DNA of 36,342 nucleotides, taken from Acidiferrobacterales bacterium (GTDB taxonomy: Bacteria > Pseudomonadota > Gammaproteobacteria > Acidiferrobacterales > Sulfurifustaceae). Below, piece after piece: positions 1 to 36,342 of the stretch. The notes under the pieces are model-generated. The model did no database searches, was not told where the DNA came from, and saw only the letters and a list, made by a program, of their open reading frames with translations. The stretch lies in assembly GCA_919902925.1 (NCBI GenBank), contig CAKKRZ010000186.1, positions 1 to 36,342 of the forward strand. Direction: 5' to 3'. Every line of letters starts with the position of its first letter. The first letter of the stretch is position 1. The position numbers and the translations under genes were made by a program.

Positions 1-21
1 CGCTTCCGGTCACGGCCCAAA

Positions 22-51
22 AAAAGGCCGGGTGCGAACACCCGGCCTTTT
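22..51. terminator. Bidirectional rho-independent terminator
   Basis: A 13-bp perfect stem, core AAAGGCCGGGTG pairing with CACCCGGCCTTT, closes a CGAA tetraloop. A run of A lies on the left and TTTT on the right, so it can work on either strand. It probably ends a plus-strand gene that lies before the window and the minus-strand gene at 138-593. Confidence 0.85.
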
Positions 52-125
52 ATCGGCGGTCGAGAATCGTTACTCGACCGGCGGACTATTTCAGCAGCAA
101 CGAATCAGTAGCTTAAGAGTGGAAC

Positions 126-169
126 CGATGCATGTGCTTATAGAACTGCTCGATTCATGTGCTTATCGA
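126..169. repeat. Short direct repeat at the 3' end of a gene
   Basis: Two 19-bp copies (126-144 and 151-169) match at 17 positions and share the core CATGTGCTTAT, offset by 25 bp. The copy at 151-169 encodes the last residues (IDKHMNR) of the minus-strand gene. The other copy supplies its TAA stop in a different frame. This looks like a recent tandem duplication that changed the C-terminus. Confidence 0.6.
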
Positions 170-593
170 TTTCTTTGATCAACAGGTATCTGGTCCTAGT
201 ATAATCTTGAAACGAGTGTTGATAGCGATTAAAGGTGAGCATGTAGCAATGATCGAATAACTTCCGCTCGCACTGAGCCAGGCTATCGGTCGCTTGGCAG
301 CCGGCGGCGGTCTGCTCCGCCCGAGAGTATTCCGCGTTCCGGCATTGGGTATACTTCGCCCGCAGCTCGGTGTGCGCCGCCCTGACTTTGACCTCCGCCC
401 CCTTCCAGGCATCAAACGCCCGGCCGACCGGGTCAAACACCGGGATCGGCTGCGAGGACCGCACCGGGAAGTTCGATGAAAGCTTCATCTTGGGAGCGGG
501 CTTGAACAGTTTCTTGTCGTCGGCCACGGCGGTACCGCCCAGGGCCAGCAGGCCGAATAACAGTGTAAGAACGGAAAGAACTGATATTTTCAT
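138..593 (-). CDS. Secreted hypothetical protein with four cysteines
   Basis: A 151-residue protein of unrecognised family. Residues 1-24 form a classical signal peptide (KIS, then a Leu-rich core, then AVA before DDKK), so the mature protein is probably periplasmic. The mature part is basic, starts with a Pro/Lys-rich segment, and holds four cysteines in its second half, enough for two disulfides. The start at 593 is preceded by AGGAGA at a proper distance. The C-terminus lies in a small tandem duplication, so its last few residues (AVL) may be recent. It is followed on its own strand by the terminator at 22-51. No function is proposed. Confidence 0.7.
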   Translation of the reverse strand: MKISVLSVLTLLFGLLALGGTAVADDKKLFKPAPKMKLSSNFPVRSSQPIPVFDPVGRAFDAWKGAEVKVRAAHTELRAKYTQCRNAEYSRAEQTAAGCQATDSLAQCERKLFDHCYMLTFNRYQHSFQDYTRTRYLLIKEIDKHMNRAVL

Positions 594-638
594 GGGAAAT
601 CTCCTTGATTAATACCGAGGGGATGGTGGCGTTGAGTG

Positions 639-697
639 TCGGGGGAAATCCCCGATTTCACGTGAAGCGACCACTTCAGTACCATTTCCGACGGTAC
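639..697. promoter_or_regulatory. Two inverted repeats in the intergenic region 594-786
   Basis: TCGGGG-GAAAT-CCCCGA (639-655) is a perfect 6-bp inverted repeat. GTACC-N9-GGTAC (679-697) is a second one. They lie between the divergent secreted-protein gene (start 593) and the ABC permease gene (start 787), where operators are expected. No regulator can be named from the sequence. Confidence 0.3.
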
Positions 698-786
698 GTT
701 GCAGTAGTCGCACCCGGAACGGTTGAGGTTCAAACTATCTCCCGTCCCTGAATCGCCCGGAAACCCTGACTTGGCGACGGCGAGTA

Positions 787-1611
787 ATGGTAGCCTTGCC
801 AAAGACTGTCATCAAGACAAACCGGCCAACCATGCTTGCCATCATCATCCCCCGCTTCCCGCACGCCGCCTTCGCCGTCTGGCGGCGCAACGTGCTGGTC
901 TGGCGCAAGCTGATCGGCCCGAGCCTGCTGATGAACTTCGGCGAGCCGTTCCTGTACCTGCTCGGCCTCGGCTACGGCCTCGGCGCCTTCATCGGCACGC
1001 TCATGGACATGCCCTACCTGACCTTCCTGGCGTCGGGCATCCTCGCCTCCTCGGCCATGAACATCGCCAGCTTCGAGGCCATGTACTCGGTCTACACGCG
1101 CATGATTCCGCAACGCAGCTACGACGCCATCCTGGCCGCGCCGATCGAGGTCAGCGACATCCTGGCCGGCGAGATGCTGTGGTGCGCGACCAAGGCGGTC
1201 ATCAACGGCACCGCCATCCTGGCGGTCGCCGCCCTGCTCGGCGCCGTCACAAGCTGGATGGCGCTGTGGGTGATCCCGATCCAGTTCCTGGTCGGGCTGG
1301 CGTTCGCCGGGCCGGCGCTGATCATGACCTCGCTGGCGCGCGGTTACGACTTCTTCAACTATTACGTCACGCTGTTGATCACGCCAATGTTCATCCTGTC
1401 CGGCGTGTTCTATCCTGTCAGCTCGCTGCCGGGTCCGCTGCAGACACTGGTGCAGATCCTGCCGCTGTCGCACGCCGTCGATCTGGTCCGTCCGCTGGTC
1501 GCGGGCCAGCCGCTGACCAACGTGCCACTGCACCTCGCCGTGTTGCTGGCCTACGCCATCGCCGGCTACGTCATCGCCGTTCTCCTGACCCGCCGCCGGC
1601 TGCTGGTGTAA
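787..1611 (+). CDS. ABC-2 type transporter permease, NodJ-like
   Basis: An integral membrane permease with about six hydrophobic helices, of the ABC-2/NodJ type that pairs with a NodI-like ATPase to export lipids, drugs or oligosaccharides. The family signature is seen in the segment RRNVLVWRKL at the N-terminus, the conserved run ending LSGVFYPVSSLP (third quarter) and PLSHAVDLVRPL. The length (274 residues, or 259 from the alternative ATG at 832) fits the family of about 255-265, so 832 may be the true start. No ATP-binding subunit is encoded beside it: upstream is a divergent secreted protein and downstream the lemA promoter. The substrate is unknown. Confidence 0.85.
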   Translation: MVALPKTVIKTNRPTMLAIIIPRFPHAAFAVWRRNVLVWRKLIGPSLLMNFGEPFLYLLGLGYGLGAFIGTLMDMPYLTFLASGILASSAMNIASFEAMYSVYTRMIPQRSYDAILAAPIEVSDILAGEMLWCATKAVINGTAILAVAALLGAVTSWMALWVIPIQFLVGLAFAGPALIMTSLARGYDFFNYYVTLLITPMFILSGVFYPVSSLPGPLQTLVQILPLSHAVDLVRPLVAGQPLTNVPLHLAVLLAYAIAGYVIAVLLTRRRLLV

Positions 1612-1622
1612 CGGCGCCGTCA

Positions 1623-1651
1623 TTGGCGGCGATCGGGTACACCCCTATAAT
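1623..1651 (+). promoter_or_regulatory. Sigma-70 promoter of the lemA/TPM operon
   Basis: TTGGCG (1623-1628), a 17-bp spacer and a perfect TATAAT (1646-1651) lie just after the permease stop and 30 bp before the lemA start. Transcription would begin near 1658. The perfect -10 and ideal spacing make this the best promoter seen in the window. Confidence 0.75.
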
Positions 1652-1680
1652 CGTCGCCACTCGTTCACAGGGGGATACCC

Positions 1681-2292
1681 ATGCGTCGTCCGATACAGGT
1701 AGTGCTGTTGCTGGCAGCGGTTTTCGCGCTTTCCGGTTGCGGCTACAACACGCTGCAAGAAACCGATGAGCGCATCAAGTCGAGCTGGGCCGATGTGCTC
1801 AACCAGTACCAGCGCCGCGCCGATCTGATTCCGAATCTGGTCGAGATCGTCAAAGGCGCCGCCGCGCAGGAAAAGGATATTCTCGTGCGCGTGACTGAGG
1901 CGCGCGCCAAGGTTGGGTCGATCCAGGCCACGCCACAGCTGATCAACGACCCCAAGGCCTTCGCGCGGTTCAACGCCGCCCAAGGCGAGCTTTCCTCGGC
2001 CCTCTCGCGACTGATGGTCGTGGTCGAGAAATACCCCAAGCTCCAGTCGATCGCCGGGTTCCGCGACCTCCAGGCGCAATATGAAGGCACGGAGAACCGC
2101 ATCGCCGTGGCGCGCAACCGCTACATCAAGGCGGTCGAAGAGTACAACGTGACCGTGCGACGCTTCCCGAGCAACCTGACCGCCATGATGTTCGGTTTCA
2201 AGGCGAAGCCGCAACTGACGGTTGAGAACGAGAAGGAAATCGCCAAACCACCGAAGATCAGTTTCGAGCCAGCCCCCACCGGCAAGAAATAA
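1681..2292 (+). CDS. lemA: LemA family lipoprotein
   Basis: A 203-residue LemA-family protein. An N-terminal lipoprotein signal ends at the lipobox LSGC (Cys20), so it is probably membrane-tethered on the periplasmic side. The LemA core is recognisable from NQYQRRADLIPNLVEIVKG (about residues 40-60) and the later FRDLQAQYEGTENRIAVARNRY, forming a helical bundle. The molecular role of LemA proteins is poorly known. It is the first gene of a three-gene operon with two TPM-domain proteins, a common bacterial arrangement. A GGGGGAT ribosome binding site precedes the ATG, and the stop lies four bases before the next start. Confidence 0.92.
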   Translation: MRRPIQVVLLLAAVFALSGCGYNTLQETDERIKSSWADVLNQYQRRADLIPNLVEIVKGAAAQEKDILVRVTEARAKVGSIQATPQLINDPKAFARFNAAQGELSSALSRLMVVVEKYPKLQSIAGFRDLQAQYEGTENRIAVARNRYIKAVEEYNVTVRRFPSNLTAMMFGFKAKPQLTVENEKEIAKPPKISFEPAPTGKK

Positions 2293-2296
2293 ATAC

Positions 2297-3175
2297 GTGT
2301 CGGGTTTCAACACACGTCTGCTGGCCGGCCTGCTTGCCGTCGGCGCATGCCTTGCCGCGCTTGCCGACGAAGCGCCGGTCCCGCCACTCAAGGCACGGGT
2401 CACCGACCTGACCGGCACACTCTCCCCCACCCAGCGCGCCACGCTGGAAGCAAGGTTGAAGGAGTTCGAACTGCGCAAGGGCTCGCAGATTGCCGTGCTG
2501 ATCGTGCCGACCACCCAACCGGAAGCCGTCGAGCAGTACTCGATCCGCGTAGTCGATCAGTGGAAACTCGGGCGCAAGGGCGTGGCGGACGGCCTGTTGC
2601 TGCTGGTCGCCAAGAACGATCGCAAGATCCGCATCGAGGTCGGGCGCGGCTTGGAAGGTGTGGTCCCCGATGCCATCGCGAGACGCGTCACCGCCGAAGT
2701 GATCGCGCCCTACTTCCGCAACGGCGATTTCGCCGGCGGCGTCGATGCCGGTGTTAGCCGCCTGATCCGCCTGATCGACGGCGAACCACTGCCGCCGCCG
2801 AAGAAACGTGCTTCCTCCACGGCCGGCATAGGCGATCTGCTGCTGTTCGCCATCCCCGTGGCCGCGTTGTTCGGTTTCATGATGCGTTCCTGGTTCGGTC
2901 CAATGCTCGGCGCCACCATCACCGGCAGTGTCACCGGCCTGGTCTTCTGGCTGCTTCTGGGCACCTTGCTTGTACCGATCGCCGCCGCTGTCGTAGCCTC
3001 TATCGTCACCCTGCTGATGGGCATGAGCGGCCGAGGTAGTGGCAATTCCGGTGGCTGGTCGAGTGGCAGTGGCTGGGGTAGTAGCAGCAGCAGTAGTAGT
3101 GGCGGCGGTTCCGATGGCGGCTTCAGCGGCGGTGGCGGTGACTTCGGCGGTGGCGGCGCCTCGGGAGACTGGTGA
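2297..3175 (+). CDS. TPM-domain (YgcG-like) membrane protein with Gly/Ser-rich tail
   Basis: A GTG start at 2297 gives 292 residues with a signal peptide (RLLAGLLAVGACLAALA). Upstream codons in this frame overlap lemA and are not needed. The TPM domain (about residues 30-160) has the typical VTDLTGTLSPTQRATLE opening and the DGLLLLVAKNDRKIRIEVGRGLEG segment. Hydrophobic helices follow at about 175-250, then a low-complexity Gly/Ser tail with GGGGDFGGGGASG. This architecture is usual for YgcG-type proteins. The domain faces the periplasm and its biochemical role is unsettled. It is translationally coupled to the next gene through a TGATG overlap. Confidence 0.9.
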   Translation: MSGFNTRLLAGLLAVGACLAALADEAPVPPLKARVTDLTGTLSPTQRATLEARLKEFELRKGSQIAVLIVPTTQPEAVEQYSIRVVDQWKLGRKGVADGLLLLVAKNDRKIRIEVGRGLEGVVPDAIARRVTAEVIAPYFRNGDFAGGVDAGVSRLIRLIDGEPLPPPKKRASSTAGIGDLLLFAIPVAALFGFMMRSWFGPMLGATITGSVTGLVFWLLLGTLLVPIAAAVVASIVTLLMGMSGRGSGNSGGWSSGSGWGSSSSSSSGGGSDGGFSGGGGDFGGGGASGDW

Positions 3176-3666
3176 TGAACATCAAACGACTCTGGCGACA
3201 TCTGACCTCTTCGCCCTGGCGGGTGAAACGCGTTTTGCCCCGTTACGCCATGCTGGCCATTGAACGCGCCATCCGCGATTCGGAGCGCACGCACCGCGGG
3301 CAGATCTGCTTCGCCATCGAGGGGGGACTCGACCTCGGCCCCTTGCTCCGCGGCCGCACGGCCCGGCAGCGAGCGATTGAAATATTCTCGCGCCTGCGGG
3401 TGTGGGACACCGAACACAACAACGGCGTGCTGATTTATTTGTTGCTTGCCGACCACGACGTCGAGATCGTTGCCGATCGCGGCATCCATGCCCAGGTCGG
3501 CCGCGAGGGTTGGGAGAAAATCTGCCGGGAAATGGAATCGGCCTTCCGCGAAGGCCGCTTCGAGGACGGCGTGCTCGCCGGCATCCGTGCCGTCGGCGAA
3601 TTGTTGACGCGCCACTACCCCGGCCGCGGCGCGAATGAAATTCCTGACAAGCCGGTCATGCTATGA
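3175..3666 (+). CDS. TPM-domain protein, second copy
   Basis: A 163-residue protein starting at the ATG that overlaps the previous stop (TGATG). A GTG one codon earlier is also possible. It holds a TPM domain without a signal peptide or Gly/Ser tail: IERAIRDSERTHRGQICFAIEGG, then FSRLRVWDTEHNNGVLIYLLLADHDVEIVADRGI, which is the same fold element as in the preceding gene. The lemA-TPM-TPM order suggests that the three products act together at the envelope. The N-terminus is basic and may sit at the cytoplasmic membrane face. Confidence 0.88.
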   Translation: MNIKRLWRHLTSSPWRVKRVLPRYAMLAIERAIRDSERTHRGQICFAIEGGLDLGPLLRGRTARQRAIEIFSRLRVWDTEHNNGVLIYLLLADHDVEIVADRGIHAQVGREGWEKICREMESAFREGRFEDGVLAGIRAVGELLTRHYPGRGANEIPDKPVML

Positions 3667-3703
3667 ATCGGCGCGGCCAGCGGATCAGCCATCCCCCTGC
3701 ATT

Positions 3704-3798
3704 GACTGTCGGACAGTCGGGCCGCTCACTCCGTCCGTCGTGTCCCGGTATCGAAGAGCCTGATGTGTTGGTGGATACCGTCTATTTTCAGTAGACGG
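3704..3798. promoter_or_regulatory. Two palindromes upstream of the diguanylate cyclase gene
   Basis: GACTGTC-G-GACAGTC (3704-3718) is a perfect inverted repeat with 7-bp arms. CCGTCTA-TTTTCAG-TAGACGG (3778-3798) is another. Neither is followed by a T run, so they look more like operators or RNA hairpins than terminators. They occupy the gap between the TPM operon and the GGDEF gene. The controlling protein is unknown. Confidence 0.35.
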
Positions 3799-3856
3799 AA
3801 CTCGCTGAGTTTGTTGTTGCCCAGACACAACCGGAGTGAGGCCAGGGAAGGCCATC

Positions 3857-5122
3857 GTGCTACCGACGTTTTCATCCCTTTCATTGCGGACGCAAATAGC
3901 AGGCACGATAGCGATCGTGCTGTTGCCGCTTGCCGTCACGACCCTGTGGGCAATCGCGACGCTCAGCCGCACGGTCGACGATTTCGACCGGATGATCGCA
4001 CAATCCACCTATCGTCTGGATGCCACTATTCAGCTCCAGTACCGGGTTCTCAACGTCGGGACGATCACCGCCCATGAACACATGTCCGCTGGGGTGCGTC
4101 GCGTTTCGTTCAACAGGGATGTTCGCGCAGTCGAGACCGTCTTCAGACAGATCCTGAATGATTCCGCGATGCATCCCCGCGATCGCGGGATCATCGAACG
4201 TGCCCGTCATGAATGGCGAAACGAACTCATGCAACCGGTCACGGCCTCCGGCCCCTCTGGCAGCGTTCAAAGCCAGGCCGCCGGCCTGCTGGGCACGCTG
4301 GCGAATGCGTACCGCCAGGATAGCGAGGCGCTGAGACAACAGCTCGACCGGAGCAAACAACATTTATTGTGGATAGCTGCGGCCGCCGCCATTGGCTGTC
4401 TCTTGATCGCCGTGGCCGGCGCTACGCTGCTCACACGCTCGGTACTCAAGCCACTGCACGCGTTCAAGCAAGGCGTGGCGCACTTCACCGAGAATGACCT
4501 CTCCTTCCGCCTGCCAGCCAGTCAACTCCATGAGTTCGGACAACTGGCACACGAAATCAACCGAATGGCGGAACACCTGGAAGGTCACCAGAACGAGCTC
4601 CAGGAGCTGTCCGCGCGCGATCCTCTGACCGGCCTGTTCAACCGTCGCGAATTCTCGCAGCGCCTGCAGGCCGAACGCGAACGTGGGCGACGCTATGGAC
4701 CCAACTTCTCGCTGCTCATGGTGGATATCGACCACTTCAAGAATATCAACGACCGCTATGGCCATCCGGCGGGTGACGAAGTGCTCACCACGGTGGCCGA
4801 CCTCCTGCGTCTAAGCGTACGGCCCATGGATGTCGTCTGTCGCCATGGCGGCGAGGAATTTGCAATCCTGCTGCCGGAGACGGAAACGGGTGGGGCATTC
4901 TCACTCGCCGAGCGCATCCGGCACGCCGTGGCGAACAGTACGATTCTGGTCAGTGACAAACAATCGGTACAGGTAACCGTCAGTATCGGACTGGCCTCGT
5001 TTAAAGGCGATGTTGGCGAAGGCATTGATCCCCTGGCCATTGCCGACCAGGCGTTGTATCGCGCCAAGCGCAGCGGTCGCAACCGGGTGATCACTGACTC
5101 TGACGTGACGTCGGGCAACTGA
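3857..5122 (+). CDS. Membrane diguanylate cyclase with HAMP and GGDEF domains
   Basis: Makes cyclic di-GMP from two GTP at the inner membrane. A transmembrane helix near the N-terminus and another at about residues 175-195 flank a periplasmic helical sensor of about 130 residues. A HAMP linker follows (about 195-250), then a GGDEF domain starting at RDPLTGLFNRREF. The active site reads GGEEF (about residue 330), which is competent, and the product-inhibition I-site RPMD lies exactly five residues before it. The GTG at 3857 has GGGAAGG at a good distance; a GTG at 3836 would add seven residues but has no spaced site. The ligand of the sensor region cannot be read from the sequence. Confidence 0.92.
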   Translation: MLPTFSSLSLRTQIAGTIAIVLLPLAVTTLWAIATLSRTVDDFDRMIAQSTYRLDATIQLQYRVLNVGTITAHEHMSAGVRRVSFNRDVRAVETVFRQILNDSAMHPRDRGIIERARHEWRNELMQPVTASGPSGSVQSQAAGLLGTLANAYRQDSEALRQQLDRSKQHLLWIAAAAAIGCLLIAVAGATLLTRSVLKPLHAFKQGVAHFTENDLSFRLPASQLHEFGQLAHEINRMAEHLEGHQNELQELSARDPLTGLFNRREFSQRLQAERERGRRYGPNFSLLMVDIDHFKNINDRYGHPAGDEVLTTVADLLRLSVRPMDVVCRHGGEEFAILLPETETGGAFSLAERIRHAVANSTILVSDKQSVQVTVSIGLASFKGDVGEGIDPLAIADQALYRAKRSGRNRVITDSDVTSGN

Positions 5123-5134
5123 CTGCCGATTCCT

Positions 5135-6682
5135 CTAACTGCCGGCCAGCACAGCCAGCGCGGCGCGCACGCCAACGTCGTGCGCCTCCTCGAACAAGGA
5201 CATGCCGGCGAGATCGCTGTGCGCGAAATGAATACGGCCACGTGACTGACGCGCCTGAACCAGCGCCGGTCCAGTGATCAGGCCGGGCGAAGGCTTGATC
5301 ATGCCGTGGCCCCAGCGCCACAAGTCGACTCGTGACGTTACGGTATCGATATCCGGGTGCACGCGGCGCAGGTCCGCCATGATCGTCGGCGTCCAAAAAG
5401 ACCAGGGTTGTTCCAGCAATTCGCGCCGCGCTTGCGTCGGTGGCCGCCCGGTGAGCGGCCAATAATAGGTGAGCACACTGCGCCCAGTAGTCTGAGTAAG
5501 GTGTTGATGCGTGGCGACGATGTATCCCACCGACGGGCTGTCGTACATCACGTTATCCCAGCAGGTCTCCATCCCCTCGCCCACGGGCAGGGCGTCGACG
5601 TGCAGGTTGGCGACCAGCCAGGGTGTGCGCTCGTGCGGAGATATCTTTTCCTTCAGCAACCGCGCGCGCACGTGCAACGGCACGGCCAGAATGACCTGAT
5701 CGGCCCGGTAGCGCGTGCTTTTCGTACCGTCGAAGACATCCACCTCGACATGACCGGTGCGCTCCTGCACGCGCCAGGCAAACTCATTGCGCATCAGGCG
5801 ATCACCGACACGTTCGGCCATTTTCCGAACGAGATAGCCATTGCCTTCCGGCCAGGTGAGGACCAGGTCGTTTTCGTACGGCCCCCAGGTTTGCCGGCCG
5901 GCAAAATAATGCAGGCCAACCCAGGCCGAGGTTTCCGATGGCAGGCTGCCGAAATCGTCGCGTGTGGCGTATTCGCAGTACCAGAGCAGGCGCGGGTCGC
6001 GAAATCCTTCCTGCCGCAGCCAGTCGGCGAACGTGATGCGGTCGAGGGTCCGGTAACGCGGGTCGCGCGAACTGAAGCGCGATGGCGTGGCGAAGGCCGG
6101 ACGCCCATCGCGGCCGATGGCGCGCTTCAATCGATCGATGCGCTCATGAAAACGCCGGAATTCGGCCGTGGCCGCCTCTGGCCCGCGCGGCTCCAGACCG
6201 GGTTGCCAGCGACCGAGATAATGAAGCCGTTCGTGCGGCGCCGCCACCAGTGCGGTTTCGTCGTAGATGGGAGAACCATCTGTGCGCCGACCGGTGACCA
6301 CATCCAGATCACTGAGCAGGGTCACGAGATCGGTCGCCTCGCGAGTGGCGAGTGGCAAGTAATGGGCGCCGAGCGGATAGCGCGTGACCGGCGAGTGGGC
6401 GTGGCGCGCATTGCCGCCGGCCTCGGTCTCGCCTTCCAGCAACAGGAAATTGCGGTAACCGCTGCGCTGTAACCACCAGGCCGCCGACAGGCCGGACACG
6501 CCGCCGCCAACAATTACCACACCAGTGGTTCGCTGCTCGCTGGGTTCAGGAAAGCCACCGCTATGCAGGCGATGGCCGCGCTGATAATCAGGACCATCGA
6601 GACTGCCGGCCAATTTCATCTTCGGTGCACAACCGGCCAGTGCCAGCGACGCGCCGAGGCTGAGAAATTCCCGCCGGTTCAT
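5135..6682 (-). CDS. Tat-exported lipoprotein FAD-dependent amine-oxidase-like oxidoreductase
   Basis: A 515-residue flavoprotein. It begins MNRREFLSLGASLALAGC: a twin-arginine signal combined with a lipobox ending at Cys18, so it is predicted to fold with FAD in the cytoplasm and end up as a periplasmic lipoprotein. The FAD-binding Rossmann motif VVIVGGGVSGLSAAWWL is at about residues 54-70, and EGETEAGGNAR binds the ribose/pyrophosphate. The overall layout is that of NAD(P)-binding/amine-oxidase flavoproteins. Its ATG overlaps the stop of the aminopropyltransferase gene by four bases (ATGA), so the two are translationally coupled. A polyamine or polyamine-derived substrate is suggested only by this context. 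Confidence 0.88.
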   Translation of the reverse strand: MNRREFLSLGASLALAGCAPKMKLAGSLDGPDYQRGHRLHSGGFPEPSEQRTTGVVIVGGGVSGLSAAWWLQRSGYRNFLLLEGETEAGGNARHAHSPVTRYPLGAHYLPLATREATDLVTLLSDLDVVTGRRTDGSPIYDETALVAAPHERLHYLGRWQPGLEPRGPEAATAEFRRFHERIDRLKRAIGRDGRPAFATPSRFSSRDPRYRTLDRITFADWLRQEGFRDPRLLWYCEYATRDDFGSLPSETSAWVGLHYFAGRQTWGPYENDLVLTWPEGNGYLVRKMAERVGDRLMRNEFAWRVQERTGHVEVDVFDGTKSTRYRADQVILAVPLHVRARLLKEKISPHERTPWLVANLHVDALPVGEGMETCWDNVMYDSPSVGYIVATHQHLTQTTGRSVLTYYWPLTGRPPTQARRELLEQPWSFWTPTIMADLRRVHPDIDTVTSRVDLWRWGHGMIKPSPGLITGPALVQARQSRGRIHFAHSDLAGMSLFEEAHDVGVRAALAVLAGS

Positions 6683-8181
6683 TCCCGCAGCGACGCCCGC
6701 CAGGCGCGCTCGTAGTACTGCACGACGATCTGGTTATCGAGGCGGTTGGCCTCGGTCGGTACGCGTGCCATGTCCTCGCTGAAGACAAACAGCCCGGGCA
6801 GGGTCTGGCGCGTGAGGTAACGCAGACCCGCCGGCAAAGACGTGGGCGGGGTGTAACGCTCGCGGCTGGCGATGATGAAACCCCACTCACCGAACGACGG
6901 CACGTAGACGTGATACGGCACGGTCTTTAACCCGGCGGATTCCAGCGTGGTCACCACGCACCAGTAAGCCTCGCGCGCAAACAGCGGCGAGGTGGCCTGA
7001 ATGGCGACGATGCCGTCGGGTGCGAGCCGGTGTTTCAATAAACGATAGAAGGTGGTGGTGTACAGCTTGCCCAGTGCAAAATTGCCCGGGTCCGGGAAAT
7101 CGATGATCACCAGCCCGAAGGTGTCGCGATTCTGCTCCAGCCAGCGCCAGGCATCCTGGTTGACGATCGTGACGCGCGGATCGCGCAATGCGAACCCGTT
7201 CAGGAGCGCGAAGCGATCGTGGTCGCGGAACAGCGTGGTGACACCCGGGTCGAGATCGACCAGCGTGATGCGCTCGATGCCCGGGTAGCGCAAGAGTTCG
7301 CGCACCGCCATGCCGTCGCCGCCGCCCAGCACCAGTGCGTGGCGCGCGATACGCGCCGGCGAAGCCGCGGCCGGGTGCACCAGCGCCTCGTGATAACGGT
7401 ATTCGTCCTTGCTGGAAAACTGCAAATGCGAATTCAGATACAGATTCGTGTGGCGGCCGGCGCTGGTGGCCACGATGCGCTGGTACGGCGTCTGCTTCGA
7501 ATAGATCACCGGCTCGGGGTAGAGTTGGCTCTCGGCATAGCGACTGAAGTCCTCGGCCCAGACCAGCCCGGCGACCAGCAGCGCCAACCCGGCCGCGGTC
7601 GAGACGCGCAGGTCCGAGCGGTCAAGATCGCGACGAAACAGCCACAACGTCAGCGCGGCCACGCCGAGATTGATGATGCCGAAAACCAGCGCGCTGCGGA
7701 TCAGGCCGAGGTGCGGCACAAACCAGAGTGGAAGCGCCAACGAGGCCAGCAGCGCACCGAGATAATCGAACGACAGCACACGCGACACCAGATCGTTGAA
7801 TTCCAGGCGCTTGCGCAGGATGCGCATCATGATCGGGATCTCCATGCCGACCAGGATGCCGACCAGCATCACCATCACGTACAACATGACCGAGAACGCC
7901 ATGCCGAAGGCAAAGGCCGCGAACAGCGCCATGGCCGAGAAGCCGCCGAACACCCCGACCAGGATTTCGAGCTGCACGAATCTCGCCAGCAGGTCGCGGC
8001 GGATGTATTTGGCCAGCCACGCCCCCACCCCCATGGCAAACAGATAAACGCCGATGACGGTCGAGAAACGGGTGATGGTGTCGCCGATCAGGTAACTCGC
8101 AAGCGCGCCGGCGACGAGCTCGTAGACGAGCCCGCAGGCGGCGATAACCAGCGTGCTGGCCAGCAACAGATAGGCCAGCAT
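6679..8181 (-). CDS. Membrane-anchored polyamine aminopropyltransferase (SpeE-like)
   Basis: About 500 residues. The N-terminal 200 residues hold roughly seven hydrophobic helices. The C-terminal half is a spermidine-synthase-type methyltransferase fold, with the decarboxylated-AdoMet/AdoMet loop ALVLGGGDGMAVREL (about residue 285), the acidic residue run VDLDPG and the catalytic-loop-like IIDFPDPGN. Spermidine synthases transfer aminopropyl groups to amines, but the natural acceptor of these membrane fusions is not established. ATG 8181 is chosen; a TTG at 8211 would overlap the DUF350 gene by 20 bases. The operon order DUF4178-small-DUF350-SpeE resembles clusters known in actinobacteria and proteobacteria. 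No decarboxylase (speD) gene is nearby. Confidence 0.9.
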   Translation of the reverse strand: MLAYLLLASTLVIAACGLVYELVAGALASYLIGDTITRFSTVIGVYLFAMGVGAWLAKYIRRDLLARFVQLEILVGVFGGFSAMALFAAFAFGMAFSVMLYVMVMLVGILVGMEIPIMMRILRKRLEFNDLVSRVLSFDYLGALLASLALPLWFVPHLGLIRSALVFGIINLGVAALTLWLFRRDLDRSDLRVSTAAGLALLVAGLVWAEDFSRYAESQLYPEPVIYSKQTPYQRIVATSAGRHTNLYLNSHLQFSSKDEYRYHEALVHPAAASPARIARHALVLGGGDGMAVRELLRYPGIERITLVDLDPGVTTLFRDHDRFALLNGFALRDPRVTIVNQDAWRWLEQNRDTFGLVIIDFPDPGNFALGKLYTTTFYRLLKHRLAPDGIVAIQATSPLFAREAYWCVVTTLESAGLKTVPYHVYVPSFGEWGFIIASRERYTPPTSLPAGLRYLTRQTLPGLFVFSEDMARVPTEANRLDNQIVVQYYERAWRASLRE

Positions 8182-8191
8182 GGCGGAAGAA

Positions 8192-8407
8192 TCAGTGGAT
8201 GGCCGAGGCAACGATCAGTCCGACGGCAATGGCGAAACCCGCCGCCAGGATGGCGAGCGCGTTGTTCTTCTTGACGATGATTTCCTTCCACAGCCGGGAT
8301 GGCGTGAGCAGGTCGACGACCACGAAGGCCACGATCATGATCATGAGCCCGAGCGCGGAATAACCGATGGAACTCAGAACGGCGGCCCAGTTGATGGCGA
8401 TTTCCAT
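8192..8407 (-). CDS. DUF350 family small membrane protein
   Basis: A 71-residue protein with two hydrophobic helices (about residues 8-32 and 48-70) separated by the polar loop TPSRLWKEIIVKKNNA. This is the typical single DUF350 repeat with its conserved D-L-TP motif, as in YjfL-like proteins. The start at 8407 follows GAGGAGGAAAG, a very strong ribosome binding site. It lies one base after the upstream small gene and ten bases before the aminopropyltransferase ATG, so it is inside the operon. Its function is unknown; DUF350 proteins recur with SpeE-like and PspA-type envelope genes. Confidence 0.88.
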   Translation of the reverse strand: MEIAINWAAVLSSIGYSALGLMIMIVAFVVVDLLTPSRLWKEIIVKKNNALAILAAGFAIAVGLIVASAIH

Positions 8408-8408
8408 G

Positions 8409-8612
8409 TTACTTTCCTCCTCGATAGGAACGGTTGCGGATACTGCCGCGGCTTGACGAAAAACGCGAGCGGGGTCCAGACGCGTTCGCGTCGCGGCTCT
8501 CGGCCGTCAACTCTTCGCGTTGTTCCTCGGTGCCCGGTGCCCAGCCGCGTAAACCGGTCCAGGCGAAGGTCGCCAGCAGCAGCACACCGAAGATCTGATA
8601 GATTCTGAGCAT
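8409..8612 (-). CDS. Small single-helix membrane protein, DUF4178/DUF350 operon
   Basis: A 67-residue protein whose ATG overlaps the stop of the DUF4178 gene (TGATG). One hydrophobic helix (IYQIFGVLLLATFAWTGL, about residues 4-21) is followed by a highly polar tail rich in Arg and Ser (SRFSSSRGSIRNRSYRGG), probably cytoplasmic or membrane-surface bound. Tight spacing on both sides (one-base overlap upstream, one-base gap downstream) makes it a real operon member. It may correspond in position to the DUF4247-type small membrane protein of related clusters, but no sequence relationship is claimed. Confidence 0.8.
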   Translation of the reverse strand: MLRIYQIFGVLLLATFAWTGLRGWAPGTEEQREELTAESRDANASGPRSRFSSSRGSIRNRSYRGGK

Positions 8613-9967
8613 CAGCTGATTTTCTGGCGACGCAGCCAATACAGCACCGGCAGCACGGCGAACGCGATCAGTATATAGAGAAGATAGCTGCCACGCGGAA
8701 CGTCGCGGTGCATGACCAACTGGTAGCGGATATCTGGCACGTCGGCATAGGTCATGACCTCCAGCACATAGTTCCCGGCCGGGATGCTGGAGAAATAGAA
8801 TTCCGGCCTGGGCGTGCCCTCGCTCCACGCCTCCCCGCCGTCGTAACCGTGCCAATGGCCGGTGTCTTCATAGATATGGAAGACCTTGCCGCTGGTCTTG
8901 TTCACCAGCGCCAGCTCAAAACCCATCCACTGGTTGCTGAGGCTGGTCAGCGCCTGCACCTGGACGTTGGAACGCCTTCCGGTCAGTTCGAAAGGCTCGC
9001 TGATCCAGGACGACTGGGTGGTGGCGCCGGTGGTGCGCTGGCCGCTGTCATACACCTTCTTGTTCTGGGAGGCCGCCATGAGCAACAACTGCAGAACGAT
9101 AGCGGCGGCCGCGAAGATCAACGACCAGCGCACAATCTGGCTGCCCGAGGTCGGTTTGTTCAAAAGTAGTGAAGGCGCAACCGGGCCTAACCTTGAGGAA
9201 GGACGAACGAGCGAAGCGAGTAGGGCTACCGTTTCGGCCCGCGCCCCTCGCCTCGATCCCATCGGCGAAGGCGCAGCCGGTGCTGGCGCTGAAGCGCCCG
9301 ACAAGCCGAGAAATCCGGACAGACGCGCGCCGAATCCGGCCGGCGCGGTCAGCTTCCGTCCCGTCGGGGCGCCGATCTCGTCCGCCCGGATCGGGTAGGA
9401 CAGATACCAAGACAACGGCTGACCCTGCGCGGACATTTCGGCCGTAAGGCCGTACTCTTTCCCCTCGTAGCAATCAAACCTCGTTTTGTCGCCGACCTTG
9501 ACCGGCTCCTCGAACTCACCGACGGCGGCAATCACGTCCAACCGGTAAGTGTCATCGAACGTGAATGTCTGTTTGAACAACTCGGCGCTCTGGTCGGTCT
9601 TTTTCACCAGGCGCTCACCGTTGGGCAAATAACGGTTGAGCGTCCATTCACCCCCGGCCTCCTCCAGGCCGACAATTTCGTCACCGCGGCCGATGAGATC
9701 GTAATCGGTGGAGAGATTGCCCTCGCCGTCCCGGTACTGGACGATGCCGCCGATCGTGTAGCGGCGACCCTGGACGGTGATGGTGTCGTGCACGGCAAGC
9801 GCGGCGTCGGTCGGGGCAACTATGGTATCGGCAGAGAGCCGCGTGAGTTTGTCGCCGGTGTGGCGGCTGGAGCGCTGGCAGTGGGGACAGATCAGAAAAC
9901 CGCTGTCCGCGGAGTGCAGATTCAGGCTGCGCTGGCAGTGGGGGCAGGCAAGCGACCGTCCGGCCAT
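8612..9967 (-). CDS. DUF4178 protein with zinc ribbon and membrane anchors
   Basis: A 451-residue protein, first gene of the aminopropyltransferase operon. It starts with a zinc-ribbon-like pair of CPHC motifs (residues 8-11 and 27-30). A DUF4178 domain follows (about 40-190: GRRYTIGGIVQYRDGEG, then a second repeat around 115-190). After a low-complexity linker come a transmembrane helix (about 275-295), a periplasmic beta-rich domain (about 300-420) and a second helix at the C-terminus (YLLYILIAFAVLPVLYWL). The linker (residues 233-242 and flanks) contains repeat copy A. DUF4178 proteins travel with DUF350 and SpeE-like genes; their activity is not known. Confidence 0.85.
   Translation of the reverse strand: MAGRSLACPHCQRSLNLHSADSGFLICPHCQRSSRHTGDKLTRLSADTIVAPTDAALAVHDTITVQGRRYTIGGIVQYRDGEGNLSTDYDLIGRGDEIVGLEEAGGEWTLNRYLPNGERLVKKTDQSAELFKQTFTFDDTYRLDVIAAVGEFEEPVKVGDKTRFDCYEGKEYGLTAEMSAQGQPLSWYLSYPIRADEIGAPTGRKLTAPAGFGARLSGFLGLSGASAPAPAAPSPMGSRRGARAETVALLASLVRPSSRLGPVAPSLLLNKPTSGSQIVRWSLIFAAAAIVLQLLLMAASQNKKVYDSGQRTTGATTQSSWISEPFELTGRRSNVQVQALTSLSNQWMGFELALVNKTSGKVFHIYEDTGHWHGYDGGEAWSEGTPRPEFYFSSIPAGNYVLEVMTYADVPDIRYQLVMHRDVPRGSYLLYILIAFAVLPVLYWLRRQKIS
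9243..9270 (-). repeat. Dispersed palindromic repeat, copy A (partial)
   Basis: On the minus strand this reads CTTCGCCGATGGGATCGAGG and on into CGAGGGGC, matching the left half of the repeat family (copies B-F). The right half, with its GCCAGGGATGGC hairpin, is replaced by unrelated sequence containing an ACTCGCTTCGCTCGT-type palindrome. It lies in the linker of the DUF4178 protein, in frame, as PMGSRRGARA. Confidence 0.7.
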
Positions 9968-10066
9968 GGCAGTTCAATCGCTCCCTATCGTTCTCGACTG
10001 GATGACCAACGACATTCTCCGGCCGCTCCTGCGGGTCAACGCTGGAGGACTCTAGCACAGCCCTCC

Positions 10067-10086
10067 CGCGGCGGTCATCCGCCGCG
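10067..10086. terminator. GC-rich hairpin after the DUF4139 gene
   Basis: CGCGGCGG-TCAT-CCGCCGCG is an 8-bp perfect stem with a 4-base loop, 6 bp beyond the stop of the minus-strand DUF4139 gene. It has no T run, so intrinsic termination is only possible. The rest of the gap 9968-10092 shows nothing else clear. Confidence 0.4.
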
Positions 10087-10092
10087 CGCGGT

Positions 10093-11655
10093 TCAAAAGC
10101 GCAACAACACGCGCCAGGTCAGACGGGCCTCGCCCCCGGCCGGGACCGTGACTGCCCACTGGGCTGTACCGGCGGCGACCTTCTCGTGGCGGTGGCTGGA
10201 GGCCAGCATCTGCCAGTCGCCCGGCACCGGTTCGCGTACCGTAACGGTCACCGGTTCGTTCTTGGCGTTCGTGAGCACGATCTCATAGGCGCTTTCGTAG
10301 GCGTAGCTGTGCGGTGAAGTGGCCGGGCGGCGCTGGAAATCGGTCTGCTTCTTGCTGGCGGTGACATCGAAGGCATCGCCGAGCTTGAGCCGTACGGTCT
10401 CATTCTTCGGCGTATGGTCGATACGGTCCTCGCCGATGAACTGGGCGTTGCCGGCACGGTCCTTCTTGTACACGCGCACCACGCCCTTCGGCAGCGGCAT
10501 GCCGAGACCGGCGACTTCGCCGATTGGATCGAGGCGAGGGCCGCGCGCCAGGGATGGCGCGCCTGCGGCTTCCCGGTTGTCAAAGTGCACAAACACGCTG
10601 ACCTTCATCTTCTGACCGAGATCACCGTAGCTCGACCGGTAATAATAATCATTGCCGGAAAGCAGAAATTCCTTCTTGACCGGGATGACCGGGGCTGACA
10701 GCAGTGCCACCTGCTTGGTCTGGTTATCGGAAATGGTCGTCAACCGGTTGAGTGTGTACAGGTGGTACTCGAACAGCGATTCCTGCGCCATGGTGGCCGG
10801 CGCCGATGCATCCGCCATCTTCGTGCGTCGTAGCGCGCCGACGGCGCGGAATTCCTCCTTGACCTGGTTCACGTCGCCGGCCACCAGCTGCAGACGTGCA
10901 TTGCGGTAGCCGGTGCCACTGCGATTGGTGAGCGTGACCCAGCCATGAAGCTGCAAGGCATTGTCCTTGTCATTCAGTTCGGCGACGTAATCCGCCTTCC
11001 AGGACAGCCCGCCAGTCAGGTAGGACAGCTCCACCTGCTGCTCGCCCGCACGCCGATTCTCCAGCTGCACCACCAGGGTCGGCCGGTCGCGCAGGTTGTC
11101 CGGCACGCGATCGAAAATGATGCGGCCATGCAGACCGGTCTCGATGCGGTCGCCGATACGCAACACCACGCCATCGGCCGCGCTCAGGACTTCCGCCTGT
11201 TCAATGGTCTCAACGCCGGTCGCCGGGTGGACGCGGGCAATGCGCACCTTTCGCCCGACGAATTTCTCCAGCAGCTTGGCCGGCGTGAGGAGATCGAAAT
11301 CGAAATTTTGTTCAAGCAGTCGAAAAGCTCCAGGGTCCGACAGGCTGCGCAACTGGGCGGTCTCGGGCCGGATGCGCGCGCTGACCTCGCGCATGGCGAT
11401 GTGATTGAGACCGGCATCGAGGCTCAGGCGACGCGTGTCCTTCACCAGCGCCAGGTTTTCGTTGTAGATGGTCACGGCCACCGCCTCCTGATCGTCAACG
11501 GTTGAACGGCGTTCCGTGGTCATTGCCGATGCCGGCAACATGATGGCGGTCAACGTGGCCAACACGGCCGCGCGGCACGTCGCCGATTGGATCGAGGCGA
11601 GGGCCGCGCGCCAGGGATGGCGCGCCTGCGGCTTCGGGTTGCGAAAAAAGTTCAT
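10093..11655 (-). CDS. DUF4139 domain secreted protein carrying two repeat insertions
   Basis: A 520-residue exported protein. The signal-peptide core CRAAVLATLTAIMLPASA lies at about residues 28-45, unusually far from the N-terminus because repeat copy C codes for residues 7-25. The mature part starts with VAVTIYNENLALVKDTR, a typical opening of the DUF4139 family, and continues with beta-rich regions ending in EARLTWRVLLRF. At about residues 362-380 repeat copy B inserts about 18 residues (APSLARGPRLDPIGEVAG) into the family segment that should read NREAAG-LGMPLPKGVVRVYK. DUF4139 function is unknown. GAGG before the ATG serves as ribosome binding site. The gene is divergent from the ArsR-rhodanese gene. 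Confidence 0.88.
   Translation of the reverse strand: MNFFRNPKPQARHPWRAALASIQSATCRAAVLATLTAIMLPASAMTTERRSTVDDQEAVAVTIYNENLALVKDTRRLSLDAGLNHIAMREVSARIRPETAQLRSLSDPGAFRLLEQNFDFDLLTPAKLLEKFVGRKVRIARVHPATGVETIEQAEVLSAADGVVLRIGDRIETGLHGRIIFDRVPDNLRDRPTLVVQLENRRAGEQQVELSYLTGGLSWKADYVAELNDKDNALQLHGWVTLTNRSGTGYRNARLQLVAGDVNQVKEEFRAVGALRRTKMADASAPATMAQESLFEYHLYTLNRLTTISDNQTKQVALLSAPVIPVKKEFLLSGNDYYYRSSYGDLGQKMKVSVFVHFDNREAAGAPSLARGPRLDPIGEVAGLGMPLPKGVVRVYKKDRAGNAQFIGEDRIDHTPKNETVRLKLGDAFDVTASKKQTDFQRRPATSPHSYAYESAYEIVLTNAKNEPVTVTVREPVPGDWQMLASSHRHEKVAAGTAQWAVTVPAGGEARLTWRVLLRF
10517..10572 (+). repeat. Dispersed palindromic repeat, copy B
   Basis: A 56-bp element identical to copy C (11580-11635). 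It contains an imperfect hairpin (CGCC-GAT...ATC-GA-GGCG) followed by a perfect one, GCGCGCCAGGGATGGCGCGC (8-bp stem, GGGA loop). In the DUF4139 gene it is read as EAAGAPSLARGPRLDPIGE and interrupts a conserved family segment by 18 codons. Confidence 0.9.
11580..11635 (+). repeat. Dispersed palindromic repeat, copy C
   Basis: 56 bases identical to copy B, same orientation, same gene, but read in a different frame: KPQARHPWRAALASIQSA. It sits in the n-region of the signal peptide of the DUF4139 protein and adds about 19 residues there. Confidence 0.9.
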
Positions 11656-11743
11656 GGTTTCAGCCTCTGGGGTTGGTCGTGGAGACTGAAACGCCGACGG
11701 CCCGACAGCGGGGTTAACTCCCTGACCCGGGCATCCGGGGAAT

Positions 11744-11773
11744 TTGACAACGCCGGGTCGCTATGTTTCTATT
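11744..11773 (+). promoter_or_regulatory. Promoter of the ArsR-rhodanese gene
   Basis: A perfect -35 TTGACA (11744-11749), an 18-bp spacer and TCTATT (11768-11773) as -10. The start of transcription would fall near 11780, within the palindromic operator, leaving a leader of only 10-20 bases. The -10 is weak, so the exact box is uncertain. Confidence 0.55.
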
Positions 11774-11774
11774 G

Positions 11775-11792
11775 TTCTAACGATTGTTAGAA
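11775..11792. promoter_or_regulatory. Operator palindrome at the ArsR-rhodanese start
   Basis: TTCTAAC-GATT-GTTAGAA is a perfect inverted repeat with 7-bp arms, placed over the predicted transcription start and just before the coding region. ArsR-family repressors bind such AT-rich palindromes, so it is the likely autoregulatory site of the gene that follows. Confidence 0.65.
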
Positions 11793-11800
11793 TGTCCCCC

Positions 11801-12466
11801 ATGGACAACCGCAAACTGAAGAATCTGCTCTACGAACAGGTGGCCCGCATCGGCAAGGCCGTTTCGAGCCCGATACGGCTGGAGCTGCTGGAAATCCTGT
11901 GCCAGGGCGACAAGAGCGTCGAGCAACTGGCCAGAGCCACCGACATCAGCGTCAAGCTCGCCAGCGCTCATCTGAAGGCACTCAAGGCCGCGCGGCTGGT
12001 CGAGTCACAGCGCCACGGCAAGCACATCCATTATCGGCTGGCCGACCCACAGGTTGCCGACCTGTGGGTGGCGCTGCGCGATTCGGCGGAGGCGCGTCTG
12101 ACGTCGCTGCAAGCGGCGATGAAAGACCTGGTGGCACATCCGGACGAGCTGGCCCCGGTCAGCGGGAAAGCACTGTTGGCACAGGCCAGACGCGGCGAAA
12201 TCGTCGTGATCGATGTCCGCCCCGAATCCGAATACCGGACCGCACACCTGCCGCACGCACGCTCCATCCCGCTCACCGAACTCAGGGCCCGGCTCGGTGA
12301 TTTGCCGAAAGGCAAGCCGGTGGTGGCCTACTGCCGTGGGCCGTTCTGCCTCATGGCCAAGGAGGCGGTGGCGCTCCTCAATAAGAAAGGTTTCAAGGCG
12401 ACGCGATTCGAACTGGGCGTGGCCGAGTGGCGTGCGAGTGGTTTGCCGCTTGCCAGCGACGCCTGA
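11801..12466 (+). CDS. ArsR-family regulator fused to a rhodanese domain
   Basis: A 221-residue protein. Residues 1-95 form a winged helix-turn-helix of the ArsR family (IGKAVSSPIRLELLEILCQGDKSVEQLA, then the recognition helix around SVKLASAHLKALKAARLVE). Residues about 115-215 are a rhodanese domain (VVIDVRPESEYRTAHLPHARSIP) with the persulfide-forming cysteine in AYCRGPFC. Such fusions are thought to sense sulfane sulfur or persulfide rather than arsenic, and no ars gene is nearby. ATG 11801 is chosen; ATG 11792 in the same frame overlaps the operator, and neither has a clear ribosome binding site. It leads the sulfur cluster that extends to 17168. Confidence 0.9.
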   Translation: MDNRKLKNLLYEQVARIGKAVSSPIRLELLEILCQGDKSVEQLARATDISVKLASAHLKALKAARLVESQRHGKHIHYRLADPQVADLWVALRDSAEARLTSLQAAMKDLVAHPDELAPVSGKALLAQARRGEIVVIDVRPESEYRTAHLPHARSIPLTELRARLGDLPKGKPVVAYCRGPFCLMAKEAVALLNKKGFKATRFELGVAEWRASGLPLASDA

Positions 12467-12501
12467 GTATTTTTTCAACGATTCAACACGGAGACAACAA
12501 C

Positions 12502-13272
12502 ATGTTCTTCAGACAACTGGCAGCCAAAGAATCAACACTCTCTTATTTCCTCGGCTGTGGCAGCCTGGGCAAGGGGGTGGCGGTGGATGTAGTCGCCGGT
12601 GACGAGCCGTGGTTCATCGACCAGGCCAAAGAGGCCAAGGTCACGATCACGCATGTCATCGACACCCACGTACACGCCGATCACTACTCCGGTGGGCGCA
12701 AGCTCGCGCAGATGTCAGGCGCGCATTATTGTCTGCATGAAAGCGACGCCGAGGTGGTGAAGTTCCCGTTTCATCCGCTGCATGACAATGACGTAATCGA
12801 GGTCGGTAACGTCATCATCAAGGTGCTGCATACCCCGGGCCACACCATGGACAGTGTCTGCCTGCTGGTGACTGACAAGCGCCGCGGCGAACAGCCGTGG
12901 TTCGTGATCACCGGCGACACGCTGTTTGTCGGCGCCATCGGTCGCCCTGATCTCGCCGGGCGCGAGAAGGCGATGGCGGCCATGCTGTTTGACAGCATCC
13001 ATGCCAAGCTGTTGTCGCTTCCCGACGAAACCGAAATCTTTCCCGGCCACCAGGCCGGCAGCGTGTGCGGCGTCGGCCTGTCCGGCAAGCCGTCATCCAC
13101 CATCGGCTTCGAGAAGCGCTTCAATCTCGGGTTCAAGGTCACCAGCAAGGATGAGTTCGTGAAGCTGATCACGAGCGAGATCCCGCCGCGCCCGGTCGAG
13201 ATGGACCGGATGGTGGCGGCCAACATCGCCGATGGGACCGAGGCGAGGGGCGCAGGCCAGGGGATGGCCTGA
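12502..13272 (+). CDS. MBL-fold persulfide dioxygenase-like enzyme
   Basis: A 256-residue metallo-beta-lactamase-fold protein close to persulfide dioxygenase (ETHE1-like) and related hydrolases. Metal ligands are visible: HVHADH (about residues 57-62), HTPGHTMDS, TGDTLFVG (bridging Asp) and FPGHQAGS. ETHE1-type enzymes oxidise glutathione persulfide to sulfite using one iron. That substrate fits the neighbouring rhodanese, DsrE and SQR-like genes but is inferred. GGAG precedes the ATG. The last 15 residues (ADGTEARGAGQGMA) and the stop codon come from repeat copy D, so the natural C-terminus has been replaced or extended. Confidence 0.88.
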   Translation: MFFRQLAAKESTLSYFLGCGSLGKGVAVDVVAGDEPWFIDQAKEAKVTITHVIDTHVHADHYSGGRKLAQMSGAHYCLHESDAEVVKFPFHPLHDNDVIEVGNVIIKVLHTPGHTMDSVCLLVTDKRRGEQPWFVITGDTLFVGAIGRPDLAGREKAMAAMLFDSIHAKLLSLPDETEIFPGHQAGSVCGVGLSGKPSSTIGFEKRFNLGFKVTSKDEFVKLITSEIPPRPVEMDRMVAANIADGTEARGAGQGMA

Positions 13273-13282
13273 TAGCGCCTTC
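13226..13282 (+). repeat. Dispersed palindromic repeat, copy D
   Basis: Begins TCGCCGATGGGACCGAGG and continues through GCCAGGGGATGGC to a GCGCCTTCGCGG end. It matches the family in both halves. It covers the last 15 codons of the MBL gene and provides its TGA stop, then runs into the gap before the MFS gene. Confidence 0.8.
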
Positions 13283-13301
13283 GCGGCCTGATCTGACCAA
13301 A

Positions 13302-14630
13302 ATGAAAACCGCCATGCACACCACGCACCACGATCATGAGGCGTTCGCCGGTTACCGCCACGGCATCCGCGATAATCTCGCGCAATTCCTGCATCAGTTA
13401 GTGCAGGTGTTTCTCGTCGGCCTGACGCTCGGCATGATGCGCACCGTGGTGCCGGCGCTGGCCGAAACCGAGTTCGGCGTGCCCAAGGGCTCGTTCCTGC
13501 TGCTCATGGCGTTTGTCGTGGCCTTCGGTTTCGTTAAGGGCACGCTCAACTTTGTCGCCGGTCGTTTGTCCGAGCGGCTCGGGCGCAAGACCGTGTTGTT
13601 GCTCGGCTGGGCCTCCGCGATACCGATCCCGTTCATGATTCTGTACGCGCCCAGCTGGGGCTGGATCGTGGCGGCGACGGTGCTGCTCGGCATGAATCAG
13701 GGCTTCACCTGGTCGATGACTCAGACCGCCAAGCTCGATATCACCCGCGCCGATCAACGCGGGCTGACCATGGGGCTCAACGAGTTCTCCGGTTACGTCG
13801 GGGTCGCGATCGCGGGCATCATCACCGGCTATCTCGCCACCGCTATGGGTCCGCGCATGGGGCTGTTCGTGTTCGGCGTGGTGGTAATCGTGACCGCGCT
13901 GGTACTGACGGCGTTGTGGGTAAAAGAAACGCTCGCCTGGGCGCATGCCGAAGGCGCGCGCCACGCCGCCGGCAAGGCCACGGGCCCGAAACCGCGCTTT
14001 CCAGAAAACATCTCCGAGCGCCCAACCACCTGGGAGGTGTTCACGCTGATGAGCTGGCGCGACAAGCGCATGTTCGCGCTGGCGCAGGCGGGGCTAGTCG
14101 AGAAATTCGTCGATGCCCTCATCTGGGTGGTGTACCCGGTGTTTCTCTACGAACGCGGGTTGAGCCTCGCCAACATCGGCTGGGTGGTGGGCGTGTACGG
14201 CTTCGTGTGGGGCGGCTCACAGTTCTTTACCGGCAGGCTCTCCGATCACATCGGGCGTCAACGACCGATCGTGTGGGGCATGTGGCTGTGCGGCGCGGGG
14301 GTGGCGATGATGCTGCTCATGGATACCACGTGGTGGTGGGTGCTGTCGGCCGCGGTCACCGGCTTCGGCATGGCGCTGCTCTACCCGAATCTCTCGGCCG
14401 CGGTCGCCGATATCGCCCATCCCAACTGGCGTGGCTCGGCGATCGGCATCTACCGTTTCTGGCGCGATCTCGGCTACGGCATCGGCGCGTTGTTGCTGGG
14501 ACTCGTGGCGCACCTCAGCGGCCAGCTCGAATCGGGGCTGTGGTTCGTGGCGATTGCCATGGCGCTGTCCGGGCTGGTGGTACAAATTTGGGGCGAGGAA
14601 ACGCACCCGCGGCTCAACCCGGCCAATTGA
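13302..14630 (+). CDS. MFS transporter
   Basis: A 442-residue major facilitator with about twelve hydrophobic helices and the hallmark loop 2-3 motif GRLSERLGRKTVLL (residues about 85-98), repeated in the second half as GRLSDHIGRQRPIV. The N-terminus is His-rich (HTTHHDHEAF), which might bind metal, but this is only suggestive. It lies 29 bp after the MBL gene in the same direction and precedes the SHOCT gene. The substrate is unknown; a sulfur anion or metal is possible from the neighbours. Confidence 0.9.
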   Translation: MKTAMHTTHHDHEAFAGYRHGIRDNLAQFLHQLVQVFLVGLTLGMMRTVVPALAETEFGVPKGSFLLLMAFVVAFGFVKGTLNFVAGRLSERLGRKTVLLLGWASAIPIPFMILYAPSWGWIVAATVLLGMNQGFTWSMTQTAKLDITRADQRGLTMGLNEFSGYVGVAIAGIITGYLATAMGPRMGLFVFGVVVIVTALVLTALWVKETLAWAHAEGARHAAGKATGPKPRFPENISERPTTWEVFTLMSWRDKRMFALAQAGLVEKFVDALIWVVYPVFLYERGLSLANIGWVVGVYGFVWGGSQFFTGRLSDHIGRQRPIVWGMWLCGAGVAMMLLMDTTWWWVLSAAVTGFGMALLYPNLSAAVADIAHPNWRGSAIGIYRFWRDLGYGIGALLLGLVAHLSGQLESGLWFVAIAMALSGLVVQIWGEETHPRLNPAN

Positions 14631-14693
14631 TTGCCCTGGGTCAAGGTGGTCTCGCAGGATACCGTGCAAATTTGACAAGAAGGTTGAGCGATA

Positions 14694-14921
14694 ATGGGCG
14701 ACATGGGCAGTTTTGGATGGTTCGGGCCGGGCCTTGGATGGTTGTTCATGATCCTGGTGTGGGTGCTCGTGATTGCCGGCATCGCGGCGCTGATCAAGTG
14801 GCTGACCTTGTCCTCGAAATCGCGCGGCGAAACCCCGCTCGACATTCTCAAGGCGCGCTATGCGCGCGGGGAAATCGGCAAGAAGGAGCACGAACGGATG
14901 CGGCACGAGTTGCAGGAGTAG
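14694..14921 (+). CDS. SHOCT-domain small membrane protein
   Basis: A 75-residue protein. One transmembrane helix (WLFMILVWVLVIAGIAALIKW, about 16-36) is followed by a C-terminal SHOCT motif (PLDILKARYARGEIGKKEHERMRHEL, about 48-74), a short helical hairpin found at the ends of many membrane-associated proteins. The N-terminal segment is Gly/Trp-rich. It lies 63 bp after the MFS gene in the sulfur cluster. No enzymatic role is expected; SHOCT proteins often occur with metal or redox transport genes. Confidence 0.88.
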   Translation: MGDMGSFGWFGPGLGWLFMILVWVLVIAGIAALIKWLTLSSKSRGETPLDILKARYARGEIGKKEHERMRHELQE

Positions 14922-14978
14922 GGCTTCCGCACCCGGGGAATGTACAGGAAGTGACACCAACACGGCAGGAGGATCATT

Positions 14979-15206
14979 ATGGACATCGCAGACATTATGT
15001 TTCACGTACCCGCCGATCTTTCGGCCAAGGACCGCGCCAGCATCGAGCGCGACATTCAGGGATGCGACGGGGTGGTCTCGGTGCACTTCAGCGCCACGCA
15101 GCCGCACATGCTGGAGGTCGCCTACGACCCACGGGTGATCGATTCCGAGACCCTGCGGCGTCACGTGAGCGAGCGCGGCCTGGAAGTCAGCAAGGTCGGC
15201 CTGTAG
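14979..15206 (+). CDS. Heavy-metal-associated (HMA)-fold protein lacking CxxC
   Basis: A 75-residue protein preceded by a strong AGGAGG site. It follows the HMA ferredoxin-like pattern: a first strand (IMFHVPADL), a helix (AKDRASIERDIQGCDGVV), a strand (SVHFSATQPHMLEVAYDPRVI), then a helix and a final strand (SETLRRHVSERGLEVSKVGL). The copper-binding CxxC loop of CopZ-like proteins is absent; only Cys29 remains. It therefore may not be a classical metal chaperone. It precedes the DsrE and SQR-like genes. Confidence 0.75.
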   Translation: MDIADIMFHVPADLSAKDRASIERDIQGCDGVVSVHFSATQPHMLEVAYDPRVIDSETLRRHVSERGLEVSKVGL

Positions 15207-15303
15207 CCCTGTTGCCCTCACGCCGGGACGCGCGCGGTTTTAACGCAGCTGCCCACCGGGCGGCGGGATGGTGAGTAATGTCCAGTCGTCAGGAGATTTC
15301 GCC

Positions 15304-15660
15304 ATGAAATATCTTTTTGTGCTGAACGATCCGCCTTACGGTACGGAACGTGCCTACAACGGCTTGCGCCTGGCACGCGAACTGCTGAAGGACGCGAGCC
15401 AGGGCAATTCCGTGCGTGTATTCCTGGTCGCCGATGCCGTGGCCTGCGCCAAGAGCGGCCAGAAGGTACCGCAGGGTTATTATCACATCGAGTCGTTCCT
15501 GAAGATGATCGCGCGCGCCGGCGGCGAGATTGGTGTGTGCAGCACCTGCATGGACGCGCGCGGCATCGGCGACGCCGAGCTGGTGGACGGCACACGCCGC
15601 GGCACACTCGCCGAGTGGGCGGAGTGGACCTGCTGGGCCGACAAGATTCTGGTTTTCTGA
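15304..15660 (+). CDS. DsrE/DsrF-like sulfur-transfer protein
   Basis: A 118-residue DsrE-family protein starting at the ATG preceded by AGGAG. It opens KYLFVLNDPPYGTERAYNGLRLA and contains VRVFLVADAVACAKSGQ plus GVCSTCMDARG. These cysteines (in DAVACAK and CSTC) resemble the sulfur-carrying cysteines of DsrE/TusD-type proteins. Family members relay persulfide sulfur between partners in the cytoplasm. It is followed nine bases later by the SQR-like flavoprotein, suggesting co-translation and joint function. Confidence 0.9.
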   Translation: MKYLFVLNDPPYGTERAYNGLRLARELLKDASQGNSVRVFLVADAVACAKSGQKVPQGYYHIESFLKMIARAGGEIGVCSTCMDARGIGDAELVDGTRRGTLAEWAEWTCWADKILVF

Positions 15661-15669
15661 GGAGAAGTC

Positions 15670-16821
15670 ATGGGCAAAACCGTAATGGTATTGGGCGGCG
15701 GGATCGGCGGCGTGGTGGCGGCGAGCCGCCTGCGCAAACTGCTCGCGCGCGAACACCGCGTGGTGCTGGTGGAGCGCGAGGCCGATCATCTGTTTCAGCC
15801 GTCGCTGCTGTGGCTGATGCTCGGCTGGCGCACGCCGGATCAGATCCGGCGGCCGATCGCGCGGCTCGCGCGCCGCGGCATCGAGGTCGTGCGCGGCAAC
15901 GTCGAGCGCATCGATCCGGCGCGGCGCGCGGTGGTGGTCAACGGCAAAGAACAAACCGCGGATTATCTGGTCATCGCCATCGGCGCCGAACTCGCGCCGG
16001 AAACCATTCCCGGCCTCGTGCAGGCCGGACACAACCTCTACAGCCTGGCGGGCGCACAGGCCCTGAGTACCGCGCGCGCGAAATTCCGCCGTGGCCGCCT
16101 CGTTTTGCTGGTGAGCGCGATACCGTTCAAATGTCCGGCCGCACCCTACGAGGCGGCAATGCTGCTCGAAGACGATTGTCGTCGTCGCGGCGTGCGCGCC
16201 GACGTGACGGTCGATGTGTACACGCCCGAACCGGGTCCGATGGCGACCGCCGGGCCCGAGGTGTCGAAACAGCTGCGCCAGATGGTCGAAGCCAAAGGCA
16301 TCGGCTATCACCCGGAACACGCCGTGACGCAGGTCGATACCGACAAACGGCTCATCCACTTTGCCAATGGCACAACCGCCGGATTCGATTTCCTGGTGTA
16401 CGTGCCGCCGCATCGCGCGTCACAAGTAGTAAAGGATGCCGGCCTCACCGGTCCAAGCGGCTGGGTCGGCGTGGATCGCACGACCCTGGCGACGAATTTT
16501 CCGGGTGTATATGCCGTCGGCGATATCACCGGCATCCCGCTTGCGATCGGCAAGCCCTTGCCCAAGGCCGGCGTGCTTGCCCACGGTCAGGCCGAGGTCG
16601 TGGCGCGCAACATCGCCGCCGAGATCCGGGGCGAACGCGCCCGCGCGGCGTTCACCGGCCATGGCGCGTGCTTTATTGAAATTGGCGACGGCCGCGCCGG
16701 TTATGGCAGCGGCAACTTCTACGCCGAGCCGGCGCCGCGCATCGCGCTGCGGCCGCCGGGGCGATTGCTGCATCTCGGCAAGGTGATCTACGAAAAATTC
16801 TGGTTGGCAAGCAGATTCTGA
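15670..16821 (+). CDS. SQR/FCSD-like FAD-dependent sulfide oxidoreductase
   Basis: A 383-residue flavoprotein with N-terminal FAD motif MVLGGGIGGVVAASRLRKLL (residues 6-25) and the second flavin site NFPGVYAVGDIT (about 276-287). Two redox-type cysteines are seen, Cys155 in FKCPAAPYEAA and Cys334 in GHGACFIEIG, the positions of the active-site pair in sulfide:quinone oxidoreductases. The extra cysteine of the first domain (Cys128-type) is missing. SQR passes electrons from sulfide to quinone and forms polysulfide or persulfide. Here it sits between two DsrE-like genes, consistent with persulfide hand-off. The exact substrate remains inferred. Confidence 0.87.
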   Translation: MGKTVMVLGGGIGGVVAASRLRKLLAREHRVVLVEREADHLFQPSLLWLMLGWRTPDQIRRPIARLARRGIEVVRGNVERIDPARRAVVVNGKEQTADYLVIAIGAELAPETIPGLVQAGHNLYSLAGAQALSTARAKFRRGRLVLLVSAIPFKCPAAPYEAAMLLEDDCRRRGVRADVTVDVYTPEPGPMATAGPEVSKQLRQMVEAKGIGYHPEHAVTQVDTDKRLIHFANGTTAGFDFLVYVPPHRASQVVKDAGLTGPSGWVGVDRTTLATNFPGVYAVGDITGIPLAIGKPLPKAGVLAHGQAEVVARNIAAEIRGERARAAFTGHGACFIEIGDGRAGYGSGNFYAEPAPRIALRPPGRLLHLGKVIYEKFWLASRF

Positions 16822-16823
16822 GC

Positions 16824-17168
16824 ATGCCCAGGGCGCTCATCATTCTGCACGCGTCTCCCGACACACCCGATTGCCGCGCGTTGACCGCATTGCGGTTGGC
16901 GGGCGCCATGCTCGCCGAGGGCAAGGACGTGCGGCTGTTTCTGGTTGAGCACGGCGCGCAACTGGCCGATCCCAAGCTCGGCGCCGACAACCCGTGCCGC
17001 GCGCTGTTCTACGAGCTGCTCGACGTCGGGCTCAATGTGCAGGTGTGCGGCGGGACGATGAAAAAACTCGGCTGGGACCAGACCTATACCCTGCCCGGCA
17101 TCCACAGGAGTTCCATGAAGGGCCTGAGTTCATTCGTGTCCGAATCCGACGAGATCGTCACGTTCTGA
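16824..17168 (+). CDS. Second DsrE-like protein
   Basis: A 114-residue DsrE-fold protein only two bases after the SQR-like gene. It has the family opening RALIILHASPDTPDCRALTALRLAGAML, then VRLFLVEHGAQLAD and the C-terminal VQVCGGTMKKLGW. Cysteines at DCRA, NPCRA and VCGG are candidates for persulfide carriage, the last in the place of the conserved DsrE cysteine. It is the last gene of the plus-strand sulfur cluster; the next gene is convergent after 27 bp. Confidence 0.87.
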   Translation: MPRALIILHASPDTPDCRALTALRLAGAMLAEGKDVRLFLVEHGAQLADPKLGADNPCRALFYELLDVGLNVQVCGGTMKKLGWDQTYTLPGIHRSSMKGLSSFVSESDEIVTF

Positions 17169-17195
17169 TCCCGGCCGGTGGACGGCCCGGACCGG

Positions 17196-17726
17196 CTAAT
17201 GCCGCGACGGCTCGATGGTGGCGTCGAGATTGAGTTCGTCGCAGAAGGCGGTGAAGTCCTGGCGCAGCTGGCCGATCGGCTGGCTGGCGGGAATGCTGAC
17301 GGTCATGTTGAGCGTGAACATCGGCGTACCGGTATGGGCCGCCGGATAAGCCCAGGTGCTCATCTCCTCGATATTGATGTTGCGGCCGGCAAAAAATTCG
17401 GCGGTGTCGTGGACGATGCCGGGATGATCCATGGACACCACATCCACGACATAGGGCACCATGTTCGTGCCCGGCTGCCGCGCCTCTGTGGCCTTGCCGG
17501 TAATGGTCAGGGTGAGTTTCTGCTCCAGCTTCGGCAGCAGCGATTCGAGTTTGGCGACGGCGTTCCAGCTGCCCGACACCAGCATGATCAGGGCGAACTC
17601 GCCGCCCAGCACCGTCATGCGGCTGTCCTCGACGTTGCAGCCGGCGTCGAGAATCGACTTCGACAGTTCCCGGACGATGCCGGTGCGGTCACTGCCGAGC
17701 ACGGACAATACGAGGTGTTTCTTCAT
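17196..17726 (-). CDS. GcvR-like double ACT domain regulator
   Basis: A 176-residue protein with two ACT domains (about 1-85: KKHLVLSVLGSDRTGIVRELSKSILDAGCNVEDSRM; about 90-170: VVDVVSMDHPGIVHDTAEFFAGRNINIEEMSTWAYP). This arrangement and length match GcvR, which in Enterobacteria binds GcvA and represses the glycine cleavage system. No gcvA or gcvTHP is in the window, so the partner is unknown. Convergent to the DsrE gene and preceded by a 61-bp gap to the aldolase-like gene on the same strand. Confidence 0.85.
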   Translation of the reverse strand: MKKHLVLSVLGSDRTGIVRELSKSILDAGCNVEDSRMTVLGGEFALIMLVSGSWNAVAKLESLLPKLEQKLTLTITGKATEARQPGTNMVPYVVDVVSMDHPGIVHDTAEFFAGRNINIEEMSTWAYPAAHTGTPMFTLNMTVSIPASQPIGQLRQDFTAFCDELNLDATIEPSRH

Positions 17727-17787
17727 GGATGGGAAAATGGGACAAAAACCGGTTCAGGGACGTCCTTACTTATCACAGCGGCTAGGA

Positions 17788-18432
17788 TTACGACAGGGGA
17801 AGAGTTTTCGCGCGCTCCAGAATGGAAACCAGCGCACGACCGGCGACCTCGGCGCTATCTCCGAACGCCACCACTCCGTCTTCGTGTCCGGCCATGACAA
17901 ACAGGCCGCTGTGTAACCGGCCATCACGGTACAGCCGCGCCACGGCCTCGGCCATGGCCGGCGTGCCGTAGGCCGCGCCCGCCGGCGTGGTTGGCAGACC
18001 CAGCCGACCGGCGGCCCGCCAGATTTCCGGCGAGTGGACGTGCAACACGCAACCAATGCGCGCATCGAGTGCGTACAGCATGGCGTGGGTCAGCGATTCC
18101 GATGACGGCGCCACCGGCCCTTCGGCCTCCAGCCGGTTGGCGGCGACATCGGCCCGGGTCACAAGGCTGTAGTGCTCCGCCCCGAGCACCGGGAGATGAC
18201 CGGTTTGCGTGCCACTGACCAGAAACAGCCCGCGCGCACCGGCGTCGGCGGCCGGCGCTCGACAACTGACATTGCCGAATCCGATCCCGCCATAGCGTCC
18301 CGGATCCTGGCCGATCAGTCGCAACTGGTGCAACCGTGTTCGCCAGGCGTTGAGCGCATCGATCCAGGGCGTCGGCAGCGGCGCGCCCTGGTTAAAGCGA
18401 AGATCGAACTTGGTGACGCCTTCCTGTTCCAG
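17788..18432 (-). CDS. Class II aldolase/adducin-like protein, probable CTG start
   Basis: A 214-residue protein if started at 18432. The class II aldolase/adducin fold is seen in IGFGNVSCR, LFLVSGTQTGHLP, SSESLTHAMLYALDARIGCVLHVHSPEIW (metal-binding His pair HVH) and the later AGHEDGVVAFG (third His). These enzymes bind a divalent metal and cleave or epimerise sugar phosphates; the substrate here is unknown. The first ordinary start codon (TTG, 18333) would cut off about 33 well-formed codons (EQEGVTKFDLRFNQGAPLP and onward) that read as the usual N-terminus. A CTG at 18432 preceded by CGGAGA is therefore proposed. No ATG, GTG or TTG occurs between it and the upstream stop at 18463-18465. 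Confidence 0.75.
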   Translation of the reverse strand: MEQEGVTKFDLRFNQGAPLPTPWIDALNAWRTRLHQLRLIGQDPGRYGGIGFGNVSCRAPAADAGARGLFLVSGTQTGHLPVLGAEHYSLVTRADVAANRLEAEGPVAPSSESLTHAMLYALDARIGCVLHVHSPEIWRAAGRLGLPTTPAGAAYGTPAMAEAVARLYRDGRLHSGLFVMAGHEDGVVAFGDSAEVAGRALVSILERAKTLPLS

Positions 18433-18444
18433 TGTATTTCTCCG

Positions 18445-18464
18445 GATGTGAACTGGTTCACATC
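18445..18464. promoter_or_regulatory. CRP-like palindrome upstream of the aldolase gene
   Basis: GATGTGAAC-TG-GTTCACATC has 9-bp perfect arms and contains TGTGA-N6-TCACA (18447-18462), the CRP/Vfr consensus without mismatch. It adjoins the GGAG ribosome binding site of the aldolase-like gene, so binding could block that promoter or leader. The binding protein is not identified. Confidence 0.55.
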
Positions 18465-18599
18465 AGTCACAGCCTGACTACCACTAGCCTGAATCGTCGG
18501 TAACCTGAACCAGCGGTGACAACTACTGCGACTGATTGATAACCGCCGGTCGGACGACAGTAACCGCGTACACCCGCACGGGCAACCCGTTCCTGAAAC

Positions 18600-19487
18600 A
18601 TGACTATGTTAGTAATGGGGAACAAGAAAAACGACATGTGCAAATTGATGAACCCTATATATAGTCGGCGGCTCACCCGGCGCCTGCCAATCCTGCTCAC
18701 CGCCCTGCTGTTCGCCGGTTGTGCATCGACATCTCCGGAAAAACCACTTCCCTATCCCCCCGCGGTCCTGCCGGCGGCGAGCGCCCCGCCACTCGATCCC
18801 ATCGCACCCACGGTTGTCCGCCACGGTTCACGCAAGACAAAACTGATCGCGCTCACCTTCGACGCCTGCTCCACCCATGCGCCGAGCGGCTACGATCCGC
18901 GCATTGCGCGCATCCTGATCGAACAGCGCGTGCCGGCGACGCTGTTCCTCGGCGGCAAATGGATCCAGGAACACCCGGCGGAGGCGCGCGCGCTGGCGAC
19001 CAACCCGCTGTTCGAGCTCGGCAACCATACCTACCTGCATCCGCACCCGACCCGGGTCTCCCCCGAACGACTGCGTCAGGAGATCGACTGGACCCAGAAT
19101 GCGCTCTATCAGGTCAGTGGCCGGCAGGCGACCCTGTTCCGCGCGCCGTACGGCGAGATCGACTATCGCGTCGTCAAGATAGCCGCCGACGCCGGCCTCA
19201 CGACCGTGCAATTCGATCTCGCCTCGGGCGATCCGGACAAGCGCATCAACCGCCAGAAACTCGCCGATTATGTCTCCGGCACGGCGCGCAACGGCAGTAT
19301 CGTGGTCATGCACATCAACCACAACGGCAAACACACCGCCGCGGCGCTGCCGGAGATCATCCGTCGCCTGCGGGCGCGGGGATTTGAATTTGTCACCGTC
19401 AGTGAATTGATGGCGCGCGCGCAACCGCTCAAGCCGGACCCCGCCCAGGCCAAAATCAAACCGGCCCGGCCGATCGATAGCAACTGA
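18600..19487 (+). CDS. NodB-type polysaccharide deacetylase lipoprotein
   Basis: A 295-residue lipoprotein (or shorter: ATGs at 18636 and 18648 are alternatives, the last giving the most natural signal peptide). The lipobox LFAGC follows a hydrophobic core. The NodB domain has motif 1 as LIALTFDACST (Asp as base and metal ligand), motif 2 as NHTYLHPH (metal His pair), motif 3 as FRAPYGEIDYR, and VVMHINHNG near the end. TFDAC in place of TFDDG marks a known subgroup of the family. It would remove N-acetyl groups from envelope or extracellular glycans in the periplasm. The Lys/Pro-rich tail is low-complexity. Confidence 0.87.
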   Translation: MTMLVMGNKKNDMCKLMNPIYSRRLTRRLPILLTALLFAGCASTSPEKPLPYPPAVLPAASAPPLDPIAPTVVRHGSRKTKLIALTFDACSTHAPSGYDPRIARILIEQRVPATLFLGGKWIQEHPAEARALATNPLFELGNHTYLHPHPTRVSPERLRQEIDWTQNALYQVSGRQATLFRAPYGEIDYRVVKIAADAGLTTVQFDLASGDPDKRINRQKLADYVSGTARNGSIVVMHINHNGKHTAAALPEIIRRLRARGFEFVTVSELMARAQPLKPDPAQAKIKPARPIDSN

Positions 19488-19490
19488 TGG

Positions 19491-19509
19491 CGCGGGGCGT
19501 CCGCCCGCG
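19491..19509. terminator. GC-rich hairpin between convergent genes
   Basis: CGCGGGGCG and CGCCCGCG pair with one bulge, 4 bp after the deacetylase stop and 3 bp before the end of the chaperone gene on the other strand. There is no T run, so it is a tentative bidirectional terminator. Confidence 0.35.
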
Positions 19510-19511
19510 GG

Positions 19512-20249
19512 TCAGTGGCTGTGTGCGGCCTCGGCCTGTGGGCAGATAAAGGATTCTGCCTGCAGGGCATCGGGCGCGAGCGGTCCGGCAAAGGGTTGCG
19601 GCCGGACACGACGCTGGCGACACTCGTCATTGACCGCGGCGATTGCCAGGTCGGCCAGCTCTCGCCACGGCGAACCAGCACTGGCGTCATGCAGTGATGC
19701 GCCCAGCGGTTCGAGCCAGCGACCCAGGTGCTGTTCGAGGAAGCGCGCCACGGCATTGGCGGTGACATGCGATTCGCGGCGCCAGCCGCGCATCCGCGCC
19801 CAGGCCTCCTTGACCAGCAACAATCCGAGGAACTCCAGTTCGACGGAGAAATGATCGGGCAAATCGGGATTGGATGGCGAAAGACCGAAGCCGAAGGCCG
19901 CGTAAAAACCGTTCAGGTCCGCCAGTTCCACTTCGCGCCCGGCGAAGCGGCGCGCATCGCCAAAGGCCGTTTCGTGCAGGCGCACCGGACCGCCGGTGGC
20001 GAACAGACGCAGGTAATCCGCCGAAAGCGACTCCTCTTCCGCCTGCCGCCAGGCGCGCCGGGCGCGCGACAGATATCGCCTGATAGAGTCAGGGCCCTGC
20101 TCCAGCTCGATCGACAAGGCACTGAATCCTTCACGCACCTCGGCGACGTGGCCCGGTGAGGGCCAGGCGAAGGCGCGCGCCAGCAGACGATACAGCGCCG
20201 CCCGGGTGAGGAGTGTTTCAGCCTTGCTGTTTTCCCGTTTCATGGACAT
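19512..20249 (-). CDS. TorD/DMSO-reductase type II delta-like assembly chaperone
   Basis: A 245-residue mostly helical protein, the last gene of the molybdoenzyme operon. The TorD/NarJ-like pattern is seen: RAALYRLLARAFAWPS, YLRLFATGGPVRLHETAF, then DLPDHFSVELEFLGLLLVKEAW and WLEPLGASLHD. Such chaperones hold the catalytic subunit for cofactor insertion and Tat proofreading and do not join the final enzyme. The ATG at 20249 lies seven bases after the gamma stop; upstream codons in the same frame overlap gamma. The C-terminus is Cys- and His-containing (FICPQAEAAHSH). Confidence 0.85.
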   Translation of the reverse strand: MSMKRENSKAETLLTRAALYRLLARAFAWPSPGHVAEVREGFSALSIELEQGPDSIRRYLSRARRAWRQAEEESLSADYLRLFATGGPVRLHETAFGDARRFAGREVELADLNGFYAAFGFGLSPSNPDLPDHFSVELEFLGLLLVKEAWARMRGWRRESHVTANAVARFLEQHLGRWLEPLGASLHDASAGSPWRELADLAIAAVNDECRQRRVRPQPFAGPLAPDALQAESFICPQAEAAHSH

Positions 20250-20256
20250 TCGCGGT

Positions 20257-21102
20257 TCACTCGATCCTGAGCGGTATCCAGTTCGACCAGGCCTTGCGCG
20301 AACCGACCTCGCGCGCTTCGCCCTCCCACACCGCAAACGCGGCCACGGTCTCGCTGCCGGGTTTCAGGCGCGGATCGCTGTCACCACCGGCCGCCAGCGG
20401 ATAGGCGATCACCACCTGCCAGCGGCCGCGACTCCACGAACCGCGTCCTTCGGCGCGCTGCACGGGTTTCACCGTCATGGTGCCCCAACCCTCCGCCATC
20501 TGGTCGAGCACCGGGGTGCGGTTCGGATGCGAGATCGGATTGTCGAGGCCGATGGCGCCCAGGTAGGGGCGCACGTCGGTGGCACGCAACACCTGGTCCG
20601 GATAGACATCGGTGTGGGCGAACGGATAGAGGTCGCGCACCTTCGGCTCACCATGATCGAGGTCGCGCTGGAAGGCGGCGCGCCATTGCAGGATGGTGAC
20701 GCGTCCGCCCGGGTTGCCCATCATGGGTGACGGCGGGGCGTCTTTGCCGGGCTTCACCGGCAGCTCCACCGCCACCTGGTCGCCGAAATTATCGACCACA
20801 ATGCGGTCGCTGCGGGTGGGGTCGGGCCATTCGATGTGAAAGGCGATCCACTCCTGGTTGTGAACGGCGCGCACCGTGAGTTTTGACACCCCCACCTTGT
20901 TCACGCGCGGGGCGATGATACTTTGCGGCAACATCGCCACCGTGGTGACGGGGGCCGACCGCCACGCCGGCGCGTCGACCTGCAACAACTCTTGAAGACC
21001 CGCGCCCGTCTTCACGGCACGCAAGCCGTTCTGCGCGGGGGCCGCGGTGGCGATGCCGAGCGCGGCCAGGGCGAGGAGCGGCGCAAGACGGTGTCGGTTC
21101 AT
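20257..21102 (-). CDS. Type II DMSO-reductase-family gamma subunit, heme b protein
   Basis: A 281-residue protein with a Sec signal peptide (LAPLLALAALGIATAAPAQ), so periplasmic. It follows the ethylbenzene dehydrogenase gamma (EbdC/DdhC/SerC) pattern. The heme b ligands are probably Met128 in PMMGNPGGRVTILQWRA and Lys270 in SRKAWSNWIPL, matching the Met/Lys axial pair of EbdC. The protein has no membrane anchor, so electrons would go to or from a soluble periplasmic carrier (a c-type cytochrome). GAGGG lies before the ATG, and 12 bp separate it from the beta stop. Confidence 0.88.
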   Translation of the reverse strand: MNRHRLAPLLALAALGIATAAPAQNGLRAVKTGAGLQELLQVDAPAWRSAPVTTVAMLPQSIIAPRVNKVGVSKLTVRAVHNQEWIAFHIEWPDPTRSDRIVVDNFGDQVAVELPVKPGKDAPPSPMMGNPGGRVTILQWRAAFQRDLDHGEPKVRDLYPFAHTDVYPDQVLRATDVRPYLGAIGLDNPISHPNRTPVLDQMAEGWGTMTVKPVQRAEGRGSWSRGRWQVVIAYPLAAGGDSDPRLKPGSETVAAFAVWEGEAREVGSRKAWSNWIPLRIE

Positions 21103-21114
21103 GGCAATCCCTCC

Positions 21115-22242
21115 TCAGGTGATGTTGGTGCGGTAGGCCTCGTACTTGCCGTCATAGGCGGCGCGTACCTGGATCGGTTCGCGCAACGGCACCCGCACCA
21201 GCTCCCGGCCACCCTCGTCGTAGCCGATGGCACGATCTCCCTCGACCTTGTAGCGGTGGATGATCTGCGGCGTGGAGCCGAACAGCAACAGCGCGCCCAG
21301 CAGTTTCTTGTCATCGGCGGCCTTGCGATAGGCGGCGATCGCCTCCGGCACGCCGTGGCCGAACATCTGCACCAGGAACGCCGGCGGCACGTGCACCGGC
21401 GGCACGTAGTAGACGTTCGGTTCGAGTCCAAACTGCGGGTACAGGGGCTTGGCGATCTTCGCCCCGTGCACGATGTAATCGAGCGGATTGTCCTCGCGCG
21501 CCGTGGTGGGCGTGCCGATGTAACCCTGCAAGCGGATCTTGCCGATGCAGGTGATGGTGCACTGCGTCTGGCGCCCACTCTCGACCGCCGGGTAACAACC
21601 GATGCACTTTTCGGAAACGCGCGTCATCGGATTGAAGAAGGTCTTCTTGTACGGACAACCCTTCACGCATTCGCGATAGCCGCGGCAGCGCGCCTGGTCG
21701 AGCAGCACAATGCCGTCCTCCGGACGCTTGTAGATCGACTGGCGCGGACAGGAACCGAGACAGGCCGGATAGGTGCAGTGATTGCAGATGCGCGGCAGGT
21801 AATACATCCACTGCGTGTGCGGCCCGGTCAGATACGCCCCCTGCCCCATCAGGCCGGCGGAGTCGTCCTCGCCGACGTTGGGATGGGCGTAGTCGAGATC
21901 GTTGGGCAGAAAACCGAGCACCGGCTCGCCTTCGCGCGCCGCCTCGAACAGGGTTTTACCCTGGTAGGTCTTGCCACCGACCTCCTGCACGCCCAGCTCG
22001 TCCAGAATCTTCACGTCCCAGCCGAGCGGGTAATAGCCGTAGGGCTTGGTCTCGACGTTGTTCCAGAACATGTACTCCTGGCCGCGCCCGGGCGTCCACG
22101 TGGTCTTGCACGCCACCGTGCAGGTCTGGCAGGCGATGCACTTGTTGAGGTCCATCACCATGCCGAACTGTTTCTTCGGGCGCACGCCCTCGTAGGGGTA
22201 CTCCATGTCCCGTCCGATCTGCCAGTTGTAGACCTTTGCCAT
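21115..22242 (-). CDS. Type II DMSO-reductase-family beta subunit, four iron-sulfur clusters
   Basis: A 375-residue electron-transfer subunit starting [10 protein letters not shown]. Four Cys groups are visible: [11 protein letters not shown] (35-45), [13 protein letters not shown] (153-165), CRGYREC...C (186-196) and CIGC...C...C (213-232). In the third group Tyr189 replaces the second Cys, as Trp does in NarH, so one cluster is expected to be [3Fe-4S] and the others [4Fe-4S]. There is no signal peptide: it would be carried through the Tat system with the alpha subunit. The gap to alpha is 22 bp, so the two are co-transcribed. Confidence 0.92.
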
Positions 22243-22264
22243 CGATGCGTTCCTCGAAAAATCG

Positions 22265-25759
<3,495 letters not shown>

Positions 25760-25843
25760 GCACCTCTCCTTCTCCCGTTACTGTCAACCCGCCGATAACG
25801 AAAACGCTATGGCGGACTTTCGGGCATGAAGGTCTCAGCGGCT

Positions 25844-25857
25844 TTGACCGGGATCAA
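25844..25857. promoter_or_regulatory. FNR/DNR-type box 1
   Basis: TTGACCGGGATCAA matches TTGAT-N4-ATCAA with one mismatch. It lies 85 bp before the alpha subunit start (minus strand) and 42 bp from box 2, four helical turns. It would place the molybdoenzyme operon under oxygen or NO control. Confidence 0.6.
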
Positions 25858-25885
25858 GAATTCCGACAGAGAAATCCCGAAACGT

Positions 25886-25899
25886 TTGACCCTGGTCAA
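25886..25899. promoter_or_regulatory. FNR/DNR-type box 2
   Basis: TTGACCCTGGTCAA is perfectly symmetric (TTGAC-N4-GTCAA), one step from the FNR consensus on each side. It lies between the divergent alpha-subunit gene and heme A synthase gene (start 25987) and could serve either. Confidence 0.6.
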
Positions 25900-25986
25900 G
25901 CGACGGCGCCATTCCCTGGCCGCCGGCGCGGCTACTCCCGGTGCCGAAAGTCGCTTATCATCCGCGTCCGACCTGCGAACCTTTCC

Positions 25987-27012
25987 ATGTCCCCGGTCAA
26001 CGATTCCTCCCGCGCCATCGGCCTGTGGCTGTTGCTGTTATGCGCCATGATCTTCGTCATGGTGGTGGTCGGCGGTGTTACCCGACTGACACAGTCGGGT
26101 TTGTCGATCGCTGAATGGAAACCGGTAGTCGGTGCGGTTCCTCCACTGTCCGAAAAAGCCTGGCAGGAGGAATTCGCTATCTACCGGCGCACGCCGGAGT
26201 ACATGAAGATCAACACCGGCATGGATCTCGCCGGCTTTCAGCGCATCTACTATGTCGAGTGGTTCCACCGTCTGTGGGGACGGCTGATCTTCTTCGCCGC
26301 CCTGCTGCCGCTCGTATATTTTCTGGCCCGGCGACGCATCCCGACCGGCTTCGGCTGGGCGCTGGCCGCGGTGCCGGTGGGCGTGGCGCTGAACGGCGCG
26401 CTCGGCTGGTTCATGGTGGCCAGCGGGCTGGTCGATCTCCCGCGCGTCAGCCCCTACCGGCTCACCGCCCACCTCGGATTCGCCGCGCTGATTTACGGTT
26501 ATGTGCTATGGCTGGCGCTGCGTCTGCTGTGGCCACAGAGGAATATCCAGCAGGGTCCGCAACGGCTTGGCTGGGCGGTCGTGATCCTGACCTTCATCAC
26601 CCTGCTGGCCGGCGGCTTCGTGGCCGGCACCCGCGCCGGCCTTTCCTACAACACCTGGCCGCTCATGGGTGAAAGTTTCTTTCCGGTCGGGATGTGGGCG
26701 CAATCGCCGTGGTGGGTCAACCTGTTCGAGAACGTGGCCACGGTGCAGTTCAACCACCGGCTGCTGGCCTATGCCCTGACCGTCATGATCTGCCTGTGGT
26801 GGTGGCGGGCTGGCAAAACGATGATGAGCCCGCTGACCGCCCGGCTGCACCACCTGCTGCTGGCGACAATGGCTCTTCAGGTCGGGCTGGGCATCGGCAC
26901 ACTGTTGATGCACGTGCCGGTGGTGCTCGCGGCGGCGCACCAGGGAGGGGCGCTCCTCCTCTTCACGGTTGTCCTGGCCTTCGTGTACTCGCTTCAGCCG
27001 GCACGCCGCTGA
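25987..27012 (+). CDS. ctaA: Heme A synthase (COX15/CtaA)
   Basis: A 341-residue membrane protein with about eight helices that oxidises heme O to heme A for aa3-type cytochrome oxidase. Family hallmarks: VVVGGVTRLTQSGLSIAEWKP (residues about 20-40), EWFHRLWGR, AHLGFAALIYG, GTRAGLSYNTWPLMGE, QFNHRLLAY and AAHQGGALLLF, including the four heme-binding histidines. No cysteine pair is seen in the first extracytoplasmic loop, so it resembles the cysteine-free class. It diverges from the molybdoenzyme operon; the heme O synthase and oxidase genes are not in the window. A longer frame back to 25723 overlaps the operon region and is not used. Confidence 0.93.
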   Translation: MSPVNDSSRAIGLWLLLLCAMIFVMVVVGGVTRLTQSGLSIAEWKPVVGAVPPLSEKAWQEEFAIYRRTPEYMKINTGMDLAGFQRIYYVEWFHRLWGRLIFFAALLPLVYFLARRRIPTGFGWALAAVPVGVALNGALGWFMVASGLVDLPRVSPYRLTAHLGFAALIYGYVLWLALRLLWPQRNIQQGPQRLGWAVVILTFITLLAGGFVAGTRAGLSYNTWPLMGESFFPVGMWAQSPWWVNLFENVATVQFNHRLLAYALTVMICLWWWRAGKTMMSPLTARLHHLLLATMALQVGLGIGTLLMHVPVVLAAAHQGGALLLFTVVLAFVYSLQPARR

Positions 27013-27018
27013 ACCGGA

Positions 27019-30000
27019 TCAGCCGCGCAGCGGCAACTCCTGGTCGAGCAGGCGCTCAAGCTCATCGAGTGGCAATGGCCGGCTATAGAACGAGCCCTGC
27101 ATCTGGTCGCAGCCGCAGGCGCGCAGAAAGGCGAGCTGTTTCTCCGTTTCCACCCCTTCGGCCACGACCGTGAGCTTGAGGTTGTGGGCCATGGCGATGA
27201 TCGTGCTGACGATCGAGGCATCGTCCTTGTCATCCGGGATATCGCGCACGAAGGAACGATCGATCTTGAGGATGTCGATCGGAAAGCGTTTGAGGTAGGA
27301 CAGCGACGAGTATCCGGTCCCGAAATCGTCAATGGCCAGCCGGCAACCGAGTGAATCGAGCCGGGTCAGCAGGTCGAGGGTCTCCTGGGCGTTTTGCATC
27401 AGGATGCTTTCGGTGATCTCTAACTCCAGGCGCCGGGGGTCGAGCCGGCCTTCTTCCACCAGCGATATCACCTGGTCGGCAAACCCGCGGGTAACGAACT
27501 GGCGCGCCGACAGATTGATGCTGATGCGCAGGTCACGCCCGGCGGTCTTCCAGCGGGCGAGTTGCTCGGTGACGGTCGTGATGACCCATTCGCCCACCGG
27601 CACAATCATGCCGGTCTCCTCAAGCAGCGGGATAAACTCGGCCGGCTGCACCAATCCGAGTTGGGGCTGGTTCCAGCGCAGCAATGCCTCGACCGCCACC
27701 ACGCGCCGTGTGCGCAGATCCACCAGTGGCTGGTAATGCAGCACGAGTTCGCGGCGTTCCAGGGCACGGCGCAGTCCGGTTTCCAGCGCCAGCCGTTCGA
27801 CCGCGCGGGCGCTCATGTCGGCCGAATAGAACTGGTAGGTGTTGCGCCCGGCCTCCTTGGCCCGGTACATGGCCGTATCGGAGCTCTTCAGCAGGTCGTT
27901 GGCGTTGTTGCCATCTTCCGGGTAAACGCTGATGCCAATGCTGGTGGTGATGAACAGTTCCCGCTCGCCCAGGTCGAGAGGGCTGGCGAAGGCCTGCAGG
28001 ATCTTGCGCGCCACCCGCACCACGTCGTCGGTGGAGTGCAGGTCCTCGAGCAGGATCGCAAACTCGTCGCCGCTCAGGCGCGCCACGGTATCGGCCTCGC
28101 GCACGCAGGATTTCAGCCGCTCGGCCAGCGCCCGCAGCAGACGGTCGCCAACGTCATGGCCGAGGGTGTCATTGATGACCTTGAAGCGATCGACATCGAG
28201 AAACAGCACGGCGGTCGAGCGCGGCGTGCGCGGCGCGCGTTGCAGGGCGTGTTCGAGGCGATCCAGGAACAGCGTGCGGTTGGGCAGGCTGGTCAGTACG
28301 TCATGGTAGGCCAGGTACTGGAGCTGCTGCTGGGCCTGCATGCGTTCGGTGATGTCCTTGCCGGTTGACACGAAATGGGTGATGCGGCGATTGGCATCAC
28401 GGATCGGGGTAATGGTTTTTTCCTCGAAATACAGCGTGCCATCCTTGCGGCGGTTGGTGATCACGGCGCGAAACACGTCGCCCGCCAGGATGGTGCCCCA
28501 GAGTTTTTGGTAAAAGGCCTGATCGTGCTGGCCGGACTTTACCAGTCGCGGAGTCTGGCCCGCGGCCTCGACCAGGGTATAACCGGTGTTGTGTTCGAAG
28601 GCCGGATTGACGTACTCGATGACGCCGTTCGCATCGGTGATCAGCACGCTGTCGGCGGTCTGCTCGACGGCGCTGGACAGCTTCTGCATCTCTTCCTCGG
28701 CGCGCTTGCGTTGCGTAATGTCGCGCACGATGCTTTGCAAACGCCCGTCCTCCAGCATCGACGCACTGATCTCGACATCAATCAGATGGCCGTCCTGGTG
28801 GCGCAATCGCCGCTCCAGCATGATCGAGCGGACCGTCCGCAGCAGGGCCAGCTGCGGCGGCGGATCGCCCGGCGGGATCAGGTCCTTCATGTTCATCCGC
28901 AGAAGCTCATCTTCGCGGTAGCCGACCATCGCGCAGCCGCGCGGGTTGACGTTGACGTAATGTCCATCACTGTCGGCGATGAAAATGCCGTCGGCCGCCT
29001 CCTGCATCAACGCGCGATAGCGCTGCTCGCTCAGCACCAGGGCCTGTTCGGCCAGCTTGCGTTCGCTGATGTCGTGCACGAATACCAGTCCGGCCGGCTC
29101 GCCCTGCCACGTGGTCAGGGTGGCGGTGATCTCCACGGGCACGGACTGTCGGTCCTTGGTGACAAACACGGTCTCATAGGTGCCCGGGACGGATTTGCCG
29201 TCCTGACGATCGCGGAAGCGCTGCAACACCTTCTCGATTTCGTCCGGGTGAACCAGCTCCGGGATCCCGGTCCGGGCAATTTCTTCGAGCGTGTACCCGA
29301 GCAGACGACACAGGCGCGGGTTGGCAAACATGTGTTTGCCATTGTGGTTGACCAGGATACCGACGTTGGCGTTCTCCGTGAGTGCGCGGAAATTGACTTC
29401 GCTCTGCCGAAGCGCCTGTTCCGCCTGGCGCCGCTCCGTGATGTCGGTGATAAACCCTTTGAGCGTCAGCAGTTCACCGTTGTCGGCGAACACGCCTTCG
29501 CCCTGCTCCCAGACCCATTTTTCCCGGCCATCGGCGGCACGGATGCGGTAGCTGATCGTGAAAGGACGCCTTTGTCCGACCGCAGCCTGCGCCTCGTCCC
29601 AGACCATCTGGCGGTCATCCGGATGAATCAGATCTCCATAATTGATGGTGCGACGGGTGACAAAATCATCGGGCGCATGGCCGGTCAGGGCCAGGCTGCC
29701 TCCGCTGATGAAATCCGCCGTCCAGTCGGGGTCGTTCCGGCAGCGATACACCATGCCCGGCAAATTGCTGAGCAGCGTGGCATGGATACGCTGGCTCTCG
29801 CGCAATTGCTGTTCGTGCAGCAGCCGCACCAGTGCGCTGCCGGTGCGACCGGCAAACAATCGCAAAAAAGTTTCGGTGCGTTCGCGATCGGCCAGCGGCT
29901 GTCGGTCCATGACCACCAGGATGCCCAACGGCTGGCCATCCGGCCCATGCAGGGCCTTGCCGCAATAGCTGTCGATGCCCATCTTCACCAGCATCGAATC

Positions 30001-30369
30001 TTCCGGAAAGAGCTGCTGGACATTACTCTCATACGTACAGAAACCGCTCTCGATCACGGATTCACAGGGCGTGCCCGCGAGGTCGTAATGGAGATTGTCG
30101 ACCGCCTGCCGATCGACGGTGAGGCTCAGGGTGCGAACCGAATGACCGTCCGGTTCCAGCGCGCCGACGAAGGCAAACGCCACCCCCAGGGTGTTGGCCA
30201 GATAAGCGGTGGTGGCGGCAAAAAACTGCTCAGCGGTCGCAGCCGACAACACGGCCGCCAGATCCTCCAGCGTCACCGTGGCCGATCGCCCGCCCGGTCG
30301 CGAGGCGGCATCCGCCCGCGCAGGACGGGGCTGCTTGCCCCCTTGTCGCGACAACGTCTTGTCTCCCAT
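27019..30369 (-). CDS. GAF-PAS-GGDEF-EAL cyclic di-GMP signalling protein
   Basis: A 1116-residue soluble sensor. A GAF domain (about 35-185) is followed by four PAS domains (about 195-315, 325-440, 445-560 and 565-690; the last three are each closed by an ITERxxAE or DISERKLAEQ-like linker). A GGDEF domain follows (about 695-855: LPNRTLFLDRLEHA, active site SGDEF about 765, I-site READ five residues before it), then EAL (about 865-1110: VEALLRW, DDFGTGYSSLSYLK, VVAEGVET). The EAL motif is intact, so phosphodiesterase activity is likely; the GGDEF site (SGDEF) may also be active. It responds to an intracellular signal. It is convergent with ctaA. Confidence 0.93.
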   Translation of the reverse strand: MGDKTLSRQGGKQPRPARADAASRPGGRSATVTLEDLAAVLSAATAEQFFAATTAYLANTLGVAFAFVGALEPDGHSVRTLSLTVDRQAVDNLHYDLAGTPCESVIESGFCTYESNVQQLFPEDSMLVKMGIDSYCGKALHGPDGQPLGILVVMDRQPLADRERTETFLRLFAGRTGSALVRLLHEQQLRESQRIHATLLSNLPGMVYRCRNDPDWTADFISGGSLALTGHAPDDFVTRRTINYGDLIHPDDRQMVWDEAQAAVGQRRPFTISYRIRAADGREKWVWEQGEGVFADNGELLTLKGFITDITERRQAEQALRQSEVNFRALTENANVGILVNHNGKHMFANPRLCRLLGYTLEEIARTGIPELVHPDEIEKVLQRFRDRQDGKSVPGTYETVFVTKDRQSVPVEITATLTTWQGEPAGLVFVHDISERKLAEQALVLSEQRYRALMQEAADGIFIADSDGHYVNVNPRGCAMVGYREDELLRMNMKDLIPPGDPPPQLALLRTVRSIMLERRLRHQDGHLIDVEISASMLEDGRLQSIVRDITQRKRAEEEMQKLSSAVEQTADSVLITDANGVIEYVNPAFEHNTGYTLVEAAGQTPRLVKSGQHDQAFYQKLWGTILAGDVFRAVITNRRKDGTLYFEEKTITPIRDANRRITHFVSTGKDITERMQAQQQLQYLAYHDVLTSLPNRTLFLDRLEHALQRAPRTPRSTAVLFLDVDRFKVINDTLGHDVGDRLLRALAERLKSCVREADTVARLSGDEFAILLEDLHSTDDVVRVARKILQAFASPLDLGERELFITTSIGISVYPEDGNNANDLLKSSDTAMYRAKEAGRNTYQFYSADMSARAVERLALETGLRRALERRELVLHYQPLVDLRTRRVVAVEALLRWNQPQLGLVQPAEFIPLLEETGMIVPVGEWVITTVTEQLARWKTAGRDLRISINLSARQFVTRGFADQVISLVEEGRLDPRRLELEITESILMQNAQETLDLLTRLDSLGCRLAIDDFGTGYSSLSYLKRFPIDILKIDRSFVRDIPDDKDDASIVSTIIAMAHNLKLTVVAEGVETEKQLAFLRACGCDQMQGSFYSRPLPLDELERLLDQELPLRG

Positions 30370-30619
30370 GCCAACCAGACAGGCCGGATGGCCGTTCCCG
30401 AATCAGTTTAGGGTGGTGCGTCCTGCGGATTGCCAGCGGCGGATGCCCTGCCGTGGGGTGCCGCTGAATACGGCCCGTAACCCATCAGCTTAGTCAAGAA
30501 TGAGCACCGGCTATACCACGGCCCGGTGAATCGCCAGACCGGCCTACGAATTGGTGCACAATTAGATAAGGACAATGGCTCACAGTGGACTTTGCTCATT
30601 TATCCACGAAAATAGCCGC

Positions 30620-31003
30620 ATGTCCGTATTGACCCTCGGTCACCAGCTGCTGGCGCTGGTCTCCATCCTCGGTTTCATCCAGCGCGGGATATGGATGGCC
30701 GGAGGTTCGCCGCTGCTCACGAAACGCTGGGTACGGATAGCCCCGCACGTGGTCGATACCGCGCTGTTGGCCACCGGCATCGCCCTGCTGCTGCCGCTGC
30801 TCCAGCACCCGGATACACCGGCGTGGTCCTGGCTGGGGCCCAAGCTGGTCGCACTGCTGGCCTATATCGGACTCGGGATGCTGGCCTTGCGGCCCGGGCG
30901 TTTGCGGTCGGTCCGCATCGCGGCCTTTTTCGCGGCGCTGTCGATGTTCGGCTATATCATCGGCGTGGCCACGACGCGCAGCGCCACCCTGGCGCTGTTC
31001 TGA
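30620..31003 (+). CDS. SirB2-like integral membrane protein
   Basis: A 127-residue protein of four hydrophobic helices: LALVSILGFIQRGIWM, then VVDTALLATGIALLLPLLQHP, KLVALLAYIGLGMLAL and AAFFAALSMFGYIIGVATT. Length and layout fit the SirB2 family (named from Salmonella; molecular role unclear). An ATG at 30575 would add 15 residues but its AAGGA site is only two bases away. 19 bp separate it from the NnrS gene on the same strand, so they are likely co-transcribed. The preceding gap (30370-30619) shows no clear gene. Confidence 0.8.
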   Translation: MSVLTLGHQLLALVSILGFIQRGIWMAGGSPLLTKRWVRIAPHVVDTALLATGIALLLPLLQHPDTPAWSWLGPKLVALLAYIGLGMLALRPGRLRSVRIAAFFAALSMFGYIIGVATTRSATLALF

Positions 31004-31022
31004 GCGGCGAGCGAACCGACAC

Positions 31023-32264
31023 ATGGCTTCCACGCCTCCCGCAATCGTTCCCGAACCCGGCGCGAATGGATTGACGTTGTTCTCCGCCCCGCACCGGCTG
31101 TTTTTTGCCGCCGGCATGGTTCAGGTTCTGCTGACGATACTCTTCTGGGCGGCCGAGCTGGCGATGCGTCTGGCGGAGTACCCGGGCCGTCTCGTCATCG
31201 CGAGCTCCGACGTTCATGCCTGGCTGATGGTGTACGGGGTATTTCCATTTTTCATTTTTGGTTTTCTGTTCACGGTCTATCCGCGCTGGATGGCTCAGGA
31301 AGCGATCGGGCGTACAAGCTACACGCGCGCCGCCCTGCTGCTCATCGCCGGACTAACATTCATCTACGCCGGGTGGTGGCTGGGTCGCGCCACGCTGCTC
31401 ACCGGACTGGCTATCTTCCTCGCCGGCTGGCTGAGCGCGCTGACCACGCTGTTCGGGGTCTACCGGCGCGCGCGCACACACAGTGTCCACGAACCGCTGC
31501 TGAATGCCGCGCTCATTGCCGGCGCATTCGGCATCGCGAGCTTCATGGTCGGCGTGGTCAGCGGCGATCGCTTCTGGCTGGCCCTGGCCCGCGAGGCCGG
31601 GCTGTGGCTGTTTCTGGTGCCGGTGGTGTTTCTGGTCAGCCACCGCATGATCCCGTTCTTCAGTCAGAGCGTGATCATGAATTATCTGATGCAACGGCCG
31701 GGTTGGGCCCCGCCGCTCATGCTGGTGTGCGCGGCCGGCCACGCGCTGCTGGAGCTGAGCGGATTGCCGCAGTGGCGCTTTCTGGTCGACGCGCCGCTGG
31801 CCGTGGCGGCATTGCACCTCAGTTACCTCTGGCAGTTTCGCGCCAGCTTCCACGCCCGCCTGCTGGCCATGTTGCACATCGCGTTCCTGTGGCTGGGCGT
31901 GGCCATGTCGTTGTTCGCGTTGCAGAGCATCGCCTGGCTGATCACCGGCAGCGACTGGCTGGGCCGCGCGCCCGTGCATGCGCTGGGCATCGGTTTTCTG
32001 GCGGGCATGATCGTGGCCATGGCCTCGCGCGTGACGCTCGGCCATTCCGGGCGTTCACTGCTGGCCGACCGCATGACGTGGCTGGCGCTGCTCGGCGTGA
32101 ACGGGGTCGCCCTGCTGCGCGTGGCGGCCGAGTTGGTGCCGGCCGGCGCGGCCGCCGTCCTCAACCTGTCTGCGGCGCTGGCCTGGCTGGCGGTGCTCGG
32201 CGCGTGGGTTGTGCATTATCTGCCGATCTATTTTCGTCCGCGCCTAGACGGTCGACCGGGGTGA
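31023..32264 (+). CDS. nnrS: NnrS family membrane protein
   Basis: A 413-residue polytopic membrane protein with about twelve helices and family marks LFSAPHRLFFAAGMVQVL (residues about 18-35), VHAWLMVYGVFPFFIFGFLFTVYPRW (residues about 65-90), SHRMIPFFSQ and LGIGFLAGMIVAMASRVTLGHSGR. NnrS proteins contain heme and copper and protect against nitrosative stress during denitrification. This fits the Nxr/Nar-like operon 6 kb away. The exact biochemical role is not settled. Confidence 0.93.
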   Translation: MASTPPAIVPEPGANGLTLFSAPHRLFFAAGMVQVLLTILFWAAELAMRLAEYPGRLVIASSDVHAWLMVYGVFPFFIFGFLFTVYPRWMAQEAIGRTSYTRAALLLIAGLTFIYAGWWLGRATLLTGLAIFLAGWLSALTTLFGVYRRARTHSVHEPLLNAALIAGAFGIASFMVGVVSGDRFWLALAREAGLWLFLVPVVFLVSHRMIPFFSQSVIMNYLMQRPGWAPPLMLVCAAGHALLELSGLPQWRFLVDAPLAVAALHLSYLWQFRASFHARLLAMLHIAFLWLGVAMSLFALQSIAWLITGSDWLGRAPVHALGIGFLAGMIVAMASRVTLGHSGRSLLADRMTWLALLGVNGVALLRVAAELVPAGAAAVLNLSAALAWLAVLGAWVVHYLPIYFRPRLDGRPG

Positions 32265-32306
32265 TCGTCGGCCGCGGACGCCGCGGCGTCTCGTATCTAG
32301 AGCGAG

Positions 32307-32335
32307 CTGAAAAAGTCCAGGACGGACTTTTCCAG
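32307..32335. terminator. Hairpin after nnrS
   Basis: CTGAAAAAGTCC and GGACTTTTCCAG form a 12-bp stem with one mismatch and an AGGAC loop, about 45 bp beyond the nnrS stop. It may end the SirB2-like/nnrS transcript, or be the outer part of a repeat next to the element that follows. Confidence 0.5.
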
Positions 32336-32344
32336 CACTCTAAC

Positions 32345-32500
32345 TAGAACCCATCTCAAAAATGCATCACTACTAACCGCAGATAAACGCAGGAAGGGAT
32401 GGATGAACGCAGATACACCAGAATCCGCGTTCATCTGCGTATTCCATTTGCGTTCATCCGCGTTCCAGGTTCTTAACCAGTGATTTTGAGATAGCTTCTA
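32345..32500. mobile_element. MITE-like element with imperfect terminal inverted repeats
   Basis: The left end (32345-32371) and the inverted right end (32479-32500) share TAGAA, ATCTCAAAA and a following TCACT with small gaps. Between them are reiterated inverted units of GAACGCAGAT and ATCTGCGTTC (about 32379-32464) able to fold into long hairpins. No coding capacity or clear target duplication is seen. The internal CGTTCATCTGCGT-like repeats are common in unrelated bacteria. Confidence 0.5.
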
Positions 32501-32502
32501 AA

Positions 32503-32552
32503 GTGACAATGGTCAATACCAGCCACGTGGGCCTGGTGTAGGGTGGCCACCC
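32503..32552 (+). promoter_or_regulatory. FNR-like half-perfect box and palindrome before nitronate monooxygenase
   Basis: GTGACAATGGTCAA (32503-32516) fits TTGAC-N4-GTCAA with one mismatch. GGGTGGCCACCC (32541-32552) is a perfect 12-bp palindrome one base before the ATG at 32554, in the place of a ribosome binding site. Neither site is proven; together they suggest tight control of the gene. Confidence 0.35.
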
Positions 32553-32553
32553 G

Positions 32554-33723
32554 ATGACCCGCACGTCGCTCCCTTTACTCACTATCCGTGGCCGTCAGCT
32601 GCTGCCCGTCATTCAGGGCGGCATGGGCGTCGGCATTTCGGCGCACCGGTTGGCCGGTGCGGTGGCGCGGGCGGGTGCCGTGGGCACCATCGCCAGCGTC
32701 GATCTGCGCCGCCTGCATCCCGACCTGATGAAACGGTTGCGCAAGTGCAACGATCCCGTCATGCACGGGGCGGCCAATGTCGAGGCACTCGACCGCGAGG
32801 TGCGCGCGGCCAGGAACATCGCCGGGCCTGACGGTTTCATCGCCGTCAACGTCATGCGCGCGCTGTCCAACTACGCCGAGAGCGTGGTGCAGGCCTGCAA
32901 GAGCGGGGCGAATGCCATCATTGCGGGCGCCGGCCTGCCCTTCGACCTGCCGGCGCTGACCGAGAAATTCAAGGACGTCGCGCTGATTCCTATCCTGTCG
33001 GAGGAGCGCGGCGTGCGCGTGGTGCTGAAAAAATGGATGCGCGTGGGCCGCCTGCCGGATGCCATCGTGATCGAACACCCGCGCTACGCCGGCGGCCATC
33101 TCGGCGCGACGCGGCTGGACGAGGTGAACGACCGCCGTTTTGATTTTGGGCACGTGCTGGCCGAAATCCGCCGGGTGTTCGCGGAACTGGGGATTGCCTT
33201 CGACCGCATCCCGCTGATCCCGGCCGGCGGCATCAACTCCTACCAGAAAATCCGCGAGCTGTTCAACCTCGGCGCCGCCGGCGTGCAGATCGGCACGCCG
33301 TTCGCGGTCACCGAAGAATGCGATGCCCACCCCAATTTCAAAAAGGTGCTGGCCGAGGCCGGACCGGAAAACATCGTGACCTTCATGAGCGCCGCCGGCC
33401 TGCCGGCACGGGCGGTGCTGACCCCGTGGCTGCGGCGCTATCTGGCGCGCGAGGATAAGCTGCGCGCCCGCGCCGACCCGTCCTGCGGGCAATGCCCGCA
33501 ACGGCTGGAGTGCCTCAGCCACTGCGGCTTCAAGGACGGCAACCCGCAAAGCGGACAGTTCTGCATCGAGACCCAGCTGGCCGCCGCCCAGCGCGGCAAT
33601 GTCGAGCAGGGACTGTTCTTCCGCGGCAGCGAGTCTTTGCCCTTCGGCCGGGAGATACGCCCGGTCGCCGACCTGCTCGATCGCCTGCTGAATCCTCCGT
33701 CCGGCGCGCCGGCGGCGGTTTGA
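32554..33723 (+). CDS. Nitronate monooxygenase (2-nitropropane dioxygenase-like)
   Basis: A 389-residue FMN-dependent TIM-barrel enzyme. Marks: PVIQGGMGVGISAHRLAGAV (residues 18-37), IAGAGLPFDLPAL, EHPRYAGGHLG, IPLIPAGGINS and GVQIGTPF (phosphate-binding loops). These enzymes oxidise alkyl nitronates; some relatives are enoyl-ACP reductases. The family catalytic histidine is not assigned with certainty. The C-terminus has an added motif CGQCPQRLECLSHC (C-x2-C-x5-C-x3-C) that could bind an iron-sulfur cluster or zinc. A nitro-compound role would fit the nitrogen context. Its stop is one base from the convergent DksA-like gene. Confidence 0.85.
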   Translation: MTRTSLPLLTIRGRQLLPVIQGGMGVGISAHRLAGAVARAGAVGTIASVDLRRLHPDLMKRLRKCNDPVMHGAANVEALDREVRAARNIAGPDGFIAVNVMRALSNYAESVVQACKSGANAIIAGAGLPFDLPALTEKFKDVALIPILSEERGVRVVLKKWMRVGRLPDAIVIEHPRYAGGHLGATRLDEVNDRRFDFGHVLAEIRRVFAELGIAFDRIPLIPAGGINSYQKIRELFNLGAAGVQIGTPFAVTEECDAHPNFKKVLAEAGPENIVTFMSAAGLPARAVLTPWLRRYLAREDKLRARADPSCGQCPQRLECLSHCGFKDGNPQSGQFCIETQLAAAQRGNVEQGLFFRGSESLPFGREIRPVADLLDRLLNPPSGAPAAV

Positions 33724-33724
33724 T

Positions 33725-34126
33725 TCACAGACTCGGCGTCGGGTCCTTGCCGCCGCGGCGGCGCGCCTCCAGCCGCAACTGGCAGGGCATGCAGCGCTTG
33801 GCCGTCGGCCAGGCTTCGAGGCGATCCGGCCTGATGGTGTCGTCGCAATCAAGACAGATACCATAACGGCCCTCGGCGATGCGGGTAAGCGCCGCCTCCA
33901 CATCGGTCAGCTCCTCGACCTCGCGTTCACGCTGCGCGAGGTTCAGACCCTGAAGCAGATTGGCGACAGATTCGTCGCCCGCGTCGTGTACGCTGCCGGC
34001 AAGTTCAAGATAGTCGTCGCGATTCGTTGCGATCAGCGCATCGTGGATGAGCCGGCGCAATTGCTCGCGCCGTTCGCGCAAAATCTCTTTGAACATGTCG
34101 AGCTGCTGGCTGCTGAGCGTCGCCAT
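33725..34126 (-). CDS. DksA/TraR-type zinc-finger protein
   Basis: A 133-residue protein with an N-terminal coiled-coil region (about 5-85) and the C4 zinc finger CLDC-x17-CMPC (about 95-120, YGICLDCDDTIRPDRLEAWPTAKRC), characteristic of the DksA/TraR family. Members bind RNA polymerase through the secondary channel and tune transcription with ppGpp. It is shorter than E. coli DksA (151) and may be a paralogue. AAGGAG precedes the ATG. Confidence 0.88.
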   Translation of the reverse strand: MATLSSQQLDMFKEILRERREQLRRLIHDALIATNRDDYLELAGSVHDAGDESVANLLQGLNLAQREREVEELTDVEAALTRIAEGRYGICLDCDDTIRPDRLEAWPTAKRCMPCQLRLEARRRGGKDPTPSL

Positions 34127-34228
34127 CGCTACTCCTTGATCTGCATCAACGAATCCTGATCCGGTTCCATACTAGTGTGGTTCCGCCATGCACGCCAGTT
34201 TTCCGGAACGGCCGTGACCATGAATACG

Positions 34229-34251
34229 GATCAAGCAGATGATAGTTGATC
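34229..34251. repeat. Inverted repeat between moeA and the DksA-like gene
   Basis: GATCAA-N11-TTGATC. A larger TGATCCG/CGGATCA pairing with upstream sequence (from about 34158) is also possible. It may form a terminator-like structure after moeA, but there is no T run. Confidence 0.3.
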
Positions 34252-34260
34252 AGAGGTTCC

Positions 34261-35511
34261 CTAGCCGGGAGAAAGCGGAATGGCGACCACCGCCGCGCCA
34301 GCCTCGAATCCGTCCGACTCGGCCTCGACGCGGATGAAACCGTTGGTGTCCGCCATGGGGCGAAGCTGATGGGAGCCCTGCCCTTTCAGGGCTTCGGCCA
34401 TGAGCCGGCCGTTCTCCGAATACAGGCGCGCGCGCAGGAACTCGGTGCGACCGGCCCGGCGGCGAAAACCATTGCTGGCGGTCGCGGCCAACTCGATCAT
34501 GCCGCTGGACGCATGGTGCCAGGCACACAGCGCCGGCTCGACAAACAGCAGGAAGGTGACCAGGCTCGACACCGGATTGCCGGGCAACGCAAAAAAATGC
34601 GTGCGCTCGCCGAGGCGACCGAAGGCGATCGGCTTGCCGGGCTTGATGCGCACCTTCCAGAAATGGATTTCGCCGATCTCGGCGAACACCTGCTTGACCA
34701 GATCGTGATCGCCAACCGAAACGCCGCCGCTGGTGATGACGAAATCGAAGCCGCCATCGGGCCATCCCTGGCCTGCGGCCCTCGCCTCGGTCCTATCGGC
34801 GAAGCCGCCAGCTTTTTGAAGCAATGCCCGCAGGGCATCGGGCTCGTCGCGCACCGTACCGCCGTCGATCGCCTCGGCGCCGAGCGCGCGAATTTGCAGC
34901 AGCGTGGCGAGCCGGTTGGATTCGTAGATCTGACCGGGCTGCAAGGGCTGGCCGGGGGCGACCAGCTCGTTGCCGGTGGCGACCACCAGCACGCGCGCAC
35001 GACGAAACACATCGATCTTGTCGATACCCGCGGTCGACAGCAACGCAAGATTCCAGGCATTCAGCCGCTGACCCGGACGAAGCAATTCATGGCCGGCAGG
35101 AAAATCCTCGCCGCGGCGACGGATGTGCTGACCTGCCTTGATGCTGCGTGGAAAAACGATTCGCCCATCCTGCTCGTGGATGTCTTCCTGGATCACGACC
35201 GTATCGGCACCGGCCGGCAAGGGCGCGCCCGTGAAGATGCGCATGGTCGTGCCCGGTTTGAGCGTGGCCGGCGCCTGTCCGCAGCTCGATTCGCCGTGCA
35301 ATGGCAGGCGGAAATCGTGCGCCGCCAGATCGGCCAGCTTCACGGCGTAGCCGTCCATGGCCGAGTTGTCGAAGGCCGGATTGTCGACGCGGGCGCGGGG
35401 CGTATCGGCCAGATAGCGCCCGCCGGCATCGACCAGCGGCACGGACTCGCGTTCCGTGCACGCACGAACACCTTGCAGAATGGCGGCACGGGCTTCTTCG
35501 AGGCTCAGCAT
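34261..35511 (-). CDS. moeA: Molybdopterin molybdenumtransferase MoeA with in-frame repeat insertion
   Basis: A 416-residue protein that inserts molybdate into adenylylated molybdopterin. Family segments: LSLEEARAAILQGV (start), VDNPAFDNSAMDGYAVKLADL, IFTGAPLPAGADTVVIQED, VVATGNELVAPGQPLQPGQIYESNR, VITSGGVSVGDHDLVKQVF and FALPGNPVSSLVTFLLFV. ATG 35511 matches the usual start; codons back to 35586 are not needed. Residues about 234-252 (ADRTEARAAGQGWPDGG) are an 18-codon insertion (repeat copy E) between a helix and the strand that starts DFVITSGG, where E. coli MoeA has no such segment. The catalytic regions are otherwise intact. Divergent from moaB. Confidence 0.93.
   Translation of the reverse strand: MLSLEEARAAILQGVRACTERESVPLVDAGGRYLADTPRARVDNPAFDNSAMDGYAVKLADLAAHDFRLPLHGESSCGQAPATLKPGTTMRIFTGAPLPAGADTVVIQEDIHEQDGRIVFPRSIKAGQHIRRRGEDFPAGHELLRPGQRLNAWNLALLSTAGIDKIDVFRRARVLVVATGNELVAPGQPLQPGQIYESNRLATLLQIRALGAEAIDGGTVRDEPDALRALLQKAGGFADRTEARAAGQGWPDGGFDFVITSGGVSVGDHDLVKQVFAEIGEIHFWKVRIKPGKPIAFGRLGERTHFFALPGNPVSSLVTFLLFVEPALCAWHHASSGMIELAATASNGFRRRAGRTEFLRARLYSENGRLMAEALKGQGSHQLRPMADTNGFIRVEAESDGFEAGAAVVAIPLSPG
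34746..34810 (-). repeat. Dispersed palindromic repeat, copy E, with flanking direct repeat
   Basis: On the minus strand: GGCTTCGCCGATAGGACCGA, then GGCGAGGGCCGCAGGCCAGG and GATGGCC. An 11-bp repeat, CGAAGCCGCCA on the plus strand, occurs at 34746-34756 and 34800-34810, 54 bp apart. The element thus adds exactly 18 codons to moeA. Confidence 0.85.
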
Positions 35512-35611
35512 AACGATCACTTCACTGGCGGTTACGGTAACGCATTTCCGGGCAGGCGCCCAGCGGTTATCATGGCATCGTTTCACCCGCCCTTACCGGA
35601 GAAGACGCATC

Positions 35612-36148
35612 ATGAGCAAAGCCGACCGGCCATTCGCAGCGCTGAACGTGGCCATCCTGACCGTATCCGACACCCGCACCCCGGAGACCGACACCTCCGG
35701 CGACACCATCGCCGACAAGCTCAAGGCCGCCGGCCACCGGGTCGCTGCACGGGTCATCCTGAAAGACGACATCGAGGGTCTGCGCACGCAGGTGAAACGC
35801 TGGATCGACGATTCGAAGATTGACGCGGTCATCTCCACCGGTGGCACGGGCCTGACCCAACGCGACATCACCCCCGAGGCATTGGCGCCGCTCATCAACA
35901 AACCGATTCCGGGTTTCGGGGAATTGTTCCGCCACCTGTCCTATGCGGAGATCGGTTCCTCAACCATCGAATCGCGCGCCTTCGCCGGCATCTGCGGCGG
36001 CACCATTCTCTTCTGCCTGCCGGGGTCGACCGGCGCCTGCCGGCTCGGGATGGACAAGATCATCCTCGAACAGCTCGACAGCCGCTACAAACCCTGCAAC
36101 CTGGTGGAGTTGCTGCCACGGATCAAACATGAGCACGCGCCGCATTAA
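35612..36148 (+). CDS. moaB: Molybdenum cofactor biosynthesis protein MoaB
   Basis: A 178-residue MoaB/MogA-fold protein that binds and adenylylates molybdopterin. Marks: NVAILTVSDTRTPETDTSGDTIAD (residues about 11-34), the MPT-binding loop ISTGGTGLTQRDITPEA, FGELFRHLSYAEIGSSTIESRAFAGI and FCLPGSTGACRLGMDKII. The ATG at 35612 gives the usual length; upstream codons of the same frame belong to the moeA-moaB gap. It overlaps the moaC ATG by 20 bases. Confidence 0.93.
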   Translation: MSKADRPFAALNVAILTVSDTRTPETDTSGDTIADKLKAAGHRVAARVILKDDIEGLRTQVKRWIDDSKIDAVISTGGTGLTQRDITPEALAPLINKPIPGFGELFRHLSYAEIGSSTIESRAFAGICGGTILFCLPGSTGACRLGMDKIILEQLDSRYKPCNLVELLPRIKHEHAPH

Positions 36149-36342
36149 GAAGAAGAAAAAATCCCGCCCACTGCGTCAGCGCTTCGCCGATGGGAGGCGT
36201 AATAGGCTGGACGTCAGGGACACGTGTCCGAGGGCCGCAGGCCAGGGACGGCCTGGTCGCGGTTTAACGCACCTCAACCGGCGCGGTGAGGCGCACATGG
36301 TCGACGTCGGCGCCAAGGCCGTGACCGTTCGCGAGGCAGTTG
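36129..36342 (+). CDS. moaC: MoaC, partial, with repeat-derived N-terminal part
   Basis: The frame from ATG 36129 runs open to the window end (71 codons). Its last part, LTHLNRRGEAHMVDVGAKAVTVREAV, is the conserved start of MoaC, which forms cyclic pyranopterin monophosphate with MoaA. Before it lie a Lys-rich stretch (RRIKKKKKSRPLRQ) and about 25 residues from repeat copy F (FADGRRNRLDVRDTCPRAAGQG). No other standard start codon precedes the conserved region in this frame, so an N-terminal extension of about 45 residues is predicted. The rest of the gene is beyond the window. Confidence 0.8.
   Translation, partial: MSTRRIKKKKKSRPLRQRFADGRRNRLDVRDTCPRAAGQGRPGRGLTHLNRRGEAHMVDVGAKAVTVREAV
36180..36262 (+). 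repeat. Dispersed palindromic repeat, copy F (long variant)
   Basis: Starts CGCTTCGCCGATGGGAGGCG and ends CGCAGGCCAGGGACGGCC. The middle is expanded by an unrelated segment containing the 12-bp palindrome GGACACGTGTCC. It is read in frame at the start of moaC. Confidence 0.8.

Follow-up and report, generated by a model that had tools for sequence, protein, structure and literature searches.

A dispersed 54-bp two-hairpin repeat, resembling protein-coding palindromic mobile elements, within conserved genes of free-living Gammaproteobacteria

The window analysed here is a stretch of 36,342 nucleotides (contig CAKKRZ010000186.1, positions 1 to 36,342) from the metagenome-assembled genome (MAG) of an Acidiferrobacterales bacterium (GCA_919902925.1, 87.6% complete, hereafter G000). 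It contains a gene for a DUF4139 protein in which one 56-bp sequence occurs twice, as copies B and C, as well as four related copies (Table 1). Copies B and C agree at 56/56 bases and lie 1063 bp apart, while their flanks are unrelated (25-32% identity). As originally predicted, the identical DNA is read in two different frames of one gene, giving AAGAPSLARGPRLDPIGE at copy B and KPQARHPWRAALASIQSA at copy C.

Table 1. Positions in the window of the DUF4139 gene and of the copies of the element.
Feature	Position	Strand	Basis and remarks
DUF4139 gene, 520 aa, host of copies B and C	10093..11655	-	Pfam E=3.7e-12; orthologue lengths
Copy B	10517..10572	+ (antisense to DUF4139 gene)	Inserted 54-bp unit 10519-10572, residues 363-380; canonical codon grid; absent from 10/10 orthologues
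Copy C	11580..11635	+	Identical to B; other frame (phase 0); unit 11582-11635; residues 8-25; n-region of predicted signal peptide
96-bp variant	9172..9268	-	In frame in DUF4178 ORF 8612-9967 (-)
Copy with one extra G	13226..13281	+	3' end of metallo-beta-lactamase-fold ORF 12427-13272; gives its last residues (ending IADGTEARGAGQGMA) and stop codon
moeA copy	34748..34802	-	In frame, canonical grid, sense; within the MoCF_biosynth domain of moeA 34261-35586 (-); G008 and G007 show a clean 18-aa gap
81-bp variant	36184..36265	+	Outside any supported ORF

The net insert is 54 bp, the remaining two of the 56 shared bases being a flanking 'TC'. When the DUF4139 orthologues of the same family and order are aligned, all ten show a clean 18-residue (54-bp) gap at copy B, in several cases also visible at the DNA level, so that the earlier claim that copy B splits a conserved segment by exactly 18 residues is upheld. 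These orthologues are 475-488 aa long, and the 520 residues of the window protein equal 484+18+18. Copy C also appears, on a reading of the gene start, to lie genuinely within the coding sequence: the ATG at 11655 is upstream of copy C and has a Shine-Dalgarno-like AGAGG before it, so that the copy falls after the start codon but ahead of the predicted signal peptide's hydrophobic core, in an n-region that is shorter in relatives. An AlphaFold model of the protein is poor (mean pLDDT 56) and places copy B in a coil between two strands, to which little weight should be given at a segment pLDDT of ~30. A search of a plasmid collection with the DUF4139 gene returned no match.

Copies B and C belong to a genome-wide family, which was missed in the original prediction. 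The core motif of the element has five matches in the window where 0.22 are expected, and a blast-type search of the same MAG matches 49 places at E<=0.01; the correspondence between B and C is therefore not a matter of chance. With a covariance model trained on 70 copies there are ~130 matches below E=1e-4 in G000, ~30 in G007, ~30 in G045, 10 in G004 and 6 in G002, where G007 is of the same family and G045 of the same order; the copy number is a lower bound, since several contigs end in copies and context was read around the matches. Most other relatives have few copies or none, with none detected in G003, G008 and G009 of the same family, and among 369 genomes of the class just one further genome passes E<=1e-8. 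The element is also carried by two contigs labelled as Burkholderiales and Nitrospira MAGs (L092 and L089), by misbinning or transfer. Most copies are outside strongly supported ORFs, and many are intergenic or near gene ends.

The consensus, TCGCCGATGGGATCGAGGCGAGGGCCGCGCGCCAGGGATGGCGCGTTTGCGGCTT, is a unit of 54 bp, or 18 codons, with two hairpins at positions 1-5/17-21 and 24-34/39-53. Across the alignment 95.9% of cells are paired, and 67 cells carry double changes against 16.7 in shuffles (0 of 500 shuffles reach 67); when the hairpin partners are slid against one another the signal collapses (slid controls 1-13). Both loops keep GGA almost without variation, unlike the stems, and the folding energy of single copies is only modestly better than that of shuffles (z about -2). 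Rfam gave no match to the element above chance. Two longer variants are modular in construction: in the 96-bp form the apex of hairpin 2 is swapped for a module 42 nt longer, and in the 81-bp form hairpin 1 is swapped for a GACGT..ACGTC / GGGACACGTGTCC module. The recurrent net lengths of 54, 81 and 96 bp are all multiples of three, and the canonical antisense frame contains no stop in 94 short or 16 long copies, which would explain why so many insertions in genes survive. Openness of all six frames had been considered as a sign of special selection, a reading that we dropped when 47% of shuffles proved equally open. The extra module of 96-bp variants (e.g. 9172-9268) carries CCTACTCGCTTCGCTCGTTCGTCCTG, and a similar string flanks several copies (L005, L160); this module may itself be an independent repeat.

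Exact 54-bp gaps are found at the DNA level in relatives for Mfd, UvrD, ABC-F and DUF4139, and gaps of 18 or 32 residues for many more host proteins. Together with two nested insertions, whose removal restores a known outer element at CCTC/GGTCCC and CCTC/GATCCC (the slash marking the point of insertion), these empty sites indicate that the unit goes in 3' of TC, usually before G. There are no terminal inverted repeats, and any target duplication is at most 2 bp (TC). Tandem copies have a period of exactly 54 bp, and MurD contains three consecutive units amounting to 68 additional residues. Such triple head-to-tail arrays, all in frame within one ORF, occur at L161 (G000:C146:19142-19346, the MurD case) and at L258 (G045:C28:8583-8745, a 1100-aa ORF). 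Elements nested in elements within a coding gene, with the frame kept, occur at L119 (MnmE) and L130 (GlnE). One 1.2-kb region (L009, G000:C181:3276-4503) holds ~ten copies in both orientations, nested pieces included.

The hosts are conserved housekeeping genes, and the insertions fall within conserved domains of essential proteins. Those identified by Pfam, for which some of the short names are our reading of the domains, are MurD, a YgfZ-like protein, a P-type ATPase, Mfd, UvrD, a PD-(D/E)XK nuclease, an alpha/beta hydrolase, GcvP, PrmA, MoeA, a 2OG oxygenase, MnmE, an M23 peptidase, TruD, a RecB-like protein, CoaBC (Dfp), ABC-F, GlnE, PpsA, FtsQ, an RsuA-like protein, Rep and HtpG ORFs. 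Orthologues in G008 have clean gaps in most of the 17 host genes tested. None of the ~20 orthologues in G007, which has its own copies, carries an insert at the same site, so the insertions are lineage-specific; GlnE of G007 has a separate 32-residue copy in the same linker.

Within genes the element is not placed indifferently to frame. Among copies of G000 with a strong coding signal on both sides, 34/39 use the codon grid TTC/GCC/GAT..GGC/TTC on one strand or the other (antisense in 18, sense in 16), as do 18/19 intragenic copies in three other genomes, for a total of 52/58 over the four. It is important to note that TC/G sites in genes of the window themselves fall at a codon boundary in ~60% of instances (60-63% expected from the target alone), which tempers any reading of the grid bias as pure selection. 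The choice of target explains part of the bias and not all of it (52/58 against 0.6 expected, p=5.8e-7, a test in which tandem copies are not independent). The statement that the DNA, and not the peptide, is conserved thus holds in so far as stems covary and copies are divided about evenly between the two strands of their genes, but not as a general indifference to frame: copy B and the great majority of intragenic copies share the canonical grid, copy C is among the few exceptions, and the peptide is therefore under some constraint. That identical DNA yields different peptides is true of the B/C pair and is not typical of the family.

The original suggestion that B and C are recent copies is likewise supported, in that relatives have clean gaps for the insertions and B equals C while mean identity in the family is 78%. 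Four pairs are identical, B/C being one, and all four lie on the same contig. More generally, there is an excess of nearly identical non-tandem pairs within single contigs (11/53 against 86/4368, p=3.5e-9), also when contig C181 is left out (7/41 against 52/3569, p=1.4e-6). A general trend for neighbours to be more alike was considered and rejected: the mean identity of near pairs is not higher, and it is near-identical pairs alone that are locally enriched. Either local copying or conversion is the likely source of near-identical same-contig pairs, and conversion between two family copies is a possible source of the identity of B and C.

We hypothesize, with a probability of about 85%, that B and C are members of a non-autonomous and very small mobile element that spreads as DNA and is tolerated in frame within genes. 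Its mobility is suggested by the comparison of genomes described above; there is good support for spread at the DNA level, with selection acting to retain in-frame insertions that can be tolerated. The mobile unit would amount to 54 bp net (GCCGAT..GGCTTC) and go in immediately 3' of a TC in the host sequence, which is the same as a 52-bp unit that duplicates the TC; its two hairpins are TCGCC..GGCGA and a second, longer stem whose loop is GGGA. Copying of DNA into TC/G sites would often occur near the donor, beside the element itself to give tandems, or within it to give nested copies. Survivors in genes would be those encoding in-frame peptides of 18, 27 or 32 residues, with purifying selection removing others and favouring one grid, and the peptides are probably tolerated rather than used by their hosts. 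Movement may proceed through single-stranded hairpin DNA acted on by a transposase in trans. As to candidates for such a mobiliser, the IS110 transposase domain (DEDD_Tnp_IS110) is absent from the nine genomes searched, and reverse transcriptase (RVT_1) is absent from G000 and G045 and does not track the element, these negatives coming from incomplete MAGs. It is tempting to speculate that the family represents a new class of minimal mobile element shaped by residence within genes, with modules that hold the total length at multiples of three, a grid that can be tolerably read from two strands, and GGA-loop hairpins recognised by a mobiliser that is neither Y1, IS110 nor reverse transcriptase, although we regard this larger claim as doubtful.

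Other explanations can be offered for a short sequence that recurs within genes. Were it a functional protein motif, a tag or linker copied between genes with its DNA kept just as coding sequence, the shared codon grid and the stop-free canonical antisense frame would both be expected; but the two strands are used about equally and encode two unrelated peptides, EAANAPSLARGPRLDPIGE and FADGIEARAARQGWRVCGF, the stems covary, the majority of copies are outside strongly supported ORFs, B and C are one DNA sequence in two frames, and the TC/G target would by itself yield well over half of the copies on the grid. Repetition at the peptide level is accordingly strongly disfavoured, and we consider it very improbable. 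Somewhat less improbable, though still distinctly unlikely, is that mobility is secondary and that the repeat is maintained as a regulatory RNA or as a binding site for a protein, for instance a GGA-loop hairpin recognised by a CsrA-like protein, or plays a structural part in the chromosome. The near-invariance of GGA amid varying stems and the many intergenic or gene-end copies agree with such a role, yet the parity of sense and antisense copies in genes would leave half of the transcripts without GGA loops, G003, G008 and G009 manage without detected copies, Rfam offers no counterpart, and nested and tandem arrays suggest self-spreading. Least probable of all is that B and C arose by intragenic duplication or conversion outside any mobile family, or by faulty assembly, which the original prediction had named as its possible refutation. 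Their identity within a single gene is what such an origin would produce, but their flanks are unrelated, ~130 other copies sit in unique contexts and independent MAGs have the element too, and the protein exceeds typical orthologues by exactly 2x18 aa; assembly error fails as an explanation for dozens of unique contexts in independent assemblies.

A more substantial, but on present evidence unlikely, alternative is that the element is a REP/REPIN family of the GTAG type moved by its own RAYT, a Y1 HUH transposase. REPs tagged with GTAG or CGTC occur inside genes, with hosts including uvr, uvrD/rep, recB and tRNA pseudouridine synthase (Di Nocera et al. 2013, PMC3733652). The 54-bp element is similarly a short, dispersed stem-loop, in some cases intragenic and in frame, and the repair helicases and tRNA-modification enzymes among its hosts (UvrD, Rep, Mfd, a RecB-like protein, TruD and an RsuA-like protein) echo that bias of intragenic REPs (PMC3733652). 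Y1_Tnp genes are also present in the relatives G001, G018, G012, G041 and G045. However, none was found in the element-rich G000, G007, G004 and G002, which are incomplete MAGs, and matches to the element model near Y1_Tnp genes are weak and probably due to chance (E>=0.02). One such match (E=0.02; L195 1442-1496) directly precedes a Y1_Tnp gene in G001, and is probably fortuitous as well. The consensus has no GTAG or CGTC tag and ends without GTAG or CTAC; CGTC occurs solely within the 81- and 96-bp modules, and in place of the single 8-9 bp stem with a 4-5 nt loop of CGTC REPs there are two hairpins. The two-hairpin unit, exact 54-bp tandems, 81- and 96-bp forms and lack of a RAYT in most element-rich genomes all set it apart from REPs.

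A small mobile element remains our preferred reading, and among its closest counterparts are the Rickettsia palindromic elements (RPEs; Ogata et al. 2000, 2002), which are 105-146 or ~150 bp long (PMC2229807, PMC10969869). Like RPEs, the 54-bp element is small palindromic mobile DNA, in frame in many unrelated conserved genes that stay intact, with family-specific insertions and a transposase that is not known; it has the properties of the protein-coding palindromic (RPE-like) functional class, namely in-frame dispersal in open conserved genes, empty sites and conserved hairpins. RPE hosts are obligate intracellular Alphaproteobacteria, whereas the present hosts are groundwater Gammaproteobacteria, and unlike RPEs the element has two separate hairpins and one grid used from both strands, its lengths of 54, 81 and 96 bp lying outside those of the Rickettsia families. 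The enterobacterial repeats ERIC/RU-1, RU-2 and RU-3, MITE-like sequences of 103-168 bp, are likewise small and mobile, have open frames and are translated within genes, RU-1f being read in several frames, but were not found within conserved domains (Delihas 2007, PMC2759123), where the 54-bp element does insert, in essential proteins. Its ends are not mutual inverted repeats and its duplication is no longer than the TC, as opposed to classical MITEs, and the IS110 transposase that IS110-type cargo would call for is missing from the nine genomes searched. IS200/IS605 elements have hairpins near both ends, lack terminal inverted repeats and insert 3' of a short fixed sequence; the resemblance of the 54-bp element to these is in layout only, with no linked Y1 transposase found. 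The element works like RPEs and intragenic REPs, yet lacks the tag, length and RAYT by which the named families are recognized. We conclude that these free-living Gammaproteobacteria carry a real and new family whose kind, that of the protein-coding palindromic mobile elements, is already known but rare; our literature search for a description of the 54-bp element found no paper, which does not prove that there is none.

Rickettsia has been the main known case of in-frame selfish DNA in essential genes, apart from scattered intragenic REPs in other organisms. The present lineage is free-living and has inserts in MurD, FtsQ, CoaBC, MnmE, UvrD, Mfd, MoeA and other proteins simultaneously, and the corresponding sites in relatives are exactly empty. 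Translated copies are predicted to give insert-junction peptides such as FDNREAAGAPSLAR and ASRHEAAGATSLSR, and peptides derived from repeats can pass for conserved protein sequence in annotation. The family is in effect a natural experiment on the acceptance of new segments by proteins, and it brings the way in which such elements move within reach of testing.
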